From Modestobacter roseus (GTDB lineage: Bacteria; Actinomycetota; Actinomycetes; Mycobacteriales; Geodermatophilaceae): a stretch of 64,000 nucleotides of DNA. Location: NCBI RefSeq assembly GCF_007994135.1, contig NZ_VLKF01000001.1:434001-498000 (forward strand), written 5' to 3'. The notes beneath the pieces were generated by a model that did not search any database, was not told where the DNA came from, and saw nothing but the letters and a program-made list of their open reading frames with translations. Positions within the stretch are counted from its first letter, which is position 1. Each line of letters begins with the position of its first letter. The position numbers and the translations under genes were made by a program. Shown here in pieces: positions 1 through 64,000 of this stretch.

Positions 1-338
1 GCGGACGTCGTGCCGAGGGTGAGCCGTACGTCCACGTCCTCGAACCGGCACTGCACGAAGCGGGCGATCCCCGGGTCGAGGGCGGGACAGGCCAGGCCGC
101 TGAAGTCGCAGTCGATGAACTGCGGGATCTCGTGGCCGGGGCGCCCGCGCTTCAGCTGCCGGGGCAGCACGCGGTCCAGAGCGCTCGTGCTGTCGGCGAA
201 CCGCAGCCACGACACCGTCCACCCGGACAGGTCCGCACCGCGCACGACCCCGCCGCCCTCGATCGTGACGTCGTCGTCTGGTCGCACGCCAGCCTGGAGT
301 TCGGCGTAGGTGAGGCGGGTCGTCCCGTCCCGGTCCAT
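1..338 (-). CDS. pentapeptide-repeat-like protein, 3' end cut off by window edge
   Basis: Reading the minus strand from the ATG at 338 gives an open frame of 112 codons that runs off the left edge without a stop. It begins MDRDGTTRLTYAEL. Segments such as FIDCDFSGL and FVQCRFEDV have the alternating aromatic/hydrophobic spacing of pentapeptide-repeat beta-helix proteins (coils of roughly A-D/N-L-x-x). The coils are few and irregular, so the family call is an inference. The start lies 25 nt upstream of the tRNA-Leu 3' end, on the same strand. Pentapeptide proteins are often of unknown role; some protect DNA gyrase. Nothing visible here assigns a function. Confidence 0.5.
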   Translation of the reverse strand, partial: MDRDGTTRLTYAELQAGVRPDDDVTIEGGGVVRGADLSGWTVSWLRFADSTSALDRVLPRQLKRGRPGHEIPQFIDCDFSGLACPALDPGIARFVQCRFEDVDVRLTLGTTS

Positions 339-362
339 CGCTGCCCGCCTTCCGCCGGCCGG

Positions 363-443
363 TGCGGGAGGCGGGAGTCGAACCCGCACGCCCGAGGGCA
401 CCAGGACCTAAACCTGGCGTGGCTGCCGTTACACCACTCCCGC
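363..443 (-). tRNA. tRNA-Leu (anticodon TAG)
   Basis: Read on the minus strand, the 81-nt sequence has a 7-bp acceptor stem (GCGGGAG with CTCCCGC), a TTCGA T-loop and an anticodon stem CCAGG/CCTGG enclosing TTTAGGT, so the anticodon is TAG (reads CTA leucine codons). The long variable arm (TGCCCTCGGGCGT) is typical of class II tRNA-Leu. The discriminator base is A at 363. The following bases are CCG, so CCA is not encoded. Confidence 0.93.
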
Positions 444-507
444 GTGCGGGTGAGTCTAGGAGGTGCCTGAGCAGGCCCCCGGCGCGCGCGTCTGGCAGGC
501 TGTCGGC

Positions 508-741
508 GTGCCGCGCAGCCCCGAGCAGATCCAGCAGGAGATCGACGCCGCCCGCGAGTCGCTGGGCGCCACCCTCGACGAACTGGCCTTCCGCACCAAC
601 CCGAAGCGCCTGAGCAACGAGGCCAAGGCCAAGGTGCAGGAGTTCCTGGCCAGCCCGCCCGGCAAGGCGCTGATCGCCGCCGTCGGCCTGCTCGCGGCGT
701 TCGTGATCACCCGGCGGATCGTCCGCGCCGTCCGCGACTGA
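508..741 (+). CDS. DUF3618 family small membrane protein
   Basis: A 77-residue protein beginning VPRSPEQIQQEIDAARESLGATLDEL, the signature opening of actinobacterial DUF3618 proteins. A charged, probably coiled-coil N-terminal half is followed by one membrane segment near residues 52-68 (ALIAAVGLLAAFVITRR) and a short basic tail. I chose the GTG at 508 because the DUF3618 homology begins there. A GTG at 463 would add 15 residues, but its AGGAGG overlaps the codon too closely to work as a ribosome binding site. Family members are often near genes for holin-like envelope proteins. The function is not known. Confidence 0.8.
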   Translation: MPRSPEQIQQEIDAARESLGATLDELAFRTNPKRLSNEAKAKVQEFLASPPGKALIAAVGLLAAFVITRRIVRAVRD

Positions 742-761
742 CCGGGGCGCAGACTGGGGGC

Positions 762-1259
762 GTGTACCCACCGCCCCGTGATCCCGTCGGCCCCGGTCAG
801 GAGTCCGTCTGGGACTACCCCCGCCCGCCCTCGGCCGACGTGACCGGCCGGCGCGTCGAGGTGGTCCTCGGCGGGCAGGTCATGGCCCGCACCGACCGCG
901 CCGTCCGGGTCTGCGAGACCAGCCACCCGCCGGTCTACTACGTGCCCCGCGACGACGTCGTCCCCGGCGTGCTCGAGCGTGCGAGCGGCGCCTCGTGGTG
1001 CGAGTTCAAGGGCACGGCGACCTACTGGGACGTCGTGGTCGACGGCGTCCGCCACCCCGGCATCGCCTGGTCCTACGAGTCGCCCACGGCCGGCTACGAG
1101 CAGCTGCGCGGGGCGATCGCCTTCTACCCGAGCCGGCTGGACCGGGCCACCGTCGACGGCGAGCCGGTGCGCGCCCAGGCCGGTGACTTCTACGGCGGCT
1201 GGATCACCGATGAGGTGGTCGGCCCGTTCAAGGGGGAGCCCGGCACCCGCGGCTGGTGA
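762..1259 (+). CDS. DUF427 domain-containing protein
   Basis: A 165-residue soluble protein with a single DUF427 domain. Visible family features are the segments VYYVPRDDV, WCEFKGTATYWDV and IAWSYESPTAGYEQLRGAIAFYPSRLD. This matches the usual size of the stand-alone domain plus a short N-terminal extension. DUF427 proteins are widespread in actinobacteria and have no settled biochemical role. The gene starts 20 nt after the DUF3618 stop on the same strand, so the two may be co-transcribed. There is no signal peptide or membrane segment. Confidence 0.82.
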   Translation: MYPPPRDPVGPGQESVWDYPRPPSADVTGRRVEVVLGGQVMARTDRAVRVCETSHPPVYYVPRDDVVPGVLERASGASWCEFKGTATYWDVVVDGVRHPGIAWSYESPTAGYEQLRGAIAFYPSRLDRATVDGEPVRAQAGDFYGGWITDEVVGPFKGEPGTRGW

Positions 1260-1260
1260 C

Positions 1261-1289
1261 TTGATACGGGTACCCCCTAGGGGTACCTT
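1261..1289 (+). promoter_or_regulatory. csoR promoter with embedded copper operator
   Basis: A -35-like TTGATA (1261-1266) and a -10-like TACCTT (1284-1289) are separated by exactly 17 bp. Within the spacer lies an inverted repeat, GGTACCCC (1269-1276), CTA, GGGGTACC (1280-1287). The G/C-tract dyad separated by a few bases is the known form of CsoR operators. Binding there would cover both the spacer and the -10 element. The -10 ends 7 nt before the csoR ATG, so the transcript probably begins at or next to the start codon. Confidence 0.72.
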
Positions 1290-1296
1290 CGTCGTC

Positions 1297-1590
1297 ATGA
1301 CGGGCTACGACGGCAGCAAGGACCAGGTGCTCGCGCGCCTCAAGCGCGTGGAGGGCCAGGTCCGCGGCATCGCGCGCATGGTCGAGGACGACACGTACTG
1401 CATCGACGTCCTCACCCAGGTCTCCGCCGCCACCAAGGCGCTGCAGGCGGTCGCCATCGGCCTGCTCGACGACCACCTGGCGCACTGCGTCCGGGAGGCC
1501 GTCGCGAACAGCGCCGACGACGACGGAGCCGCCGCCGACGCCAAGATCGCCGAGGCCTCCGCGGCCATCGCCCGGCTCGTCCGTTCCTGA
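1297..1590 (+). CDS. csoR: CsoR-type copper-sensing repressor
   Basis: A 97-residue DUF156/CsoR protein. It holds the Cu(I)-binding triad of the family as Cys35 (TYCIDVL), His60 and Cys64 (DDHLAHC), on an all-helical scaffold with the basic VLARLKRVEGQVRGI opening that contacts DNA. Apo-CsoR represses its own operon, and Cu(I) binding releases the operator. The ATG at 1297 follows the operator/promoter directly; a longer upstream frame is a shadow of the preceding gene. The next two genes are a copper chaperone and a copper ATPase, which fits copper rather than the nickel/cobalt (RcnR) or formaldehyde (FrmR) sensors of the same fold. Confidence 0.92.
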   Translation: MTGYDGSKDQVLARLKRVEGQVRGIARMVEDDTYCIDVLTQVSAATKALQAVAIGLLDDHLAHCVREAVANSADDDGAAADAKIAEASAAIARLVRS

Positions 1591-1615
1591 CCCACCCCTC
1601 CAGGAGGAGATCCCC

Positions 1616-1825
1616 GTGCAGACCCTCGACTTCACCGTCACTGGCATGACCTGCCAGCACTGCGTCGCCTCGGTCACCGAGGAGGTCTCCGAGCTCGCCG
1701 GCGTCCGCGAGGTCGACGTCGACCTGGCCGGCGGCCGGCTGCACGTCGTCGGCGACGACGTGACCCCCGAGCAGGTCCAGGCGGCCGTGGCCGAGGCGGG
1801 GAGCTACTCCGCCACCCCGGCATGA
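1616..1825 (+). CDS. copZ: copper chaperone, HMA domain (CopZ-like)
   Basis: A 69-residue single heavy-metal-associated domain with the metal site GMTCQHC near residues 10-16 and a beta-alpha-beta-beta-alpha-beta pattern. It is expected to bind Cu(I) in the cytosol and hand it to the N-terminal HMA domain of the ATPase encoded next. The GTG start at 1616 has an AGGAGGA ribosome binding site 8 nt upstream. The stop overlaps the ATPase start as ATGA (1822-1825), so the two are translationally coupled. Confidence 0.92.
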
Positions 1826-4101
1826 CCGCCGGGCCGCAGGCGGCCCCGTCCGGGGAGGCCGTGCAGGGCCCGGCGCCCCAGGAGGCGCAGCTGGACGAGG
1901 TCCGCCTCGACATCACCGGCATGACCTGCGCCAGCTGCGCCAACCGGATCGAGCGCAAGCTCAACAAGCTCGACGGCGTCCAGGCCAGCGTCAACTACGC
2001 GACCGAGGCCGCCACCGTCCGGTACGACGCAGCCCGGGTCGACACCGACCGGCTGCTGGAGACGGTCTCGGCCGCGGGCTATTCGGCCGCGCTGCCGGCG
2101 CCGCCGGTGGTCGAGGACGACGAGCCGGCGGCCGAGGCCCCGGCCGGCCGCGAGGACGCGCTGCGCCAGCGGCTGCTCATCAGCGCTGCGCTGGCCCTGC
2201 CGGTGCTGCTGCTGTCGATGGTGCCGGCGCTGCAGTTCGACAACTGGCAGTGGCTGGCCCTCACCCTGGCCAGCCCGGTCGCCGTGTGGGGCGCCTGGCC
2301 GTTCCACCGCGCCGCGGTGGTCAACGCCCGGCACGGCGCGAGCACCATGGACACCCTGGTGTCCTTGGGCATCACCGCCGCCTACCTGTGGTCGGTCTGG
2401 GCGCTGTTCCTCGGCGACGCGGGGATGCCCGGGATGCGGATGGAGTTCACCCTGCTGCCCGAGCAGGGGAGCGGTACCCACGAGCTGTACCTCGAGGTCG
2501 CCGCGGCGGTCACCGTCTTCCTGCTGGCCGGCCGCTGGGCCGAGGCCCGCGCGAAGCGGCGCTCCGGCGCCGCGCTCCACGCCCTGCTGGAGCTGGGCGC
2601 CAAGGACGCCGCGGTGCTGCGCGACGGGCGCGAGGTCCGGGTGCCCGCCGCCGCCCTGGCCGTGGGCGACCGGTTCGTCGTCCGGCCGGGGGAGAAGATC
2701 GCCACCGACGGCGTCGTCGTCGGCGGCAGCTCCGCGGTCGACCTGTCGATGCTGACCGGCGAGAGCGTGCCGGTGGAGGTCGCCGAGGGCGACCGGGTCA
2801 CCGGCGCGACGGTCAACGTCGGCGGCCGGCTCGTCGTCGAGGCCACCCGGGTGGGGTCGGAGACGACGCTGGCCCAGCTCGGCCGGTTGGTCACCCAGGC
2901 GCAGAGCGGCAAGGCGCAGGTGCAGCGGCTGGCCGACCGGGTGTCGGCGGTGTTCGTCCCGGTCGTGCTGGCGATCGCGCTGGCCACCCTGGTCACCTGG
3001 CTGCTGGTCACCGGCGACGCCACCGCCGCCTTCACCGCCGCCGTCGCCGTGCTGGTCATCGCCTGCCCGTGCGCCCTCGGCCTGGCCACCCCCACCGCGC
3101 TGCTGGTGGGCACCGGCCGCGGCGCCCAGCTGGGGGTGCTGATCAAGGGCCCGGAGGTGCTGGAGAGCACCCGGGTGGTCGACACCGTCGTGCTGGACAA
3201 GACCGGCACGGTGACCACGGCCGCGATGAGCGTCGTGCAGGTGGCCGGGCACCCGGACACCCTGCGGCTCGCCGCCGCCGTCGAGGCCGGCTCCGAGCAC
3301 CCGATCGCCCGCGCCGTCGTTGCGGCCGCTGACGCGCCCCTGCCGCCGGTCACCGGCTTCGCCAACCGGCCCGGGCAGGGGGTCGTCGGCACCGTCGAGG
3401 GCCACGAGGTGCTCGTCGGCGTCGCCGGGACGGCGTTGCCGGCGGACCTGGCCGCCGTCGTCGACGCCGCGGAGTCCGCCGGTCGCACCGCCGTCCAGGT
3501 CGGCTGGGACGGCGGGGTCCGGGGGGTGGTCGTGGTCGCCGACACCGTGAAGCCGAGCAGTGCGGCGGCGATCGCCCAGCTGCGCGCGCTGGGGCTCGCC
3601 CCGGTGATGGTCACCGGCGACAACCCGGGTGCGGCCGCCGCGGTGGCCCGTGCCGTCGGGCTCGACCCCGACCGCGGGGAGGTCGTCGCCGGGGTGCTGC
3701 CGGCCGGCAAGGTCGACGTGGTCCGGGAGCTGCAGGCCCGCGGCCGGGTGGTCGCGATGGTCGGCGACGGGGTGAACGACGCCCCGGCGCTGGCCCAGGC
3801 CGACCTCGGCCTGGCGATGGGGTCGGGCACCGACGTGGCCATCGAGGCCAGCGACCTGACCCTGGTGCGCGCCGACCTCACCGCCGCCGTCGACGCGATC
3901 CGGCTCTCCCGCCGCACCCTCGCGGTGATCAAGGGGAACCTGTTCTGGGCCTTCGCCTACAACGTGGCCCTGGTGCCGCTGGCTGCGCTCGGCTTCCTCA
4001 ACCCGGTGCTGGCCGGTCTGGCGATGGCGGCGTCGTCGGTGCTGGTGGTCACCAACAGCCTGCGGCTGCGCCGGTTCCGCTCGACCGCACCCGCGAGCTG
4101 A
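1822..4101 (+). CDS. copA: copper-exporting P1B-type ATPase
   Basis: A 759-residue copper translocating ATPase. One N-terminal HMA domain carries GMTCASC (residues 33-39). The transmembrane Cu(I) site CPC is at 415-417, the phosphorylated aspartate is D459 in DKTGT, and the hinge motif GDGVND is at 648-653. The actuator TGES motif is also present, and the final membrane helices keep conserved N and MxxSS features ([21 protein letters not shown]). It pumps Cu(I) out of the cytosol using ATP. It is the last gene of the csoR-copZ-copA unit and is followed by a strong terminator hairpin. Confidence 0.95.
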
Positions 4102-4113
4102 GCCGCACGCGAC

Positions 4114-4146
4114 GAGGGCCCGGCCGGTGCACCCGGCCGGGCCCTC
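4114..4146. terminator. terminator hairpin between convergent copA and TetR gene
   Basis: A perfect 14-bp stem (4114-4127 with 4133-4146, arms starting GAGGGCCCGG) and a 5-nt loop lie 12 nt after the copA stop. With the TetR gene facing it on the other strand, it can serve both directions. There is no T-tract, as is usual in such high-GC genomes. Confidence 0.75.
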
Positions 4147-4224
4147 CTGCATGTCCTCGTGCGTGCCCTCATGCGGGCGCTCGTGCGGGCGCTCGTGTCC
4201 GCGCGGTGCGCGGGCCCGTGCTGC

Positions 4225-4848
4225 TCAGGCGGCGCGGGCGCGGCAGTTCACCAACGGCAGGACGACCTCGGCCAGCACCTCGTCGACGAAGTCGATGGGC
4301 ACCGGCTGCCCGCTGAACAACCAGCGCTGCAGGATGGGTGCGCTCGCGGTGGACGACAGCGCCGAGCCCACCACGTCGGTCGGCACCTCCCCGCGCTCCC
4401 CGGCGCGAGCCCACACGGCGGTGAAGGCCTGGCGCCACAACTCCATCGGGCCGGTCTGGAACGCCTCGCGCAGCGCGGGCTCGTGCGGCAGGGCCGACAG
4501 CAGGGACAGCGTGGCCGCACCGACCGGGCCGTTCACCGCGCCGACCAGCCAGTGCAGCAGCACCCTCAGGTCGCCCTCGAGGTTGCCGGTGTCCGGCGAG
4601 TCGACCGGCACCTGGCTGAGCTCGGCGACCGCGTCGGCGACCAGGTCGGACTTCGTCCGCCAGCGCCGGTAGATCGTCGCCTTGCCGACGCCGGCGGCCG
4701 ACGCCACCGCGTCCATGGTCAGGCCGGTGTAGCCGGACTCGGCCAGGACCTGCAGGATCGCCGCGCGGATCGCGCCGTCGCGGGAGGGGTCGCGGGGGCG
4801 GCCGCCACGGCCGGGCCGGTCGCCGTCGGCCGGTGTCAGGTCAGGCAC
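4225..4848 (-). CDS. TetR/AcrR family transcriptional regulator
   Basis: A 207-residue TetR regulator. The N-terminal helix-turn-helix reads YTGLTMDAVASAAGVGKATIYRRWRTK, the classic TetR DNA-binding signature, followed by an all-helical ligand domain of usual length. I chose the GTG at 4848 because it gives the family's typical length; the open frame extends to 4929 but adds an atypical basic tail. It is divergent from the EAL gene at 5007. In the shared region the pairs GGAGATC and GGAAGATC (minus strand, about 4870-4892) could be operator half sites. The ligand and targets are unknown. Confidence 0.87.
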   Translation of the reverse strand: MPDLTPADGDRPGRGGRPRDPSRDGAIRAAILQVLAESGYTGLTMDAVASAAGVGKATIYRRWRTKSDLVADAVAELSQVPVDSPDTGNLEGDLRVLLHWLVGAVNGPVGAATLSLLSALPHEPALREAFQTGPMELWRQAFTAVWARAGERGEVPTDVVGSALSSTASAPILQRWLFSGQPVPIDFVDEVLAEVVLPLVNCRARAA

Positions 4849-5006
4849 ACCTGCAGACCCTAGCCCTGATGATCTTCCGTTTCGATCTCCGGTTGCGTGT
4901 GACCTGGCCCGCATCGCACCGGTGCGCACGATCCGTCTGCGCGCGCCTACTCGGTGTCACACGCGGCGTCGGTCATCCTGCTGGCGTGAACGGGGGAGGG
5001 GACGCG

Positions 5007-6065
5007 GTGCGACCGTCGTGGGCGACGCCGCAGCGGGCCCGCCGGCTGCTGCTGGCCAGCACGCTGGACCACGTGCTGCCCAGCATCGCGCGGGTGGCCA
5101 ACGCCATGGGGCTGACCGTGGGCACCGCCCCCGGCCTGCTCGACGTCGTCGACCACCAGGGCGGACGGCGGATCGACCGGCTGCTGGAGCGGCTGGCCCG
5201 GGAGCTGACCGGCGCGGAGACCGAGTCGGTCCGGGTCACCACCGACCCGCCGGCCGACGGGGTGTCCCTGGCCACCCGGCTGCTCACCGCTCCGACGCTC
5301 GCCGTCGAGCTGGCCCGCCGTGGCGTCACCGTCGAGATGTCCCTGCTCACCGAGGCCGAGCTGTGGCCGGTCTACCAGCCGATCATGTCGCTGACCTCCG
5401 GCGGCATGGTCGGGCACGAGGCACTGCTGCGCGGCCGGGTCGACGGCCGTGAGGTCGGCGGCGGGGACCTGTTCTTCCTCGCCCAGCGGGCCGGCTGGCT
5501 CTCCCGCCTGGACCGCCTGGCCCGGGAGGCCGCGATCGCCGGTGCCGCGCACTGGCTGGGTGGCGCCGACCTCTACGTGAACTCCGACCCGGCGGCGGTC
5601 CACCGCCCCTCGGTCTGCCTCGCCGGCACCGAGCGGGCCGTGCACGAGGCCGGCATCGACCCCCGGCAGGTCGTCTTCGAGGTGGTCGCCTCGCACGCGG
5701 TCACCGACCGCGAGCACCTGCTCTCCGTGCTGGAGCACCACCGCTCGCTGGGCTGGCGGGTCGCCCTCGACGACGTCGGGGTGGGCTGGTCGAGCCTGGA
5801 GCTGGTCTCCGTGGTCCGCCCGGACGTGGTCAAGCTGAGCAAGGCGCTGGTCTGCCGGCTGGGCGAACCCGGGCCGAACGCCATCGCCCGCGCGCTGTGC
5901 GAGCTCGCCCACCTGCAGGGCGGCGTCGTCGTCGCCGAGGGGGTGGAGCACGAGCGGATGGCCGACCAGGCCCGCGCCGTCGGCGCCGACCTCGGTCAGG
6001 GCTGGCTGTTCGGGCGCCCGGTGCGCCCCGAGCCGGAGAGCGAACCCGAGCTCGTCCTCGCCTAG
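5007..6065 (+). CDS. EAL-domain cyclic-di-GMP phosphodiesterase (or sensor)
   Basis: A 352-residue protein whose C-terminal two thirds form an EAL domain: HEALLRG (the EAL signature), YVNSDP, FEVVASHAV, ALDDVGVGWSSL, VVKLSKAL, VAEGVEHE and LGQGWLFGRP. Most metal and substrate ligands are present. The usual DDFG loop is DDVG and the usual E-x-T-E is weaker, so activity may be reduced. The N-terminal ~110 residues (helical, RRLLLASTLDHVLPSIARVANAMGL) are not a domain I recognise and are probably sensory. The GTG at 5007 follows GGAGGGG at 6-nt spacing; an in-frame GTG at 4986 is the alternative. Confidence 0.82.
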   Translation: MRPSWATPQRARRLLLASTLDHVLPSIARVANAMGLTVGTAPGLLDVVDHQGGRRIDRLLERLARELTGAETESVRVTTDPPADGVSLATRLLTAPTLAVELARRGVTVEMSLLTEAELWPVYQPIMSLTSGGMVGHEALLRGRVDGREVGGGDLFFLAQRAGWLSRLDRLAREAAIAGAAHWLGGADLYVNSDPAAVHRPSVCLAGTERAVHEAGIDPRQVVFEVVASHAVTDREHLLSVLEHHRSLGWRVALDDVGVGWSSLELVSVVRPDVVKLSKALVCRLGEPGPNAIARALCELAHLQGGVVVAEGVEHERMADQARAVGADLGQGWLFGRPVRPEPESEPELVLA

Positions 6066-6066
6066 T

Positions 6067-6122
6067 GGCCCCCTCGCAGGGACCCGCCGCGAGCGCGCGA
6101 GCGGTGGGGGGCGAGGGGGTCC
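6067..6122. repeat. 56-nt hairpin repeat, copy 1 (convergent gap)
   Basis: An imperfect inverted repeat fills the gap between the EAL stop and the phosphatase stop. The outer arms are CCCCCTCGC (6069-6077) and GCGAGGGGG (6111-6119). An inner stem CCCGCCGC/GCGGTGGG contains one G-U pair. A second copy lies at 8997-9052 in inverted orientation. It matches at 50 of 56 positions, and several of the differences are paired so that the stem is kept. It is a likely bidirectional terminator or dispersed repeat. Confidence 0.8.
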
Positions 6123-6126
6123 TCCA

Positions 6127-6726
6127 TCAGGGGCAGCCGGTGTTCCAGCCGGTCAGCGCGGGCCACTCGTGGTCGTGGCCGAGGATGCCGTAGCGGCCGG
6201 TGGCCAGCGGGAACAGCGCGCCCTTGTCCGGCTCGAACCCCAGCCAGCGTGCGGTCAGCACCCGCAGCACGTGCCCGTGCGCGACCAGGGCGACGTCACC
6301 GCCGTCCAGCAGCGGCCGCGCCTGCGCCAGCACCCGGTCGACCCGCTCGCCCACCTGCACCAGGGTCTCCCCGGGGGTGTCGCCGGGCTCGGTGCCGTCG
6401 TGCCACAGCGACCAGTCGTGCCCGGTCTGCTCGCTGATCTCCGGGGTGGTCAGCCCCTCCCACCGGCCGTAGTCGACCTCGACGAGGTCCGGCTCGAGCA
6501 CCGTCTCGATGCCGTCGTCGAACAACCCGGCCAGCTCTGCCGTGCGCCGGGCCCGGACCAGCGGGCTGACGAAGGCGTGCGTGATGTCCCGGCCGCCCAG
6601 CACGGACCGCAGGCGCCGGCCGTCGTCCTCCCCGTCGGGCAGCAGGGGCAGGTCGGTCAGCCCGGTGTGCTGGCCGCTGCGGCTCCACTCGGTCGCTCCG
6701 TGCCGGACGACGACGATCTCACCCAC
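6127..6726 (-). CDS. histidine phosphatase (phosphoglycerate mutase-like)
   Basis: A 199-residue member of the histidine phosphatase superfamily. The phosphohistidine motif VVRHGATEWS (RHG) lies in the first 15 residues, and the second catalytic histidine is in VALVAHGHVLRVL. Similar proteins are annotated as cofactor-dependent phosphoglycerate mutase or as broad phosphatases (for example acid phosphatase or SixA-like); the substrate cannot be read from the sequence. The GTG start at 6726 has GGAGG about 7 nt upstream. It overlaps the end of the MFS gene by 8 nt, so the two form a coupled unit. Confidence 0.87.
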   Translation of the reverse strand: MGEIVVVRHGATEWSRSGQHTGLTDLPLLPDGEDDGRRLRSVLGGRDITHAFVSPLVRARRTAELAGLFDDGIETVLEPDLVEVDYGRWEGLTTPEISEQTGHDWSLWHDGTEPGDTPGETLVQVGERVDRVLAQARPLLDGGDVALVAHGHVLRVLTARWLGFEPDKGALFPLATGRYGILGHDHEWPALTGWNTGCP

Positions 6727-7990
6727 GCTGGACCTCCTCCGCCGGGACCTGGCCCGGCTCACGTCGAACGGGCGGCGTCCGGCCGCCCACGGATGCGGTG
6801 CCGGCGACGGCCATCACGGTCATCGCGGCCAGGATGACCAGCAGGGGCGCTGTCCAACCACCGGTGGCATCGTGCACTGCCCCCACGACCAGGGGGCCGG
6901 TCGCCCCCACCGAGTAGCCGCACCCCTGCACCATCGCCGACAGCTGCCGGCTCTCCGTCTGCCCCTGGGACCGCCGGACGATCGCGATGAAGATCACCGT
7001 GATCCCGCCGCCCTGCGCCACGCCGGCCAGCGAGCACCACAGCACCCACAGCGACGGTGCGGCGAGCAGGCCCACCGGCAGCGTGAACCACAGCGCCATC
7101 ACCGCCAGCAGCACCGCGTACGGGCGCTGCCACCAGGAGACCAGCGCGGGGATCGCGAAGGCGCCCGCGACGGCGAGCACCTGGAACAGCGAGGAGCCCA
7201 CCCCGGCGGCCTCCAGGGACAGGCCCTGCTCGTCGGCCAGCAGCACGGCCAGCCAGGCCGTCGTCCCGTAGAACGCGAAGGACTGCCCGGCGAAGGCGGC
7301 GGTGAGCCCCCAGGCGACCGGCCGGCGCCACACCGACCGGCCGGGCACCGGTGCCGGGGGAGGGGGTGGGGTGGTGCCGGCCGCGGCGGCGCGGGCCACG
7401 TGCCGGCGCAGCGCTGCGGTCCACACGGTGGCGGCGACCACCGTCATCAGCCCCCACGAGGCCAGCGCCAGCTGCCAGCCGACCACGGCGGCCAGTGGGG
7501 CGGTCAGCGCGGAGGTGAAGGTGGAGCCCAGGTTCATCGTCGCGGTGTAGGCCGCGGTGACCACGTTCGTCGCGCCCGGGAAGTCCCGGCCGATCACCAC
7601 GGGGACGACGATGTTGCCCACCGTGATGCCCAGGCCGATGACCACGGTGCCGGCGATCGCGGCCTCCTCGGTGCCCAGCGAGCGCAGCAGCGTCCCGGCC
7701 AGCACCCCGGCCATCGACGCGACGACCGCTCGGTGCACCCCGGTCCGGGCGATCAGCAGCGAGGCGAACGGGGCCGCGAGCCCGAAGCAGAGCACCGGGA
7801 TGCTGGTCAGCAGGCCGATCGTGCCGGCCCCGACGCCGAGGTCGTCCCGCACCAGCTCCACCACGGGGGCCACCGCCACCAGCGGCCCGCGCATGTTCAG
7901 CGCGACCAGCAGCACCCCGACCAGCAGCAGGGCCGGCAGTGCCGGCGTCCGTGCGCCCCGTGTTCGTTGCACCGGTCCACTCAACTCCAC
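6719..7990 (-). CDS. MFS transporter, CynX/NimT family
   Basis: A protein of about 423 residues with 12 predicted membrane helices. The opening MRGPLVAVAPVVELVRDDLGV and the loop LTSIPVLCFGLAAPFA are typical of the CynX/NimT (cyanate or nitroimidazole-related) branch of the major facilitator superfamily. The transported substrate is not known. The GTG at 7990 is the longest start, and a GTG at 7972 is possible. Its 3' end overlaps the phosphatase start by 8 nt. It diverges from the aldo/keto reductase across a 143-nt gap. Confidence 0.85.
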   Translation of the reverse strand: MELSGPVQRTRGARTPALPALLLVGVLLVALNMRGPLVAVAPVVELVRDDLGVGAGTIGLLTSIPVLCFGLAAPFASLLIARTGVHRAVVASMAGVLAGTLLRSLGTEEAAIAGTVVIGLGITVGNIVVPVVIGRDFPGATNVVTAAYTATMNLGSTFTSALTAPLAAVVGWQLALASWGLMTVVAATVWTAALRRHVARAAAAGTTPPPPPAPVPGRSVWRRPVAWGLTAAFAGQSFAFYGTTAWLAVLLADEQGLSLEAAGVGSSLFQVLAVAGAFAIPALVSWWQRPYAVLLAVMALWFTLPVGLLAAPSLWVLWCSLAGVAQGGGITVIFIAIVRRSQGQTESRQLSAMVQGCGYSVGATGPLVVGAVHDATGGWTAPLLVILAAMTVMAVAGTASVGGRTPPVRREPGQVPAEEVQRG

Positions 7991-8133
7991 CCGGCGATGC
8001 GGTCGCGCGCCGGGTCTGTGCGGCCGGACACATGACGTGCGGTCGGGAAGGCGGCGGGGCAGAACCTGCTTGTGCGCAACGAGACCCCGGTGGCAGAGCC
8101 CGGGGCCGGCACCCCATCTCCAGGAGGACTCCG

Positions 8134-8991
8134 ATGACCACCGCCACCACCCCCACGCCCACCTTCGACCTCGGCGGGGACCTCACCGTCCACCGCCTCG
8201 GCTACGGCGCCATGCAGCTCACCGGCGACGGCGTCTGGGGCGAGCCGGCCGACCGGGCCAACGCCGTCCGCGTCGTGCAGGCCGCCGTCGAGCAGGGCGT
8301 CGACTTCATCGACACCGCCGACTCCTACGGCCCGGTGGTCAGCGAGCAGATCATCGCCGACGCGCTGCACCCCTACGCCGACGGCCTGGTCGTGGCCACC
8401 AAGGCCGGCCTGACCCGCACGGGCCCCGGCGAGTGGATCCCGGTCGGCCGCCCGGCCTACCTCAAGCAGCAGGTCGAGCTCTCCCTGCGCAACCTCAAGG
8501 TCGACCGGATCGACCTCATCCAGCTGCACCGCATCGACTCCGAGGTGCCGCTGGCCGACCAGCTCGGCGCCTTCGCCGAGCTCAAGGAGCAGGGCAAGGT
8601 CCGGCACGTCGGCGTCTCCGAGGTCTCCGTCGACGAGCTCAAGGCCGCCCGCGAGATCACCGAGATCGTCAGCGTGCAGAACCTGTACAACCTGACCAAC
8701 CGGCAGAGCCAGGACGTGCTCGACTACGCCACCGCCGAGGGCATCGCCTTCATCCCGTGGTTCCCCATCGCCACCGGTGACCTGGCCAAGCCCGACAGCC
8801 CGGTGGCCGCGGTGGCGAAGGAGCTGGACGCCAGCCCGTCCCAGGTCGCGCTGGCCTGGCTGCTGGCGAAGTCGCCGGTCATCCTGCCGATCCCGGGCAC
8901 CAAGTCGCTGGACCACCTGGCCGAGAACCTCGGTGCGGCCCAGCTGACGCTGACCGACGACGAGATCGCCCGCCTCGACGCGATCGCATAG
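8134..8991 (+). CDS. aldo/keto reductase
   Basis: A 285-residue NADPH-dependent (beta/alpha)8-barrel oxidoreductase. The catalytic tetrad is visible as Asp60 and Tyr65 (DTADSYG), Lys90 (VATKAG) and His132 (LIQLHRID). The cofactor-binding segment near the C terminus reads ILPIPGTKS. The ATG at 8134 is preceded by AGGAGGA at ideal spacing. The sequence resembles the AKR11/YdbC-type general aldehyde reductases. The natural substrate cannot be inferred. It ends 5 nt before copy 2 of the 56-nt repeat. Confidence 0.92.
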   Translation: MTTATTPTPTFDLGGDLTVHRLGYGAMQLTGDGVWGEPADRANAVRVVQAAVEQGVDFIDTADSYGPVVSEQIIADALHPYADGLVVATKAGLTRTGPGEWIPVGRPAYLKQQVELSLRNLKVDRIDLIQLHRIDSEVPLADQLGAFAELKEQGKVRHVGVSEVSVDELKAAREITEIVSVQNLYNLTNRQSQDVLDYATAEGIAFIPWFPIATGDLAKPDSPVAAVAKELDASPSQVALAWLLAKSPVILPIPGTKSLDHLAENLGAAQLTLTDDEIARLDAIA

Positions 8992-8996
8992 GCGAA

Positions 8997-9052
8997 GGAC
9001 CCCCTTGCCCCCCGCCACTCGCAGGCTCGCGGCGGGTCCCTGCAAGGGGGCC
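8997..9052. repeat. 56-nt hairpin repeat, copy 2 (convergent gap)
   Basis: Copy 2 is inverted relative to the one at 6067-6122. The outer arms are CCCCCTTGC and GCAAGGGGG. Compared with copy 1 the C-G pair has become T-A, so both partners changed together. In the inner stem the G-U pair has moved by three positions. It sits directly after the aldo/keto reductase stop, facing the epimerase gene. Confidence 0.8.
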
Positions 9053-9056
9053 GAAC

Positions 9057-9102
9057 GTGGACGGGCGGCGGGAGCTCTCCGAGCCCCGCGCCGCCCGTCC
9101 AC
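9057..9102. terminator. second hairpin after aldo/keto reductase
   Basis: A perfect 14-bp stem (GTGGACGGGCGGCG at 9057-9070 with its complement at 9089-9102) encloses an 18-nt loop. It lies between the convergent aldo/keto reductase and epimerase genes, adjoining the repeat hairpin, and probably acts as the terminator for the epimerase side. Confidence 0.6.
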
Positions 9103-9133
9103 ACCGGCCCAGGGGCCGGGTGGTCCGTGGTCC

Positions 9134-10213
9134 CTAGGCGGGGGTGTGCTCGGGGCCGGTGCCCGGGTGCAGCAGCGGGCCGGTGTGGCCGCCGCCCGCG
9201 CCCAGCGCCGCCACGAACTCGCGCAGCAGGTCCCCGCCGTTGTGCTTCGCCCGCCACCCCAGCTGGGTGCGCGCCTTCGTGGTGTCCATCGGCGGCACCC
9301 CGATGCCGAGGTCGAGCCAGCCCGGCTCGATCTGCAGCACCCGGGCGGTGAACGCGGCCTGCATGCCGGCCCGCAGCACCGCGGCCGGCACCGGCACCCG
9401 CCGGCTGCCCACGGCCCGGGCCAGCCCGTCGGCGTCGAAGTGCGGCGGGGCGGTCACGTTGAACGCCCCCGCTGCCCGCCGGTCCAGCACCCGGGTGATC
9501 AGGTCGGCGACGTCGCCGGCGTGCACGAACCCCAGGTGCAGCGACCCGGGCAGCGGCAGCGGCAGCACCTTCGCGACCGGCCCCGGGACCGCCCGGGCGA
9601 CGGGGAAGAGCAGCGGCCCGAGGAAGTAGCGCCCGATCTCACTGGCGGCGTCGGGCTGCAGCACCAGCGTCGGCCGGATCGGCGAGACCGTCACCTCGGG
9701 GTGCGCGGCGTCGTGGTCGCGCAGCAGCTGCTCGACGGCGGACTTCTGCCGGCTGTACTGCGAGCTGGGGATGCCGGTGGTCGGCCAGTCCTCGCCGACC
9801 GGGTCCACCTGCGGGCCGGCGGCATAGGTGCCGATCGAGGACAGCGCCACCACGTGCGCCACCCCGGCCCGGCCGGCGGCGGCCAGCACCCGGCGGGTGC
9901 CCTCGACGTTCACCCGGTGCAGCAGATCCGGCTCCCGGTCAGGGATCAGCGCCCAGGCCGAGTGGACGACGGCGTCGGCGCCGGCGAGGAACTCGTCGAG
10001 CACCGGCTCGCTGGCCGCCTCGCCCAGATCGGCGGTGTACCAGCGCACCCCCGCGTAGGGCTCGGTCTCCGGTGGCCGGCGGCGGGCCAGCCCGCGCACC
10101 TCGGCGACCCCGGCGTCGGCCAGGGCGCGCAGCAGCGCCGTCCCGACGTTGCCGGAGGCGCCGGTGACCGCCACGGTCATGCCCGACAGGTGTCCGCTGG
10201 GGAGCTCAGCCAT
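9134..10213 (-). CDS. NAD-dependent epimerase/dehydratase (extended SDR)
   Basis: A 359-residue extended short-chain dehydrogenase/reductase. The Rossmann motif TGASGNVG lies near residues 18-25. The catalytic Ser is in VVALSSIGTYA and the Tyr/Lys pair in YSRQKSA. A C-terminal segment varies between substrates. The ATG at 10213 is taken as start; an ATG at 10180, closer to the Rossmann strand, is an alternative. Relatives act on nucleotide sugars or steroid-like and flavonoid substrates. The substrate here is unknown. It stands alone between the repeat region and the PAS-PP2C gene. Confidence 0.87.
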   Translation of the reverse strand: MAELPSGHLSGMTVAVTGASGNVGTALLRALADAGVAEVRGLARRRPPETEPYAGVRWYTADLGEAASEPVLDEFLAGADAVVHSAWALIPDREPDLLHRVNVEGTRRVLAAAGRAGVAHVVALSSIGTYAAGPQVDPVGEDWPTTGIPSSQYSRQKSAVEQLLRDHDAAHPEVTVSPIRPTLVLQPDAASEIGRYFLGPLLFPVARAVPGPVAKVLPLPLPGSLHLGFVHAGDVADLITRVLDRRAAGAFNVTAPPHFDADGLARAVGSRRVPVPAAVLRAGMQAAFTARVLQIEPGWLDLGIGVPPMDTTKARTQLGWRAKHNGGDLLREFVAALGAGGGHTGPLLHPGTGPEHTPA

Positions 10214-10325
10214 GTCGGCGGCCTACCCGCGCAGCCGCCGGTCCACCCCTCAGCCGGCGACGGGCGGCCGGGCGGAGGTCGGCTCGGCGCTCACCCCGAA
10301 CGCCTGCCCGGCGTGGCGGCGGGGT

Positions 10326-11618
10326 TCACCCGCCGGCCCCGGTCAGCGGTCCGGGCAGCCGCGTGGCGCCGGCCTCCGCGGGCCGCGGTCGGTCCTCGGG
10401 GTGGGCGCGCACGGCGAGCAGCGCGACGTCGTCGGCCGCGGAGCCGGGCACCAGCCGGGTCAGCAGGGTGTCGCACAGCTCCTCGAGCGGAGTGCGCCCT
10501 AGGTCGCGCAGCGCCTCCTGGAGGGCGGCGAGCCCGGCATCGAGGTCGGAGCCCGGCCGCTCGACCAGGCCGTCGGTGAACATCAGCAGCGTGCTGCCGT
10601 CGGGCAGGTCGACGTCGTGCTCGTGCCGCGCCGTGTCGGCGGTGACCCCGAGCATCAGGTCCGCGGTGGTGGCCAGCGCCTGGGAGGTGCCGTCGGCGGC
10701 CAGCAGCACCGGCGGCAGGTGACCGGCGTTGCTCCACCGCAGGACACGGCCGCCGGTGCCGGCCCGGCGCTCGACCCGGGCCAGCACCGCGGTGGCCAGG
10801 GTGCTCACCGCCAGCCCGGCGGCCGCGTGCTCGGTGCGGGACAGCGTCGCCGGCAGCGGTTCGTCGTTGTCGTAGGCGAGGGCGCGCAGCAGCCCGCGCA
10901 GCTGCCCCATCGCGGCCGCGGCGTCGCTGTCGTGCCCGACGACGTCGCCGATCACGAGCACGGTCGCGCCGTCGGGCTGCAGGAACGCGTCGTACCAGTC
11001 GCCGCCGACCTGCGCGCCGGAGGCGGCCGGCAGGTAGCGCACCACCAGGTGCAGGTGGTCCGGCTGCGGCGGCGGGGTGAGCAGCGCCTGCTGCAGCCGG
11101 TCGGAGAGCGCGCGGTCCTCGGCGGCCCGGCGGGCGATCTCGCGCAGCCGGGCGGCCTCGGCCTCGGCGGCCTGCCGTTCGGTGAGGTCGCGGAAGGAGA
11201 CGACGACGCCGGTCACCCGCCCGTCCTCGACCGTGGGCACGGCGACCAGGTCGACGGGGACGGCGTGCCCGTCGCGGTGCCAGAACACCTCGTCGGCGGC
11301 GTGCACCGTCTCCCCGGTGCGCAGCGCACGCCACACCCCGCACTCCTCGACCGGCAGCCGGGTGCCGTCGGGGCGCCGGGCGTGGATGAGCTCGTGCTGG
11401 TTGCTGCCGAGCTGGACGGCCTCCGGGTACCCGGTGGCCCGCTCCGCGGCGGGGTTGACGAACTCCACGCGGCCGTCGGCGTCCAGGCCGTAGATGCCGT
11501 CGGCGGTGTTGTCCAGGATCTTGCGGGACAGCTCCAGTGCTCGGGAGAGCTCCGCCTCGACGGCCTGCAACCGGACGACGTCCGCGGAGTGCTGGGCGGG
11601 GGTCCGGCGGTCCGGCAT
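10326..11618 (-). CDS. PAS domain PP2C (SpoIIE/RsbU-type) phosphatase
   Basis: A 430-residue protein. An N-terminal PAS domain (ILDNTADGIYGLDADGRVEFVNPAAERATGY to FRDLTERQ) is joined by a short coiled coil to a PP2C-like SpoIIE domain. Catalytic metal-site motifs are present: GGDWYDAF, IGDVVGHD, MFTDGLVE and ADDVALLAV. Proteins of this type dephosphorylate anti-anti-sigma factors (STAS proteins) and so release alternative sigma factors in partner-switching stress pathways. The ATG at 11618 follows GGAGGAG; the frame extends 9 codons further. No STAS partner is in the window, though an HATPase anti-sigma-like gene lies at 15804. Confidence 0.9.
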   Translation of the reverse strand: MPDRRTPAQHSADVVRLQAVEAELSRALELSRKILDNTADGIYGLDADGRVEFVNPAAERATGYPEAVQLGSNQHELIHARRPDGTRLPVEECGVWRALRTGETVHAADEVFWHRDGHAVPVDLVAVPTVEDGRVTGVVVSFRDLTERQAAEAEAARLREIARRAAEDRALSDRLQQALLTPPPQPDHLHLVVRYLPAASGAQVGGDWYDAFLQPDGATVLVIGDVVGHDSDAAAAMGQLRGLLRALAYDNDEPLPATLSRTEHAAAGLAVSTLATAVLARVERRAGTGGRVLRWSNAGHLPPVLLAADGTSQALATTADLMLGVTADTARHEHDVDLPDGSTLLMFTDGLVERPGSDLDAGLAALQEALRDLGRTPLEELCDTLLTRLVPGSAADDVALLAVRAHPEDRPRPAEAGATRLPGPLTGAGG

Positions 11619-11690
11619 GGGGTGGGGCTCCTCCTCGAGGTGCACGGGTGCCCCCAGCCTGCCGCACGCCCGGTCGGCGGCTCCGGCGGG

Positions 11691-12523
11691 TCAGTCGGAG
11701 GTGCGCACGTGCGCGGTGACCAGCTCACCGACCCGCTCGGCGGCGAGCTCGGGCAGCCAGTGGTCGACGTCCTCGAGCACCTCGAGCGCGTAGGGCGCGG
11801 CCACGAACTGCCGGGTGGCCTCGGTCGCGGCGCGCCCCAGGAAGGTGTCCTGCGCGCCCCACACGTGCAGCGTCGGGACCCGCACGCGGCCGACCGGATC
11901 ACGGCCGGCCAGCGGCAGGGCCCGGTACCAGTTGAGCGCGGCGGTCAGCGCCCCCGGTTCCCGCATCCGCTCGACGTAGCGGTCGACGAGGGCCTCGGGC
12001 AGCCCGCTGCGCCGCAGCATCCGCCGCAGCCCCGTGCCGCCGCCGGCGAGCAGCACGGCTTCCGGGGCGGCGGGCAGCTGGAAGAAGCCGACGTACGCCG
12101 AGCGCAGCGCCTGGTCGCTGTGCCCCAGCGCCTGTGCCATCGCGGCCGGGTGCGGCACCGACAGCGCGGTGAGGGTGCGCACCCGCCACGGGTGCCACGC
12201 GGCCAGCGCCCAGCCGACGATGCCACCCCAGTCGTGGCCCACGACGTGCGCGCTCTCCAGCCCGGCGGCCTGCAGCAGCGCCAGCACGTCGTCGGCCGCC
12301 TCGCGCAGCCGGTAGGCGGCGCGGCCGGCGGGCCGGGCGCCGGGGAGTAGCCGCGCTGGTCCGGCGCCAGGGTGCGCAGCCCCGCGGAGTGCAGGACCGG
12401 GCTCAGCCGGTCGAACGCACCGGAGTCCTGCGGGAAGCCGTGCAGCAGCACGACCGGCTCGCCGTCGGCCGGGCCGGCGTCCCGGACGTCGAACACGAGG
12501 TCACCGCGGCGGAAGGAGTCCAT
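11691..12523 (-). pseudogene. alpha/beta hydrolase, epoxide hydrolase-like, frameshifted
   Basis: Two overlapping minus-strand frames together encode one alpha/beta hydrolase of about 277 residues. The first (from ATG 12523) holds the oxyanion segment LLHGFPQD and APDQRGYSP. The second holds the nucleophile elbow VGHDWGG (Asp, as in epoxide hydrolases and dehalogenases) and the C-terminal catalytic His in DVDHWLPEL. Restoring one G near 12340-12345 gives a continuous DQRGYSPGARPAGRAAYRL reading, which is what the family predicts. The total length, 833 nt, is one short of a multiple of three. It is either a recent loss of function or a base-calling error in a G/C run. Confidence 0.8.
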
Positions 12524-12553
12524 GCCCCGGTCACTGCCCGGCCCGCCCCCGGA

Positions 12554-15084
12554 TCACTCCGGCAGGACGTGGGAGAACACCGACCGCGGTGCGCCGTCCC
12601 GGTCGCGCACCACCGAGACCCGCACCAGCGCCGGCACCGTCGAGCCGTCGGTGTGCACGAAGGCGGTGGACAGCTCGGTCACCCCGGTGAACTCGGTGAA
12701 GAGACCGGCGACGGCGGGCCGCTCCGGCGCCGGGGTGAGCTCCTGCACGTGGCAGTCGCGCAGCTCCTCGGTCGTGGTGCCCAGCAGCGCGGCGAACGCC
12801 TTGTTCACCCGCAGCAGCCGGCCGTCCATCCGGGTCAGCGTCATCCCGATCGGGGCGTCGTCGAAGGCGTGCCGGAACATCGCCTCGCTGGCGGCCAGCT
12901 CCCGCCGCGCCTCGACGGTGGCGGTGACGTCCCGGGAGACCGACAGCACCTCCCGCACCCGGCCGTCGTCGTCGCGCAGCTGCCGGGTCTCGCTCTCCAG
13001 CCAGCGGAGGTCGCCGTCGCGGTGCACGTACCGGTGCACGGCGGTGCCGTCGAGCACGTGGGCGGCCAGCTCCGGGTCGGCGATCAGCCGGCCCAGGTCC
13101 TCGCGGTGCAGCAGGTCGCCGATCGACCGGCCGATCAGCTCCTGCGGGAGCCAGCCGAGGATCGGGCCGCTGCTGGCGGAGGCGTAGCTGATCCGCAGGT
13201 CCGGGGCGGTGACCAGCACCAGCTCGTCGTTGCCCCCGAGCGGCAGCACCGCGCTGCTCCCGGCCCCGGCCGGGGGCCGCTCACCGCGCGCCTCGACAGC
13301 CGCTCGGTGAGCGCGGGGGAGGCCGGCTCGGGCTTGCCGAACAGCCAGCCCTGGGCCGCGTCGCAGCCCATCGCGATCAGCTGCCGGGCCTGCTCGTCGG
13401 ACTCGACGCCCTCGGCCAGCACCCGGCGGCCCAGGCTGTGCGCGGCCTCGACCACCAGCCGGACCAGCACCGCGTCGGCGGTGTCGCTGGCCACCCGCTC
13501 GACGAAGGACCGGTCGATCTTCACCAGGTCCAGCGGCAGCGCGCGCAGCAGGCTCAGCGCCGAGTGCCCGGCGCCGAAGTCGTCCAGCGCGAGCCGCACG
13601 CCCAGGTCGCGGACCTGGGTGAGCCGGGCCGCGGTGGCGCCCAGGTCGGTGATCGCGGCCGTCTCGGTGATCTCCAGGCACAGCCGCTCGGGGGCCAGGC
13701 CGCTGTCGGCCAGCGCCCGCACGACGTCGTCGAGGAAGTCGCGCTGGGCCAGCTGGACGGCGGAGACGTTGACCGCGACCGTGGCGGCGACGCCGGTCGG
13801 CCCGGCCGGCCAGCCCGCGGCCTCCCGGCAGGCGGTCTGCAGCACCCAGCGGCCCAGGTCGACGATCAGCCCGGTCTGCTCGGCCAGCGGGATGAACCGG
13901 TCGGGCGGGACGACGCCGAGCTCGGCGTCGTCCCAGCGGGCCAGCGCCTCGACCCCGGTGACCTGCCCGCCCGGCAGCGCCACGACCGGCTGGTAGTGCA
14001 GCGCCAGTCCACCGGTCTCGATGGCGTGCCGCAGCCGGCGCTCCATCTCGTGCCGGGCGCGGACGACGTCGGAGGTCTCGGCCTCGGCCAGCAGCTCGCT
14101 GTCGAAGTGCGCGACCCGGCCGCGGCCCAGCGACTTGGCGCGGTACATCGCCAGGTCGGCCTGGTGCAGCAGGTCGTCCAGCGACACCGGCAGCCGGCCG
14201 TCGGACCCGGCCACCCCGACGCTCGCGCCCAGGCTCACCAGGTGCTCGGCCGGCCCGTCGGCGCCGAGCGCGCTGACCACGAACGGCGCGGCCGCGGCCA
14301 GCACGATCCGGTCGGCCAGCGCGCTGCGCTGCTCAGCGCTCATCGCCGTACCGGTCACCACGGCGAACTCGTCGCCGGAGAGCCGGACCACCAGGTCCTC
14401 GGCGCGGGCGACCCCGCGCAGCCGGCGGGCGAACTCCACCAGCACCTGGTCACCGGCGCTGTGCCCGAGGTGGTCGTTGACGTCCTTGAACCGGTCCAGG
14501 TCGATGTAGCAGAGCACGCCCTGGCTGTCGGTCTGCCGGAGCCGCTCGAGCAGAGAGATCCGGTTGGGCAGCCCGGTCAGCGGGTCGTGCAGCGCCTGCC
14601 AGGCGTACTGCCGGGCCAGGTGCTCGAACAGTGCGGTGACCGGTACCACCAGCAGCCGGTTCCCCGGCGCGGTCACCACGACGGCGTCCAGCAGGTGGTC
14701 GCCCGCCGCGCGCCGCTCCACCACGGCGGCGGCCGCCTGCGGCACCGGAGCACCGGCGGGGAAGCGCAGGGTCGCCGGTACGCCCAGGTCGGAGAGGTCG
14801 CGGCGGGCGTGCACCAGCCGGCCGTAGCCGAGCCGGCCGGTCATCGATACCTCGAACCAGGACCGGCTGACCAGCACCGGCGCCTCGGGTCGGTCGGTGA
14901 CCACCCAGCGCAGCCCCGCGTCCCGGCGGAACAGGGCGTCGAGGGCGGCCAGCGGCATCTGCGGGGGCACCAGCCGGGCCGGCACCGCCAGGTCGCCCAG
15001 CGTGGTGCCCGTCGTGCCTGGCTCGTCGGGGTCCGGCACCGCGAGTGCCGAGGTGGCGGACGCCACCGTCCCGGTGCTGGTCAT
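12554..15084 (-). pseudogene. CBS-like/GGDEF/EAL/PAS cyclic-di-GMP protein, frameshifted
   Basis: Intact reading would give about 843 residues. The ATG at 15084 (GGGGAGGA upstream) begins a CBS-like N-terminal region. A GGDEF domain follows (RLSGDEFAVV, with an inhibitory-site RAED just before it), then a complete EAL domain (VEALARW, NVSAVQL, LEITET, ALDDFGAG, VKIDRSF, LAEGVE, AQGWLFG). Two PAS domains (from about 13260 down to 12554) continue in a different frame. The switch lies between about 13260 and 13330 and needs one extra base. Without it the first frame runs into unrelated residues and stops at 13135. The alternative is a separate PAS-only gene starting at a GTG near 13250. The enzyme would make and/or degrade c-di-GMP. 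Confidence 0.78.
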
Positions 15085-15239
15085 CGACCCTCGTCCTCCC
15101 CGGACCGCCGGGTGACGGTCGTCGGGACGAATGATGATCATGAACCGTGGGGCGCGGCGATGCCCTCTCACCCGTCCGGGTCGGCGCCGCCGGGGAGCCC
15201 CTGCGGGCGCCCGAGGCCGCGGTCGGGGACGATGGTCGC

Positions 15240-15791
15240 GTGGTGGCACCCGTGGCGCGTGAGCTGATCGTCCTGGTCGACGACGACGGGACGGAGATCG
15301 GCACGCTGCCCAAGTCGCTGGTGCACCACGGCGAGACCCCGCTGCACCGTGCCTTCTCCGCCTACCTCTTCGACGAGGCCGGACGCCTGCTGGTCACCCG
15401 CCGCGCCGAGGACAAGGCGACCTTCCCGGGCATGTGGACCAACACCGTCTGCGGGCACCCGGGTCCGGGGGAGGACGACCCGACGGCGATCGCGCGCCGG
15501 GCGCGCTACGAGCTGGGCCTCGGGGTCGCCGACCTGCGCCCGGCGGTGCCGTCCTACCGCTACCGGGCGGTGTTCCGCGGCGTGGTGGAGAACGAGATCT
15601 GCCCGGTGTGGATCGGTCGCTTCACCGGCACCCCGGCACCCGAACCGACCGAGGTCGGTGAGTGGGAGGTGCTGGACTGGGCGGAGTTCCGGGCCCGCCA
15701 GGAGGCGCAGCTCGACGACGCCTGGTCACCCTGGTGCCGCGAGCAGGCCCGGCTCATCGAGGCCGCCGGCCTCGTGCCGACCGGGGCCTGA
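15240..15791 (+). CDS. idi: isopentenyl-diphosphate delta-isomerase (type I)
   Basis: A 183-residue Nudix-fold IPP isomerase that interconverts isopentenyl and dimethylallyl diphosphate for isoprenoid synthesis. Visible family features are the PLHRAFSAYLFDEAGRLLVTRRA opening, the active-site Cys in TNTVCGHP, the metal ligands around HPGPGEDD, and ENEICPVWIG, which carries the catalytic glutamate region. The GTG at 15240 (GGGGA upstream) is preferred; in-frame GTGs at 15243 and 15252 are possible. The gene stands alone, facing the HATPase gene, so no pathway neighbours help. Confidence 0.93.
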   Translation: MVAPVARELIVLVDDDGTEIGTLPKSLVHHGETPLHRAFSAYLFDEAGRLLVTRRAEDKATFPGMWTNTVCGHPGPGEDDPTAIARRARYELGLGVADLRPAVPSYRYRAVFRGVVENEICPVWIGRFTGTPAPEPTEVGEWEVLDWAEFRARQEAQLDDAWSPWCREQARLIEAAGLVPTGA

Positions 15792-15803
15792 CGGGTCTCC
15801 TCG

Positions 15804-16790
15804 TCAGGCGCGCACGACGAGCCGGACGGTGCAGCCCTGACCGCTGTCGTCGGCCGCGGTGGTGGTGAGGGTGTCGACCGACCGGCGGGCCAGCCACAGC
15901 CCCATCCCGCCGACGGCCATGTCGCCGTGCGCGGGGCCGTAGCCCACCAGCGGGTCGTCGAAGGACGTGCCCCGGTCGGTCACCGCGCACAGCAGCCGCT
16001 CCGGGGTGCACCACAGCTTCACGTCGACCGGGGGCACGCCGTGCTCGGCGGCGTTCGCGGTCACCTCGTCGATGGCCAGCACGAAGTCCTGCGCGGCCTC
16101 CTCGGTCAGGGCGCTGTCGGCCAGCGCCTGGCGCAGCGCCCTGCGCAGGGCCCGCATGTCGTCGAGGTCGATGACCGACAGCGTGGGCTCGGTGGCCTCC
16201 AGCGGATCGGGCACCAGCGCCCGCTCCACCTCGCGCAGCAGCTCGTCGGGCGCCCGGTAGTCGGGGTTGCGCAGGACGCCCTCCTCGGTCAGCAGCCACG
16301 GGTGGGTCGCCCGGGCCACCGCCTGCGCGTCCACGCCGTCCAGCTCGCCGAGAGCGGGGGTGAGCAGGCACAGGTGGTCGACCGGGCGCTCGGCCAGCAC
16401 GTGGTTGAGCAGCGCCTCGGTCTGCGCCCACGACCTCCAGTCGTCCGGGTCACCGGGGCCGGTCACCAGGTGCAGCCGGCGCCCGTCGTCCGGGAGCTCG
16501 CGGTCGACCAGGGAGCCGATCGCGGCGATGGCGTTCGGCGGGCGGTCGTCCAGCGCCTCCGCGGGGTGCACGTGCACGTCCTCCGGGTGGCCCACGGCGA
16601 CCAGCAGCTGGGTGGCCACCGGCTCGGTGCAGGCGACCACCACCGGTTCACCGGCGTCGAGGGCGGCCCGCAGCACCGGCCCCACGAGCGCCGCGACGTC
16701 CTCGCCAGGGCGCACCACGTGGCCGATGTGCCGGTAGCCACGCACCGCCGGGCTCGGTGACGGATCGACCTGCTGCTGGGCGTGCTCCAC
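15804..16790 (-). CDS. MEDS-domain anti-sigma-type HATPase (RsbA-like)
   Basis: A 328-residue two-domain protein. Residues about 20-190 form a MEDS (DcmR-type sensory) domain, with a typical start GYRHIGHVVRPGEDVAALVGPVLRAAL. The C-terminal ~130 residues are a GHKL HATPase_c_2 domain with the N-box VLAIDEVTANAAEHG and the G-box VGGMGLWLARRSVD. This architecture is annotated in actinobacteria as an RsbA-type anti-sigma regulatory protein. It is expected to bind or phosphorylate partners in sigma-factor partner switching. The GTG at 16790 is favoured by GGAGGAGG upstream, although its spacing is long; the frame opens at 16862. Confidence 0.82.
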   Translation of the reverse strand: MEHAQQQVDPSPSPAVRGYRHIGHVVRPGEDVAALVGPVLRAALDAGEPVVVACTEPVATQLLVAVGHPEDVHVHPAEALDDRPPNAIAAIGSLVDRELPDDGRRLHLVTGPGDPDDWRSWAQTEALLNHVLAERPVDHLCLLTPALGELDGVDAQAVARATHPWLLTEEGVLRNPDYRAPDELLREVERALVPDPLEATEPTLSVIDLDDMRALRRALRQALADSALTEEAAQDFVLAIDEVTANAAEHGVPPVDVKLWCTPERLLCAVTDRGTSFDDPLVGYGPAHGDMAVGGMGLWLARRSVDTLTTTAADDSGQGCTVRLVVRA

Positions 16791-16921
16791 GGGGCGGGCC
16801 CGCCTCCTCCGTCGGTTGCTGTGACGCGGGGTCTGTGCCCGAGGAACGTGATCGGGAACCATCGGACGCGGCAGGTCACACCGGCCGGCATGCGCGGGCG
16901 GCTCCCGGTGTTCCCACCGCC

Positions 16922-18001
16922 GTGCACAGCGACGTCGTGGTGATCGGGGCCGGTCAGGCCGGGTTGTCGGCCGCGTACGCCCTGCGCCGGGCCGGCGCCG
17001 ACTTCGCCGTCCTGGACGGCGACGCCGGGCCCGGCGGTGCCTGGCAGCACCGCTGGCCGTCCCTGCGGCTGGACCGCGCGCACCGGATCGCGCCGTTGCC
17101 GGGGATGCCGCTGCCGGCGGCCGACCCGGCGACCCCGGCGAGCGAGGTGGTCACCGACTACTTCACCGCCTACGAGCGCCGGTTCGAGCTCCCCGTGCTC
17201 CGCCCGGTCGCCGTCCGGGCGGTGCACCGCACCGACGACGGCTTCCTGCTGCGCACCGACGCGGGGGAGTGGACGGCGCGGGGGCTGGTCAGCGCCACCG
17301 GGACCTGGACCCGCCCGTTCTGGCCGGCCTACCCGGGTCGCGAGCTGTTCGCCGGCCGGCAGCTGCACACCGCCGACTACCGCAGCGCCGAGGAGTTCCG
17401 CGGGCAGTCGGTGGTCGTCGTCGGCGGGGGGACCTCGGCGGTGCAGCAGTTGATCGAGATCAGCGAGGTCGCCGAGACCACCTGGGTCACCCGCCGGGAA
17501 CCGGTCTGGCGCCGGGACGGTTTCGACGAGGACGCGGGCCGGGCAGCGGTCGCGCTGGTCGAGCAGCGCGTGCGGGCGGGGCTGCCGCCGGGCAGCGTCG
17601 TGAGCGTGACCGGGCTGATGGAGACCGGGGCCGTGCTCGCCGCCCGGGCCCGCGGGGTGCTGGACCGGTCGCCGGTGTTCGACCGGCTCACCCCCGACGG
17701 CATCGCATGGGACTCCCCGGCCCGGTTCGTCCGGGCCGACGCCGTGCTGTGGGCCACCGGCTTCCGCGCCGCGCTGGACCACCTGGCGTCGCTGCACCTG
17801 CGCGCTCCCGGCGGGGGGATCGCGATGGACGGCACCCGGGTGGTCGCGGAGCCGCGGCTGCACCTGGTCGGCTACGGGCCGTCGGCGAGCACGATCGGCG
17901 CCAACCGCGCGGGGCAGGCCGCCGTGCGGGAGCTGCTGCGCACGCTGGACGCCGACCCGGCGGTTGACCGCTGGTCGGCGGAGGTAGTCACCAGCGCATG
18001 A
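16922..18001 (+). CDS. FAD-dependent NAD(P)-binding oxidoreductase
   Basis: A protein of about 359 residues with two dinucleotide-binding folds. The FAD motif VVVIGAGQAGLSAAYAL is at the extreme N terminus, and VVVVGGGTSAVQQLIEI lies near the middle for NAD(P)H. The linking ATG-type motif is VLWATGFR. This is the layout of the flavoprotein monooxygenase/thioredoxin reductase-like group (CzcO-type). I chose the GTG at 16922 because it places the FAD motif at the start, as in relatives; the frame is open from 16757. Its stop overlaps the start of a 54-residue ORF as ATGA. Confidence 0.83.
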   Translation: MHSDVVVIGAGQAGLSAAYALRRAGADFAVLDGDAGPGGAWQHRWPSLRLDRAHRIAPLPGMPLPAADPATPASEVVTDYFTAYERRFELPVLRPVAVRAVHRTDDGFLLRTDAGEWTARGLVSATGTWTRPFWPAYPGRELFAGRQLHTADYRSAEEFRGQSVVVVGGGTSAVQQLIEISEVAETTWVTRREPVWRRDGFDEDAGRAAVALVEQRVRAGLPPGSVVSVTGLMETGAVLAARARGVLDRSPVFDRLTPDGIAWDSPARFVRADAVLWATGFRAALDHLASLHLRAPGGGIAMDGTRVVAEPRLHLVGYGPSASTIGANRAGQAAVRELLRTLDADPAVDRWSAEVVTSA

Positions 18002-18162
18002 GCGAGGCCCCGGACCCCGACCTGCCCGACACCGCGATGGCCACCGGCAACGACGAGGGGTCGCCCGGCGAGGCCCCACTGGCCGCAGAGGGGCAGGAGG
18101 TCGCAGCGGCGAACGGTGGCGGCAACGACGACGGGCTGGACCCGCAGTTCACCGACCGCTGA
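17998..18162 (+). CDS. small acidic protein, 54 aa, unknown
   Basis: A short frame from ATG 17998 to TGA 18162 encodes 54 residues rich in Asp, Glu, Ala, Gly and Asn, ending GLDPQFTDR. It has no hydrophobic segment and looks disordered. The start overlaps the oxidoreductase stop (ATGA), the usual sign of translational coupling, which is the main reason to accept it. I do not recognise a family. It could be a chance ORF. Confidence 0.5.
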   Translation: MSEAPDPDLPDTAMATGNDEGSPGEAPLAAEGQEVAAANGGGNDDGLDPQFTDR

Positions 18163-18174
18163 GCGGCCTGGCGC

Positions 18175-18618
18175 TCAGTCCACGGTCGCGACGTTGCGCG
18201 ACAACCGCTCCAGCTGCCCCTTCATCCGGTCGAACTCCTGCTGGTCCAGCTGGAGCGCGCCGATCATGACGGCGGAGACGTCCTCGGCCGGCCGGCGCAG
18301 CGCACTGCCCACGTCGGTGAGCCGGACGATCACCTGGCGCTCGTCCGCGGTGCTGCGCTCGCGGACCACCAGCCCGGCCGCGGACAGTCGCTTGAGCAGC
18401 GGGGACATGGTGCCGGTGTCGAGCTGGAGCCGTTCGGCGATGCTGTGCACGGGGAGCCCGTCGGCCTCCCAGAGCACCATCAGCACGAGCAGCTGCGGGT
18501 AGGTCAGGCCGAGCTGGTCGAGCATCGGCCGGTAGCGCGCGGTCACCGCCCGCGAGGCGGCGTACAGGGCGAAGCACAGCTGGTCGTCGAGGGCCACGCT
18601 GGGCTGGGGTGCGCTCAC
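18175..18618 (-). CDS. MarR family regulator, OhrR-like peroxide sensor
   Basis: A 147-residue winged-helix MarR protein. The N-terminal helix reads LDDQLCFALYAASRAV, with Cys15 at the position of the reactive cysteine of OhrR, which senses organic hydroperoxides by oxidation. The winged helix is recognisable (LPVHSIAERLQLDTGTMSPLLKRLSAAGLVVRERSTADERQV). OhrR normally sits next to its target ohr; no ohr is present here, so the target may be elsewhere or be the gene itself. The GTG start at 18618 lies just below an AT-rich patch (18624-18665) that probably holds promoter and operator. Confidence 0.85.
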   Translation of the reverse strand: MSAPQPSVALDDQLCFALYAASRAVTARYRPMLDQLGLTYPQLLVLMVLWEADGLPVHSIAERLQLDTGTMSPLLKRLSAAGLVVRERSTADERQVIVRLTDVGSALRRPAEDVSAVMIGALQLDQQEFDRMKGQLERLSRNVATVD

Positions 18619-18623
18619 GCGGT

Positions 18624-18665
18624 CACATTAAGTGAGTTTTCGGTTGTGAGCCATTGAGTTGTGCG
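18624..18665 (-). promoter_or_regulatory. AT-rich promoter/operator region of the OhrR-like gene
   Basis: This 40-nt stretch is clearly lower in G+C than its surroundings. On the minus strand it holds CTTAAT ending about 8 nt before the GTG start (a possible -10 element) and two AACTCA direct repeats. MarR/OhrR proteins usually bind such sites over their own promoter. The exact operator is not resolved. Confidence 0.4.
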
Positions 18666-18815
18666 ATCATTCCCGTTCCGGTACCCCTTCACCCCGAAGG
18701 GTGCGAGTCCACGAGCAGGTGTCCAGCTGAAGAGTGGCGCGCCCGGTCACCGACGGCGCCCGCCGGTCCGCCTCGTCGCCGGTGCCCCGCCGGTCGCCGG
18801 AGTCGGTGCGCCCGC

Positions 18816-21227
18816 TCAGCCCCGCTGCTCGTTGAGCCGGACGGCGATCAGGGCGACGTCGTCCTCGGCGCCGTCCGGCAGCAGCCGGGTGATCAGCGCG
18901 TCGGCGATCTCGCCGACCGGCCGGTCGGCGAGGGTGCCCAGCTCGGCGCACAGCCGCGCGACCCCCTCGTCGAAGACCTGGTCCCGGCGCTCGACCAGGC
19001 CGTCGGTGTAGAGCAGCACGGTCGAGCCGCGCGCCATCGTGGTGACGTGCTCGCGGCGGGGCGCATCCGGGGAGACGCCCAGCAGCAGCTCCGGGTGCGG
19101 CCCGTCGAGCACCTGCACCGAGCCGTCGGGGGCCTGCACGACCGGCGGCAGGTGGCCGGCGTTGGACCAGCGCATCCGGGTCAGCCCCCGCTCGCGCTCC
19201 TCCGGCGTCTGCTCCAGCCGGCCCACCAGCACCGAGGCCATCGTCCTCAGCTGCAGCCCCTCGATGGCCCGGTCCAGCCGGGACAGCACCTCGGCCGGGG
19301 TCTCGGAGCTGGCAAAGGCGATCCCGCGCAGCAGCCCGCGCAGCTGCCCCATGCTGGCCGCGGCCTCGGTGTCGTGACCGACGACGTCCCCGATCACCAG
19401 CATCGTGCTGCCGTCGGGCTGGGTGAACACGTCGTACCAGTCGCCGCCCACCTGGGACTCCCGGGCCGCGGGCTCGTACCGGACGGCGAAGTCGAGGTGG
19501 TCGGGGTCCGGCGGTTCCGACAGCAGGCTCCGCTGCAGGGTCAGCGCGGTGCGCGCCACCCGCCGGCTGCGCGCGTACAGCGCCTCGAGCAGGTTGGTGC
19601 GCAGGTCCTCGACCTCCGCGCACTGGGTCGGCTGCCAGGGCTCGGACCGGTTGCGGACCACCTCGCGCCAGCGGTCGAAGGACTTCCGCGGGGAGAGCCG
19701 GACGGTGTAGCCCTCGCGCTCGGCGATCGCCTTGTTGTGCGGGTCACCACCCCAGTCGACCGAGTGCACCTGCTCCGCACGGGTCCAGATCACGTACTGG
19801 CCCTCCGGCAGCGGGATGGCCATCACCCCGCAGGCCAGCTCCGCGGGCACCGCCAGCTGGGGGGCGACGAGCGGCAGCCGGTCGGTGGTGACCACGTCGC
19901 CGCCCTGCTCGGTCGCCCAGCGGGCCAGCGCGGTGACCACCTCGGCGGGCAGCGGCACACCGGCCGCCCCGCTCGTGCCCTGCAGGTTGACCACCACCGA
20001 GTCGGCCGGGACGACGTCGAGCAGCCCGGGCCGGCCCAGCAGGGTGTCGGCGAGCGGGCGCTCCTCGTCCAGCGCGGCGGCGGTGAGCCAGGCCATCGTC
20101 GAGCGGACCTGGAGGGCACGCCGGTGCTCCTCGTCCTCCGCCCGGTCGACGAGGCGCAGCGACAGCGTCGAGCCGAGGAACTCCGCGGCCGCCCGGGTGG
20201 CGTAAGGCGGGGCGTGCGTGCCGGTGTAGTGGTGGCAGGCGATGAGCCCCCACAGCCTGTCGCCCTGCAGCAGCGAGATCGACATCGAGGCGCGAACGCC
20301 CATGTTGCGCAGGTACTCGCAGTGGATGGGCGAGACGCTGCGCAGCGTGGAGTAGGTCAGGTCCAGCGGCCGGCCCGTGGCGGGCAGGTCGACCGGCTCC
20401 AGCGGCGAGGGCGTGTAGTCCACGTCGTCGATCAGCCGGATCCAGTTCTTCTCGTACAGCGCCCGGGCCTGCGCCGGTATGTCCGAGGCCGGGTAGTGCA
20501 GGCCGAGGAAGGAGTTCAGCTCCGGCGCCCTCGCCTCGGCCACCACCTCGCCGTTGTACTCGGCGTCGAACCGGTACAGCATCACCCGGTCGAAGCCGGT
20601 GAGCGCGCGCACCGCCTGGGTCGTGATGTCGTAGAGCTGTGGCAGCGAGGTGGCCCGGTTCAGCTCGACGATGGTGCCGCGCACCGCCTGGTAGGTGTTC
20701 GGGAAGGAGAACGGCCGCGGGCCGGAGGCCGGCTCCAGCTCCACCACGAGCGTCGTCGCCGCGATGGGGGTCAGTCGCCCGCCGACCGACGGATCGTCGG
20801 GGTGCGCGGCGGGCCCGCGGTCGTCGGCGCGGTGGGACACCCGGTGCAGGATCGCGTCGACCGGGCACGGGGTGCCGTCGCAGTCGAGGATCAGCTCGAC
20901 CGGGTTGCGCTCGCGCAGGTCGCCGAATGCGCTGGCGGACCGGGCCACGGCCCCGGCCGCGGGCACCCCCAGCACCTCGGCCAGCGGGCGGCCGAGGGCG
21001 TCGTCCCAGGCCATGCCGACGACGTCGACGAGGTTGCGCGACACCTGCCGCACCACCATGTCCGGCTCGCTGACCGCCAGCAGCACGCCGCGGGGCTGGA
21101 CACTGCCCGGGACGTGGATCGGCTCCCGCTCGCAGTTGGTCAGGTCGACCGGTTCACCGGGCGCCAGCCACGGGCTGGTCGACGTCTCGTCCGTCTGCAC
21201 CCGGCCGGTCTGCACCTGGTCGGTCAT
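18816..21227 (-). CDS. bphP: bacteriophytochrome with PP2C (SpoIIE) output domain
   Basis: An 803-residue red/far-red photoreceptor. PAS: LTNCEREPIHVPGSVQPRG contains Cys32, the biliverdin-attachment cysteine of bacterial phytochromes. GAF: FDRVMLYRFD, then SDIPAQARALY near residue 250 (the DIP chromophore motif) and CHHYTG. A PHY domain follows. The output is not a histidine kinase but a SpoIIE/PP2C phosphatase from about residue 570, with GGDWYDVF, IGDVVGHDTEAAASMGQL, LYTDGLVE and EDDVALIAV. Light would thus control dephosphorylation of a STAS-type partner and release of a sigma factor. The ATG at 21227 overlaps the heme oxygenase stop as ATGA, giving a coupled photoreceptor operon. Confidence 0.93.
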   Translation of the reverse strand: MTDQVQTGRVQTDETSTSPWLAPGEPVDLTNCEREPIHVPGSVQPRGVLLAVSEPDMVVRQVSRNLVDVVGMAWDDALGRPLAEVLGVPAAGAVARSASAFGDLRERNPVELILDCDGTPCPVDAILHRVSHRADDRGPAAHPDDPSVGGRLTPIAATTLVVELEPASGPRPFSFPNTYQAVRGTIVELNRATSLPQLYDITTQAVRALTGFDRVMLYRFDAEYNGEVVAEARAPELNSFLGLHYPASDIPAQARALYEKNWIRLIDDVDYTPSPLEPVDLPATGRPLDLTYSTLRSVSPIHCEYLRNMGVRASMSISLLQGDRLWGLIACHHYTGTHAPPYATRAAAEFLGSTLSLRLVDRAEDEEHRRALQVRSTMAWLTAAALDEERPLADTLLGRPGLLDVVPADSVVVNLQGTSGAAGVPLPAEVVTALARWATEQGGDVVTTDRLPLVAPQLAVPAELACGVMAIPLPEGQYVIWTRAEQVHSVDWGGDPHNKAIAEREGYTVRLSPRKSFDRWREVVRNRSEPWQPTQCAEVEDLRTNLLEALYARSRRVARTALTLQRSLLSEPPDPDHLDFAVRYEPAARESQVGGDWYDVFTQPDGSTMLVIGDVVGHDTEAAASMGQLRGLLRGIAFASSETPAEVLSRLDRAIEGLQLRTMASVLVGRLEQTPEERERGLTRMRWSNAGHLPPVVQAPDGSVQVLDGPHPELLLGVSPDAPRREHVTTMARGSTVLLYTDGLVERRDQVFDEGVARLCAELGTLADRPVGEIADALITRLLPDGAEDDVALIAVRLNEQRG

Positions 21228-21877
21228 GCGGTGACCTCGCTCCCTCGGACGTGCGCCCGCGGCAGCGCTGATCCAGAGTCTCCCTGCTCCGCGGCGACCG
21301 CGCCGCACCAGACGGCGAGTGCGCCGAAGGTCTCCCGCGCGGAGGCCACCACCCGCTCGGCGTCGCCCCCGCCGGCGACCCGCTCCCGGGTCGCCGACCG
21401 GAAGGCGTGCCACATCGCGCCGGTCTCCGCGCCGTAGGGCGAGAACGCGCGCAGCGCGCCGGGCGCCGCGACGTGCGGCAGCGTGGCCAGGTGCCGGTCG
21501 ATGAACACCCCACCGAGCGAGGAGCCCTCCAGCACGTACAGCCGTCCCAGCGCGGTGTCCGTGCCGGCCACCGGCGGCAGGTGCGGCTGGTCGACCGGCG
21601 TCGCCGGCGCGTCGAGCTCGGCGAGGTCGGCGGCGAAGAGGTGCGATCGGCGCCGGCGCGACCAGCCGACGCGGGTGGCGTCGGCCGGCTCGGCCGCGGC
21701 CCAGGCGTCCAGACCGGCCTCGGCGGCGCACCAGAAGCCGTGCATCCGGGTGAGGGCGGTGACCAGGCGGGCGCGGGTCAGCTCCGGGTCGAGCAGGTCC
21801 AGCGCGTCCTCGACGGCCCGGTGCTCGGTCGCGGTCTCGGTCCGCAGCCGGCGCAGCACGTCACCGTCGTCGGCCAT
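21224..21877 (-). CDS. bphO: biliverdin-producing heme oxygenase
   Basis: A 217-residue heme oxygenase. The proximal heme ligand is His19 in RTETATEHRAVEDAL. The distal helix motif is LGRLYVLEGSSLGGVFI, as in BphO/HemO proteins paired with phytochromes. It opens heme to biliverdin, the chromophore of the phytochrome encoded directly downstream with a 4-nt overlap. I chose the ATG at 21877; the frame also opens at a TTG at 21940, which would add 21 residues without similarity to the family start. Confidence 0.92.
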   Translation of the reverse strand: MADDGDVLRRLRTETATEHRAVEDALDLLDPELTRARLVTALTRMHGFWCAAEAGLDAWAAAEPADATRVGWSRRRRSHLFAADLAELDAPATPVDQPHLPPVAGTDTALGRLYVLEGSSLGGVFIDRHLATLPHVAAPGALRAFSPYGAETGAMWHAFRSATRERVAGGGDAERVVASARETFGALAVWCGAVAAEQGDSGSALPRAHVRGSEVTA

Positions 21878-21955
21878 CCGGTTCCCGTCGTCCAGCACGC
21901 CGGCCCGGGTCGCGGGGAGCGCGTCTCCTGCTCTGCTCAACGCACCCAGGGTAGG

Positions 21956-23095
21956 TCACCCCTGCGACGGTTCCGTCGCCGTGTGCAACTGGTCGGCGCG
22001 CACGCCGAGGTGCAGCAGCAGGCGGTCCGCGCCGTCGGCGAGGTCGAGCCCGGTGAGCTGCTCGATGCGTCCCAGCCGGTAGTACAGCGTCTGCCGGTGC
22101 ACGCGCAGCCGCGCGGCGGCGCGCTGCGGGCTGCCGGCGCAGTCCAGCCAGGTGGCCGCGGTGGTGGTGAGCACCGGGTCGGCCAGCAGCGGGGCCAGCG
22201 CCGGGTCCGGCCCGGGCAGCGCCGCCACCTGCCGCCAGGCGCCCAGCTCGGACCAGGAGGCCGCCGGGGAGAACCGGGGGTCGACCGCAGCGACCCGGGC
22301 CGCGGTGCGGGCCTCCGCCCACTGGGCGGGCAGCTCGGCGCAGCTGGCCCGGGGGGCGGCCACCCCCGCGGTGCTCCCCGGTGGCAGGCCGGTCAGGGCG
22401 GCCGCACTCAGCGCACCCGCCGCCCGGGCGTCGCCGTCCCCGGGCAGGGCGAGCAGCACGGCGACCAGTGTGCCGCCGTCCAGCACCGAGGTCACCGCCC
22501 CGGCGCCCGGCGCGACCCAGCCCGCGGGCAGGCCGGCGGTTCCCGGGCGCAGCGCCACCAGCGTCACCGGGGTGCCGGCGCCCACCGCGTCGGTCAGCCG
22601 GCGCACCGCCCGGCCGGGGGAGTCCGCGGTCAGCGCCGTGCGCAGGGCGGCGGTGAGGTCCGGCGTCCCCGCGCCGTCCCCGGCCAGCAGCCGGCCGGCC
22701 TCCGCGGCCAGCTCCCGCGCCGCCGCCAGCCCGGGCGCGTGCGGGTCGGTCACGTCGGTCCGGCCGCCGTCCAGCAGCCACAGCCACCCGTGCAGCCGGT
22801 CGCCCGAGCGCACCGGCAGGCAGAGCCGGGTGAGGATGCCGGCGGCCGGGTCGGCGGGGATGCGCAGCGGGTCGGTCGCGGTGGTGATCCCGTGCTCCTC
22901 GAACCGGGCGCGCACCTGCGGGGTGGAGCCGCGGCCCAGGATCGAGCGGGTGCGGACGGAGTCCATGGTGCTGTCGCTGCCGTCGTCCCCGTGGGCGCAG
23001 AAGGCGAGCAGCGTGAAGTCCCGGTCCTCCAGCGTCGCCGGGGCGGCCAGCACCCGGGACACCTCGTCCACCAGGTCCTGCAGGTCGTCGCGCAC
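21956..23095 (-). CDS. PucR/CdaR family regulator, likely of proline catabolism
   Basis: A 379-residue regulator whose C terminus carries the PucR helix-turn-helix (SPQRAAARLRVHRQTLYYRLGRIEQLTG), preceded by a long sensory region of GAF-like character and a degenerate GGDEF-like central part. It is divergent from the proline dehydrogenase gene across 141 nt. In actinobacteria this arrangement usually means the PucR protein activates proline oxidation when proline is available. The GTG start at 23095 has GGGAGGAG at good spacing. The role in proline catabolism is inferred from context. Confidence 0.85.
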   Translation of the reverse strand: MRDDLQDLVDEVSRVLAAPATLEDRDFTLLAFCAHGDDGSDSTMDSVRTRSILGRGSTPQVRARFEEHGITTATDPLRIPADPAAGILTRLCLPVRSGDRLHGWLWLLDGGRTDVTDPHAPGLAAARELAAEAGRLLAGDGAGTPDLTAALRTALTADSPGRAVRRLTDAVGAGTPVTLVALRPGTAGLPAGWVAPGAGAVTSVLDGGTLVAVLLALPGDGDARAAGALSAAALTGLPPGSTAGVAAPRASCAELPAQWAEARTAARVAAVDPRFSPAASWSELGAWRQVAALPGPDPALAPLLADPVLTTTAATWLDCAGSPQRAAARLRVHRQTLYYRLGRIEQLTGLDLADGADRLLLHLGVRADQLHTATEPSQG

Positions 23096-23236
23096 CGGGC
23101 TCCTCCCGCCGTTCAGACGATCGTACGAAGACCGGTGCCGGATTCCCTACGTCTGTCGCTGGTGCGGGTGAGCCGCCGTCCCTAGCGTCGGAGGTCACAC
23201 CCCGGTGTCCCTGCCCCGTCGCCCCAGGAGGCGCTC
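23096..23236. promoter_or_regulatory. divergent promoter region, regulator/proline dehydrogenase
   Basis: The 141 nt between the two divergent genes contain the dyad-like stretch GACGATCGTACGAAG around 23117-23131, which includes the palindromes CGATCG and TCGTACGA. It is the likely binding place of the PucR-type regulator. AGGAGG lies before the GTG at 23237. No clear -35/-10 pair can be assigned. Confidence 0.4.
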
Positions 23237-24169
<933 letters not shown>

Positions 24170-24203
24170 TGAAGGACCACCTGATCCAAGGAGCTGATCC
24201 CAC

Positions 24204-25829
24204 GTGGACGCCGTCACCCAGGTCCCCGCGCCGCGCAACGAGCCGGTCGGCGACTACGCCCCCGGCTCGCCCGAGCGGGCCGCGCTCCAGCAGCGGCTGA
24301 CCGAGCTGGCCGCCGCGCCGGTCGAGCTGACCGCCACGATCGGCGGGGAGCAGCGGATGGCCGGCGGCGCGGCGTTCGACGTCGTCGCCCCGCACCGGCA
24401 CGCCCAGGTGCTCGGCACCTCCGCGGCCGCCACCCACGCCGATGCGCAGGAGGCGGTGCGCTGCGCGAAGGACGCCGCACCGGGGTGGGCGGAGCTGTCC
24501 TTCGACGACCGGGCCGCGGTGTTCCTCAAGGCCGCGGACCTGCTCGCCGGGCCGTGGCGGCAGACGCTCAACGCCGCCACGGTGCTCGGCCAGAGCAAGA
24601 CCGCGTACCAGGCCGAGATCGACGCCGCCTGCGAGCTGATCGACTTCTGGCGCTGGAACGTGCACTTCGCCCGCCAGGTGATCGCCGAGCAGCCCGTGTC
24701 GTCGGCCGGGGTGTGGAACCGCACCGACCACCGCCCGCTCGAGGGCTTCGTCTACGCGGTCACGCCGTTCAACTTCACCGCCATCGCCGGCAACCTGCCC
24801 ACCGCCCCGGCGCTGATGGGCAACACCGTCGTCTGGAAGCCCGCGCCCACCCAGCAGTTCGCCGCGCACTTCCTGATGCGGCTGCTCGAGGCCGCCGGGC
24901 TGCCCGCGGGCGTGATCAACATGCTGCCCGGTGACGGCGTCGCCGTGTCCGACGTCGTGCTCGCCGACCGCGACCTGGCCGGCATCCACTTCACCGGGTC
25001 CACCCCGGTGTTCCAGCACCTGTGGCGCACGGTGGGGGAGAACATCGCCTCCTACCGCGGCTACCCGCGCATCGTCGGGGAGACCGGCGGCAAGGACTTC
25101 ATCGTCGCCCACCCGTCGGCCGACCCCGACGTGCTGCGGACGGCGATGATCCGCGGCGCCTTCGAGTACCAGGGGCAGAAGTGCTCGGCGGCCTCGCGGG
25201 CCTACGTGCCGCGCAGCCTCTGGCGCCGGATCCGCGACGACCTGATCGGCACCGTCGAGGAGATCCCGATGGGCGACGTCACCGACTTCACCAACTTCAT
25301 GGGCGCGGTCATCGACCGGAAGTCCTTCACCAAGCTCTCGGGGGTCCTCTCGGCGGCCCGGGACGACGACGCGCTGACCGTCGTCGCCGGTGGCACCGCC
25401 GACGACAGCGAGGGCTTCTTCGTCCGGCCCACCGTCATCGAGGGCACCGACCCCGGCCACGACGTCTTCACCACCGAGTACTTCGGCCCCGTGCTGGCCG
25501 TGCACGTCTACGACGACGCCGACTACGACACGGTGCTGACCCAGATGGAGTCGGTGGCGCCCTACGCGCTCACCGGCTCGGTGATCGCCCAGGACCGGAC
25601 GGCGATCGCGCACGCGCAGCGCTTCCTCCGGCACGCCGCCGGCAACTTCTACGTCAACGACAAGCCGACCGGCGCCGTCGTCGGCCAGCAGCCCTTCGGC
25701 GGTGGCCGCGGCTCGGGCACCAACGACAAGGCCGGCGCCGCGCAGAACCTGCTCCGGTGGACCAGCACCCGGTCGATCAAGGAGACGTTCGTCCCCGCCA
25801 CCGACCACCGCTACCCGCACATGTCCTGA
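24204..25829 (+). CDS. pruA: L-glutamate gamma-semialdehyde dehydrogenase
   Basis: A 541-residue aldehyde dehydrogenase that oxidises glutamate semialdehyde (from pyrroline-5-carboxylate) to glutamate with NAD+. The general base is Glu293 (VGETGGKDF) and the nucleophile Cys327 (GQKCSAASRAY). The NAD site contains TPFNFTAIAGNLPTAPALMGN, characteristic of P5C dehydrogenases. The GTG at 24204 has AAGGAG 10 nt upstream. With the upstream proline dehydrogenase it completes proline to glutamate conversion in a two-gene operon. Confidence 0.95.
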   Translation: MDAVTQVPAPRNEPVGDYAPGSPERAALQQRLTELAAAPVELTATIGGEQRMAGGAAFDVVAPHRHAQVLGTSAAATHADAQEAVRCAKDAAPGWAELSFDDRAAVFLKAADLLAGPWRQTLNAATVLGQSKTAYQAEIDAACELIDFWRWNVHFARQVIAEQPVSSAGVWNRTDHRPLEGFVYAVTPFNFTAIAGNLPTAPALMGNTVVWKPAPTQQFAAHFLMRLLEAAGLPAGVINMLPGDGVAVSDVVLADRDLAGIHFTGSTPVFQHLWRTVGENIASYRGYPRIVGETGGKDFIVAHPSADPDVLRTAMIRGAFEYQGQKCSAASRAYVPRSLWRRIRDDLIGTVEEIPMGDVTDFTNFMGAVIDRKSFTKLSGVLSAARDDDALTVVAGGTADDSEGFFVRPTVIEGTDPGHDVFTTEYFGPVLAVHVYDDADYDTVLTQMESVAPYALTGSVIAQDRTAIAHAQRFLRHAAGNFYVNDKPTGAVVGQQPFGGGRGSGTNDKAGAAQNLLRWTSTRSIKETFVPATDHRYPHMS

Positions 25830-25850
25830 CGGCCGGCAGGCCGACCGATG

Positions 25851-26396
25851 TCAGGGCAGCGGGATCTGCCGCTCGGCGCAGAGCTCGGAGAGCATCTGGC
25901 CGACCGTCTCCTCCACCGAGCCCTCACCGGCGACGACGGCGCCCGGCTCGTCGTCGCCCAGCGGCTCGAGGGTGTCCAGCTGGCTGCGCAGCAGGCTCGG
26001 CGGCATGTAGTGCCCCTGGCGCTTGGCCAGCCGCTCGGTGAGCACCTCCTCGGAGGTGTCGGCGTGGGCGAACCACACCGAGGGGTGCCCGTCGCAGAGC
26101 AGGTCGCGGTAGCTGCGCTTCAGCGCTGAGCAGGTGAGGATGAACGACGTCCCGGCGGCCTCGTGCTCGCCGATCAGCTCGGCCATGCGGCGCAGCCACG
26201 GCCAGCGGTCCTCGTCCTCCAGCGGGGTGCCGCTGCGCATCTTCTCGACGTTCTCCGGCGGGTGCAGGTCGTCGCCCTCGATGAACTCCCACTGCAGGCG
26301 GCGGGCCAGCTCGTTCGCGACGGTCGACTTGCCGGAGCCGGAGACCCCCATGACGACGATCGAGGTGGTCGCGGGGATGCTGGGCGTGGAGTCCAT
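25851..26396 (-). CDS. gntK: gluconokinase
   Basis: A 181-residue P-loop kinase with Walker A GVSGSGKS (residues 17-24) and the gluconokinase signature EGDDLHPPENVEKMRSGTPLEDEDRWPWL. Later come TCSALKRSYRD and the lid QGHYMPPSLLRSQLDTLE. It phosphorylates gluconate to 6-phosphogluconate for the pentose phosphate or Entner-Doudoroff route. The ATG at 26396 fits the family start. No gluconate permease or repressor is adjacent; the divergent gene 51 nt away is an MFS transporter, which could be functionally linked but does not show a gluconate-permease family signature. Confidence 0.92.
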   Translation of the reverse strand: MDSTPSIPATTSIVVMGVSGSGKSTVANELARRLQWEFIEGDDLHPPENVEKMRSGTPLEDEDRWPWLRRMAELIGEHEAAGTSFILTCSALKRSYRDLLCDGHPSVWFAHADTSEEVLTERLAKRQGHYMPPSLLRSQLDTLEPLGDDEPGAVVAGEGSVEETVGQMLSELCAERQIPLP

Positions 26397-26447
26397 GCAC
26401 CGACCGTAGGGAACCGCCCGCGGTGTGACCAGCGGGGGAGAGCGACC

Positions 26448-27623
26448 ATGACGGCGGTCCAGGGGCGGGCGTCGCTGTGGCGCCTGCCGGCCGTCCGCTC
26501 CCTGGTCGCGCTCAACGCCCTCGGGTTCCTCAGCTACTCGCTGCTGCTGTCGGCGCTGCCCGCGCACGCCGCCGCGCTGGGCGCCGGGCTCACCGCGGCG
26601 GGGTCGGTCACCACGGTGTTCCTGGTGGCCACCGTGCTCGCCCAGACGGCGGTGCCCGCGCTGGTCGCCCGGCTGGGCATCGCCCCGGTCCTCGCCGGCG
26701 GGCTGGTCGCGCTGGGGGCGCCGTCCCCGCTCTACCTGCTGGCCGACGACGTGCGCTGGTTCGCCGCCGTCTCCGTGGTGCGGGGGGTCGGCTTCGCGGT
26801 GCTCACCGTGCTCGGCTCGACGATCGCCGCCCAGGTGGTGCCGCCGGAGCGGCGCGGTGAGTCGATCGGCATCTACGGGCTGGCGATCTCGGTGCCGACG
26901 CTCGCGGCGGTGCCCGGTGGGACGGCGCTCACCCTGGCCGGCCACTTCCCGTGGGTCGCCGCGATGGCGGCCGCCCCGGTGCTCGCCCTGGTGTTCGTGC
27001 CGGGGCTGGTGCGGGCGCTCGGCCCTCCGGAGGTGTCCGCCCCGGGTGGCTCTCGCGCGGCCGTGTGGGCCGCGGCCGCGCCGTCGCTGGTGCTGCTGGT
27101 GATCACCCTGGCCGGCGGCGGGCTGGTCACCTTCCTGCCGATCGAGCTGCCCGACGGCGCGCTGGCGGTGGTGGCCCTGCTGGTCTTCGGGGTCAGCACC
27201 GCACTGTGCCGGTGGGGCGCCGGGGTGCTGGTCGACCGGCTGGGCGCGCGGGTGCTGCTGCCGGCGACGCTGGCCGGCGGGGTCGCCGGGATGCTGCTGG
27301 TGGCGCTGGGCCTGCAGGCCGAGGACGCCGGTGGCGCCGCGGCCGTGCTGGCCGGGGCCTTCGCGCTGGGCGTCGCGTACGGCGCGGTGCAGAACCTGAC
27401 CCTGGTGATCGCCCTGGCCCGGGCCGGTGCGGGGCAGACCACGACGGTCAGCGCCGTGTGGAACGCCTGCTACGACACCGGCACCGCGATCGGTGCGCTG
27501 GCGGTGGGGGCGGTCGCCGCGCAGGTGGGGCTGCCGCTGGGCTACGTGCTCGTGGCGGCGCTGCTGGCCCTGGCGCTGCCGCTGGCGGTCACGCTGCCGC
27601 GTGCGCTGCGCGCCACGAGCTGA
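26448..27623 (+). CDS. MFS transporter
   Basis: A 391-residue major facilitator with 12 predicted membrane helices. The A-motif-like loop is LVARLGIAPVLAGGLVALG, and the second half has VLVDRLGARVLLPATLAGG. The ATG at 26448 is preceded by GGGGGAG. The gene diverges from gluconokinase. The substrate is unknown; the sequence looks closest to drug/sugar efflux-type facilitators. Confidence 0.85.
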   Translation: MTAVQGRASLWRLPAVRSLVALNALGFLSYSLLLSALPAHAAALGAGLTAAGSVTTVFLVATVLAQTAVPALVARLGIAPVLAGGLVALGAPSPLYLLADDVRWFAAVSVVRGVGFAVLTVLGSTIAAQVVPPERRGESIGIYGLAISVPTLAAVPGGTALTLAGHFPWVAAMAAAPVLALVFVPGLVRALGPPEVSAPGGSRAAVWAAAAPSLVLLVITLAGGGLVTFLPIELPDGALAVVALLVFGVSTALCRWGAGVLVDRLGARVLLPATLAGGVAGMLLVALGLQAEDAGGAAAVLAGAFALGVAYGAVQNLTLVIALARAGAGQTTTVSAVWNACYDTGTAIGALAVGAVAAQVGLPLGYVLVAALLALALPLAVTLPRALRATS

Positions 27624-27625
27624 GC

Positions 27626-28006
27626 TCAGCCGGCGGAGGCCTGCTCGCCCAGTCGCCGGCGGGCCGCCTCGGCCAGCCGCTGCACGGTCTGCACCTCCGC
27701 GGCCGCCTCCCGCAGCCAGGTGCGCAGCCCATCGGCGTCCCCGCGGTTGCGGTCGCGCAGCTGACCGAGCAGCACCTGCCGGCTGCTGGCCTGGGCGCGC
27801 ATCGCGGTGGGCAGCGTGCGACCGGTCCGGCGGGCGAGGGCGGTGAACTCGGCGCCCACGTAGACCAGCTCGCGGGTGTCGGTGAGGCCGGTGAGCAACT
27901 GCTCGGCGTCGTCGGTGCGGCCGGCCTCGACCAGCTGCAGGTACTCGCGGGCGCGGGCGGCGCCCCGGTCGGCGGAGGAGTCGGAGGGTGCGGTCACGCC
28001 CTCCAC
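27626..28006 (-). CDS. hypothetical helical protein, about 126 aa
   Basis: A soluble, charged, mostly alpha-helical protein (REYLQLVEAGRTDDAEQLL, LREAAAEVQTVQRLAEAARRR). It has no membrane segment and no cysteines, and I recognise no family. GTGs at 28006 and 27997 are both possible starts; neither has an ideal ribosome binding site. It ends 3 nt from the MFS stop (convergent) and is divergent from the GAF-ANTAR gene. Confidence 0.6.
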   Translation of the reverse strand: MEGVTAPSDSSADRGAARAREYLQLVEAGRTDDAEQLLTGLTDTRELVYVGAEFTALARRTGRTLPTAMRAQASSRQVLLGQLRDRNRGDADGLRTWLREAAAEVQTVQRLAEAARRRLGEQASAG

Positions 28007-28154
28007 TGTGCCCCGCCCGGCCGGAGCGCTCACCCCGGGCCCGGCTGGCCGGCGTCGGTGAACCGCTCGGCGACGTCGTGCACCTCGCTGGTGGCCGGGA
28101 CGACGGGCATCGAGCCGCCCCATCGCGGGGCCGCTGCCTGGGTAGCCTCCCCGC

Positions 28155-28862
28155 ATGACGGCGCGTGAGGTGCACACCGGGCTGGGGGAGGTGCTGGGCC
28201 GGGTCGCGCGGCAGCTCCAGGAGGAGCACGGCGACGTCGAGGGGACGCTGCGGGCGATCACCGCGGCGGCCGTCGGCGCGGTGCCGCACGCCGACGAGTG
28301 CGGGATCACCTACGTGATCGGCCGCACCCAGGTCGAGCCGCGGGCCTGGACCAGCGAGCTGCCCCGCTCGGTCGACCACCTGCAGCAGGAGGTCGGCGAG
28401 GGGCCCTGCATGGACGCGGTGTGGCAGGAGCACGAGGTGCTGCTCGACGACATCCGTTCGGAGCAGCGGTGGCCGCAGTTCGCCGCCCGGGCGTCGGAGC
28501 TGGGCGTGGGCAGCATGCAGTGCTTCCAGCTGTTCGTCGAGGGCGGGCAGATGGGCGTGCTGAACCTCTACTCCCGGACGCCCGAGGCCTTCGACGACGA
28601 GTCGCGCGAGGTCGGCCGGCTCTTCGCCAGTCACGCGGCGATCGCGCTCGCCGGGGCCGAGCACGAGCGAAACCTGCGCGCGGGGATCACCCACCGCGAC
28701 CTCATCGGCCAGGCCAAGGGCATCCTGATGGAGCGGCACAAGCTCACCGCCGACCAGGCGTTCGCCGTGCTGGTGCGCACGTCGTCGCTGACCAACCGCA
28801 AGGTGCGGGACCTGGCCGAGGAGCTGACCGCCACCGGCGAGCTGGCGCACCCGGAACGCTGA
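28155..28862 (+). CDS. GAF-ANTAR domain protein (RNA antiterminator)
   Basis: A 235-residue protein. A GAF domain covers about residues 20-170 (segments EGPCMDAVWQEHEVLLDDI and GVLNLYSRTPEAFDD), and the C-terminal three-helix ANTAR domain reads RDLIGQAKGILMERHKLTADQAFAVLVRTSSLTNRKVRDLAEELT. ANTAR proteins bind paired RNA hairpins and prevent transcription termination. GAF-ANTAR proteins are abundant in actinobacteria and respond to small ligands. A TAGCCT element at 28143-28148 ends 6 nt before the ATG, which suggests a leaderless transcript. Confidence 0.92.
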   Translation: MTAREVHTGLGEVLGRVARQLQEEHGDVEGTLRAITAAAVGAVPHADECGITYVIGRTQVEPRAWTSELPRSVDHLQQEVGEGPCMDAVWQEHEVLLDDIRSEQRWPQFAARASELGVGSMQCFQLFVEGGQMGVLNLYSRTPEAFDDESREVGRLFASHAAIALAGAEHERNLRAGITHRDLIGQAKGILMERHKLTADQAFAVLVRTSSLTNRKVRDLAEELTATGELAHPER

Positions 28863-28879
28863 GCCCGGGGGGCACGAGA

Positions 28880-28911
28880 AAGCGGCCCCGTCCCGGAGGA
28901 CGAGGCCGCTT
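28880..28911. terminator. hairpin between GAF-ANTAR gene and tRNA-Lys
   Basis: An 8-bp inverted repeat, AAGCGGCC and GGCCGCTT, with a 16-nt loop lies between the convergent GAF-ANTAR gene and tRNA-Lys. On the plus strand it ends in a TT dinucleotide only. It is a probable bidirectional terminator. Confidence 0.6.
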
Positions 28912-28919
28912 AGTGAGGG

Positions 28920-28992
<73 letters not shown>

Positions 28993-29175
28993 GTGTCGCG
29001 CGGCGTGGCCGGGCAACGATGGAGAACTCTACACGCGGTCCGCCGCCGATGAGCAGCCGGGGCGGCATGCCGCTGCTCACACCCGACTGTCAGCCCCGGC
29101 GTGGACACTGGATCGAGGTGCACGACGCAACCGGGAGGGTCCCGGGTCGCGGGCGCCGGGAGAGGTCAGGTCGTC

Positions 29176-30372
29176 GTGGGTTCGCGCCAGGTGAGAGCCG
29201 CCGCCGCAGTGCTCGTCGCAGCCGTGCTCGTGCTGCTGGTCGGCTGTCAGGGGTCCGCCGACGGATCGGGGGAGTCGGCGGCGCCGTCGTCGGCCGCCCC
29301 GGCCGAGGTCTCCCTGAGCGTCGCCGACGGCGCCACCGACCTGTCACCCACCACCCCGGTCCAGCTGACCGTTGCGGCCGGTGAGCTCGACCGCGTCGCG
29401 GTGACCACCGCCGACGGCACGGCCGTGCCCGGCACGGTGGAGCCGGCCGCCGACGACCCGGCCGCCCAGGTCTGGACGCCGGCGGAGCCGCTGGCCTACG
29501 GCACGAGCTACACGGTGACCGCCACGGCCACCAACGCCGACGACGCGGAGACCACGGCCACCAGCACCTTCACCACGGTCACCCCCGCGACGCTGTCCAC
29601 CCCGGGCATCGGCCCGCTGGACGGCACCACCGTCGGCGTCGGCATGCCGATCCGGGTGTTCTTCGACGACCCGGTGGCCGACAAGGCCGCGGTGGAGAGC
29701 CACCTGCTGGTCGACAGCTCCACCCCGACCGACGGGGTGTGGAACTGGGTGCGCGACGACGAGGTGCACTTCCGCCCGTCGACGTACTGGCCGGCGAACA
29801 CCGACGTGACGCTGCACGCCGACCTCTACGGCGTCGACTTCGGCGAGGGCGTCTGGGGCGAGAAGGACCGCACCATCTCCTTCTCCATCGGGGAGCGGCA
29901 CGTCTCCGTCGCCGACGCCGGCGCCCACACACTGACCGTCTACGACGGTGACCAGCTGGTGCAGACCTTCCCGATGAGCGCGGGCAGCAGCGAGAACCCG
30001 ACCCGCAACGGGGCGCACGTGGTGCTGGAGAAGTTCGCCGACATCACCATGGACTCCTCGACCTTCGGCCTCGCCGTCGACGCCCCCGGTGGCTACCGCA
30101 CCGACGTCGAGTACGCGACGCGGATCTCCAACAACGGCGAGTTCGTGCACGCGGCGCCGTGGTCGGTGGCCGACCAGGGCTCGGCCAACGTCTCGCACGG
30201 CTGCATCAACCTCTCCACCGACCGGGCGAAGTGGTTCTACGACTTCTCCCAGCCCGGGGACGTCGTCGAGGTGGTCAACTCCATCGGCCCGATCCTGTCC
30301 CGCACCGACGGCGACATCTACGACTGGGCCGTCACGTGGGAGAACTGGAAGGCCGGCTCCGCGCTCTCCTGA
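29176..30372 (+). CDS. lipoprotein L,D-transpeptidase
   Basis: A 398-residue cell-wall cross-linking enzyme. The lipoprotein signal ends in LVGC with Cys24 as the lipidated residue, so the protein is membrane-anchored and outward-facing. Two Ig-like domains follow (about 50-250). The YkuD catalytic domain has the motif SHGCINLS with nucleophile Cys343 and His341. It should form 3-3 cross-links in peptidoglycan, as mycobacterial LdtMt2 does. The GTG at 29176 follows AGAGGTCAGG and directly precedes the signal peptide; the frame is open from 29101. The 180 nt upstream to the tRNA-Lys hold nothing else I can identify. Confidence 0.92.
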   Translation: MGSRQVRAAAAVLVAAVLVLLVGCQGSADGSGESAAPSSAAPAEVSLSVADGATDLSPTTPVQLTVAAGELDRVAVTTADGTAVPGTVEPAADDPAAQVWTPAEPLAYGTSYTVTATATNADDAETTATSTFTTVTPATLSTPGIGPLDGTTVGVGMPIRVFFDDPVADKAAVESHLLVDSSTPTDGVWNWVRDDEVHFRPSTYWPANTDVTLHADLYGVDFGEGVWGEKDRTISFSIGERHVSVADAGAHTLTVYDGDQLVQTFPMSAGSSENPTRNGAHVVLEKFADITMDSSTFGLAVDAPGGYRTDVEYATRISNNGEFVHAAPWSVADQGSANVSHGCINLSTDRAKWFYDFSQPGDVVEVVNSIGPILSRTDGDIYDWAVTWENWKAGSALS

Positions 30373-30388
30373 CGACCGCGGGGTGCGG

Positions 30389-30931
30389 CTACAGCCGCAT
30401 CCCGCGGTCGGAGCGGCGGCCGCTGCTCGGCAGCACCGTGGTGACCACGGTCTCCACGGCGGTGTAGACCCCGAGCGCCAGGGCGATCAGGGCGCCCGGA
30501 GGCACCACCAGGGGCGCGGCGAGCACCGACAGCGCCAGCACCCGCGGCGCGTCCCGCCACCAGCCCGCCCGGCGGGCCGGGTTCAGCAGGGCGCTCCAGC
30601 GCACGCCGGTCCACATCAGCCAGCGGCGCACCGGAGGCACGCCCACCTCGCGGAGCACCCGGCGGAAGATGCCGTCGGCGTCCCGGGGACCCACGACCCC
30701 GGCGCCCAGCCCCTCGGCCACCAGCCAGTCGTGCAGCACCGCGGCCAGGGTGTAGCGGCCGAAGCGCGGGAAGAGCCACACGGCCACCCGCGGCACGGAG
30801 GCGAAGTCGGTCTCGAAGCCGGCCGGGACGACGAACAGGTCGCGGCGTCCGCGGTAGACCAGCGGCTCGACCACCTCCCAGCACTGGTCCTCGGTGCGGC
30901 GGACGGTCAGCGGCGGTGGGTCGAACGGCAC
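30389..30931 (-). CDS. DUF1353 family protein with C-terminal membrane segments
   Basis: A 180-residue protein. The N-terminal part is a DUF1353 domain (VPAGFETDFASVPRVAVWLFPRFGRYTLAAVLHDWLV), known from phage and bacterial proteins of unknown role, with a conserved DFASVP and HDWL. Residues about 140-170 contain two hydrophobic stretches likely to be membrane segments. I chose the GTG at 30931 because the conserved domain begins shortly after it; the frame extends to 31006. Convergent with the L,D-transpeptidase gene, 16 nt apart. Confidence 0.78.
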   Translation of the reverse strand: MPFDPPPLTVRRTEDQCWEVVEPLVYRGRRDLFVVPAGFETDFASVPRVAVWLFPRFGRYTLAAVLHDWLVAEGLGAGVVGPRDADGIFRRVLREVGVPPVRRWLMWTGVRWSALLNPARRAGWWRDAPRVLALSVLAAPLVVPPGALIALALGVYTAVETVVTTVLPSSGRRSDRGMRL

Positions 30932-31082
30932 CCGCGGAGCTTCCCGTACCCGGGGAGGGGTGCCGGGGGCAGGTCGGCGGGCGGGGTGACGCGACGGCGC
31001 GAACACGCGTCGATCGCGGGTCTCAGGTGCACCAGTGCGATCTGCGGGTAGGAGTCACCTCCACGCCAACGAGGAGGTACGG

Positions 31083-31238
31083 GTGCTCGGGTTCATCGCA
31101 CTGCTGCTGGTCATCTGGCTGGCACTCACCGTCGTCGGCGCCGTGGTGGAGGGCCTGTTCTGGCTCGTCATCGTCGGCGCTGTCCTGTTCCTCGCCACCG
31201 CGGCCTTCGGCTGGGTCAAGCGGAACACGAAGGTCTGA
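31083..31238 (+). CDS. small hydrophobic membrane protein, 51 aa
   Basis: The GTG at 31083 with GAGGAGG five bases upstream encodes 51 residues. Two membrane helices (about residues 3-20 and 24-42) are separated by a Glu-Gly turn and followed by a basic tail ending VKRNTKV. I know no named family. Similar two-helix miniproteins are common in actinobacteria. It is a free-standing gene, followed by two tandem hairpins. Confidence 0.72.
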   Translation: MLGFIALLLVIWLALTVVGAVVEGLFWLVIVGAVLFLATAAFGWVKRNTKV

Positions 31239-31255
31239 GTCGGGGCCTGAGGGGC

Positions 31256-31291
31256 GGCGGGTCGGCCCTCCGGTCCGGAGGGTCGCCCGCC
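31256..31291 (+). terminator. hairpin after small membrane protein gene
   Basis: Nested inverted repeats, GGCGGG/CCCGCC outside and CCCTCCG/CGGAGGG inside, form a strong hairpin 18 nt after the stop codon of the small membrane protein. Confidence 0.6.
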
Positions 31292-31295
31292 GCAG

Positions 31296-31337
31296 ACGAC
31301 GAGAGGCCCCGGTCAGCTGACCGGGGCCTCTCGTCGT
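31296..31337. terminator. 42-nt perfect palindrome next to tRNA-His
   Basis: Every base from 31296 to 31316 pairs with 31337 down to 31317, with no loop (centre CAGCTG). It touches the 3' end of tRNA-His and follows the previous hairpin, so it is well placed as a bidirectional terminator. The perfection of the palindrome is unusual. Confidence 0.7.
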
Positions 31338-31413
31338 GGGGTGAGTGACGGGACTTGAACCCGCGACATCCAGGATCACAACCTGGCGCTCTACCAGCTG
31401 AGCTACACCCACC
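31337..31413 (-). tRNA. tRNA-His (anticodon GTG)
   Basis: The acceptor arm starts GGTGGGTG, including the extra 5' G (G-1, base 31413) diagnostic of tRNA-His, which faces discriminator C. The anticodon stem CCAGG/CCTGG encloses TTGTGAT, giving anticodon GTG. The T arm is GCGGGTTCAAGTCCCGT. Unlike the other two tRNAs in the window, the 3' CCA is encoded (31337-31339). Confidence 0.95.
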
Positions 31414-31461
31414 ATCGTCCGCCCCGAGCGGGGCGGGCCGGGGCAACGATACCGGAGTCGT

Positions 31462-32142
31462 TCAGCCCGCCGCCGGGGGCTGGTCGGCGGGGGTGTCGCC
31501 GCCGGCCGCGCCGGCCGCCAGGACGCCCGCGAACGCCTCGACGACCTGCGCCGACGCGGCCTGCGCCTGGTCGCTGCTGGGGCCCGGGTCGGCCACGAAC
31601 AGGGTCTGCCGGTAGAAGGCGAGCTCACGGATCGACTCGATGATGTCGGCCAGCGCCCGGTGGGCCAGCCCCTTCTGCGGCTGGGCGAAGTACACCCGGG
31701 GGAACCAGCGCCGGGCCAGTTCCTTGATCGAGGAGACGTCGATCATCCGGTAGTGCAGGTGGTCGTCCAGGGTCGGCATGTCCCGGGACAGGAAGCCGCG
31801 GTCGGTGCCGATCGAGTTGCCGCACAACGGTGCGGTGCGCCGCTCGGGCACGAACCGCTTCACGTAGGCCAGCACCTGCTCCTCGGCCTCGGCCAGGGTC
31901 ACCGTGGAGGCGCGCACGGCCTCGGTCAGCCCGGACTTCGCGTGCATCTCGGTGACGACCTCGAGCATGCCGTCCAGCGCGGCGTCGTCCGCGTGGATGA
32001 TCACGTCCAGCCCGGGGTCGAGGACGTTCAGCTGCGAGTCCGTGACCACGACGGCCACCTCGATCAGCTTGTCCCGGGTCAGGTCCAGCCCGGTCATCTC
32101 GCAGTCGATCCAGACCAGGTTCTGCGGTGCGCTCTCGGCCAC
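31462..32142 (-). CDS. orn: oligoribonuclease
   Basis: A 226-residue 3'-5' exoribonuclease of the DEDDh family that degrades RNA dinucleotides and other short oligoribonucleotides, including pGpG from c-di-GMP breakdown. Catalytic residues are Asp13 and Glu15 ([10 protein letters not shown]), the Asp in [11 protein letters not shown], and the His/Asp of [12 protein letters not shown]. The C-terminal ~40 residues are Ala/Pro-rich and extend beyond the usual family end. The GTG at 32142 gives the conserved start. Its presence close to several c-di-GMP genes fits pathway logic but is not a true cluster. Confidence 0.94.
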
Positions 32143-32287
32143 GACCCGGCACCCTACGCAGGCGGCTCCCGAACAGCGCACCGACACCAGCCGCCACACC
32201 TGCCCCACCTCCGTCTGCGGCGCGCTGACCTGCGGCTTCGGCGCCGCTACTGTGCGGGCTCCTGCACCTGGACCAGCGGAGCTGATC

Positions 32288-33511
32288 GTGACCTCGACCG
32301 TGCCCGTCGCATCCCGACCCGCGGCGGTCCCCCTGGCTCCCGGCTCGCTGCGCGTCGGCCTGCGCCACCCGGTCGCGCTGCTGCGCTGGCTGTGGGCGGC
32401 CTACATGACCCCCGGCCGGCCCGGCCGGCCGACCAGCCAGGTCGAGCTCCGCTGGATCTACACCGCCTGGCTGGCCGCCTTCGCGCTGAAGATGCTCGGC
32501 TCGTCGTGGGACGTCTCCTGGCACTTCAGGTGGCTCCGCGACGACCTGGCCCCACCGCACCTGCTCAACACCCTGGGCACCGTGGTGGTGGTCGCGCTGG
32601 TCGTCTTCCACAGCTACAGCGGCCACGGCGTCGACCGCCGCGCCCTCCGGCTGATGCAGACCGGCACCGCGACGTTCCTGGTGGCCATCCCGGTCGACCT
32701 GCTCAACCACCGGATCAACGGGCTGGACATCACCAGCTGGAGCCCGAGCCACGCGCTGCTCTACCTGGGCACGGCGATCATGCTCGCCGGGGCCATCCGG
32801 GGCTGGTGGCTCTACGCGGCACCCGGGCGGCTGCGGGACCTGGTCGCGCTCGGCCTGTGGCTGTTCTTCGTGGAGAACGTCCTGTTCCCCAACCAGCACC
32901 AGGAGTACGGCGTGCTGTCGCTGGCCGCCTACCGCGCCGGGCGGACCACCGCGGAGCCCCAGCTGCTGGACTTCGCCGCCTCGCAGGGGCAGGACGCCGC
33001 CCAGTTCATGCTGCCGGTGCCCTCCTGGGTGCACCCCGCGTGGCTGGTCTGCGCCGGGCTCCTCGCGCTGGTGGTGGCCCGCCGGGCGGTCGGGCTGCGC
33101 TGGACGGCGACGACGATCGCCGGCGGCTACCTGGCCTACCGCGCCGTCACCTGGCTGCTGCTGACCGGCACCGGCTTCCCGCCCTCGGTGGTGCCGGTGA
33201 TGCTGCTGGCCGGGGCCGTGCTCGTCGACCTGGCGGTGCTCGCCCGGGTGCCGGGCTGGCTGGCCGCCTTCCCGGTGACCGCGGGCGTCACGCTGGCCGC
33301 GTTCGTGCAGTCGGTGGTCGCGGAGATCCCGCCGTGGAACTGGGCCGCGCTGCCGGTGGTCGCCCTGGTGTTCGCCGGGCTGTGGGGCGCCGTCGACGGT
33401 GTCGCCCGGACGTCGGCCTTCCTCCGCTGGCGGGCCCCGGTCGAGCCCGCCGCCGCCGGTGCGCCGGACGCCGCGATCCCGGCGGGAACCGGCGGCGCGC
33501 CCGTCCGGTGA
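32288..33511 (+). CDS. polytopic membrane protein of unknown function
   Basis: A 407-residue integral membrane protein with about nine to ten hydrophobic helices and a disordered Ala/Pro-rich tail. Polar motifs between helices are notable: [11 protein letters not shown] near residue 75, [23 protein letters not shown] near 140, and NQHQEYG near 205. Several histidines lie at helix ends and could bind metal. I do not recognise the family. The GTG at 32288 is used because a translation-ready GGAG lies a short distance upstream. Divergent from orn. Confidence 0.7.
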
Positions 33512-33605
33512 ACCCGGTCGGGACGGGGCGATGACGTAACGTCGGGTCGGTCCGTGCCGCCGGTGCACCCGTCGCGGCGGCCCGTCGCATGACCGTGGAG
33601 ACCCC

Positions 33606-35557
33606 GTGCTGATCGTCACGCCGAGCCGCCTCGAGTCGGCCGCGGAGCGTGCGTTCTTCGCCGAGCTCGCGGGCTGGGACACCGGCAGCGCCGTGCGCGG
33701 CGCGGTCATGGTCTCCCTGCCGATCGTCGAACCGCCGCTGCAGCGACGGCAGTCCGACGCGGTGCTGTTCGTGCCCGAGGGCCTCGCGGTCGTCCGGGTC
33801 GTCGAGGTCGAGCGGCAGTCCGGGGTGGTGACCGCCGGCCCGGAGGGCCCCTGGACGATCGGGGACGGCGACGGGCCGGGCAGCGTCCTGCAGCTCGGTG
33901 GCGGCGGGTCGACCCCGCTGGACGGGTTGATGCGGGCCGGCATGCACGCGGCGGTGACCCTGCGGCAGGCGGGGCTGGAGCCCGGTCGGATCGCCCGGCT
34001 CACCGTGCTCACCGGCGCCGTCACCGGGCTGGTCCCCGCCGACGGTGACCTCGGCGAGGGCGACCAGGTCGCCGTGCTGGACCCCCGGTCGCTGCTGCTC
34101 GGCGTGGCCCGGGCCAGCCGGCACGCCGGCACCGACAACCCGCGGTTGTGGACCACCGCCGACGTGCGGGCGGCCATCGAGGCGCTCGGCGTGCCCGGCC
34201 GCACCCCCTCGGTCGAGGAGCTCAACGGCGAGGGCTTCCCGTACTCGCCCTACGTGCTGCGCCGTCCCGACCTGCTCACCCCCGCGGCGCTGAACGCCTC
34301 GCCCAGCCGGGTCGCCGCCGGGCCGGCGACCGGCAACGGCGTCGCCCGGGTCGCGCCGCCCGGCCCGCTGGTCGACCCCGCCGCGGCCGCGCGGGTGGCC
34401 GCGGCCGCCGTGGCCGCCCAGCAGGCGGAGGAGCCTCCGCCGCCGGCCCGCGACGAGCCCGCCGCCGAGGCAGTGGCCGTCGAGCCGGCTGCCGAGCCGG
34501 CTCGCGAGGCGGTCGTCGAGGAGCCCGCCGTGGCCCCGCACCCGGCGCCGGAGGCACCGCGGGTGGACCAGACCCAGGAGGCGGTCGTGCACGCGGACCT
34601 CCGGCCGGCCACCTCCGGGGACACCGTCTCCCTGCGCAGCGACCCCGAGCCCCGCGAGACCCCGGCGGAGGACGAGCGGGACGACACCGGTGGGCTGGAC
34701 GGGCTCTTCGGCGGCGGGGCCCCGCCGCCCGCGGGCTCCGGCCCCGCGACCGCGGTCCAGCCGCCGGTCTCCGGACCCTCGACCGGGTCCCGGTCGACGA
34801 CCGCCTACCCGTTCGGGCCGGGGAGCGTCGGCAGCCCGCCGTCCGGACAGCGGCCGGATGCGGCCGCCCGTGAGCTGCCCCCGGGGCTGCGGCCGCGGCG
34901 GAGCCCGCAGGGGGGCGGGGCCCCGCCACCGGCGACGCGCCCCGCAGCCGGCGGGCCGTGCTCGTGGTGGTGGCGCTGGCCCTGGTGCTGCTCGCGGGGG
35001 TGCTGGGCGTCGTCGTGCTCACCTCGGGCGGGGAGGACGCGCGGACGGCCGACCCGGCCGGCGCCACCACGGACGCGTCGCCGCCGGTCGACGACGGCCC
35101 GCAGCCGGGGGACACCGAGCTCATCGACGGGGTCACGTACACGCTGCAGGTGCGCCAGCGCGACACCAGCTGCGCCGACCACGCCTACGGGTCGGTCGCC
35201 TCGTTCTTCGCCCAGAACGAGTGCACCGGGCTGGCGCGGTCGCTGTGGTCGGCGGAGGCCGAGGGTGGCACGGCGGTGGTGTCCGTCGCCGAGGTCACCA
35301 TGCCAGCGGAGTCGCTGGCGGAGGCGCTGCGCGCGCTGGCCGACACCGACGGCAGCGGCAACGTCAGCGACCTGCTCCGGGAGGGCGTCGGCTACCCGGG
35401 TGCCCCGGCGCGGCTGCAGGGTGCCCAGTACGCCAGCAGCCAGCGTGGCGAGGAGGTCACCATCGTCGAGTCGGCGTGGGCCGGCCAGGCCGGGTCCGGC
35501 GCGGTGCTGGACGTGCTGGCCAGTTCCGCGCTGGCGTTGCCGGCCAGCGGCGGGTGA
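33606..35557 (+). pseudogene. membrane-anchored protein of unknown function, frameshifted
   Basis: Repaired length is about 650 residues. The N-terminal ~235 residues are a compact alpha/beta domain (SDAVLFVPEGLAVVRVVEVER). A long Ala/Pro/Glu-rich linker follows. One membrane helix (AVLVVVALALVLLAGVLGVVVL, about 34957-35022) leads to an exported C-terminal domain with two cysteines (DTSCADHAYGS, NECTG). The helix and exported domain are in a frame one base behind the N-terminal part. A lost base in the G-run near 34910-34925 would explain it, and 1952 nt is one short of a multiple of three. Read unrepaired, the first frame continues to 35753 into Arg-rich nonsense. Start: GTG at 33606 with GGAG upstream. 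I do not recognise the family. Confidence 0.7.
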
Positions 35558-35560
35558 CCC

Positions 35561-36163
35561 TCAGGCTGGCGCGGTGGCGGCGGCCAGGGCCATCGCGCCG
35601 AGCAGCTCGGCCATCACCGGGCGGGGCAGCTGTCCGGCGCTGTGCGGCGTGGAGTTGACCAGCCCGAACAGCGCGTGGGCCCGCCCCCGGCAGGCCGCGG
35701 TACCCGCCTGCGGGTGCACCCGGCCGAGCACGGCCACCCACACCTCGACGTAGCGCCGTTGCAGCTGGCGCACGCGCCGGGCGTCCGGGTCGCTGAGCAC
35801 GCCGAGGTCCCGGTCGTGCACCGTGATCAGCGCGGGGTTGTCCAGGGCGAACTCCACCTGGAAGGCGATCAGGGCGCGGAGCTGCGCCAGCGGGTCGTCT
35901 CCCGCGGCCGCCACCCGGTCACCGCCCCCGGCGAGCAGCCGCTCGCTGATCCGCAGGAGCATCTCGGCGAGCATGGCGTCCTTGCCGGCGAAGTGCCGGT
36001 AGATGGCCGGGCCGGTCACGCCGACCGCGGCGCCCACGTCGTCGACGCCGACGGCCCGGGCCCCGCGCTCGGCGAACAGCTGCGCGGCGGCCCGCAGGAT
36101 CTGCTCCCGGCGGGAGGGGTGCGCGGCGTCAACGGTGAGCGCGGTGTCGGGGTCGGCGGCCAC
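35561..36163 (-). CDS. TetR family regulator of the acyl-CoA carboxylase cluster
   Basis: A 200-residue TetR protein. The helix-turn-helix reads ARAVGVDDVGAAVGVTGPAIYRHFAGKDAMLAEML, and the C-terminal domain is of the SACE_7040-like type common near acyl-CoA catabolism genes in actinobacteria. It is divergent from the carboxyltransferase gene, with starts 34 nt apart, so a shared operator is expected. The stop lies only 3 nt beyond the end of the frameshifted gene. Its likely effector is a branched-chain acyl-CoA, inferred from context. Confidence 0.85.
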   Translation of the reverse strand: MAADPDTALTVDAAHPSRREQILRAAAQLFAERGARAVGVDDVGAAVGVTGPAIYRHFAGKDAMLAEMLLRISERLLAGGGDRVAAAGDDPLAQLRALIAFQVEFALDNPALITVHDRDLGVLSDPDARRVRQLQRRYVEVWVAVLGRVHPQAGTAACRGRAHALFGLVNSTPHSAGQLPRPVMAELLGAMALAAATAPA

Positions 36164-36171
36164 GCCGTGAG

Positions 36172-36187
36172 GTTAACGGCTGTTCAC
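36172..36187. promoter_or_regulatory. candidate TetR operator between divergent starts
   Basis: An imperfect dyad GTTAAC-GGCT-GTTCAC sits in the 34-nt gap between the TetR and carboxyltransferase start codons, the only AT-containing stretch there. Its size and place suit a TetR dimer that would block both promoters. Confidence 0.45.
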
Positions 36188-36197
36188 ATCGGCCGGG

Positions 36198-37823
36198 GTG
36201 ACGTGGTTCACTCGGCCCGTGGACGCACCGGTGCTCCCCACCGCCCCGCCGGCGGACCCGACGGCGGCCGCGCGCAACGCCGCGGCCCACCGCGCGCTCG
36301 TCGCCGAGCTGTCCGGGCACCTGGCCCGGGCTGCCTTCGGCGGTGGTGAGCAGGCCCGCCGCCGGCACCTCGACCGCGGCAAGCTGCTGCCGCGCGAGCG
36401 GGTCGACGCGCTGCTCGACCCGGGCAGCCCGTTCCTCGAGCTCTCGCCCCTGGCCGCGCACGGCCTGTACGGCGGTGACGTCCCGGCCGCCGGCATCGTC
36501 ACCGGGATCGGCCGGGTGGCCGGCCGGGAGGTCGTCGTCGTCGCCAACGACGCGACCGTCAAGGGCGGCACCTACCACCCGATGACGGTGAAGAAGCACC
36601 TGCGCGCCCAGGAGGTGGCGCTGCACAACCGGCTGCCCTGCGTCTACCTGGTCGACTCCGGTGGCGCCTTCCTGCCGCTGCAGGACGAGGTGTTCCCCGA
36701 CCGCGACCACTTCGGCCGGATCTTCTACAACCAGGCCAACCTGTCCAAGGCCGGGATCGCGCAGATCGCCGCCGTCCTGGGCTCCTGCACCGCTGGTGGC
36801 GCGTACGTGCCGGCGATGAGCGACGAGGCGGTCATCGTCCGCGGCCAGGGCACGATCTTCCTGGGCGGCCCGCCGCTGGTGAAGGCCGCGACGGGGGAGG
36901 AGGTCAGCGCCGAGGACCTGGGCGGCGGCGAGCTGCACTCCCGGGTCAGCGGGGTCACCGACCACCTGGCCGAGGACGACGCGCACGCGCTGCAGATCGT
37001 CCGGCAGATCGTCGGCACCCTCGGTCCGCGCAGCCCCCGGCCGTGGGACGTCGACCCGGTCGAGGAGCCGCGGTACCCGGCGGAGTCCCTCTACGACGTC
37101 GTCCCGGTGGACGTCCGCACGCCGTACGACGTCCGCGAGGTGATCGCCCGGCTGGTCGACGGCAGCCGGTTCGCCGAGTTCAAGCCGCTGTACGGCCCCA
37201 CCCTGGTCACCGGGTTCGCCCGGCTGCACGGCCACCCGGTCGGGATCATCGCCAACAACGGGGTGCTGTTCGCCGAGTCGGCGCTCAAGGGCGCGCACTT
37301 CATCGAGCTGTGCGACCGCCGTTCCATCCCGCTGCTGTTCCTGCAGAACATCAGCGGCTTCATGGTCGGCCGGGACTACGAGGCCGGCGGCATCGCCAAG
37401 CACGGCGCGAAGATGGTCACCGCCGTCGCCTGTGCCCGGGTGCCCAAGCTGACCGTGGTCATCGGCGGCTCGTTCGGCGCCGGCAACTACTCGATGTGCG
37501 GCCGGGCGTACTCACCCCGGTTCCTGTTCAGCTGGCCGAACGCCCGCATCTCGGTGATGGGCGGGGAGCAGGCCGCCAGCGTGCTCGCCCAGGTGCGCCG
37601 CGACCGGCTGGGGGACGCCTGGACCGCCGCGGACGAGGAGTCGTTCAAGGAGCCGATCCGGGCGCAGTACGAGGAGGAGGGCAACCCGTACCACGCCACG
37701 GCCCGCCTCTGGGACGACGGCGTGATCGACCCCGCGCAGACCCGCACCGTGCTCGGGCTCGCGCTCTCCGCGTGCGCGAACGCGCCCCTCGAGGAGGTCG
37801 GCTATGGCGTCTTCCGGATGTGA
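36198..37823 (+). CDS. acyl-CoA carboxylase beta subunit (methylcrotonyl-CoA type)
   Basis: A 541-residue biotin-dependent carboxyltransferase. Both crotonase-like halves are complete. Motifs such as [70 protein letters not shown] and [36 protein letters not shown] are those of 3-methylcrotonyl-CoA carboxylase beta (LiuB/AccD1) rather than acetyl- or propionyl-CoA enzymes. With the biotin carboxylase at 38697 and the acyl-CoA dehydrogenase at 40685 it would carry out steps of leucine breakdown. GTG start at 36198. Confidence 0.92.
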
Positions 37824-37830
37824 CCGCTCA

Positions 37831-37864
37831 CCCGAGGGCGAAAATGGCCATTTTCGCCCTCGGG
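37831..37864. terminator. 34-nt perfect palindrome between carboxylase and ferritin
   Basis: Perfectly self-complementary from 37831 to 37864 around the core AAAATGGCCATTTT, flanked by CCCGAGGGCG and its complement. It starts 7 nt after the carboxylase stop and ends 5 nt before the ferritin stop, so it can terminate both. The AT-rich centre is out of keeping with the surrounding G+C content. Confidence 0.75.
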
Positions 37865-37869
37865 GTGGG

Positions 37870-38400
37870 TCAGTCGGCGACGCCGGCGATCGCGGGCGCG
37901 GTCGGGTCGGCCGACTCCGGCTTCACCTCGCGCAGCACGTAGTCCTCGATCGACTCCAGGTCGTGCGTGGAGCGCTTCACGATGGCGAGCAGGTCGCCCA
38001 TCTTGCTGACCTCCTCGACCTGCTCCTTGATGAACCACTGCATGAACTGGTCGCTGGCGAAGTCGTTGTGCTGCCGGGCGACGGCGGTGAGCTGGTTGAT
38101 CTGCTCGGTGACCCGCTTCTCCTGCTCGAGGGCGAGCGCGACCGGGGCGACGACGTCGGCGAAGTCGGTGATCGGGGCCGGGATGCCGGGGATCTTCACC
38201 GGTGCGTCGGCGTCGAGGAGGTAGCGCACCATCATCATCGCGTGGTTGCGCTCCTCGGCCGCCTGGTCGAAGAACAGCTGCGCGGTCTGCGGCATGGTCA
38301 GGTCGTCGAAGTAGATGGCGCAGGCCACGTACTGCTGGTGGGCGGCGAACTCGTGGCCGATCTGGGCGTTGAGCAGGTCGATGAAGGGCTCGGCGGCCAT
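37870..38400 (-). CDS. non-heme bacterial ferritin
   Basis: A 176-residue four-helix ferritin for iron storage. Ferroxidase ligands are visible in helix A (HEFAAHQQY), helix B (AAEERNHAMMM, with Glu and His) and later helices (ALEQEKRV, Gln/Glu). There is no heme-binding methionine pattern typical of bacterioferritin, so it is closest to FtnA/mycobacterial BfrB. The ATG at 38400 has GGGAG at good spacing. It lies inside the leucine-catabolism cluster but on the opposite strand, and nothing indicates a shared role. Confidence 0.92.
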   Translation of the reverse strand: MAAEPFIDLLNAQIGHEFAAHQQYVACAIYFDDLTMPQTAQLFFDQAAEERNHAMMMVRYLLDADAPVKIPGIPAPITDFADVVAPVALALEQEKRVTEQINQLTAVARQHNDFASDQFMQWFIKEQVEEVSKMGDLLAIVKRSTHDLESIEDYVLREVKPESADPTAPAIAGVAD

Positions 38401-38498
38401 CGGGGCTCCCGTTTCTCGCGAGGTGACGTCCTCCGCACGGTAGTCGGCGACACGCCGCACCCGTGGACGGCCCACGAAGGCTTGGCTAACCTCATCGC

Positions 38499-38642
38499 GT
38501 GGGGAAGTCGGCCAAGATGCCCAAGAAGAAGTGCTGCGTCGACAAGCCCCGGTGCGGCCGGTGCCCGTTGCGTGCGCTCGCGGAGGGCACCCTCCCGCCC
38601 GGGTACACGGTCAAGAAGCGCCGCCTGGTCAAGGTCGCCTGA
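38499..38642 (+). CDS. small cysteine-rich basic protein, 47 aa
   Basis: A 47-residue frame from GTG 38499 to TGA 38642: MGKSAKMPKKKCCVDKPRC, then GRCPLRALAEGTLPPGYTV and a basic KKRRLVKVA tail. The CC-x5-C-x2-C-P arrangement suggests a zinc-binding knuckle, and the net charge is strongly positive, which would suit nucleic-acid or ribosome binding. A -10-like TAACCT at 38487-38492 ends 6 nt before the start, consistent with a leaderless mRNA. Short proteins of this pattern occur in other actinobacteria as far as I recall; the function is unknown. An ATG at 38517 is a possible alternative start. Confidence 0.7.
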   Translation: MGKSAKMPKKKCCVDKPRCGRCPLRALAEGTLPPGYTVKKRRLVKVA

Positions 38643-38696
38643 GTCCAGCCCCCGCGGCACGGGTCGCGATCTCCGCCCCCGCGGAGGGTGCTGACC

Positions 38697-40688
38697 GTGT
38701 TCGGGACCGTCCTGGTCGCCAACCGCGGCGAGATCGCCGTCCGGGTGATCCGCACGCTGCGGGCGATGGGCATCCGCTCGGTCGCGGTGCACAGCGACGC
38801 CGACGCCGGGGCGCTGCACACCCGGCTGGCCGACGTCGCCGTCCCCATCGGCCCGGCCCCCGCGGCGCAGAGCTACCTCTCGGTCGACCGCGTGCTGGAC
38901 GCCGCCCGGCGCACCGGGGCGGAGGCCGTGCACCCCGGCTACGGGTTCCTCTCCGAGAACGTCGACCTCGCCAGCGCGTGCGCGGACGCCGGGATCGTCT
39001 TCATCGGCCCGCCGATCGCCGCGATCGAGGCGATGGGCGACAAGATCCGGGCCAAGCAGACCGTCGCCGCCGCGGGCGTGCCGGTCGTGCCGGGCCGCAC
39101 CGAGCCCGGCATGGACGACGACGCGGTCGCCCGGGCCGCGGTCGCGGTCGGCTTCCCGGTGCTGCTCAAGCCCAGCGCCGGGGGTGGCGGGAAGGGCATG
39201 CGGGTGGTGCGCGGTCCGGAGGAGCTGACCGAGCAGATCGCCGGCGCCCGGCGGGAGGCGCGCGGCTCCTTCGGCGACGACACGCTGCTGGTCGAGCGGT
39301 ACCTGGCGCGGTCCCGGCACATCGAGGTGCAGGTGTTCGGCGACATCCACGGCACCGTCGTCCACCTGGGCGAGCGCGAGTGCAGCCTGCAGCGGCGGCA
39401 CCAGAAGGTGGTCGAGGAGGCGCCGTCCCCGCTGCTGTCCCCGGCCCAGCGAGAGGCGATGGGCGCGGCGGCGGTCGAGGCGGCCCGGGCCGTCGGCTAC
39501 ACCGGGGCCGGCACCGTGGAGTTCATCGTCGACGCCGAGCGGCCGGAGGAGTTCTTCTTCCTGGAGATGAACACCCGGCTGCAGGTCGAGCACCCGGTCA
39601 CCGAGTGCGTCACCGGGCTGGACCTGGTGGAGCTGCAGCTGCGGGTGGCCGCCGGGGAGCCGCTGCCCTTCGGCCAGGACGACGTCGTTCTCGACGGGCA
39701 CGCCATCGAGGCGCGGCTCTACGCGGAGGACCCGGCGCGCGGGTTCCTGCCGCAGACCGGCACGCTGGTCGGGCTGGTCGAGCCGGCCGGCCCCGGCATC
39801 CGGGTGGACAGCGCGCTGGCCGTGGGCACCGTCGTGGGCACCGACTACGACCCGATGCTGGCCAAGGTCATCGCCTGGGCGCCCGACCGGGAGACCGCCC
39901 GCGCGCGGCTCGCCGCGGCGCTCGGCCGCACCGCCGTGCTCGGGGTGGCCACGAACGCCGCCTTCCTGCGGGACCTGCTGGCCGACCCCGACGTCGTCGC
40001 CGGCCGGCTGGACACCGGGCTGATCGAGCGGCGCGGTGAGCGGCTGACCTCGGCCGGCCCGCCGCCGGACCTGCACGCCGCCGCCGCGCTCGCGCTGCTG
40101 CTGGAGGCCGAGCCGGACGGCCCGGTCGCCGACCCGTGGGACGACCCGGGCGGGTGGCGGCTGGGGGAGCCCGCCTGGACCGTCCGCCGGCTGCAGGCAC
40201 CCGGCGGGGACCCGGTGACGGTGCGGGTGCGCGGCCGGTCCGGTGCCGCGGAGGTCGCCGTCGGCGACGGCGACCCGCGCCCGGCCACCGCCGTCCGGGA
40301 CGGCGACCAGCTGCACGTCACCCTCGGCGGGGTCACCACCCGGTGGACCGTGGCGCACGCCGACGGCACGGTCTGGCTCGCCGGCGGCGGGCACGTGACC
40401 GCGCTGCGGGAGCACGAGCGGTCGACCGGCGCCGCGGCGGCGACCGCCGTCGACGGCGCGGTGACCGCCCCCATGCCCGGCACCGTGACGGTGCTGCGCG
40501 CGTCGCTCGGTGACGAGGTGGCCGCGGGGACCCCGCTGCTGGTCGTCGAGGCGATGAAGATGGAGCACGTGCTGACCGCCCCGCTCGCGGGGGTGGTCAC
40601 CGAGCTCCCGGTGACGGCCGGCCAGTCGGTCCGGCTCGACGAACGGGTGGCCGTGGTGACCCCACCGGCGCCCGCAGAGGGGGAGTGA
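38697..40688 (+). CDS. acyl-CoA carboxylase alpha subunit (biotin carboxylase + BCCP)
   Basis: A 663-residue biotin-dependent enzyme. The biotin carboxylase part (1-450) has [15 protein letters not shown], the ATP-grasp glycine loop [30 protein letters not shown] and [15 protein letters not shown] variable BT-like middle follows, and a C-terminal biotinyl domain has EAMKMEH with Lys621 as the biotinylated residue. It pairs with the carboxyltransferase at 36198 and is probably the methylcrotonyl-CoA carboxylase alpha subunit. The GTG at 38697 is 8 nt after GGAGGG and is favoured over the GTG at 38688, which overlaps that site. Confidence 0.93.
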
Positions 40689-41845
40689 CCGTGCTGGACT
40701 ACCGGCTGGACGAGGAGACCGAGGCGCTGCGGACGGTGGTCCGCGAGTTCGCCGTCGAGGTGATCGCCCCGCAGATCGGCGGCTTCTACGAGCGCGACGA
40801 GTTCCCCACCGACATCGTGCGGCAGATGGGCGAGCTGGGGCTGTTCGGGCTGCCGTTCCCCGAGGAGTACGGCGGCTCGGGTGGGGACTACTTCACCCTG
40901 TGCGTCGCTCTGGAGGAGCTGGCCCGGGTCGACTCCTCGGTGGCGATCACCCTGGAGGCCGGGGTGTCGCTGGGGGCGATGCCGATCTTCCGGTTCGGCA
41001 CCGAGGAGCAGAAGCAGCGGTGGCTGCCCCGGCTGTGCGCCGGCGAGGCGCTGGGCGCCTTCGGCCTCACCGAGGCCGGTGGCGGTTCCGACGCCGGGGC
41101 CACCAGGACGACCGCCCGGCTGGACGGCGACCAGTGGGTGGTCAACGGCTCGAAGGCGTTCATCACCAACTCCGGCACCGACCTGACCGACCTGGTCATC
41201 GTCACCGCGGTCACCGGCACCAAGCCCGACGGCGGCAAGGAGATCTCCGCGATCATCGTGCCGTCGGGCACGCCGGGGTTCACCGTCGGCAAGCGGTACG
41301 CGAAGGTCGGCTGGAACGCCTCGGACACCCGGGAGCTCGCCTTCGACGACGTCCGGGTGCCCGCGGCGAACCTGGTGGGGGAGCGGGGGCGGGGGTACGC
41401 GCAGTTCCTGTCCATCCTGGACGAGGGGCGGATCGCGATCTCCGCGCTGGCCGTGGGGCTGGCGCAGGGGTGCGTCGACGAGAGCGTCAAGTACGCCGGG
41501 GAGCGGGAGGCGTTCGGGCAGCCGATCGGCCGCAACCAGGCGGTGCAGTTCATGATCGCCGACATGGAGGTGCGGGCCTCGACCGCGCGCCTGGCCTACT
41601 ACCGGGCGGCGGAGAAGATGCTGCGCGGGGAGCCGTTCAAGCGGGAGGCGTCGATCGCCAAGCTGTACAGCTCGGAGATGGCGATGGAGAACGCCCGGTA
41701 CGCCGCCCAGGTGCACGGCGGCTACGGCTTCATGACCGAGTTCCCGGTCGGCCGGTTCTACCGGGACGCGAAGATCCTGGAGATCGGCGAGGGGACGTCC
41801 GAGGTGCAGCGGATGCTCATCGCCCGCTCCCTCGGCGTCGGCTGA
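40685..41845 (+). CDS. acyl-CoA dehydrogenase (isovaleryl-CoA/FadE19-like)
   Basis: A 386-residue flavoprotein dehydrogenase. Family motifs are [57 protein letters not shown], [17 protein letters not shown] and [31 protein letters not shown]; the catalytic Glu is expected in or near the final motif or the earlier helix, depending on subfamily. It introduces the 2,3-double bond in isovaleryl- or similar branched acyl-CoA. The start overlaps the biotin carboxylase stop (GTGA), a coupled pair that matches the actinobacterial accA1-fadE19 order. Confidence 0.92.
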
Positions 41846-41863
41846 GAGACCCCGAGCGCCCCT

Positions 41864-41941
41864 GTTGTCGATCATGGGCGTGTTGATCGCTGGCACGCCG
41901 TCGGTGCGCGTGTCCGCCGACCACGTGCCCATGATCAACTC
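41864..41941. repeat. long-armed inverted repeat after the acyl-CoA dehydrogenase
   Basis: A 10-bp perfect pair GATCATGGGC (41870-41879) and GCCCATGATC (41927-41936) extends imperfectly outward to about 41864 and 41941, enclosing 47 nt. A second half-copy of the arm (GTGTTGATCG at 41880-41889) lies inside. It sits 19 nt after the acyl-CoA dehydrogenase stop, so it could be a terminator or a dispersed intergenic element. Confidence 0.55.
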
Positions 41942-42191
41942 GTGGTCTCGGTGGTGAGCGCGTCATCGCCCGGCTCGTGCAGAACTGACGACGGCGACAG
42001 GTGTGATTGGTGACCGTCTGGGCTGCAGATGCCCAGGACAGTGGGGCGCCTGGGGCTCTCGGGGCGCGGGGGAACCGGCCCGCGAACGTCCGGCGCGTCG
42101 TACCCGTACATGATCATCCGCGGGTCGACCAGCCGGGACGCTCCCGTGCGGCTCACGGCGACGGTCGCCGGGAGAACCGCTGGAGACCGCG
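41942..42191. other. intergenic stretch upstream of surface-protein gene
   Basis: This is part of the 346-nt gene-free interval between the acyl-CoA dehydrogenase and the surface protein. I see no RNA gene or convincing ORF. It contains a TACATGATCA element around 42107-42116, and the ribosome binding region GGAGACC before ATG 42192. The promoter of the surface-protein gene should lie here. Confidence 0.35.
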
Positions 42192-43865
42192 ATGCAGGCC
42201 ACCCGACGTCCCGCCCCGACGCCCCTCCGCCGTCGGGTCACCCAGGGGTCCGTGCTGGGGATGGGCCTGCTCGTCGCCACCGGCGCCGCCGCGCCCGTGG
42301 CGCTGGCGGAGGACGCGACCACGCCGCAGCCGGCGGGTGCCGCCGGCCGGCTGACCGCGGACGGCACGGTGGGCGCGCCCCTGCAGGCGGCGCCCGCCGC
42401 TCCGGTGATCGGGGAGATCGGCGCCGACTTCGGCACCGGCAAGAACGAGGAGGTCTCGACCTTCCGGCTCGCGGTGCGCGCCGACGACGTGCCGCCGAAC
42501 TACAGCTACGCCGGGGCCACCTTCCGGCTCCGGGACGGCGACGGGCACACCGGCACCTGCACCACCGACGCCCACGGCCTGTGCACCATCACCCACGGCG
42601 CGCGGGTGGTGGAGTCGGGCTCGTCGCTCACCCTCCCGGCCGGCACCTACCGGGTGGAGCAGCTCACCTCCTCGGCGGGGCTGGCCAGGACGGGTGGGGA
42701 CGGTGAGCTCACCATCGCGAAGAAGGCGACCAAGGGCGCCCCGACCGGCGACACCATCGGCAACGCCTCGCTGTTCCGCCGTCAGGTGCTCGCCGCGGTG
42801 CACGACCGGCGGTCCGCCCTGCTGCCGGTGCCGGGAGCCGTCTACACGCTGACCGCCCCGGCCTACCCGCAGCAGGGCACCACGCCGGCGCCCCAGCCGG
42901 CCCGGGACCGCAGCGATCTCCTGGGGGTGCTCAGCTGGCAGGGCTGGTTCCTGCCCGGCGAGGGGTACACCCTCACGCCGGTCAGCGTGCCGCGCGGCTA
43001 CCAGGTGCCCGAGGCGACGTCCTTCTCGGTGCGGACGACCACGGTCGGGCAGCGGCTGCTGCCGTGGACCGAGGACCTGCCGCTGGTGCACGGCTCGGGG
43101 GCGGAGCCGGTGCCGACGCCGCCGGTCACCTCGGCCCCACCGGTGCCGACCACCGTGCCGTCGTCACCCGAGCCGTCGTCGCCCGAGCCGACCGCCCCCG
43201 CGCCGACGACCACGGCTCCCGCGCCCACGACGCAGCCGGAACCGACGCAGCCGGAACCGTCGCCGCCGGTCACCACGGAGCCGTCCGCGCCGGTCACCAC
43301 GGCGCCGGAGCCGACCGCGACCGCGCCGACGAGCCCCGAGCCGACGAGCCCCGAGCCGACCGCGCCCGAGACGACGGTGCCGGTGACCACCGAGCCGGAG
43401 CCGACCGTGCCCGTGACCACCGGCCCGGAGACGGGTGCGCCGGTTCCCCCGGTGGTCACCACCAGCGCGCCGCGGCCCACCGCGGTGTCTCCCACGAGCG
43501 TCCCGGGCACGCCACCCCGGCCGGCGGGTCAGGCCGGTGCGCCGGTCGCCCCGACGCCGGTGGGCGCCTCCCGGGCGCAGGGGCGCACCAACGCCGGGGC
43601 CGCGACCGCCGCCGGCGGGGCCGTGGTGGTCCCGCCGGCCGCGGATGCGCCGTCCGGACCGGCGCAGGAGACCGCCGCGCCGGTGCCGGCCGGGACCGCA
43701 GCGCCCGCACCGGCGCTCGCCGTCGGCGGTGACCAGCCGGAGCTGCAGACGGCGAGCGCCGGGATCTCCGACCTGAGCGTCGCGGGCATCGGACTGGGCT
43801 TCCTGGCGGTGGTCGTCGCCGGCCTGGGCTACCTCGCGCGCCGCCGGGCCCGTGCTCGCGGCTGA
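42192..43865 (+). CDS. Pro/Thr-rich cell-surface protein with prealbumin-like folds
   Basis: A 557-residue exported protein. A signal peptide (cleavage near AEDA, residue 40) is followed by two Ig/prealbumin-like regions of the SpaA/Cna-B kind (YAGATFRLRDGDGHTGTCTTDAHGLCTI, LPVPGAVYTLTAP). A stalk of about 120 residues made of SPEPT/TTxPEPT-type repeats leads to a C-terminal membrane helix (GIGLGFLAVVVAGLGYL) and an Arg-rich tail. There is no LPxTG sortase motif before the helix, so it is probably membrane-anchored through the tail. It is a likely adhesin or structural wall protein. The last 14 nt overlap the next gene. Confidence 0.8.
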   Translation: MQATRRPAPTPLRRRVTQGSVLGMGLLVATGAAAPVALAEDATTPQPAGAAGRLTADGTVGAPLQAAPAAPVIGEIGADFGTGKNEEVSTFRLAVRADDVPPNYSYAGATFRLRDGDGHTGTCTTDAHGLCTITHGARVVESGSSLTLPAGTYRVEQLTSSAGLARTGGDGELTIAKKATKGAPTGDTIGNASLFRRQVLAAVHDRRSALLPVPGAVYTLTAPAYPQQGTTPAPQPARDRSDLLGVLSWQGWFLPGEGYTLTPVSVPRGYQVPEATSFSVRTTTVGQRLLPWTEDLPLVHGSGAEPVPTPPVTSAPPVPTTVPSSPEPSSPEPTAPAPTTTAPAPTTQPEPTQPEPSPPVTTEPSAPVTTAPEPTATAPTSPEPTSPEPTAPETTVPVTTEPEPTVPVTTGPETGAPVPPVVTTSAPRPTAVSPTSVPGTPPRPAGQAGAPVAPTPVGASRAQGRTNAGAATAAGGAVVVPPAADAPSGPAQETAAPVPAGTAAPAPALAVGGDQPELQTASAGISDLSVAGIGLGFLAVVVAGLGYLARRRARARG

Positions 43866-44490
43866 CCCCGCGGGCAGCCCGTGGTGGGCCCGGTCGGTCT
43901 CGCTGCCCGGACCCGGACGGCCGGCGGTGCAGACGCTGACCGCGGTGCTCACCGGGGAGTTCCCGGCCGAGAGCGTCGTCGACCTGCCCGACGACCGCCG
44001 GCCGGGCGGCTGGCAGGTGGCCGTCCGCTCCGACCCGGGCACCGGACGGCTGCACCGGATCGAGGTGGCGCTGCCGGGCGCACCGCTGCTCTGGTACGTC
44101 GAGCTCGCCGAGCCGCAGGCGGACCCCGCGGCGACCACGCTGGTCGCCTTCTCCGACGACCGGTTCGCCGACGGCGAGGTGCTCGATGCCGACCAGGCGC
44201 GGCAGGCCGGCGTCAGCGGGGAGCAGCAGGTGGCTGCCGTGCGCTGGTGGACCGGCAGCGGGCTGGTCCACCAGGTCTACGTCGGGCCGGCGTTCCGCCG
44301 TCGTGGGGTCGCCGGGAAGCTCGTGCAGGCCGCGGCCGGTGCCCAGGCCGCCCGCGGGCTGCCCCTGGTGCACGGCGACGGCCGGCGCACCGACCTGGGG
44401 GAGCAGTGGCGAGCCGGGCTCCCCGGGTACGTGGCCGTCCGGATGGCGCAGCTGACCCACCGGATGGCCGCCATGACGCCGGTGAGCTGA
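43852..44490 (+). CDS. GNAT-like acetyltransferase, divergent
   Basis: A 212-residue protein. The central segment HQVYVGPAFRRRGVAGKLVQAAAGAQAARG has the R/Q-x-x-G-x-G/A acetyl-CoA-binding signature of GNAT acetyltransferases. The N-terminal half (LLWYVELAEPQADPAATTLVAF) is less typical. The GTG start at 43852 overlaps the surface-protein gene by 14 nt, suggesting coupled expression. The substrate is unknown. Confidence 0.65.
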   Translation: MLAADPAGSPWWARSVSLPGPGRPAVQTLTAVLTGEFPAESVVDLPDDRRPGGWQVAVRSDPGTGRLHRIEVALPGAPLLWYVELAEPQADPAATTLVAFSDDRFADGEVLDADQARQAGVSGEQQVAAVRWWTGSGLVHQVYVGPAFRRRGVAGKLVQAAAGAQAARGLPLVHGDGRRTDLGEQWRAGLPGYVAVRMAQLTHRMAAMTPVS

Positions 44491-44513
44491 CGGTAGGTAA
44501 CGGAACCGTCCGG

Positions 44514-44526
44514 TGTAGTGACTACA
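44514..44526. promoter_or_regulatory. 13-nt palindrome upstream of metallophosphoesterase gene
   Basis: TGTAGT-G-ACTACA is a perfect dyad with 6-bp arms located 122 nt before the ATG at 44648, in an otherwise featureless 157-nt gap. The form is that of a GntR- or similar dimer operator. No cognate regulator is adjacent. Confidence 0.4.
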
Positions 44527-44647
44527 GCTTCACGATCGCCTGGCGTGCCGTACACGGACCCGACACCCGCTGGCCACAGCTGGTCGACAGCGTTCCTGCG
44601 CGGTGGGACCCCCACCGCATCCAGGACAGCCGGAGGTCAGCAACCCC

Positions 44648-46945
44648 ATGCACCTGCTCAGATCACGACCCGCGCAGCGCGCGGACCGACCCGCCGGGAG
44701 ATCCCGCCTGCGCGCCGTGGCCGGCGCCGGCGTCGTCACCACCGTTGCCGCCCTCGCCACGGCCGGTGGCCTGGCGACCGCCGCCCCGGCCCAGGCGGCG
44801 CCCACCGAGCCGGCTTCCCGGTTCACCCTCGCCGTGCTGCCGGACACGCAGTTCTACTCCCGGTACGCGAAGTCCGAGTTCGAGCGGCCCGACCGCTACG
44901 GCCCCGGGAACAACCCCTACGCCGCGCAGACGACGTGGCTGGCCGAGCACGCCGACGAGCTGCGGATCCCCTTCGTCGCCCACCTCGGTGACGTCGTCGA
45001 CCAGGTGAACACCGAGGGAGAGTGGCGGGTCGCCGACGCCGCCATGCAGACCCTGGACGACGCCGACCTGCCCTACTCGATCCTCGCCGGCAACCACGAC
45101 GTCCGGAACAGCTCCGACAACTGGTTCGACGACCAGTACGACCTGGCCGCGGAGCCCTTCCTCCGCTGGTTCGGCCCCGACCGCGCGGCCGAGCAGTCCA
45201 CCTTCGGCGGCAGCGATCCGACGGGGATGAACCAGTACCACCTGTTCGAGGCCGAAGGTCAGCAGTTCATGGTGCTGGCGCTGTCGTGGCGGGCGTCGGA
45301 CGCCACGCTGCGCTGGGCCGACGAGGTCATGGCCCAGCACCCGACCGTGCCGGTCATCCTCACCTCGCACGACATCATCGGCATCCAGAACGACGGCGTC
45401 TCCCCGCAGGAGACCGGCTACGGCCTGCGGCTCTGGGAGAAGCTCATCAAGGGCAACGACCAGATCTTCATGACGCTGAACGGCCACTTCCACGGCGCGA
45501 CCCGGCTGGTCAAGCAGAACGACTTCGGCCACTCGGTGACCCAGGTGCTGATGGACTACCAGATGGCCTACGAGGGCGGGAACGGCTACCTCGGCCTGTT
45601 CGAGTTCGACCTCACCAACGACACCATCTCGGCGCAGACCGCGTCCCCGTGGGTGGTCGCCAAGCCGCAGGAGAAGCTCACCTCCTACGACCAGGCGTTC
45701 CTCGAGGGGCCGGGTCAGCAGTTCACCGTCGACATCGACTTCGCCCAGCGCTTCGCCGGGTTCAACCCGACGTTCACCGCGGGCTCGGCGGACGAGCCCT
45801 CGCTCACCCAGGCGGCCCGGGACATCCTGCTCGACGGCTTCGTCGCCCCGGACCCGGTGACCACCGAGCTGCCCGGCTCGCCGGCGGACTACCCGCACGT
45901 CGAGGGCACCCTGGCGCACTGGCGGATGAACGGGCTGCGCGGCGTGGTCGCCCAGGGCGGGGTCATCCGGGACGTCGAGGGCAACAACCGCAACAACCTG
46001 ATGCGCGTGCCGATCAGCCAGTCCGGCTCGCCGACCGCCCAGCTGCGGGACGTCAACTTCTCGCAGGACGCGCACCCGTACTCCTCCGACGGCGCGGCGG
46101 TCTGCTTCACCAACGCCAGCAAGGCGACCGACCGGTACAGCTACCTGACCACCCGGGCGGACGCCCCGGTGAACACCGCGGCCCTGGCCGACGGCTACAC
46201 CATCGAGACGTTCCTCAAGATCGACCCCAGCTGGAGCCAGTCGGACAACGCCTGGATGAAGGCGATCGTGCGCTCGGGCAACCGCTCGCAGATCGGCGTC
46301 CCGCAGACCCGGTGGGACTGGACGGCCTCGCCGGTGGCGCTCGGCCTGTCCAACCTGAAGGAGTTCCAGTGGACCGAGGTCGGCATCGACACCGCCAAGG
46401 GTGACCGCACCGCCTGGTCCGGGGAGATCATGGTCGACACGTGGGCGCACGTCGCCGTGGTGAACGACCCGGCCACCCGCACCACCACCATGTACGTCGA
46501 CGGCGCCCCGGTGCTGCGCAACGCCTCGAACACGGTGGGCCACGGCCTCGACGGCGCGATGCCCTGGCTGTTCGGCACCGACTGGGTCGACGACCAGGCC
46601 ACCAACGGCTGGAACGGCTGCATCGGTGAGACCCGCGTGGTCGACCACCCGATCGGCCCGGACGAGTGGCTGACCGCCCGCGCCGACATCGAGGGCCTGA
46701 CGGTCACCTCGCCGGCTGTCGACGCGACGACGAAGCCCGCGGTCACCGCGACGGGCACCGGGACCCCCGGCGCCACCGTCACGGTGCGGGCGGGCATCAC
46801 CCGCACGGTCACCGTCCTCCCCGACGGCACCTGGCGGGCGGCGATGGGGACGCTCCAGCCCGGCGCCTACGAGCTGGTCGCGCAGCAGTCGCTGGGTGGC
46901 CGCTCGGCCGACCCGGTGAGCGTGTCCTTCACCGTCAAGCGCTGA
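44648..46945 (+). CDS. secreted calcineurin-like metallophosphoesterase with LamG domain
   Basis: A 765-residue exported protein. The signal peptide ends at AQAAPT. The metallophosphoesterase domain has LPDTQFYS, HLGDVVDQ, AGNHDVR, ILTSHDI and NGHFHG, the metal-ligand set D-x-Q/H, GDxxD, GNH(D/E), H and GHxH. From about residue 450 a LamG/concanavalin-like domain follows (ADGYTIETFLKIDPSWS, TMYVDGAPV, NGCIGETRVVDHPI), and a final Ig-like domain ends at 765. It is likely an extracellular phosphatase or phosphodiesterase, perhaps binding a polymer through LamG. The ATG at 44648 follows GGAGGT. Confidence 0.88.
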   Translation: MHLLRSRPAQRADRPAGRSRLRAVAGAGVVTTVAALATAGGLATAAPAQAAPTEPASRFTLAVLPDTQFYSRYAKSEFERPDRYGPGNNPYAAQTTWLAEHADELRIPFVAHLGDVVDQVNTEGEWRVADAAMQTLDDADLPYSILAGNHDVRNSSDNWFDDQYDLAAEPFLRWFGPDRAAEQSTFGGSDPTGMNQYHLFEAEGQQFMVLALSWRASDATLRWADEVMAQHPTVPVILTSHDIIGIQNDGVSPQETGYGLRLWEKLIKGNDQIFMTLNGHFHGATRLVKQNDFGHSVTQVLMDYQMAYEGGNGYLGLFEFDLTNDTISAQTASPWVVAKPQEKLTSYDQAFLEGPGQQFTVDIDFAQRFAGFNPTFTAGSADEPSLTQAARDILLDGFVAPDPVTTELPGSPADYPHVEGTLAHWRMNGLRGVVAQGGVIRDVEGNNRNNLMRVPISQSGSPTAQLRDVNFSQDAHPYSSDGAAVCFTNASKATDRYSYLTTRADAPVNTAALADGYTIETFLKIDPSWSQSDNAWMKAIVRSGNRSQIGVPQTRWDWTASPVALGLSNLKEFQWTEVGIDTAKGDRTAWSGEIMVDTWAHVAVVNDPATRTTTMYVDGAPVLRNASNTVGHGLDGAMPWLFGTDWVDDQATNGWNGCIGETRVVDHPIGPDEWLTARADIEGLTVTSPAVDATTKPAVTATGTGTPGATVTVRAGITRTVTVLPDGTWRAAMGTLQPGAYELVAQQSLGGRSADPVSVSFTVKR

Positions 46946-46955
46946 CCTGATCGAC

Positions 46956-46991
46956 GGTGCGGCCCCGGCTCCCTCGAGCCGGGGCCGCACC
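46956..46991. terminator. terminator between metallophosphoesterase and quinone reductase
   Basis: A perfect 15-bp stem (46956-46970 with 46977-46991) and a 6-nt loop CCCTCG form a very stable hairpin between convergent genes, 10 nt after the phosphoesterase stop and 10 nt before the reductase stop. Confidence 0.82.
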
Positions 46992-47001
46992 CGTTCGCGC
47001 G

Positions 47002-48015
47002 TCAGGCGGTGACGTCGATGAGCACCTTGCCGACGGCGCCGTCCTGCACCGCCTGGTGTGCGGCCGCGGTCTCGGCCAGCGGGTACACGTGCAGGGGCAA
47101 GCCGGCGTCGTCCCCGACCCGGACGGCCCCGTCGAGCACCGCGGCGTTGACGTCCTCCACGGCGACGTCCTTCGCGCGGGTGGGCTCGGTGTAGACGAGC
47201 ACGAACTGCCAGCGGGCGTTGGGGACCATCTGGGCGCGCACCGGGATCGTCACCTCGGCGCCGCCGTCGTCGGCGTACACGGCGACCGACCCGTGCGCGC
47301 CGATCACCTGGGCGTCGACGGCCGCGTTCTGCGCGGCGGAGACCTCGACGATCGCGTCGACGCCGGCGGGGGCGATCTTGCGCACCTCGGCGACGACGTC
47401 CTGGGTCGTGTAGTCCACGACGTGCGACGCTCCCGCGGCGGCGGCCAGCTGCGCCTTGCGCGGGGAGCTGACCGTGGCGATCACGGTGGCCTCGGCCCAG
47501 CGGGCGAGCTGGATGGCGGCGTTGCCGACGGCGCCGGCGCCGCCCTGCACCAGCACGGTGCGGCCGTTCAGCGAGCCGGGGGCCAGCCGGTCGGGGAGCG
47601 ACTCCGCGACGGTGAGGCAGCGGTGCGCGGTGAGGAACGGGATGCCGAGGGCGGCACCCAGTTCGAAGGAGGGGTCGGCGCCCAGGAGCACGGTCTGCCG
47701 GGCCGGGACGACGGTGTACTCCGCCGCCGTACCGTGCGGCCGCTGCCAGGCGGCCTCCCAGACCCACACGCGCTCACCGGTGAGCACCGGGTCGACGCCC
47801 TGGCCGACGGCCTCGATGGTGCCGGCGCCGTCCTGGTTCGGGACCTGGCCGCCGCGACCGGGCTGCGCGCTGCTGCGGGACTTCCAGTCGGTGGGGTTCA
47901 CGCCGGAGAAGGCCAGGCGGACCAGCACCTCGCCAGGACCGGGCTCGGGGGTGGGGCGGTCGACGAGGGAGAGGACGTCGGGGCCGCCGGGCTGGGTGTA
48001 GGTGATCGCTCGCAC
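47002..48015 (-). CDS. NADPH:quinone reductase (zeta-crystallin-like MDR)
   Basis: A 337-residue medium-chain dehydrogenase/reductase of the quinone oxidoreductase group, lacking the zinc-binding cysteines. Visible features are MRAITYTQPGGPDVLSLVDRP, SGVNPTDWKSR, and the Rossmann motif VLVQGGAGAVGNAAIQLARWA. It should reduce quinones or enones with NADPH. The GTG at 48015 is the natural start. It is convergent with the phosphoesterase gene and lies 47 nt downstream of whiB on the same strand. Confidence 0.88.
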   Translation of the reverse strand: MRAITYTQPGGPDVLSLVDRPTPEPGPGEVLVRLAFSGVNPTDWKSRSSAQPGRGGQVPNQDGAGTIEAVGQGVDPVLTGERVWVWEAAWQRPHGTAAEYTVVPARQTVLLGADPSFELGAALGIPFLTAHRCLTVAESLPDRLAPGSLNGRTVLVQGGAGAVGNAAIQLARWAEATVIATVSSPRKAQLAAAAGASHVVDYTTQDVVAEVRKIAPAGVDAIVEVSAAQNAAVDAQVIGAHGSVAVYADDGGAEVTIPVRAQMVPNARWQFVLVYTEPTRAKDVAVEDVNAAVLDGAVRVGDDAGLPLHVYPLAETAAAHQAVQDGAVGKVLIDVTA

Positions 48016-48062
48016 GGCCCGGGCCCTACCCCGGGCCGACGTCGGTCACCCTCGCGCGTGCG

Positions 48063-48413
48063 TCAGGAAGCGCGGCGACGCAGCCGGCGACGCTCTCGCT
48101 CGGACAGGCCGCCCCAGATGCCGAAGCGCTCGTCGTTGGAGAGCGCGTACTCCAGGCACTCGGCGCGGACCTCGCAGCCGGTGCAGATCTTCTTCGCCTC
48201 GCGGGTGGAGCCGCCCTTCTCCGGGAAGAAGGCCTCCGGGTCGGTCTCGGCGCAGAGGGCGTTCTCCTGCCAGCCCTGCTCCTCGCCGTCGAAGCCGGGG
48301 AACCCGACCTGGTGGACGGTGGCCAGGCCCAGCACGTCCTGCCCGGCCCAGTCGACCGGCGCCGCCGCCGCTGCTGCACTCCGGTACTCGCTCATCCACG
48401 ACACCTCGGCCAT
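48063..48413 (-). CDS. whiB: WhiB-type iron-sulfur transcription factor (WhiB/WhiB2 group)
   Basis: A 116-residue WhiB-like protein. Its four [4Fe-4S] cysteines are Cys54, Cys77, Cys80 and Cys86 (ALCAETDPEAFFPEKGG, ICTGCEVRAEC). The turn FGIWGGLSERERR and a basic tail contact sigma factor and DNA. The run DPEAFFPEKGGSTREAKKIC and NDERFGIWGG identify the WhiB/WhmD branch, which controls septation and sporulation in Streptomyces and is essential for division in mycobacteria. The ATG at 48413 has GGGGGA about 8 nt upstream; a second ATG at 48395 is possible. The promoter has two inverted repeats. Confidence 0.93.
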   Translation of the reverse strand: MAEVSWMSEYRSAAAAAAPVDWAGQDVLGLATVHQVGFPGFDGEEQGWQENALCAETDPEAFFPEKGGSTREAKKICTGCEVRAECLEYALSNDERFGIWGGLSERERRRLRRRAS

Positions 48414-48466
48414 CACGATCGTCCCCCTGCGTCTCGTTTCCGGCCGCCGTACTCGCGGTCGCCGGT

Positions 48467-48550
48467 TTGTCACCACCTGTGACAACGACACGAATTACAC
48501 GGCTGTCCTTCACAACTGGTCAAATGTCGTCCGTGTGACGCCGGGTCACA
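48467..48550 (-). promoter_or_regulatory. whiB promoter flanked by two BldD-like inverted repeats
   Basis: On the minus strand, -35 TTGACC (48523-48518) and -10 TGTAAT (48499-48494) are 18 bp apart. One inverted repeat, TTGTCAC-N5-GTGACAA (48467-48485), lies just after the expected transcription start. Another, TGTGAC-GCCGG-GTCACA (48534-48550), lies just before the -35. Both share the GTNAC-N5-GTNAC spacing. The second fits the published BldD consensus (nTnACnCWGnGTnAn) at all specified positions but the centre. The leader to the ATG is about 74 nt. The remaining 48551-48762 shows nothing I can name. Confidence 0.68.
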
Positions 48551-48774
48551 GTCGCCCCACAGGTCACGGGCGTCGCAGTCGTGTTCACCGCACCGCCCGA
48601 CACGCCGGGGTCCACGGCAGGTCTTGCCCACGGTGGTGGGGAGCTTCGTCCAGATCGGCGATCGTCGGGGTGGACGATCCGGGTGCGCATCGTCCAGGCG
48701 CAGGCCGCCGTTGATCTTCCTCGGCAGTGCACACGGTGAACCGCACCGGCCGGCGGCGCCGGTAGGTTCGCCCG

Positions 48775-49011
48775 GTGACGTGGCGGTGGCGGTCCGAACC
48801 CCGGCGGAGCAGCTGGGTGGTGGCCGTCGCCTTCGCCCCGGTCTGGCTTGCCCTGGGTGTCGGCAACCTCGGGAACGACGAGCCGGTGTTCGGCTGGATC
48901 CAGGTGGCGCTGGGCGTCGCCTGGGCCGTCCTGGGAGTCCACGAGTGGCGCCGATGGCGGGCGGTCGCGCGCTCGTCGAGTGGCAGCCGAGGGGGAGGGG
49001 AACTGGGCTGA
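48775..49011 (+). CDS. small two-helix membrane protein, 78 aa
   Basis: The GTG at 48775 encodes 78 residues with a basic N terminus (TWRWRSEPRR), two membrane helices (about 13-30 and 40-57) and a Ser/Arg/Gly-rich tail. A TAGGTT at 48763-48768 ends 6 nt before the start, matching the leaderless pattern seen for other genes here. I do not recognise a family. It is convergent with the DUF885 gene. Confidence 0.65.
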   Translation: MTWRWRSEPRRSSWVVAVAFAPVWLALGVGNLGNDEPVFGWIQVALGVAWAVLGVHEWRRWRAVARSSSGSRGGGELG

Positions 49012-49039
49012 TCCCCGCTGAGCTGTCACTCGGCGGCGG

Positions 49040-50719
49040 TCACATCCGGGCGAGCTCCGCGGCCAGCGGGCCCAGCCCGAGCGGGCCGAGGTCGAGTGCG
49101 GCCCGGTGCCACGCCTTGAGGTCGAAGTCGGCGCCGGCCCGCGCCTGGGCCTGCTCGCGGCAGGTCAGCCACACCCGCTCGCCGACCTTGTACGACGGCG
49201 CCTGCCCCGGCCAGCCCAGGTACCGGTGCAGCTCGTCGATCCGCATCGCGTCCGCGAAGGCGACGTGGGTGCGCAGGAACGCCAGCGCGACGTCGTAGGT
49301 CCAGCGGTCGCCGGCGGCGCGGCCGGGCGGGATCGGCAGGTCCAGGTGGACGCCGATGTCGAGCACCACCCGGGCGGCCCGCAGCTCCTGGGCGTCGAGC
49401 ATGCCCAGCCGGTCGCCGGGGTCGTCGAGGAAGCCGAGCTCGCCCATCAGCCGCTCGGCGTAGAGCGCCCAGCCCTCGCCGTGCCCGGAGCACCAGGCCA
49501 TCAGCCGCTGCCAGCGGTTGAGCAGGGCGGCGTTGTGCACGTTCTGCGCGATCTGCAGGTGGTGGCCGGGCACGCCCTCGTGGAAGACGGTCGTCGTCTC
49601 CCGCCAGGTGGTCATGTCGGTGACGCCCTCGGGCAGCGACCACCACATCCGGCCCGGCCGGGAGAAGTCCTCGGTGGGGCCGGTGTAGTAGACGCCCTCG
49701 CCGGAGGTGGGCGTGAGCCGTCCCTCGATGCGCTTGACCGGGTCGGGGATGTCGAAGTGCACGCCGTCGAGGGCGGCGATCGCCCGGTCGGCGGTCTCCT
49801 GCAGCCAGGCCTGCAGCGCGTCCCGGCCGTGCACCTGCCGGGCGGGGTCGGCGTCGAGCGCCGCCATCGCCCCGGGGATGCCCTGCCCGGGTGCGATCAG
49901 CTCGGCCACCGCGGCCTTCTCCGCGACGACCCGGGCCAGCTCGTCCCAGCCCCACGCGTAGGTCTCCTCCAGGTCGAGGTCCATGCCGGTGAACAGCCGG
50001 GACTCCAGCGCGTACCGCTCCCGGCCCACGGCGTCGGCCTCCGGCGCGTGGGGGAGCAGGTCGCGCTCGATGGCGTCGGCGAAGGAGACCAGGGCGTCGT
50101 TCACGCCCTGCGTCGCCCGGTCCAGGTCGGCGCGCAGCGCGCCGTCGACCGGTGCCCGGCCGGCGAACTCGGTGAAGAACCCGGGCTGCCCGGCCGCCCC
50201 CGCCCAGCGGCGGGCGATGCCGGCGGTCAGCCGCACCTGACGGACGGCGGACACCCGCCCCCGGCCCGCCGCGGCGCTGAGGCCGGCGGTGTAGCCGGCC
50301 AGGGCATCGGGGAGCGCGGTGAGCCGGCGGGTGATCGTCGCCCAGTCCTCGGTGGTCTCGGTGGGCATCAGGTCGAAGGTCGAGCGGAAGTCCTGCAGCG
50401 GGCTGTCGATGGTGTTCAGCGCGGCGAGGCTCCAGCCCGCCTCGTGCAGGGCGAGCTCGGCGCCGATCCGCTCGACCATGGCGCCGCGTGCGACGTCGTC
50501 CCGGCGGTCGACCGGCTCGGCGCGCTCGACGTCGGCGAGGGTGCGGCGCAGCAGCTCCGCGGTGGCCGCCCGGCCGTCCGGGGTGAGGTCGGGCCAGCGG
50601 TCGTCGTGACCGGCGACGCCCAGGTAGGTGGCCTGGGCCGGCTGGTCGGCGGCGTAGGCGTCGACGAACCGGTCGGCGAGCTGGTCGAGGTCGGACGGCG
50701 GTCGCTGCGGCTGCGTCAC
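49040..50719 (-). CDS. DUF885 zinc metallohydrolase
   Basis: A 559-residue soluble DUF885 protein. These are gluzincin-like predicted metallopeptidases; the motif HEGVPGHHLQ near residues 373-382 resembles the zinc-binding HExxGHH of the family, and a downstream Glu is in HGEGWALYAERLMGELGF. Full family length is present. The peptidase activity is assumed for most members, not proven here. The GTG at 50719 is chosen; TAGCGT (minus strand, 50732-50727) ends 7 nt before it, so the mRNA may be leaderless. Divergent from the beta-helix protein. Confidence 0.87.
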   Translation of the reverse strand: MTQPQRPPSDLDQLADRFVDAYAADQPAQATYLGVAGHDDRWPDLTPDGRAATAELLRRTLADVERAEPVDRRDDVARGAMVERIGAELALHEAGWSLAALNTIDSPLQDFRSTFDLMPTETTEDWATITRRLTALPDALAGYTAGLSAAAGRGRVSAVRQVRLTAGIARRWAGAAGQPGFFTEFAGRAPVDGALRADLDRATQGVNDALVSFADAIERDLLPHAPEADAVGRERYALESRLFTGMDLDLEETYAWGWDELARVVAEKAAVAELIAPGQGIPGAMAALDADPARQVHGRDALQAWLQETADRAIAALDGVHFDIPDPVKRIEGRLTPTSGEGVYYTGPTEDFSRPGRMWWSLPEGVTDMTTWRETTTVFHEGVPGHHLQIAQNVHNAALLNRWQRLMAWCSGHGEGWALYAERLMGELGFLDDPGDRLGMLDAQELRAARVVLDIGVHLDLPIPPGRAAGDRWTYDVALAFLRTHVAFADAMRIDELHRYLGWPGQAPSYKVGERVWLTCREQAQARAGADFDLKAWHRAALDLGPLGLGPLAAELARM

Positions 50720-50852
50720 ACCCGCCACGCTAACCCCGCCCCTGTCCGGGCGGACGTGCCGGCGGAGGTCCGCCCGGGTGTCCGCGAGCGCCGCGCCGGA
50801 CCACGGTTGACAGCCCGCGCCCGGGCCGGGACGCTGCGTGTCGCACGTCACA

Positions 50853-50864
50853 TGACACGTGTCA
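50853..50864. promoter_or_regulatory. 12-nt perfect palindrome upstream of beta-helix gene
   Basis: TGACACGTGTCA lies 24 nt before the ATG at 50889, with a related half site GTGTCG about 14 nt further upstream. It is a plausible operator for the secreted-protein gene. The LacI-type regulator downstream at 52827 is a candidate binder only by proximity. Confidence 0.4.
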
Positions 50865-50888
50865 CCTCTTCGATGACGAGGACTCCGC

Positions 50889-52784
50889 ATGGTCTCTCCC
50901 AGTGCACCTGCACGGCCGCCGGCCCGCCGTGGCCGCCGGCTCCGCCGACTCGGTGTCGGCCTCGCCGCGGCCCTGGCGCTCTCCGCCGTCCCGGCCACCG
51001 CGCACGCCGCGCCGCCCGGCCGGCCCGCCCCGGCACAGCAGCTCGGCCCGAACGTCACCGTCTTCGACCCGAGCATGCCGGTCCGCCAGATCCAGGCCAC
51101 CCTGGACGCCACCTACGCCCAGCAGGTCGACAACGAGATGGGCACCGAGCGCTACGCCTACCTCTTCCTGCCCGGCACCTACGGCACCGCCGACCAGCCG
51201 CTGCAGATCAAGGTGGGCTACTACACCGAGATCACCGGGCTGGGTGAGTCGCCGCGCGACGTCGTGATCAACGGCAAGGTCGAGACGTACAACCGGTGCC
51301 TCGCCCCGGACAACTGCATCGCGCTGAACAACTTCTGGCGCACCGTCTCGAACCTGACCATCCAGGTGAACGGCACCGGCCAGGACGGCTGCCGGGCGCC
51401 GACGAACTTCTGGGCCGTCTCGCAGGCCGTCTCCATGCGCCGGGTGCACGTCACCGGCGGCGGCCTGTCATTGATGGACTACTGCACCGCGGGCCCCCAG
51501 TACGCCAGCGGTGGCTTCATCGCCGACTCCGAGCTGCCGGCGGTGACCAACGGCTCCCAGCAGCAGTGGTACACCCGCAACAGCTCGGTGGCCTCGTGGT
51601 CCAACGGCGTGTGGAACCAGGTCTTCTCCGGGGTGACCGGCGCGCCCAGCGACGCCGCGTTCCCCACCGAGCCGTACACCACCCTGGCGACGACCCCTGT
51701 CAGCCGGGAGAAGCCGTACCTGTTCGTCGACGGGCAGGGTCGCTACCAGGTGCGCGTCCCGGCGGCGCAGCGCGAGTCCGCCGGCACCTCCTGGTCGTCG
51801 GGCACCACCGCCGGCCGCACCCTGCCGCTGTCGGACTTCTTCGTCGCCTCGCCCGCCACGTCGGTGCTGGAGATGAACCTGCAGCTGGCACGGGGCAAGC
51901 ACCTGCTGCTCACCCCCGGGGTCTACGACGCGAACTGGAGCATCGCGGTGCTCCGGCCCGGCACCGTGGTCCTGGGCATCGGCCACGCCACCCTCACCGC
52001 CGGCCGGGGCGCCACCCCGCTGTTCATCGCCGACGTGCCCGGCGTCGTCGTCGCCGGGGTCACGATCGACGCCGGCGAGAAGCGCTCGAAGACCCTGCTG
52101 CGGGTCGGGCTGCCCCACTTCCCGGACCTGCTGACCCGCCCGTCGGACCCGATCACGCTCTCCGACGTCTACTTCCGGGTCGGCGGCCCGCACGTGGGCA
52201 GGACCGACACGGCGCTGGAGGTGAACAGCGACCACGTGCTCATCGACCACACCTGGGTGTGGCGGGCCGACCACGGGGTGGAGGACTTCACCGCGGGCGT
52301 GAACGGCGACACCGACCGGTGGCGCACCAACGTCGGCCGCAACGGCGTGGTCGTCAACGGTGACGACGTCACCGCGACCGGCCTGTTCGTCGAGCACTTC
52401 CAGCAGCACAACACCATCTGGAACGGCGAGCGCGGCCGGGTCGTGCTGTACCAGAACGAGATCCCGTACGACCCGCCGTCGCAGGCCGACTGGCAGGAGC
52501 CGGACGGCACGCTCGGCTGGGCCGGCTACAAGGTCGGCGACCGGGTGCGGGAGCACCGGCTGGACGGCGGCGGTGTCTACGGCTACCAGCGCAACGCCGA
52601 GCCCGGCATCACCACCGCGATGGGGTTCGAGGTGCCGCGCACCCCGGGCGTGCAGCTGCACCACGTGATGACCGTCCACCTGGACGGGATCGGGGTGATC
52701 GAGCACGTGGTCAACGACACCGGCGGCCGGTCGGACTCGAGCACCCAGGGCACGCCGCAGTACGTCGCGGACTACCCGGGCTGA
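50889..52784 (+). CDS. secreted right-handed beta-helix protein
   Basis: A 631-residue exported protein. A twin-arginine-poor but basic signal peptide (cleavage after AHA, residue 40) is followed by a fold made of repeated short strands, as in pectate lyase/GH55-like beta-helices: YLFLPGTYGTADQPLQIKVGYYTEITGLGESPRDVVINGKV, NFWRTVSNLTIQ, LLLTPGVYDANWSIAVLRPGTVVLGIGHATL, LEVNSDHVLIDHTWVWRADHG. It resembles secreted actinobacterial proteins that start a polysaccharide-acting fold with PGTY. An enzymatic role on carbohydrate is inferred; catalytic residues cannot be assigned. A terminator follows. Confidence 0.72.
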   Translation: MVSPSAPARPPARRGRRLRRLGVGLAAALALSAVPATAHAAPPGRPAPAQQLGPNVTVFDPSMPVRQIQATLDATYAQQVDNEMGTERYAYLFLPGTYGTADQPLQIKVGYYTEITGLGESPRDVVINGKVETYNRCLAPDNCIALNNFWRTVSNLTIQVNGTGQDGCRAPTNFWAVSQAVSMRRVHVTGGGLSLMDYCTAGPQYASGGFIADSELPAVTNGSQQQWYTRNSSVASWSNGVWNQVFSGVTGAPSDAAFPTEPYTTLATTPVSREKPYLFVDGQGRYQVRVPAAQRESAGTSWSSGTTAGRTLPLSDFFVASPATSVLEMNLQLARGKHLLLTPGVYDANWSIAVLRPGTVVLGIGHATLTAGRGATPLFIADVPGVVVAGVTIDAGEKRSKTLLRVGLPHFPDLLTRPSDPITLSDVYFRVGGPHVGRTDTALEVNSDHVLIDHTWVWRADHGVEDFTAGVNGDTDRWRTNVGRNGVVVNGDDVTATGLFVEHFQQHNTIWNGERGRVVLYQNEIPYDPPSQADWQEPDGTLGWAGYKVGDRVREHRLDGGGVYGYQRNAEPGITTAMGFEVPRTPGVQLHHVMTVHLDGIGVIEHVVNDTGGRSDSSTQGTPQYVADYPG

Positions 52785-52791
52785 CCCGTGG

Positions 52792-52826
52792 CCGGCGGGC
52801 CGGGGCCGCGCGCTCCGGCCCGCCGG
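52792..52826. terminator. terminator between beta-helix gene and LacI gene
   Basis: A perfect 12-bp inverted repeat, CCGGCGGGCCGG (52792-52803) and its complement (52815-52826), with an 11-nt loop, fills the gap between convergent stops. Confidence 0.7.
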
Positions 52827-53804
52827 TCAGGTCGACCGGCGGACCACCACCCGCAGGACGTCGCCCGGTTCGGGGTCCGGGCGGGGGAGGTCGTCGAGTG
52901 CTGCCACCACGGCGGTCGCGATCGACCGGGCCTGCACCCTCGCGTCCTGGGCCACGGTGGTGAGCGGCGGGTCGCTCAGCCGCCCGGCGTGGACGTCGTC
53001 GACGCCGATCACGGCCAGGTCGTCCGGCACGGCCAGCCCACGGGCGCGGGCCCCGGCGAGGACGGCGAGCGCCACCTCGTCGTTGTAGGCCGCGACGGCG
53101 GTGACCCCGGCGGTGTGCCAGGTGCGGACAGCGTCGGTGGCGGACCGGACGTCGAGGTCGACCTCCTGCACCACGGGCGGGGCCATCCCTCGCCAGGCGC
53201 ACTCGGCGCGCACCCCGGCCAGCCGGCGCTCGGCGAAGTCCGCCAGCCGGGGCTCGGCGGGTCCGGCCCAGCCCAGCCGCACGTGGCCGGCGTCGGCCAG
53301 GTGCTCCGCCTGCAGCTGCCCGACCCGGGTCTGCGGCACCGCGAACACCGCCCGCGGGTCGTCGTCGAGAGAGGTGCTGAGCACCGGGATGCCGGCCCGG
53401 CGCATGGCGTCGGCGTCCTGCGCGCCGAACTCGGTGAAGCCGACGACGGCGCGCGGGGTGACCGCCCGCCAGAGCTCGGCCAGCGGGCGGGCTCCCCGGC
53501 CGTGGTGCACCAGCACCGACAGCTGCCGCTCGGCCAGCTCCCGGGTGAGCTCGTCGAGCACGGTGTCCAGCACCGGCCCCACCGGCCAGTTCGGCAGCAC
53601 GCAGAGCACCAGGTCGCTGCGGCCGCTGCGCAGGGCGCGGGCGGCGGCCGAGGGGGAGTAGCCCAGCCGGTCGGCCGCGTCCCGCACCCGCTGGCGGGTG
53701 TCCGCGGAGATGGTCACGCCCGCGGTGTCGTTGAGGACGTAGCTCACCGTCGTGCGCGAGACGCCGCTCTCCCGGGCGACGTCCGCGCTGGTCACCCGGG
53801 CCAC
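52827..53804 (-). CDS. LacI family transcriptional regulator
   Basis: A 325-residue LacI/GalR repressor. The N-terminal helix-turn-helix and hinge read VTSADVARESGVSRTTVSYVLNDTAGVTISADTRQRVRDAADRLGYSPSAAARALRSGRS. A periplasmic-binding-protein-like sugar domain follows, with IGVDDVHAGRLSDPPLTTV near the C terminus. The GTG at 53804 has GGGAGGAGG at perfect spacing. It faces the secreted beta-helix gene, which may be its target if that protein acts on a sugar polymer. The effector is unknown. Confidence 0.92.
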   Translation of the reverse strand: MARVTSADVARESGVSRTTVSYVLNDTAGVTISADTRQRVRDAADRLGYSPSAAARALRSGRSDLVLCVLPNWPVGPVLDTVLDELTRELAERQLSVLVHHGRGARPLAELWRAVTPRAVVGFTEFGAQDADAMRRAGIPVLSTSLDDDPRAVFAVPQTRVGQLQAEHLADAGHVRLGWAGPAEPRLADFAERRLAGVRAECAWRGMAPPVVQEVDLDVRSATDAVRTWHTAGVTAVAAYNDEVALAVLAGARARGLAVPDDLAVIGVDDVHAGRLSDPPLTTVAQDARVQARSIATAVVAALDDLPRPDPEPGDVLRVVVRRST

Positions 53805-53920
53805 GGTCCTCCTCCCGCCGGCGTCCTCGGCCGTGCCCGGACATGGTGCACCACCGGGTGCGGCCGTGGGACGTGCACGACGGGGACGCCGTCACTCGCC
53901 CGCCCAGGAGCCCGCAGGCG

Positions 53921-56530
53921 TCAGACCAGCTTGAGGGTGAGCGCCGCGCGGCCGGACTCGGAGCGGGCGGTGGCCATCCGCTCGGCCGACGGTGTGCCGT
54001 ACTCGGTGGTGCGCTGCCGCGCGGGCCGGCCGATCGCCGCGGCCATCGCCTCCAGTTCGGCGATCGTCTTCAACGACCCGTTGCCGGAGCCGGCCATCCG
54101 GCTGATCGTCTCCTCCATCAGCGTGCCGCCCAGGTCGTTGGCGCCGCCGTCCAGCATCGCCTGGGTGCCGACGTCGCCGAGCTTCACCCACGAGGTCTGG
54201 ATGTTGTCGATCCGCCCGTGCAGCAGCAGCCGGGCGACGGCGTGCACCGCCCGGTTCTCCCGGTTGGTCGGCCCCGGGCGGGCGACGCCGGCCAGGTAGA
54301 TCGGCGCGTTGTGGTGCACGAACGGCAGGAGCACGAACTCGCGGAAGCCGCCGGTCTGGTCCTGCAGCGCGGCCAGGGTGCGCAGGTGGGCGACCCAGTG
54401 GGCGGGGGTGTCGACGTGGCCGTACATCATCGTCGACGTCGTCGGCAGGCCCACCTCGTGCGCCGTCCGGACGATCTCCAGCCAGGCGGCCGCGGGCAGC
54501 TTGCCCTTGGTCAGCACCCAGCGGACGTCGTCGTCGAGGATCTCCGCCGCCGTGCCGGGCAGCGAGTCGACGCCGGCCTCCTTCGCCGCGGTCAGGAAGT
54601 CGCGGTACGAGAGCCCGGTGCGGGCCGCGCCGTTCACCACCTCCATCGGGGAGAACGCGTGCAGGTGGATGTCGGGACGGCGCGACTTCACCTCCCGCGC
54701 CAGCTCGAAGTAGGCGGTGCCGGGCAGGTCGGGGTGGATGCCCCCCTGCATGCAGATCTCGGTCGCGCCGCCGGCCCACGCCTCGTCGACCCGGTCACCG
54801 ACCTGCTGCATCGAGAGGGTGAAGGCGTCGGCGTCGGTGCGCCGCTGGGCGAAGGCGCAGAACCGGCAGCCGGTGTAGCAGACGTTGGTGAAGTTGACGT
54901 TCCGGTTCACCACGTAGGTGACGTCGTCGCCGTTGACGTCCCGGCGGACCGCATCGGCCAACGCGGCGAGCCCCTCGAGGTCGGGGCCGTCGGCGCCCAG
55001 CAGCGCCAGGTACTCGGCGTCGGAGAGCCCGGCGGGGTCGGCCTCGGCGTGCCGCAGGGCCGCGTGCACCTCCGGGTCGCCGGCCGCCAGCGCCGTCGAG
55101 TGCCCGTCGCGGGCGCTCTCGGTGCGGGAGCGCAGCTCGGCCCAGTCGCCGTAGACGGCGTCGAAGTCGCTGCGCCGGTCGCCGGTGCGCCCGACGGTGT
55201 CGATCTCGGTGTGCAGGTCGACCCGGCCCGTCCCGGCTGCCGCCGTCCAGGCCTCGTCCGGCTCCTGCCACGGCAGGCCCACCGGGAGCCGGCCCTTGAC
55301 CGCCAGCCCGTCGGGGCCGGAGAGGGCGGAGACGTGCGGGCGCACCCGCGGGTCCAGCCACGGCTCGGGGGAGGTGACGTAGCCGGGCTGGGCGGCCAGC
55401 CGCTCGTGCAGCGTGAACCCGGCGTCGGCGGTCAGCTCGGCGAGCTTGTCGATGTTCGGCCAGGGCCGTTCGGGGTTGACGTGGTCCGGCGTCAGCGGGC
55501 TGACCCCGCCCCAGTCGTCGACGCCGGCGCGCAGCAGCAGCCCGAGCTCGGTGGAGTCGCTGAGGTTCGGCGGGGCCTGCACCCGGGCCGCGGGCCCCAG
55601 CAGCAGCCGGGTGACGGCGACGGCGGCGACGTACTCCTGCAGGCCGAGGTCGTCGTGCGCGGCCATCGCGGTGCGCGGCTTGGCCCGGAAGTTCTGCACG
55701 ATCACCTCCTGCACGTGCCCGTGCCGGCGGGCCGACGCCCGGATCGCGGCGATCGCCTCGACCCGCTCGGCGTAGTCCTCGCCGATGCCCAGCAGCACCC
55801 CGGTGGTGAACGGGACGGCGGAGCGGCCGGCGTCCTCCAGCACCCTCAACCGGACGGCGGGCTCCTTGTCGGGGGAGCCGAAGTGCGGGCCGCCCTTCTC
55901 CGACCACAGCCGGGTCGCCGTGGTCTCCAGCATCATCCCCATCGACGCCGAGACGGGCTTGAGCCGCTGGATCTCCTCCCAGCTGAGCACGCCGGGGTTG
56001 AGGTGCGGGAGCAGCCCGGTCTCCTCCAGCACCCGGACCGCCATCGCCCGCAGGTACCCCAGCGTGGAGTCGAAGCCGTGCGCCTCGAGCCACTCGGCGG
56101 CCACGGGCCAGCGGTCCTCCGGGCGGTCGCCCAGGGTGAACAGGGCCTCCTTGCAGCCCAGCGCGGCGCCCTGGCGGGCGATGTCGAGCACCTCGTCGGG
56201 GGAGAGGAACGGCGCCTTGCCCTCGGCGCGCAGCTGACCGGGGGTGGTCACGAAGGTGCAGTAGTGGCAGCGGTCGCGGCACAGGTGGGTGAGCGGGATG
56301 AACACCTTGCGGCTGTAGGTGACCGCCCCCGGCCGGCCGGCGGAGGCCAGCCCGGCGTCGCGCACCCGGCCGGCCGCGGTCAGCAACCGGTCCAGCGGCT
56401 CGCCGTCGGCCAGCCCGCGGGCGTGCAGCAGGGTCTCGGCCTCGGTGGCGTCCAGGGTCACGCCGCGTTCGGCGCGGGTCAGCGCGCGGCGGACGGCGGA
56501 CTCGGACGGCGCGGGCAGGGCGGTGCTCAT
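53921..56530 (-). CDS. fbiC: bifunctional FO synthase (F420 biosynthesis)
   Basis: An 869-residue protein fusing CofG and CofH. The N-terminal radical SAM site is CRDRCHYC (Cys84, Cys88, Cys91), and the C-terminal one is CYTGCRFC (about 549-556), each in CX3CX2C form. Together they make 7,8-didemethyl-8-hydroxy-5-deazariboflavin (FO) from tyrosine and a flavin precursor, the chromophore of coenzyme F420. The fused form is typical of actinobacteria. The ATG at 56530 is 8 nt after TAGCGT (minus strand, 56544-56539), a likely -10 element for a leaderless mRNA. Its presence shows the organism makes F420. Confidence 0.96.
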
Positions 56531-56601
56531 CAGCGACGACGCTAACCCCGCCGGGTGACCGGCGCGTGTCCGCGCCCCGCGCGGCTCGACCCGCGCGGCC
56601 G

Positions 56602-56719
56602 GACGTGGAGCCGCGTCACGGCACGGCTCCACGTCAGCTCGCCCGGGTCGACCCGGGCGGGGAGGGGTTGAGCCGCATGCGCACGCGGCTCGACCCCTCC
56701 GTACCCGGGTCAACCCGGG
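56602..56719. repeat. tandem array of four hairpins
   Basis: Four adjacent inverted repeats lie between the ABC permease stop and the fbiC promoter: 56602-56635 (12-bp arms GACGTGGAGCCG), 56641-56658 (perfect 18-nt palindrome GCCCGGGTCGACCCGGGC), 56661-56700 (16-bp arms with one G-U, GGAGGGGTTGAGCCGC) and 56704-56719 (7-bp arms CCCGGGT/ACCCGGG). They share words such as CTCGACCC and CCCGGGTC. At least one should terminate the sigma-ABC operon; the number is unusual. Confidence 0.65.
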
Positions 56720-56735
56720 CAGGGAGGGGCCGAGC

Positions 56736-57569
56736 TCAGACGTCGCGGCGGCGGAAGGAGAGCACCGCGAGCCCGCCGACGAGCAGCACCCACACGGCCA
56801 CCCAGCCCAGGTAGGTGGCGGTGAGCGGCGCCTGACCGAGGAAGGGGAAGCCCACCTCGCCGAAGACGCGCAGCGCCGTCGGGTCCTGGAAGGCGTACAT
56901 CGCGCCCCGCCACAGCCCGTCGGTGGGCAGCAGCATCCGGGAGACCTCGCCCACCCGGGCGACGCCGTCGTTGCCGATCGCCTCGCCCACCCCGCCGACG
57001 ACGCCGGCCACCCAGGTGGAGCCGAACAGGCCGACCGCGACGATCCCCGAGGCCATCGGGGAGATCGCGGTGGCCAGCAGCAGCACCAGGGTGAGCAGCA
57101 CGGTGGTCTGCAGGGCGAGCAGCAGCAGCCCGATCACCGGCTGCGGCGGCCAGAAGCCGACGGTCAGCTGGACGACGAGGAACTGGGCGAGCCCGGCGAC
57201 CACCACGAAGCCGGCACCGAAGGCGACCAGGCCCAGCCACTTGCCCAGCAGCACCTGCCAGCGACGCACCGGCCGGGCCAGCACCGCCAGCGCGGTGCCG
57301 GACTCGACCTCCCCGGCCAGCGACGGCCCGGCGAGGAAGGAGGTGCCCAGCGCGGCGATCAGGCTGAACCCGAACATCACCAGGTTGAGCAGCTGGGAGG
57401 AGATGAGCCGGGCCTCGCCGCTGGTGAGCGTGCCCAGCTCGGCGTCCAGCCGGGAGAAGCCCCAGCCGCTGAGCGCCAGCAGTGCCACCGTGAGCAGCAC
57501 GACGGCCCGCAGCACCTTGCGCCGGGAGGCCTCGCGCAGCGTCAGGCCGGCCAGGGTCAGCACGATCAC
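56736..57569 (-). CDS. ABC transporter permease (ABC-2 type)
   Basis: A 277-residue membrane protein with six predicted helices and the ABC-2 permease signature of type ABCB/NosY ([57 protein letters not shown]). It pairs with the ATPase encoded just upstream; the GTG start overlaps that gene's stop as GTGA. The substrate is unknown. The set could be an envelope-stress or drug-export system because it is coupled to an ECF sigma/anti-sigma pair. Confidence 0.87.
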
Positions 57570-58531
57570 GGCCGGTCCTCCTCGCGCAGGATGCCCAGCA
57601 GCCGTTCCTCCAGGCTGATCCGCACCGGCTCGACCGCGTGCACCCGCACCCGGTGGGCCACCAGGTCGGCCACCAGGTCGGGCACGGCGGTGCCGTCGTC
57701 GTCGGCCGGCAGGGTGACGGTCAGCCACTCGCCCTCGCGGGACACCTGGCCGAGCGCGGTCAGCCGGGCCTCGGCGGCGGGGGTGAGGTGCTCCAGGTGC
57801 AGCCGCAGCTCGCGCTGGCCGAGCAGCTCGGCCAGCGTGCCGGCGGCGGCGACCCGGCCGTGGTTGAGCACCACGACCCGGTCGCAGACCCGCTCGACCT
57901 CGCCGATCAGGTGCGAGTTGAGCAGCACCGCCACCCCGCGGGACTTCAGGTCCAGCACCAGGTCGCGGACGTCGACCCGGCCCACCGGGTCCAGCGCGCT
58001 GGTGGGCTCGTCGAGCACGACCAGCTCCGGGCGGGCCACCAGCGCGACCGCCAGGCCCAGCCGCTGCTGCATGCCCTTGGAGAACCCGCCCACCCGGTCG
58101 CCGGCGCGATCGGCCAGGCCCACCAGCGACAGGCACTCGCGGCGCTCGGCGTCCGGCACCCGGACCCCGGCCAGCCGCACGTGCAGTGCGAGCACCTCCT
58201 CCGGCGTCAGCCACGGCTGGTAGCGGAAGAGCTCGGGCAGGTAGCCGACCGCGGCCCGGGCCTGGGGGTCGTTGCCCGGCCGGCCGAGCAGCACGACCTC
58301 CCCGGCATCGGGCCGGACCAGGCCCAGCAGCATCTTGATGACGCTGGTCTTGCCGGCGCCGTTGGGGCCCAGCAGGCCGACCACCTCGCCGCGGCCGACG
58401 GTGAAGGAGACCCCGTCCACCGCCGTGCGCCTGGCGTAGCGCTTGCGCAGCCCCGAGCACCAGACCGCGGCCGACGGCGGCAGCCCGGCGACCTGCCGCT
58501 GAGCCGCGGTCAGGTCGCCGGTGGTGCTCAG
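57566..58531 (-). CDS. ABC transporter ATP-binding protein, probable CTG start
   Basis: A 321-residue ABC ATPase. Walker A is GPNGAGKT (55-62), the signature FSKGMQQR (LSGGQ-like), and Walker B LVVLDEPTSALDP. A C-terminal extension is typical of CcmA/NatA-type exporters. The conserved N terminus has no ATG, GTG or TTG nearby: the frame meets the stop of the anti-sigma gene in a CTGA overlap (58531-58528), and GGGGG lies upstream. This points to CTG initiation by coupling. The only other choice is a much longer overlap with the preceding gene. Confidence 0.85.
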   Translation of the reverse strand: MSTTGDLTAAQRQVAGLPPSAAVWCSGLRKRYARRTAVDGVSFTVGRGEVVGLLGPNGAGKTSVIKMLLGLVRPDAGEVVLLGRPGNDPQARAAVGYLPELFRYQPWLTPEEVLALHVRLAGVRVPDAERRECLSLVGLADRAGDRVGGFSKGMQQRLGLAVALVARPELVVLDEPTSALDPVGRVDVRDLVLDLKSRGVAVLLNSHLIGEVERVCDRVVVLNHGRVAAAGTLAELLGQRELRLHLEHLTPAAEARLTALGQVSREGEWLTVTLPADDDGTAVPDLVADLVAHRVRVHAVEPVRISLEERLLGILREEDRP

Positions 58532-59634
58532 CGCAGCCCCCGGGCGACGTCGAGCACCTCGTCCTCGCTGATGGTCCCGGCCACGCCGGTCACCACGCCG
58601 TCGGCGACCCAGACGACGCCGTGCACCAGGCCGTCGCGGGAGGCCAGCACGGTCGCCGGCGCACCGTCGACCTCGGTGGTGGAGGTGGTCACCAGCTCGG
58701 CCGGCACCGGCAGCGGCAGGGTCGTGCCGTCGCCGGTGAAGGTGCGCAGCTGGTCGGCGAGGGCGTCCGGCAGCCCGGGCAGGGACAGCAGGTGGTCGCG
58801 GGCCACCTCGAAGGGGACGCCGCTGGACTCCGCCGTCGGGGCGGTGACCCGGCCGACCGCGAGGGCGGGCAGCCCGCGGGCCTCCGACCACACCGCGGCG
58901 ACGCCCGGGCCGGCGGTCAGCCGGAACGTGCTGCCGTCGAGCCCGGCGGGCACCTCGGGGAGCTCCTCGCCGGCCGTGGCCGCCGCTTGCGCCGCCCGGT
59001 CCGCGGAGAAGGTGAACTCCGCGACCAGCTGTCCGCCGACGGTGTAGGCCGGCTCGCCGGTGACGCCGCGCGGCAGCTCGTCGACCTGCGGCACCTCCAG
59101 GCCGGTGGCCTCCTCGGCCGCCGCGGCGTCGGAGACCTCCCGCACGTCGGGCTCGCTGACCGCCCGCAGGGTGCCGTAGGCCGACAGGTCGGGCAGCGCG
59201 ACCAGGTCCGCCTCGGTGACCGCGACCGGGGCGATCTCCTCGGTGCGGAACACCTGCACCCAGTCGCCGGCGGCTGCGGCTCCCGCACCGCCGACGACCA
59301 GGACGACGCCGGCGGCGGCGACCACGGGGCTGCGCAGCCGGTTCCGCCAGCTCCGCGCCGGTGCGGCGGTGCGGGCCGTGGCGGCGGTGGCGGCCGCGTT
59401 CGGGCGGGTGGCGGCCTGCAGCCGCTGCCAGCCGCGGTCCACGTCCGGGGCGGCGGCGGAGCCGGCCATCGCCGACGCGGTGGCCGCGGCGTCGTCCGCC
59501 ACGGCAGCGAACCGGTGCAGGCAGGCCGGGCAGCCGGCGACGTGCGCCCGGTCGGCGTCGGGGACGCCGGCGGGCTCGTCGACGAGCCGGCGCAGCGTGC
59601 CGTCGGCCGGGTGGGTGTCAGAGCGGAGACGCAT
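58528..59634 (-). CDS. zinc-finger anti-sigma factor with exported sensor domain
   Basis: A 368-residue protein. The N-terminal anti-sigma zinc-finger motif is H-x3-C-x2-C (His31, Cys35, Cys38: HVAGCPACLHRF), a Pro/Ala-rich linker follows, and one membrane helix lies near 97-118. The external domain of ~250 residues is unassigned. It should hold the ECF sigma factor, whose gene overlaps its start by 17 nt, until an envelope signal releases it. It is coupled downstream to an ABC exporter. Confidence 0.85.
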   Translation of the reverse strand: MRLRSDTHPADGTLRRLVDEPAGVPDADRAHVAGCPACLHRFAAVADDAAATASAMAGSAAAPDVDRGWQRLQAATRPNAAATAATARTAAPARSWRNRLRSPVVAAAGVVLVVGGAGAAAAGDWVQVFRTEEIAPVAVTEADLVALPDLSAYGTLRAVSEPDVREVSDAAAAEEATGLEVPQVDELPRGVTGEPAYTVGGQLVAEFTFSADRAAQAAATAGEELPEVPAGLDGSTFRLTAGPGVAAVWSEARGLPALAVGRVTAPTAESSGVPFEVARDHLLSLPGLPDALADQLRTFTGDGTTLPLPVPAELVTTSTTEVDGAPATVLASRDGLVHGVVWVADGVVTGVAGTISEDEVLDVARGLR

Positions 59635-60130
59635 CAGGGGTCAACTCCTTGCGCAGGGCGGACTCGGCGCGCCGGACGGTGGTGCCGACGCTGCCGGGGG
59701 AGAGGTTCAGGGCCGCGGCGACCTCGGCGTAGCTGAGGCCGCTGTGGCGCAGCACCAGGGCCAGCGCCTGGGTGCGGGGGAGCCGGGCGAGCGCGGCGCG
59801 CACCCGGCGGTGCTCGTCGCGGGCGACCACGGTGTCGGCGACGTCGGGGGCGGCCACCTCCCGGTCGGCGACGGTCGCCTCCCGGGCGGTCCGGCGGCGG
59901 CCGGACCGGATCAGGTTCAGCGCGGTGTGCGCCGCGGCCACCGACAGCCAGCCCGGCGCTTCCGCGGCGGGCACCGCGGACCGGCTGAAGGCCAGGAACA
60001 CCTCCTGGGCGACGTCCTCGGCCTCGTCCCCGGAACCGAGGACGCGGGCGGCCACGGCGACCACCCGGGGGTAGCCGTCGCGGAACACCTGCTCGAGATC
60101 GGGGTGCACGCCGTCGCCCGCACGTGTCAC
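59618..60130 (-). CDS. ECF sigma factor (sigma-70 family)
   Basis: A 170-residue extracytoplasmic-function sigma factor. Region 2 (VFRDGYPRVVAVAARVLGSGDEAEDVAQEVFLAF) and region 4 (LARLPRTQALALVLRHSGLSYAEVAAALNLSPGSVGTTVRRAESALRKEL) are both clear. The GTG at 60130 has AGGAGA 7 nt upstream. The gene begins an overlapping operon of sigma, anti-sigma, ABC ATPase and permease. No matching promoter could be assigned by eye. Confidence 0.92.
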   Translation of the reverse strand: MTRAGDGVHPDLEQVFRDGYPRVVAVAARVLGSGDEAEDVAQEVFLAFSRSAVPAAEAPGWLSVAAAHTALNLIRSGRRRTAREATVADREVAAPDVADTVVARDEHRRVRAALARLPRTQALALVLRHSGLSYAEVAAALNLSPGSVGTTVRRAESALRKELTPDASPL

Positions 60131-60237
60131 GGCCGATCTCCTGCGTGCGCGCACCGCGGCCAGCGGTGCCACCTGGCTGTGCCCGACGACGTCCACACCT
60201 CTAGAGCACCGCCGACGTCACCGATGTGACAACCGGG

Positions 60238-60747
60238 TCAGCCGCGGCCGGCGAGCCGCCCGGCGCCGTCGGTCCAGCGGCCGCGCAGCCGCACCAGCGG
60301 GTCGCCGTCACCGAGCACCGGCACGCCCTCGACCGCCAGCAGGACGACGACGTGGCTGCCGGCCTCGACCACCGACTCGACCCGGCAGTCCAGCGCGGTC
60401 AGGGCGCCGTCCAGCGCGATCGCGTCACTGACCGGGGCCCGGTGCCAGGGCACCGTCTCCAGCAGGTGCCGGGCGCTGGGCCGGCCGGCGGAGGCGAACC
60501 GGCTGGCCAGGATCGCCTGGGGCGCGGCCAGCACGTTCACGACCGCGGTGCCGACCGACTGCAGCACCTCCGCGGGGTAGCCGTCGGCGGCCAGCCCGAC
60601 CGCCACCAGCGGCGGGTCCGCCGAGACGCTCATCAGCGAGGTGACCGTCGTCCCGACGTCGTCGATGTCGTCGCGCACCGTGAGCAGCACGACCCCGGTG
60701 GCGTGCTGGCGGAGGGCGGCGGCGAACTCCTGCGCATCGACCGGCAT
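60238..60747 (-). CDS. flavin reductase-like protein
   Basis: A 169-residue flavin reductase domain protein (FMN-binding split barrel): ALRQHATGVVLLTVRDDIDDVGTTVTSLMSVSADPPLVAVGL and FASAGRPSARHLL are typical of HpaC/DszD-like NAD(P)H:flavin oxidoreductases, which feed reduced flavin to two-component monooxygenases. No monooxygenase is adjacent. The ATG at 60747 diverges from the disulfide oxidoreductase gene across 35 nt. Confidence 0.87.
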   Translation of the reverse strand: MPVDAQEFAAALRQHATGVVLLTVRDDIDDVGTTVTSLMSVSADPPLVAVGLAADGYPAEVLQSVGTAVVNVLAAPQAILASRFASAGRPSARHLLETVPWHRAPVSDAIALDGALTALDCRVESVVEAGSHVVVLLAVEGVPVLGDGDPLVRLRGRWTDGAGRLAGRG

Positions 60748-60782
60748 GGCGGCCAGTCGACCACACCCGACAGGATGGCCGG

Positions 60783-62204
60783 GTGACCGATGCAGAGCAG
60801 TCCTACGACGTCATCGTCCTCGGCGCGGGGTCGACCGGGGAGAACGTCGCCGACATCGTCGTCCGGGGCGGCCTGAGCGCCGTGCTGGTCGAGTCCGAGC
60901 TGGTCGGCGGCGAGTGCTCCTACTGGGCGTGCATGCCCAGCAAGGCGCTGCTGCGCGGCAGCGAGGTGCTCGGCCAGGCCCGGGCGGTCGCCGGCGCCGC
61001 GGCGGCGGTCACCGGCGAGCAGGACGTCGCGGCCACCCTGGACCGGCGCGACGGCTTCACCAGCCACTGGGACGACGCCGGGCAGGTGGAGTGGGTCGAG
61101 GGCGCCGGCATCGCGCTGGTCCGTGGGCACGCCCGGCTGGCGGGGGAGAAGCGGGTCGTGGTCACCACCGACGACGGCGCCGAGCGGGTGCTCACCGCCC
61201 GGTACGCGGTCGCCGTCTGCACCGGCTCGCGCGCCGCCGTCCCGCCGGTCGACGGGCTGGCCGACGTCCGGCCCTGGACCCCGCGCGAGGGCACCAGCGC
61301 GAAGGAGGCGCCGGGCCGGCTGCTGGTGCTCGGCGGCGGTTACGTCGGCTGCGAGATGGCCACCGCGTGGCAGCAGCTGGGCGCGCAGGTGACGCTGCTG
61401 CAGCGCGGCGACCGGCTGCTGCCGCACCTGGAGCCCGCGGCCGGTGAGGCGGTGCTGGCGTCCCTGCGCGAGCTCGGGGTCGACGTGCGGCTGGGCACCG
61501 ACGTGGACGCCGCCCGCCGCGACGGCGACGAGGTGGTGCTCAGCGGCTCCACCGGGGAGTTCCGCGGCGACGAGGTGCTGGTCGCCGCCGGCCGGGCCGC
61601 CAACACCGACGACGTCGGCGTGGACACCGTGGGGCTGACCCCCGGGGAGTACCTGGACGTCGACGACTCGCTGCAGGTCAGCGGCACCACCTGGCTCTAC
61701 GGCGTCGGCGACGTCAACGGGCGCGCCCAGCTCACCCACATGGGCAAGTACCAGGCCCGGCAGGCCGGCGCGGCGATCGTCGCCCGGGCCCGCGGCGAGC
61801 AGGTCGACCTGGCCGACTGGTCGCCGTTCGTCGCCACCGCCGACCACCGGGCCACGCCCAGCGTCGTCTTCACCTCCCCGCAGGTCGCCGCGGTCGGGCT
61901 CACCGCCGCGCAGGCGGCCGACGCCGGGCTCCCGCACCGGGTCGTGGAGTACCCGATCGGCAGCGTGGCCGGTGCGGCGGTCTTCGCCGACGGCTACTCC
62001 GGGACGGCGATCGCGGTCGTCGACACCGACCGGGAGGTGCTGCTCGGGGTCACCTTCGTCGGCGAGGGCGTGGCCGAGCTGCTCCACTCGGCGACGATCG
62101 CGGTGGTCGGGGAGGTGCCGATCAGCCGGCTCTGGCACGCCGTCCCGTCCTACCCGACGATCAGCGAGATCTGGCTGCGCCTGCTCGAGACCTACCGGGG
62201 CTGA
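60783..62204 (+). CDS. pyridine nucleotide-disulfide oxidoreductase
   Basis: A 473-residue FAD/NAD(P) flavoprotein of the dihydrolipoamide dehydrogenase/mercuric reductase class. FAD site: VIVLGAGSTGENVADI. The redox-active pair is Cys45 and Cys50 in GGECSYWACMPSKALLR (CX4C). The NAD(P) site is RLLVLGGGYVGCEMATAW, and the second FAD contact is WLYGVGDVN. The C-terminal interface motif is unusual: SYPTISEIW replaces the classical HPTxSE. The substrate is not evident; a mycothione-reductase-like or quinone-reducing role is possible but unproven. NAD kinase follows 3 nt after the stop. Confidence 0.87.
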   Translation: MTDAEQSYDVIVLGAGSTGENVADIVVRGGLSAVLVESELVGGECSYWACMPSKALLRGSEVLGQARAVAGAAAAVTGEQDVAATLDRRDGFTSHWDDAGQVEWVEGAGIALVRGHARLAGEKRVVVTTDDGAERVLTARYAVAVCTGSRAAVPPVDGLADVRPWTPREGTSAKEAPGRLLVLGGGYVGCEMATAWQQLGAQVTLLQRGDRLLPHLEPAAGEAVLASLRELGVDVRLGTDVDAARRDGDEVVLSGSTGEFRGDEVLVAAGRAANTDDVGVDTVGLTPGEYLDVDDSLQVSGTTWLYGVGDVNGRAQLTHMGKYQARQAGAAIVARARGEQVDLADWSPFVATADHRATPSVVFTSPQVAAVGLTAAQAADAGLPHRVVEYPIGSVAGAAVFADGYSGTAIAVVDTDREVLLGVTFVGEGVAELLHSATIAVVGEVPISRLWHAVPSYPTISEIWLRLLETYRG

Positions 62205-62207
62205 GGC

Positions 62208-63170
62208 GTGCACGACGGCAGCCGGATCGGGCTGGTCCTGCACCCGCACCGCGACTGCTCCGGGGCGGCCACCCAGGTCGCGACCTGGACCAGCACGCAC
62301 GACGTGGAGCTGGTCGCCGCGGCCGACGACGTCCACCGGCTGGCCCTGACCGGGGTCACGCCGGTGGCGCCGACCGAGCTCGCGGACAGCTGCGACGGGA
62401 TCATCGCCCTCGGCGGTGACGGCACGCTGCTCGGCGCCATGCGGCTGGTCGCCGGCCGGCCGGTGCCGGTGCTCGGGGTGAACTTCGGGCGGCTGGGCTT
62501 CCTCACCGAGGTGGAGGGCCGCGAGCTCGACGCCGCGCTCACCGCGATGGCCGAGGGCCGGTCGACCATCGAGTCGCGCAGCTGCCTGGTGGTCCGGGGT
62601 CCGGGCTGGGAGACGGTCGCCTTCAACGACGTCGTGCTGGCCCGGGTGCCGGGGGAGGGGATGGTCGACGCGACGCTCTCGGTGGCCGGCCGCCGGTACG
62701 GGCACTACCGCAGCGACGCCCTGATCATCGCCACCCCGATGGGGTCGACCGCCTACAGCTTCGCCGCGGGTGGGCCGGTGATGTCCCCGGGAGCGGAGGG
62801 CGTGCTGGTGACGCCGTCGGCGCCGCTGAACGGCATCGACCGCACCGTCGTCCTGGGCCCGCAGGAGCCGCTCAAGCTGACCCTGCCCGCCACCGCCGGC
62901 CGGCCGGCGGTGGAGGTCGACGGGCTGGTCCGCGGCCGGCTGGGACCGGGCGACGAGCTGCAGGTCTCCAGCCGCGCCGAAGCGGGGCTGCTGGTGCGCC
63001 TGGACGACTGGGCCGCCGCCGACCGCAGCCGGGTGAAGCTCTCGCTGCTGGACCTGCCACTGCTGCCGGAGGAGCTGGTCGAGCTGGTGCCCGAGGAGCT
63101 GCGTCGCCGGCAGCCCGGCGGCGTCTCCGAGCCCGGCGGCGGGCAGGCGGGCACTCAGGCCAGCGCGTAG
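62208..63170 (+). CDS. nadK: NAD kinase
   Basis: A 320-residue ATP-NAD kinase that makes NADP+. The signature GGDGT is at residues 69-73 (IIALGGDGTLLGAMR); NFGRLGFLTEVEG, FNDVVLARVPG and IIATPMGSTAYSFAAGGP are conserved motifs. The C-terminal ~30 residues are Gly/Pro-rich. The GTG at 62208 is only 3 nt after the oxidoreductase stop, so the two are co-transcribed. The last 16 nt overlap the end of the facing transglutaminase-like gene. Confidence 0.93.
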   Translation: MHDGSRIGLVLHPHRDCSGAATQVATWTSTHDVELVAAADDVHRLALTGVTPVAPTELADSCDGIIALGGDGTLLGAMRLVAGRPVPVLGVNFGRLGFLTEVEGRELDAALTAMAEGRSTIESRSCLVVRGPGWETVAFNDVVLARVPGEGMVDATLSVAGRRYGHYRSDALIIATPMGSTAYSFAAGGPVMSPGAEGVLVTPSAPLNGIDRTVVLGPQEPLKLTLPATAGRPAVEVDGLVRGRLGPGDELQVSSRAEAGLLVRLDDWAAADRSRVKLSLLDLPLLPEELVELVPEELRRRQPGGVSEPGGGQAGTQASA

Positions 63171-63940
63171 GGCTCCTGGCTCGGGGCGGGCAGCTCGCCG
63201 TCGACCGTGGCGGTGACCGTCATCGCGCCGAGGGTGGCCTGCCCGCCGAACAGCGACAGGAAGGCGGTGTCGGCGGCGTCGCGCCCCGAGCAGATGCGCA
63301 CCAGCGCCGACGTCGGCGCCAGCCGGGTGGCGTCGACGGTCCGCCACACGCCGTCGACGTCGGCCTCGACCACGGCGTGGAAGTCCATCGGGGACAGGCC
63401 CGGGGCGTAGACGGCGACCAGCCGGGCCGGCACCTCCAGGGCACGCAGCAGCGTGACGGTCAGGTGCGCGTAGTCGCGGCACACGCCCTGCCCGAGCAGC
63501 AGGGTGTCGACCGCGGTGTCGACCGGCCGGCTGGACCCGGCGGTGTAGACGAGCCGGTCGTGCACCCAGGCGGCGACCGCGGCCACCAGCTCCGCGCGCG
63601 GCAGCGACCGGTCGAACTCCGCGCCGGCGTAGCCCTCCAGCTGGTCCGAGGGGCAGTAGCGGCTGGGCCGGACGAACTCCGCCCACTCGGCCGGGGTCAC
63701 CGTGCGCGGCTCGCCGTCGCCGGTCACGTGCCCGGTGTAGGCGATCGTCGTCTCCCCGGCGGGCAGCTGCAGCCGGTGCACCCGAGCCCCGGGGACGGCG
63801 ATCTCTTCGGCCGCCACCGGCCGCCCGTCGCAGAGCACGGTGAGCTGCTCACCGGCCGGCGCGGCCAGCGCGACCTGCAGCAGTGCGGTCGCCGGGGCGG
63901 GGGAGGAGACGGTGAGCCGGCAGGCGACGTCGGTGCGCAT
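63155..63940 (-). CDS. transglutaminase-like domain protein
   Basis: A 261-residue protein with an N-terminal beta-sandwich region and a transglutaminase core of the bacterial peptidase-like type. The catalytic Cys is in LGQGVCRDYAHL, the His in PMDFHAVVEADV and the Asp in TVDATRLAP. Such proteins are usually cysteine peptidases or amidases. The ATG at 63940 is used. The 60 nt from 63941 to the window end contain nothing I can assign. Its stop lies 16 nt inside the convergent nadK gene. Confidence 0.88.
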   Translation of the reverse strand: MRTDVACRLTVSSPAPATALLQVALAAPAGEQLTVLCDGRPVAAEEIAVPGARVHRLQLPAGETTIAYTGHVTGDGEPRTVTPAEWAEFVRPSRYCPSDQLEGYAGAEFDRSLPRAELVAAVAAWVHDRLVYTAGSSRPVDTAVDTLLLGQGVCRDYAHLTVTLLRALEVPARLVAVYAPGLSPMDFHAVVEADVDGVWRTVDATRLAPTSALVRICSGRDAADTAFLSLFGGQATLGAMTVTATVDGELPAPSQEPYALA

Positions 63941-64000
63941 GGCCGCATCCTGACCGCCCCGTGTTGCGGGCGTGTGGCGCGCCGCCGGCACCGGGTCCGC

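Follow-up and report, generated by a model that had tools for sequence, protein, structure and literature searches.

A bacteriophytochrome with a PP2C output of separate ancestry in Modestobacter roseus, a probable route for red/far-red light into STAS partner switching

Introduction

Bacteriophytochromes (BphPs) built of PAS, GAF and PHY domains followed by a SpoIIE/PP2C phosphatase are already published (PMC9587094). The phosphatases of the general stress response are driven by coiled-coil linkers, and their sensor and output halves have been proposed to be exchangeable through a common helical linker (PMC12143880, in whose main text the word phytochrome is absent). Docking loops within the PPM domain determine which STAS protein is recognized (PMC11418112). 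In Listeria, red light reaches SigB through a photoreceptor reported as unknown (PMC3019169), and the genomes of Listeria and Bacillus are cited as being without any phytochrome (PMC3019169, PMC4844311).

The window is the whole 64,000-nucleotide stretch of Modestobacter roseus DNA that was analysed (NZ_VLKF01000001.1, positions 434,001 to 498,000). Its host is a soil bacterium. The reading favoured here, at a probability of about 0.68, is that a light-gated BphP-PP2C feeds a STAS partner switch and that its PP2C domain was swapped in the Geodermatophilaceae. The genes and the residue at the start of the pathway are:

18816..21227, minus strand: bacteriophytochrome-PP2C (BphP-PP2C), 803 aa, PAS-GAF-PHY-SpoIIE/PP2C
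21132-21134, minus strand: Cys32, chromophore Cys of BphP-PP2C
21224..21877, minus strand: bphO heme oxygenase, 217 aa, which would make biliverdin

Receptor architecture and the bphO-bphP pair

BphP-PP2C matches four Pfam domains above their curated cut-offs: PAS_2 (residues 32-131, E 7.7e-18), GAF (195-353, E 6.4e-17), PHY (384-553, E 5.6e-40) and SpoIIE (604-798, E 1.7e-39, 136.2 bits against a cut-off of 25). This bears out the sequence-only reading, which had described a phytochrome ending in SpoIIE/PP2C instead of a histidine kinase. By phmmer the protein matches 6bap (E 2.8e-112). It stays below the cut-off of the NCBIfam BphP equivalog NF041576 (324.9 bits against 1040) because the match covers the photosensory part only, as expected given the different output domain.

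The chromophore Cys, the DIP motif, the pocket His and the PRxSF tongue are the residues that define the BphP family. The Cys, DIP and PP2C metal motifs, earlier described as intact, are indeed so and near-invariant in relatives (the best 80 of 418 were taken). The DIP Asp and Pro, both pocket His, the P, R, S and F of PRxSF and the PP2C motifs GGD, GD, DG and DD are unchanged in 81/81 aligned proteins, and the Cys is found in all 80 that are readable at this position. A wider set of 113 loci, chosen by similarity to the window protein and thus favouring conservation, keeps the Cys in 112/112 readable cases, H332 in 112/113 and the six metal-binding Asp of PP2C in 113/113. L222, which has unreadable letters, was omitted from the motif reference list, and one alignment comprised 44 sequences (the window protein and 43 of 47 listed references).

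The bphO product scores slightly below the Pfam Heme_oxygenase cut-off (E 2.7e-4, 21.3 bits against 23) and has no NCBIfam match. It contains the EH and LEGSxLGG motifs common to its homologues; motifs and operon position fit a heme oxygenase BphO. The 4-nt overlap with bphP that had been reported can be read directly in the DNA as ATGA. At the bphO stop, ATGA or GTGA occurs in 41/41 bphO-bearing loci, with a start codon in the bphP frame in 39 of them (exceptions L084 and L085). The pairing is not due to chance, since bphO lies immediately upstream of bphP in 41 of the 47 named Geodermatophilaceae loci. A search with the bphO query, run without a positive control, gave no match in 10 genomes. 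For five Modestobacter genomes that lack bphO, functional loss was considered and rejected, since a Pfam search gave a strong heme oxygenase match at another place in 5/5; this search did not report bphO in the window genome, L051 or L059 and so counts stronger-scoring heme oxygenases only.

Mixed ancestry of sensor and phosphatase

The receptor can be divided into the following segments:

19539..21170, minus strand: photosensory module with the greater part of the signalling helix (residues 20-563), of BphP ancestry
19527..19631, minus strand: continuous signalling helix from PHY into PP2C, residues 533-567, in an AlphaFold2 monomer model
19521..19538, minus strand: LQRSLL motif, residues 564-569, crossover point from sliding identity and shared indels
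18819..19520, minus strand: SpoIIE/PP2C phosphatase domain, residues 570-803, paralogue-type ('type B', GDVVGHD...DDVA)

In trees, the photosensory half groups with other BphP-PP2C receptors, and the PP2C half, which begins near residue 570, falls among the PAS/GAF-PP2C paralogues of its own genome. The photosensory tree held 42 of 114 BphP-PP2C rows (window included) and 5 kinase-type rows; this kinase-type outgroup does not fall on one side of a single branch, and the Geodermatophilaceae-f31 fork has a support of 91/90, under a star. From the PP2C tree, 7 of 43 'paralogue' domains were left out, being BphPs themselves. AU tests on groups that were named only after the first trees had been inspected reject one origin, with p=5.9e-5 (40 BphP rows), p=5.8e-58 (27-row group) and p=0.0036 in a larger tree with more paralogues, built after removal of 7 paralogues with long branches and of 5 mycobacterial rows that were near-duplicates. 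The nearest sister, and with it the candidate PP2C donor, differs between the two PP2C trees.

Pairwise comparisons run in parallel. The window protein and L214 share 66.7% identity in residues 20-560 against 39.0% in residues 571-800, and an own-genome paralogue matches the window protein at 60% over residues 552-801. Four markers (D619, A792 and both indels) occur in 48/48 window-type loci against 1/65 others, L230 being the single exception for each of them. At LQRSLL, sliding identity and shared indels change from BphPs to PP2C paralogues. The preceding helix has a mean pLDDT of 86.9, and the aligned span 531-569 measures 39 residues in 112/113 loci. Collectively, these comparisons show a mosaic ancestry of the Geodermatophilaceae BphP-PP2C, the crossover falling where the signalling helix ends and the linker keeping its length. 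The non-type-B (type-A) phosphatase of the other actinobacterial BphP-PP2Cs examined (64/65) is probably the ancestral type.

STAS and RsbW-like neighbours in relatives

The step from phosphatase to STAS partner switch, as proposed from the window alone, gains support from relatives but not from the receptor's own type. Of the 65 loci that do not belong to the window's group, 20 have a STAS gene within 1 kb of BphP-PP2C, although these 20 are not independent (8 represent one mycobacterial arrangement and 5 another); 10 of them also have an RsbW-like HATPase kinase. Around the 65 loci, STAS genes reach a density of 0.29/kb within 500 bp, compared with 1 match in 588 kb at 2-8 kb. Window-type loci have a STAS neighbour in 0/48 cases over about 735 kb of flank. 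This absence is not tied to the swap alone, because 45/65 other loci likewise lack a STAS gene inside 1 kb. Among nine bphO loci outside the named set, eight (L214, L220-222, L230 and L240-242) have no STAS within 1 kb, and the ninth, L239, belongs to the window's type.

Several arrangements are compact. In L232, bphP is followed by STAS on the same strand with a 4-nt overlap; L210, a second BphP-PP2C in a genome from the window's own family, has STAS ahead of bphP and overlapping it, with a divergent RsbW-like gene; and in L218, bphP, STAS and HATPase follow each other on one strand. Gene starts for these neighbours, as for the sigF cluster and L012 discussed below, come from a simple gene caller, on whose choice of start overlaps of a few bases depend. 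In the M. asiaticum/gordonae set, Cys occupies the phospho-position of the STAS neighbours.

A sigma factor as regular neighbour was rejected, the flanks of 113 BphP-PP2Cs giving one weak match (L225:401-1174, E 5.6e-6, no adjoining STAS) to a profile built from five own-genome sigma factors. With this, and with a sigF-cluster anti-sigma lacking the N-box Asn, the further step to an alternative sigma factor that had been suggested is not borne out.

Other genes in the window

Three further genes of the window were considered:

10326..11645, minus strand: PAS-PP2C phosphatase (L008), among the type-B PP2C paralogues of the genome (Pfam, PP2C trees)
15804..16862, minus strand: MEDS-HATPase, RsbA-like, N box intact, possible kinase partner through a putative link
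21956..23095, minus strand: PucR-type regulator lying upstream of bphO, in divergent orientation to proline dehydrogenase

The first two had been taken as parts of one system with the receptor. They are real genes by Pfam, but the evidence for a system is weak. The MEDS-HATPase, 2 kb from bphP, reaches 195.2 bits against the NCBIfam RsbA cut-off of 210 and occurs in the fetched flank of 13/47 named family loci (Modestobacter, Klenkia, Goekera and L058), some of these loci being shortened by contig ends. Profile searches find 14 SpoIIE, 23 HATPase_c_2 and 12 STAS matches genome-wide. Given 13/47 loci and many genome copies of both gene types, a complete local partner-switch system was rejected. 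A Pfam search found no STAS domain in the 64-kb window, in agreement with the sequence-only reading; the nearest lies 4.4 kb beyond the window end, about 46.5 kb from bphO.

The PucR-type regulator often adjoins bphO-bphP in the family. Beside it and the proline dehydrogenase lies an aldehyde dehydrogenase, probably a P5C dehydrogenase. A light-related role was rejected, proline use being simpler given the two dehydrogenases, and the regulator is probably outside the light pathway.

Proposed pathway and its alternatives

What can be read from sequence are the parts, the gene neighbourhoods and the mosaic ancestry, and from them we infer a pathway, including its photochemistry, the direction (on or off) in which light would act and any sigma output. 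BphO would supply biliverdin to the red/far-red receptor BphP, presumably dimeric. A light-driven change in PHY would travel down the continuous helix into the SpoIIE/PP2C phosphatase, which would strip phosphate from Ser/Thr of a STAS protein, and the dephosphorylated STAS would then sequester an RsbW-type kinase/anti-sigma. In Geodermatophilaceae, a PAS/GAF-PP2C paralogue would have contributed its PP2C in place of this output domain, joined on where the signalling helix ends. Owing to this replacement, the receptor probably works in trans, on a STAS protein that other sensor phosphatases also use; the swap may thus have shifted it from a STAS cassette of its own into a phosphatase network common to several sensors. 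The full scenario, in which the ancestor of the Geodermatophilaceae-type receptor acquired the phosphatase of a stress-sensor paralogue with linker length kept, red-light input now enters the cell's shared sensor-phosphatase network and L210, a separate receptor of this family, has a private cassette, is evenly balanced between true and false. The swap, absent from the sequence-only reading, probably matters most for substrate choice.

Two alternatives name the target. The receptor might dephosphorylate the STAS of the sigF cluster, light thereby setting SigF activity. The genome has a single sigma above the SigB/F/G (SigBFG) family cut-off, far from bphP in a STAS - anti-sigma - sigma cluster, and the upstream RsbV-like STAS (C1:1822044-1822325) has a phospho-Ser. 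However, the anti-sigma of this cluster (L139:7709-8239) is without the N-box Asn typical of RsbW-type kinases; it may therefore not phosphorylate its STAS, and a separate kinase would be needed. Moreover, Ser/Thr stands at the aligned phospho-position in five further STAS domains of the genome, and for two of them, L018 and L022, a HATPase whose N box is intact lies within 2 kb. The six Ser/Thr-bearing STAS domains of the genome are L016, L017, L018, L021, L022 and L027. A direct feed into SigF is thus doubtful. Assigning the role of shared target to L018 itself, in the STAS-HATPase pair at C1:3712.1-3713.0 kb (L141:4075-5025) and with GSAG at its phospho-site, is somewhat less probable. It would be in line with the type-B PP2C L012, which overlaps by 4 nt a HATPase gene whose product shares 49% identity over 139 aa with the partner HATPase of L018, but this chain is indirect, and many type-B paralogues need not have a common substrate.

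The other two question the swap or the pathway as such. That the Geodermatophilaceae receptor is an independent fusion of a BphP sensor to a local PP2C is improbable. Separate fusions do occur, as demonstrated by L230, whose photosensory module groups with kinase-type BphPs, whose PP2C is of type B and whose linker length is different. Yet the photosensory module of the window type is nested among type-A PP2C receptors (27 rows 100/98*, 29 rows 98/93*) and shares with them the same 39-residue span, so that replacement requires one event. Equally improbable is a phosphatase acting on phospho-Ser/Thr proteins other than STAS, or a bilin or redox sensor without light function. The lack of nearby STAS genes at the 48 window-type loci would suit it; against it stand the Cys, DIP, His and PRxSF residues, unchanged in nearly all copies examined, the frequency of bphO in the family with another heme oxygenase in the five Modestobacter genomes that lack it, and Rv1364c, the nearest solved PP2C and a partner-switch phosphatase (role: PMC12143880). 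The preferred reading remains the swapped, light-gated input to a STAS switch.

Comparison with known systems

What is new here is that the PP2C half of the Geodermatophilaceae receptor differs in origin from the photosensory half. The locus would provide a concrete pathway by which red/far-red light could enter a bacterial stress switch via a phytochrome. The receptor may be regarded as a natural experiment for sensor/output exchange across a common helical linker (PMC12143880) and for PP2C docking loops that select the STAS substrate (PMC11418112), and the joint marks a helix stretch where a phytochrome could be fused to other phosphatases as a red-light tool.

RsbU, RsbP and RsbZ (PMC12143880) likewise combine a sensor, a helical linker and a PP2C that dephosphorylates a STAS anti-anti-sigma factor, whereas the sensor here is a biliverdin-type phytochrome. 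Among solved PP2C sequences, Rv1364c (PDB 3ke6) is the closest (E 1.3e-21 across the PP2C part); it takes its input from a PAS domain, not from a phytochrome, and has anti-sigma and anti-anti-sigma domains fused to it (PMC12143880). Light also enters a partner switch through the LOV-STAS proteins YtvA and Lmo0799, which act on SigB; unlike BphP-PP2C, these photoreceptors sense blue light and are themselves STAS proteins (PMC3019169, PMC4844311). The closest counterparts are the bacteriophytochromes with SpoIIE/PPM output in the Fig. 2 legend of PMC9587094, with the same PAS-GAF-PHY and phosphatase architecture; the accessible part of that article describes no partner genes, operon or phosphatase-domain exchange. 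That article reports a clustering of BphPs according to their effector, whereas in the family described here effector and sensor differ in ancestry.

The bphO-bphP gene pair

The receptor and the gene preceding it are encoded on the minus strand:
21224-21877, minus: bphO, heme oxygenase gene (Pfam Heme_oxygenase, 21.3 bits, just below the cut-off of 23)
18816-21227, minus: bphP, BphP-PP2C gene, 803 aa (PAS_2, GAF, PHY and SpoIIE, each above the Pfam cut-off)

The 4-nt overlap reported in the sequence-only reading is confirmed as ATGA, read on the minus strand, and the four domains bear out the SpoIIE/PP2C end assigned to the phytochrome. The chromophore and metal residues, described there as intact, are present and essentially invariant in an 81-protein alignment and in a set of 113 loci. 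Among proteins of solved structure, bacteriophytochromes are closest in sequence to the first part of the protein, and Rv1364c is closest to its PP2C portion (E 1.3e-21). On sequence grounds, its identity as receptor and phosphatase is solid. Bacteriophytochromes with SpoIIE/PPM output are already depicted in PMC9587094.

The genome (4.5 Mb, two contigs) contains one PHY match. Of 418 relatives, the 80 best matches were analysed. Modestobacter species are the closest named ones, with at most 80% identity over the best segment, and bphO lies immediately 5' of bphP in 41 of the 47 named Geodermatophilaceae loci among these 80; of the remaining six, L095 is truncated by the end of its contig and five, all Modestobacter, lack bphO. 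The bphO stop reads ATGA or GTGA in all 41 loci, with a start codon at this stop in the bphP frame in 39. bphO-bphP is a conserved gene pair. In a class-wide sample, a match extending from the photosensory module into PP2C occurs in at least 31 of 394 genomes among the matches listed, two of these matches stopping near residue 640-650. In the region 21956-25829, a PucR-type regulator gene is divergent from proline dehydrogenase and aldehyde dehydrogenase genes; a PucR homologue flanks 35 of the 47 named Geodermatophilaceae loci and in 32 ends no more than 600 nt from the bphO/bphP frame.

The five Modestobacter genomes without bphO between pucR and bphP (L053, L056, L057, L090 and L096) each encode a high-scoring heme oxygenase at another site (193-199 bits, Pfam search). 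The same search, which does not report the window's own bphO, finds none in two Modestobacter genomes with bphO (L051 and L059) and one further heme oxygenase in the window's genome (177.5 bits). This complementary pattern suggests that the supply of, and need for, biliverdin is maintained. Two Mycolicibacterium genomes (L103 and L106) yield no heme oxygenase genome-wide, by bphO query or Pfam model; their BphP-PP2Cs carry all chromophore residues.

Probable replacement of the phosphatase half

The two halves of the Geodermatophilaceae receptor differ in ancestry, and replacement of its PP2C half is well supported. In the photosensory-module tree (47 rows, 500 columns), these receptors are nested among other BphP-PP2Cs, within a clade of 27 rows (100/98) that includes mycobacteria, Cellulomonas and families f31 and f47; its kinase outgroup has long rows and is not separated off by any single branch, and the fork uniting Geodermatophilaceae directly with f31 has 91/90. 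In the PP2C-domain tree (78 rows), the Geodermatophilaceae domains lie within the sensor-phosphatase paralogues of the window's genome (16 rows, 100/98), and 33 other BphP PP2Cs fall apart from them. Forcing together the 40 core BphP PP2Cs (L210 and L230 excluded) is rejected by the AU test (lnL -67.6, p 5.9e-5), as is the same constraint on the 27-row photosensory clade (p 5.8e-58), p values weakened because the groups were named only after the first trees were seen. With 20 added paralogues of other families, a single origin is still rejected (AU p 0.0036).

The similarity changes at LQRSLL (residues 564-569). Up to residue ~560, the protein shares 30-77% identity per 30 residues with other BphPs versus 7-23% with the paralogues; from ~570 the paralogues match better (70-83% versus 53-63% at 591-620), a gap that shrinks near the C-terminus (30-50% versus 29-35% at 751-780). 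Identity with L214, a near photosensory relative, is 66.7% before the joint and 39.0% after it, and an own-genome paralogue shares 60% over 552-801. Two one-residue indels plus D619/A792 occur in 48/48 Geodermatophilaceae loci and 1/65 others (L230). An AlphaFold2 model (44 sequences, mean pLDDT 86.9, pTM 0.67) predicts a single helix, 533-567, ending at the joint, and the span 531-569 is 39 residues long at all but one of the 113 loci. Thus, the exchange seems to have left the transmission rod in place while substituting the enzyme. The exception is again L230 (G385, family f20), with a span of 54 residues, a photosensory module grouping with kinase-type BphPs and a PP2C of the paralogue type; it is an independent BphP-PP2C fusion.

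STAS partners and candidate substrates

Flanks of the 113 loci, 80 of them named, were scanned with profiles from the STAS and HATPase domains of the window's genome. Around the 65 loci that are not of the Geodermatophilaceae type, 19 STAS matches lie within 500 bp (0.294 per kb) versus one in 588 kb at 2-8 kb; the background is 10-21 STAS matches per genome in 14 mycobacterial genomes of 5.5-7.6 Mb. A STAS gene lies within 1 kb in 20 of the 65, ten of them also having a HATPase; ten such neighbours are confirmed by Pfam. STAS is divergent upstream of bphP in eight Mycolicibacterium/Mycobacterium loci, convergent with a HATPase in five (M. asiaticum, M. gordonae, L226) and in L215 of another family, and downstream on the same strand in L219 and L232. 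The order is bphP, STAS, HATPase in L218, and STAS, bphP with a divergent HATPase in L210; STAS-HATPase genes precede bphP in L233 and L234. These differing arrangements argue for several independent associations, although the mycobacterial sets of eight and five each consist of close relatives. Upstream of the L233 BphP-PP2C, one RsbW-like and three STAS genes are tightly spaced (L233:8293-9793).

The phospho-acceptor is Ser in most STAS neighbours (DSSG in L210, L219 and L232; ASCG across most mycobacterial loci with the divergent arrangement). The M. asiaticum/gordonae group (L098, L105, L116, L126 and L226) has Cys at this position (FMSCSS, FMSCSA, FISCSS), disfavouring simple Ser phosphorylation there; this STAS adjoins an RsbW-like HATPase. 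A sigma profile gives a single weak match (L225) beside the 113 receptors.

The STAS target proposed in the sequence-only reading is supported for the wider group, but the profile scan finds no STAS in ~735 kb of flank at the 48 loci with the window's receptor type, for which such a substrate is inferred. The window's genome has 14 SpoIIE matches; by match coordinates, all lack a STAS match within 2 kb, which fits putative substrates acting in trans. One lead is STAS L018: the gene of the paralogue-type PP2C L012 overlaps a HATPase gene by 4 nt, and, of the own-genome HATPases compared, the closest homologue of this one (49% over 139 aa) adjoins L018. A second candidate target is the sigF cluster, its candidacy weakened by its anti-sigma-like HATPase:
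L139:7709-8239 (C1:1823.7-1824.2 kb), plus: anti-sigma-like HATPase, DEACATLA at the N-box position

RsbW kinases carry an N-box Asn, which is missing here, so this protein may bind sigma but leave its STAS unphosphorylated. GGDEF-EAL and MEDS-HATPase genes occur near each other twice, in the window (13135-15249 and 15804-16862) and just beyond its end (L140:1743-7351, with an additional STAS), a possible c-di-GMP/partner-switch pairing.

Proposed mechanism

STAS choice is attributed to docking loops within the PPM domain (PMC11418112), and therefore the exchanged PP2C is expected to come with a substrate of its own. It is tempting to hypothesize that this substrate is common to the window's receptor and the other sensor phosphatases; a sigma-factor output is likewise hypothetical. 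Light would switch the bilin of BphP, the change in PHY would pass along the helix and alter PP2C dimerisation or a switch element, and the active phosphatase would dephosphorylate a STAS protein. This is the probable mode of action. It applies to BphP-PP2C the linker-driven control of PP2C dimerisation and switch element proposed for RsbU, RsbP and RsbZ in PMC12143880, whose main text makes no mention of phytochromes.
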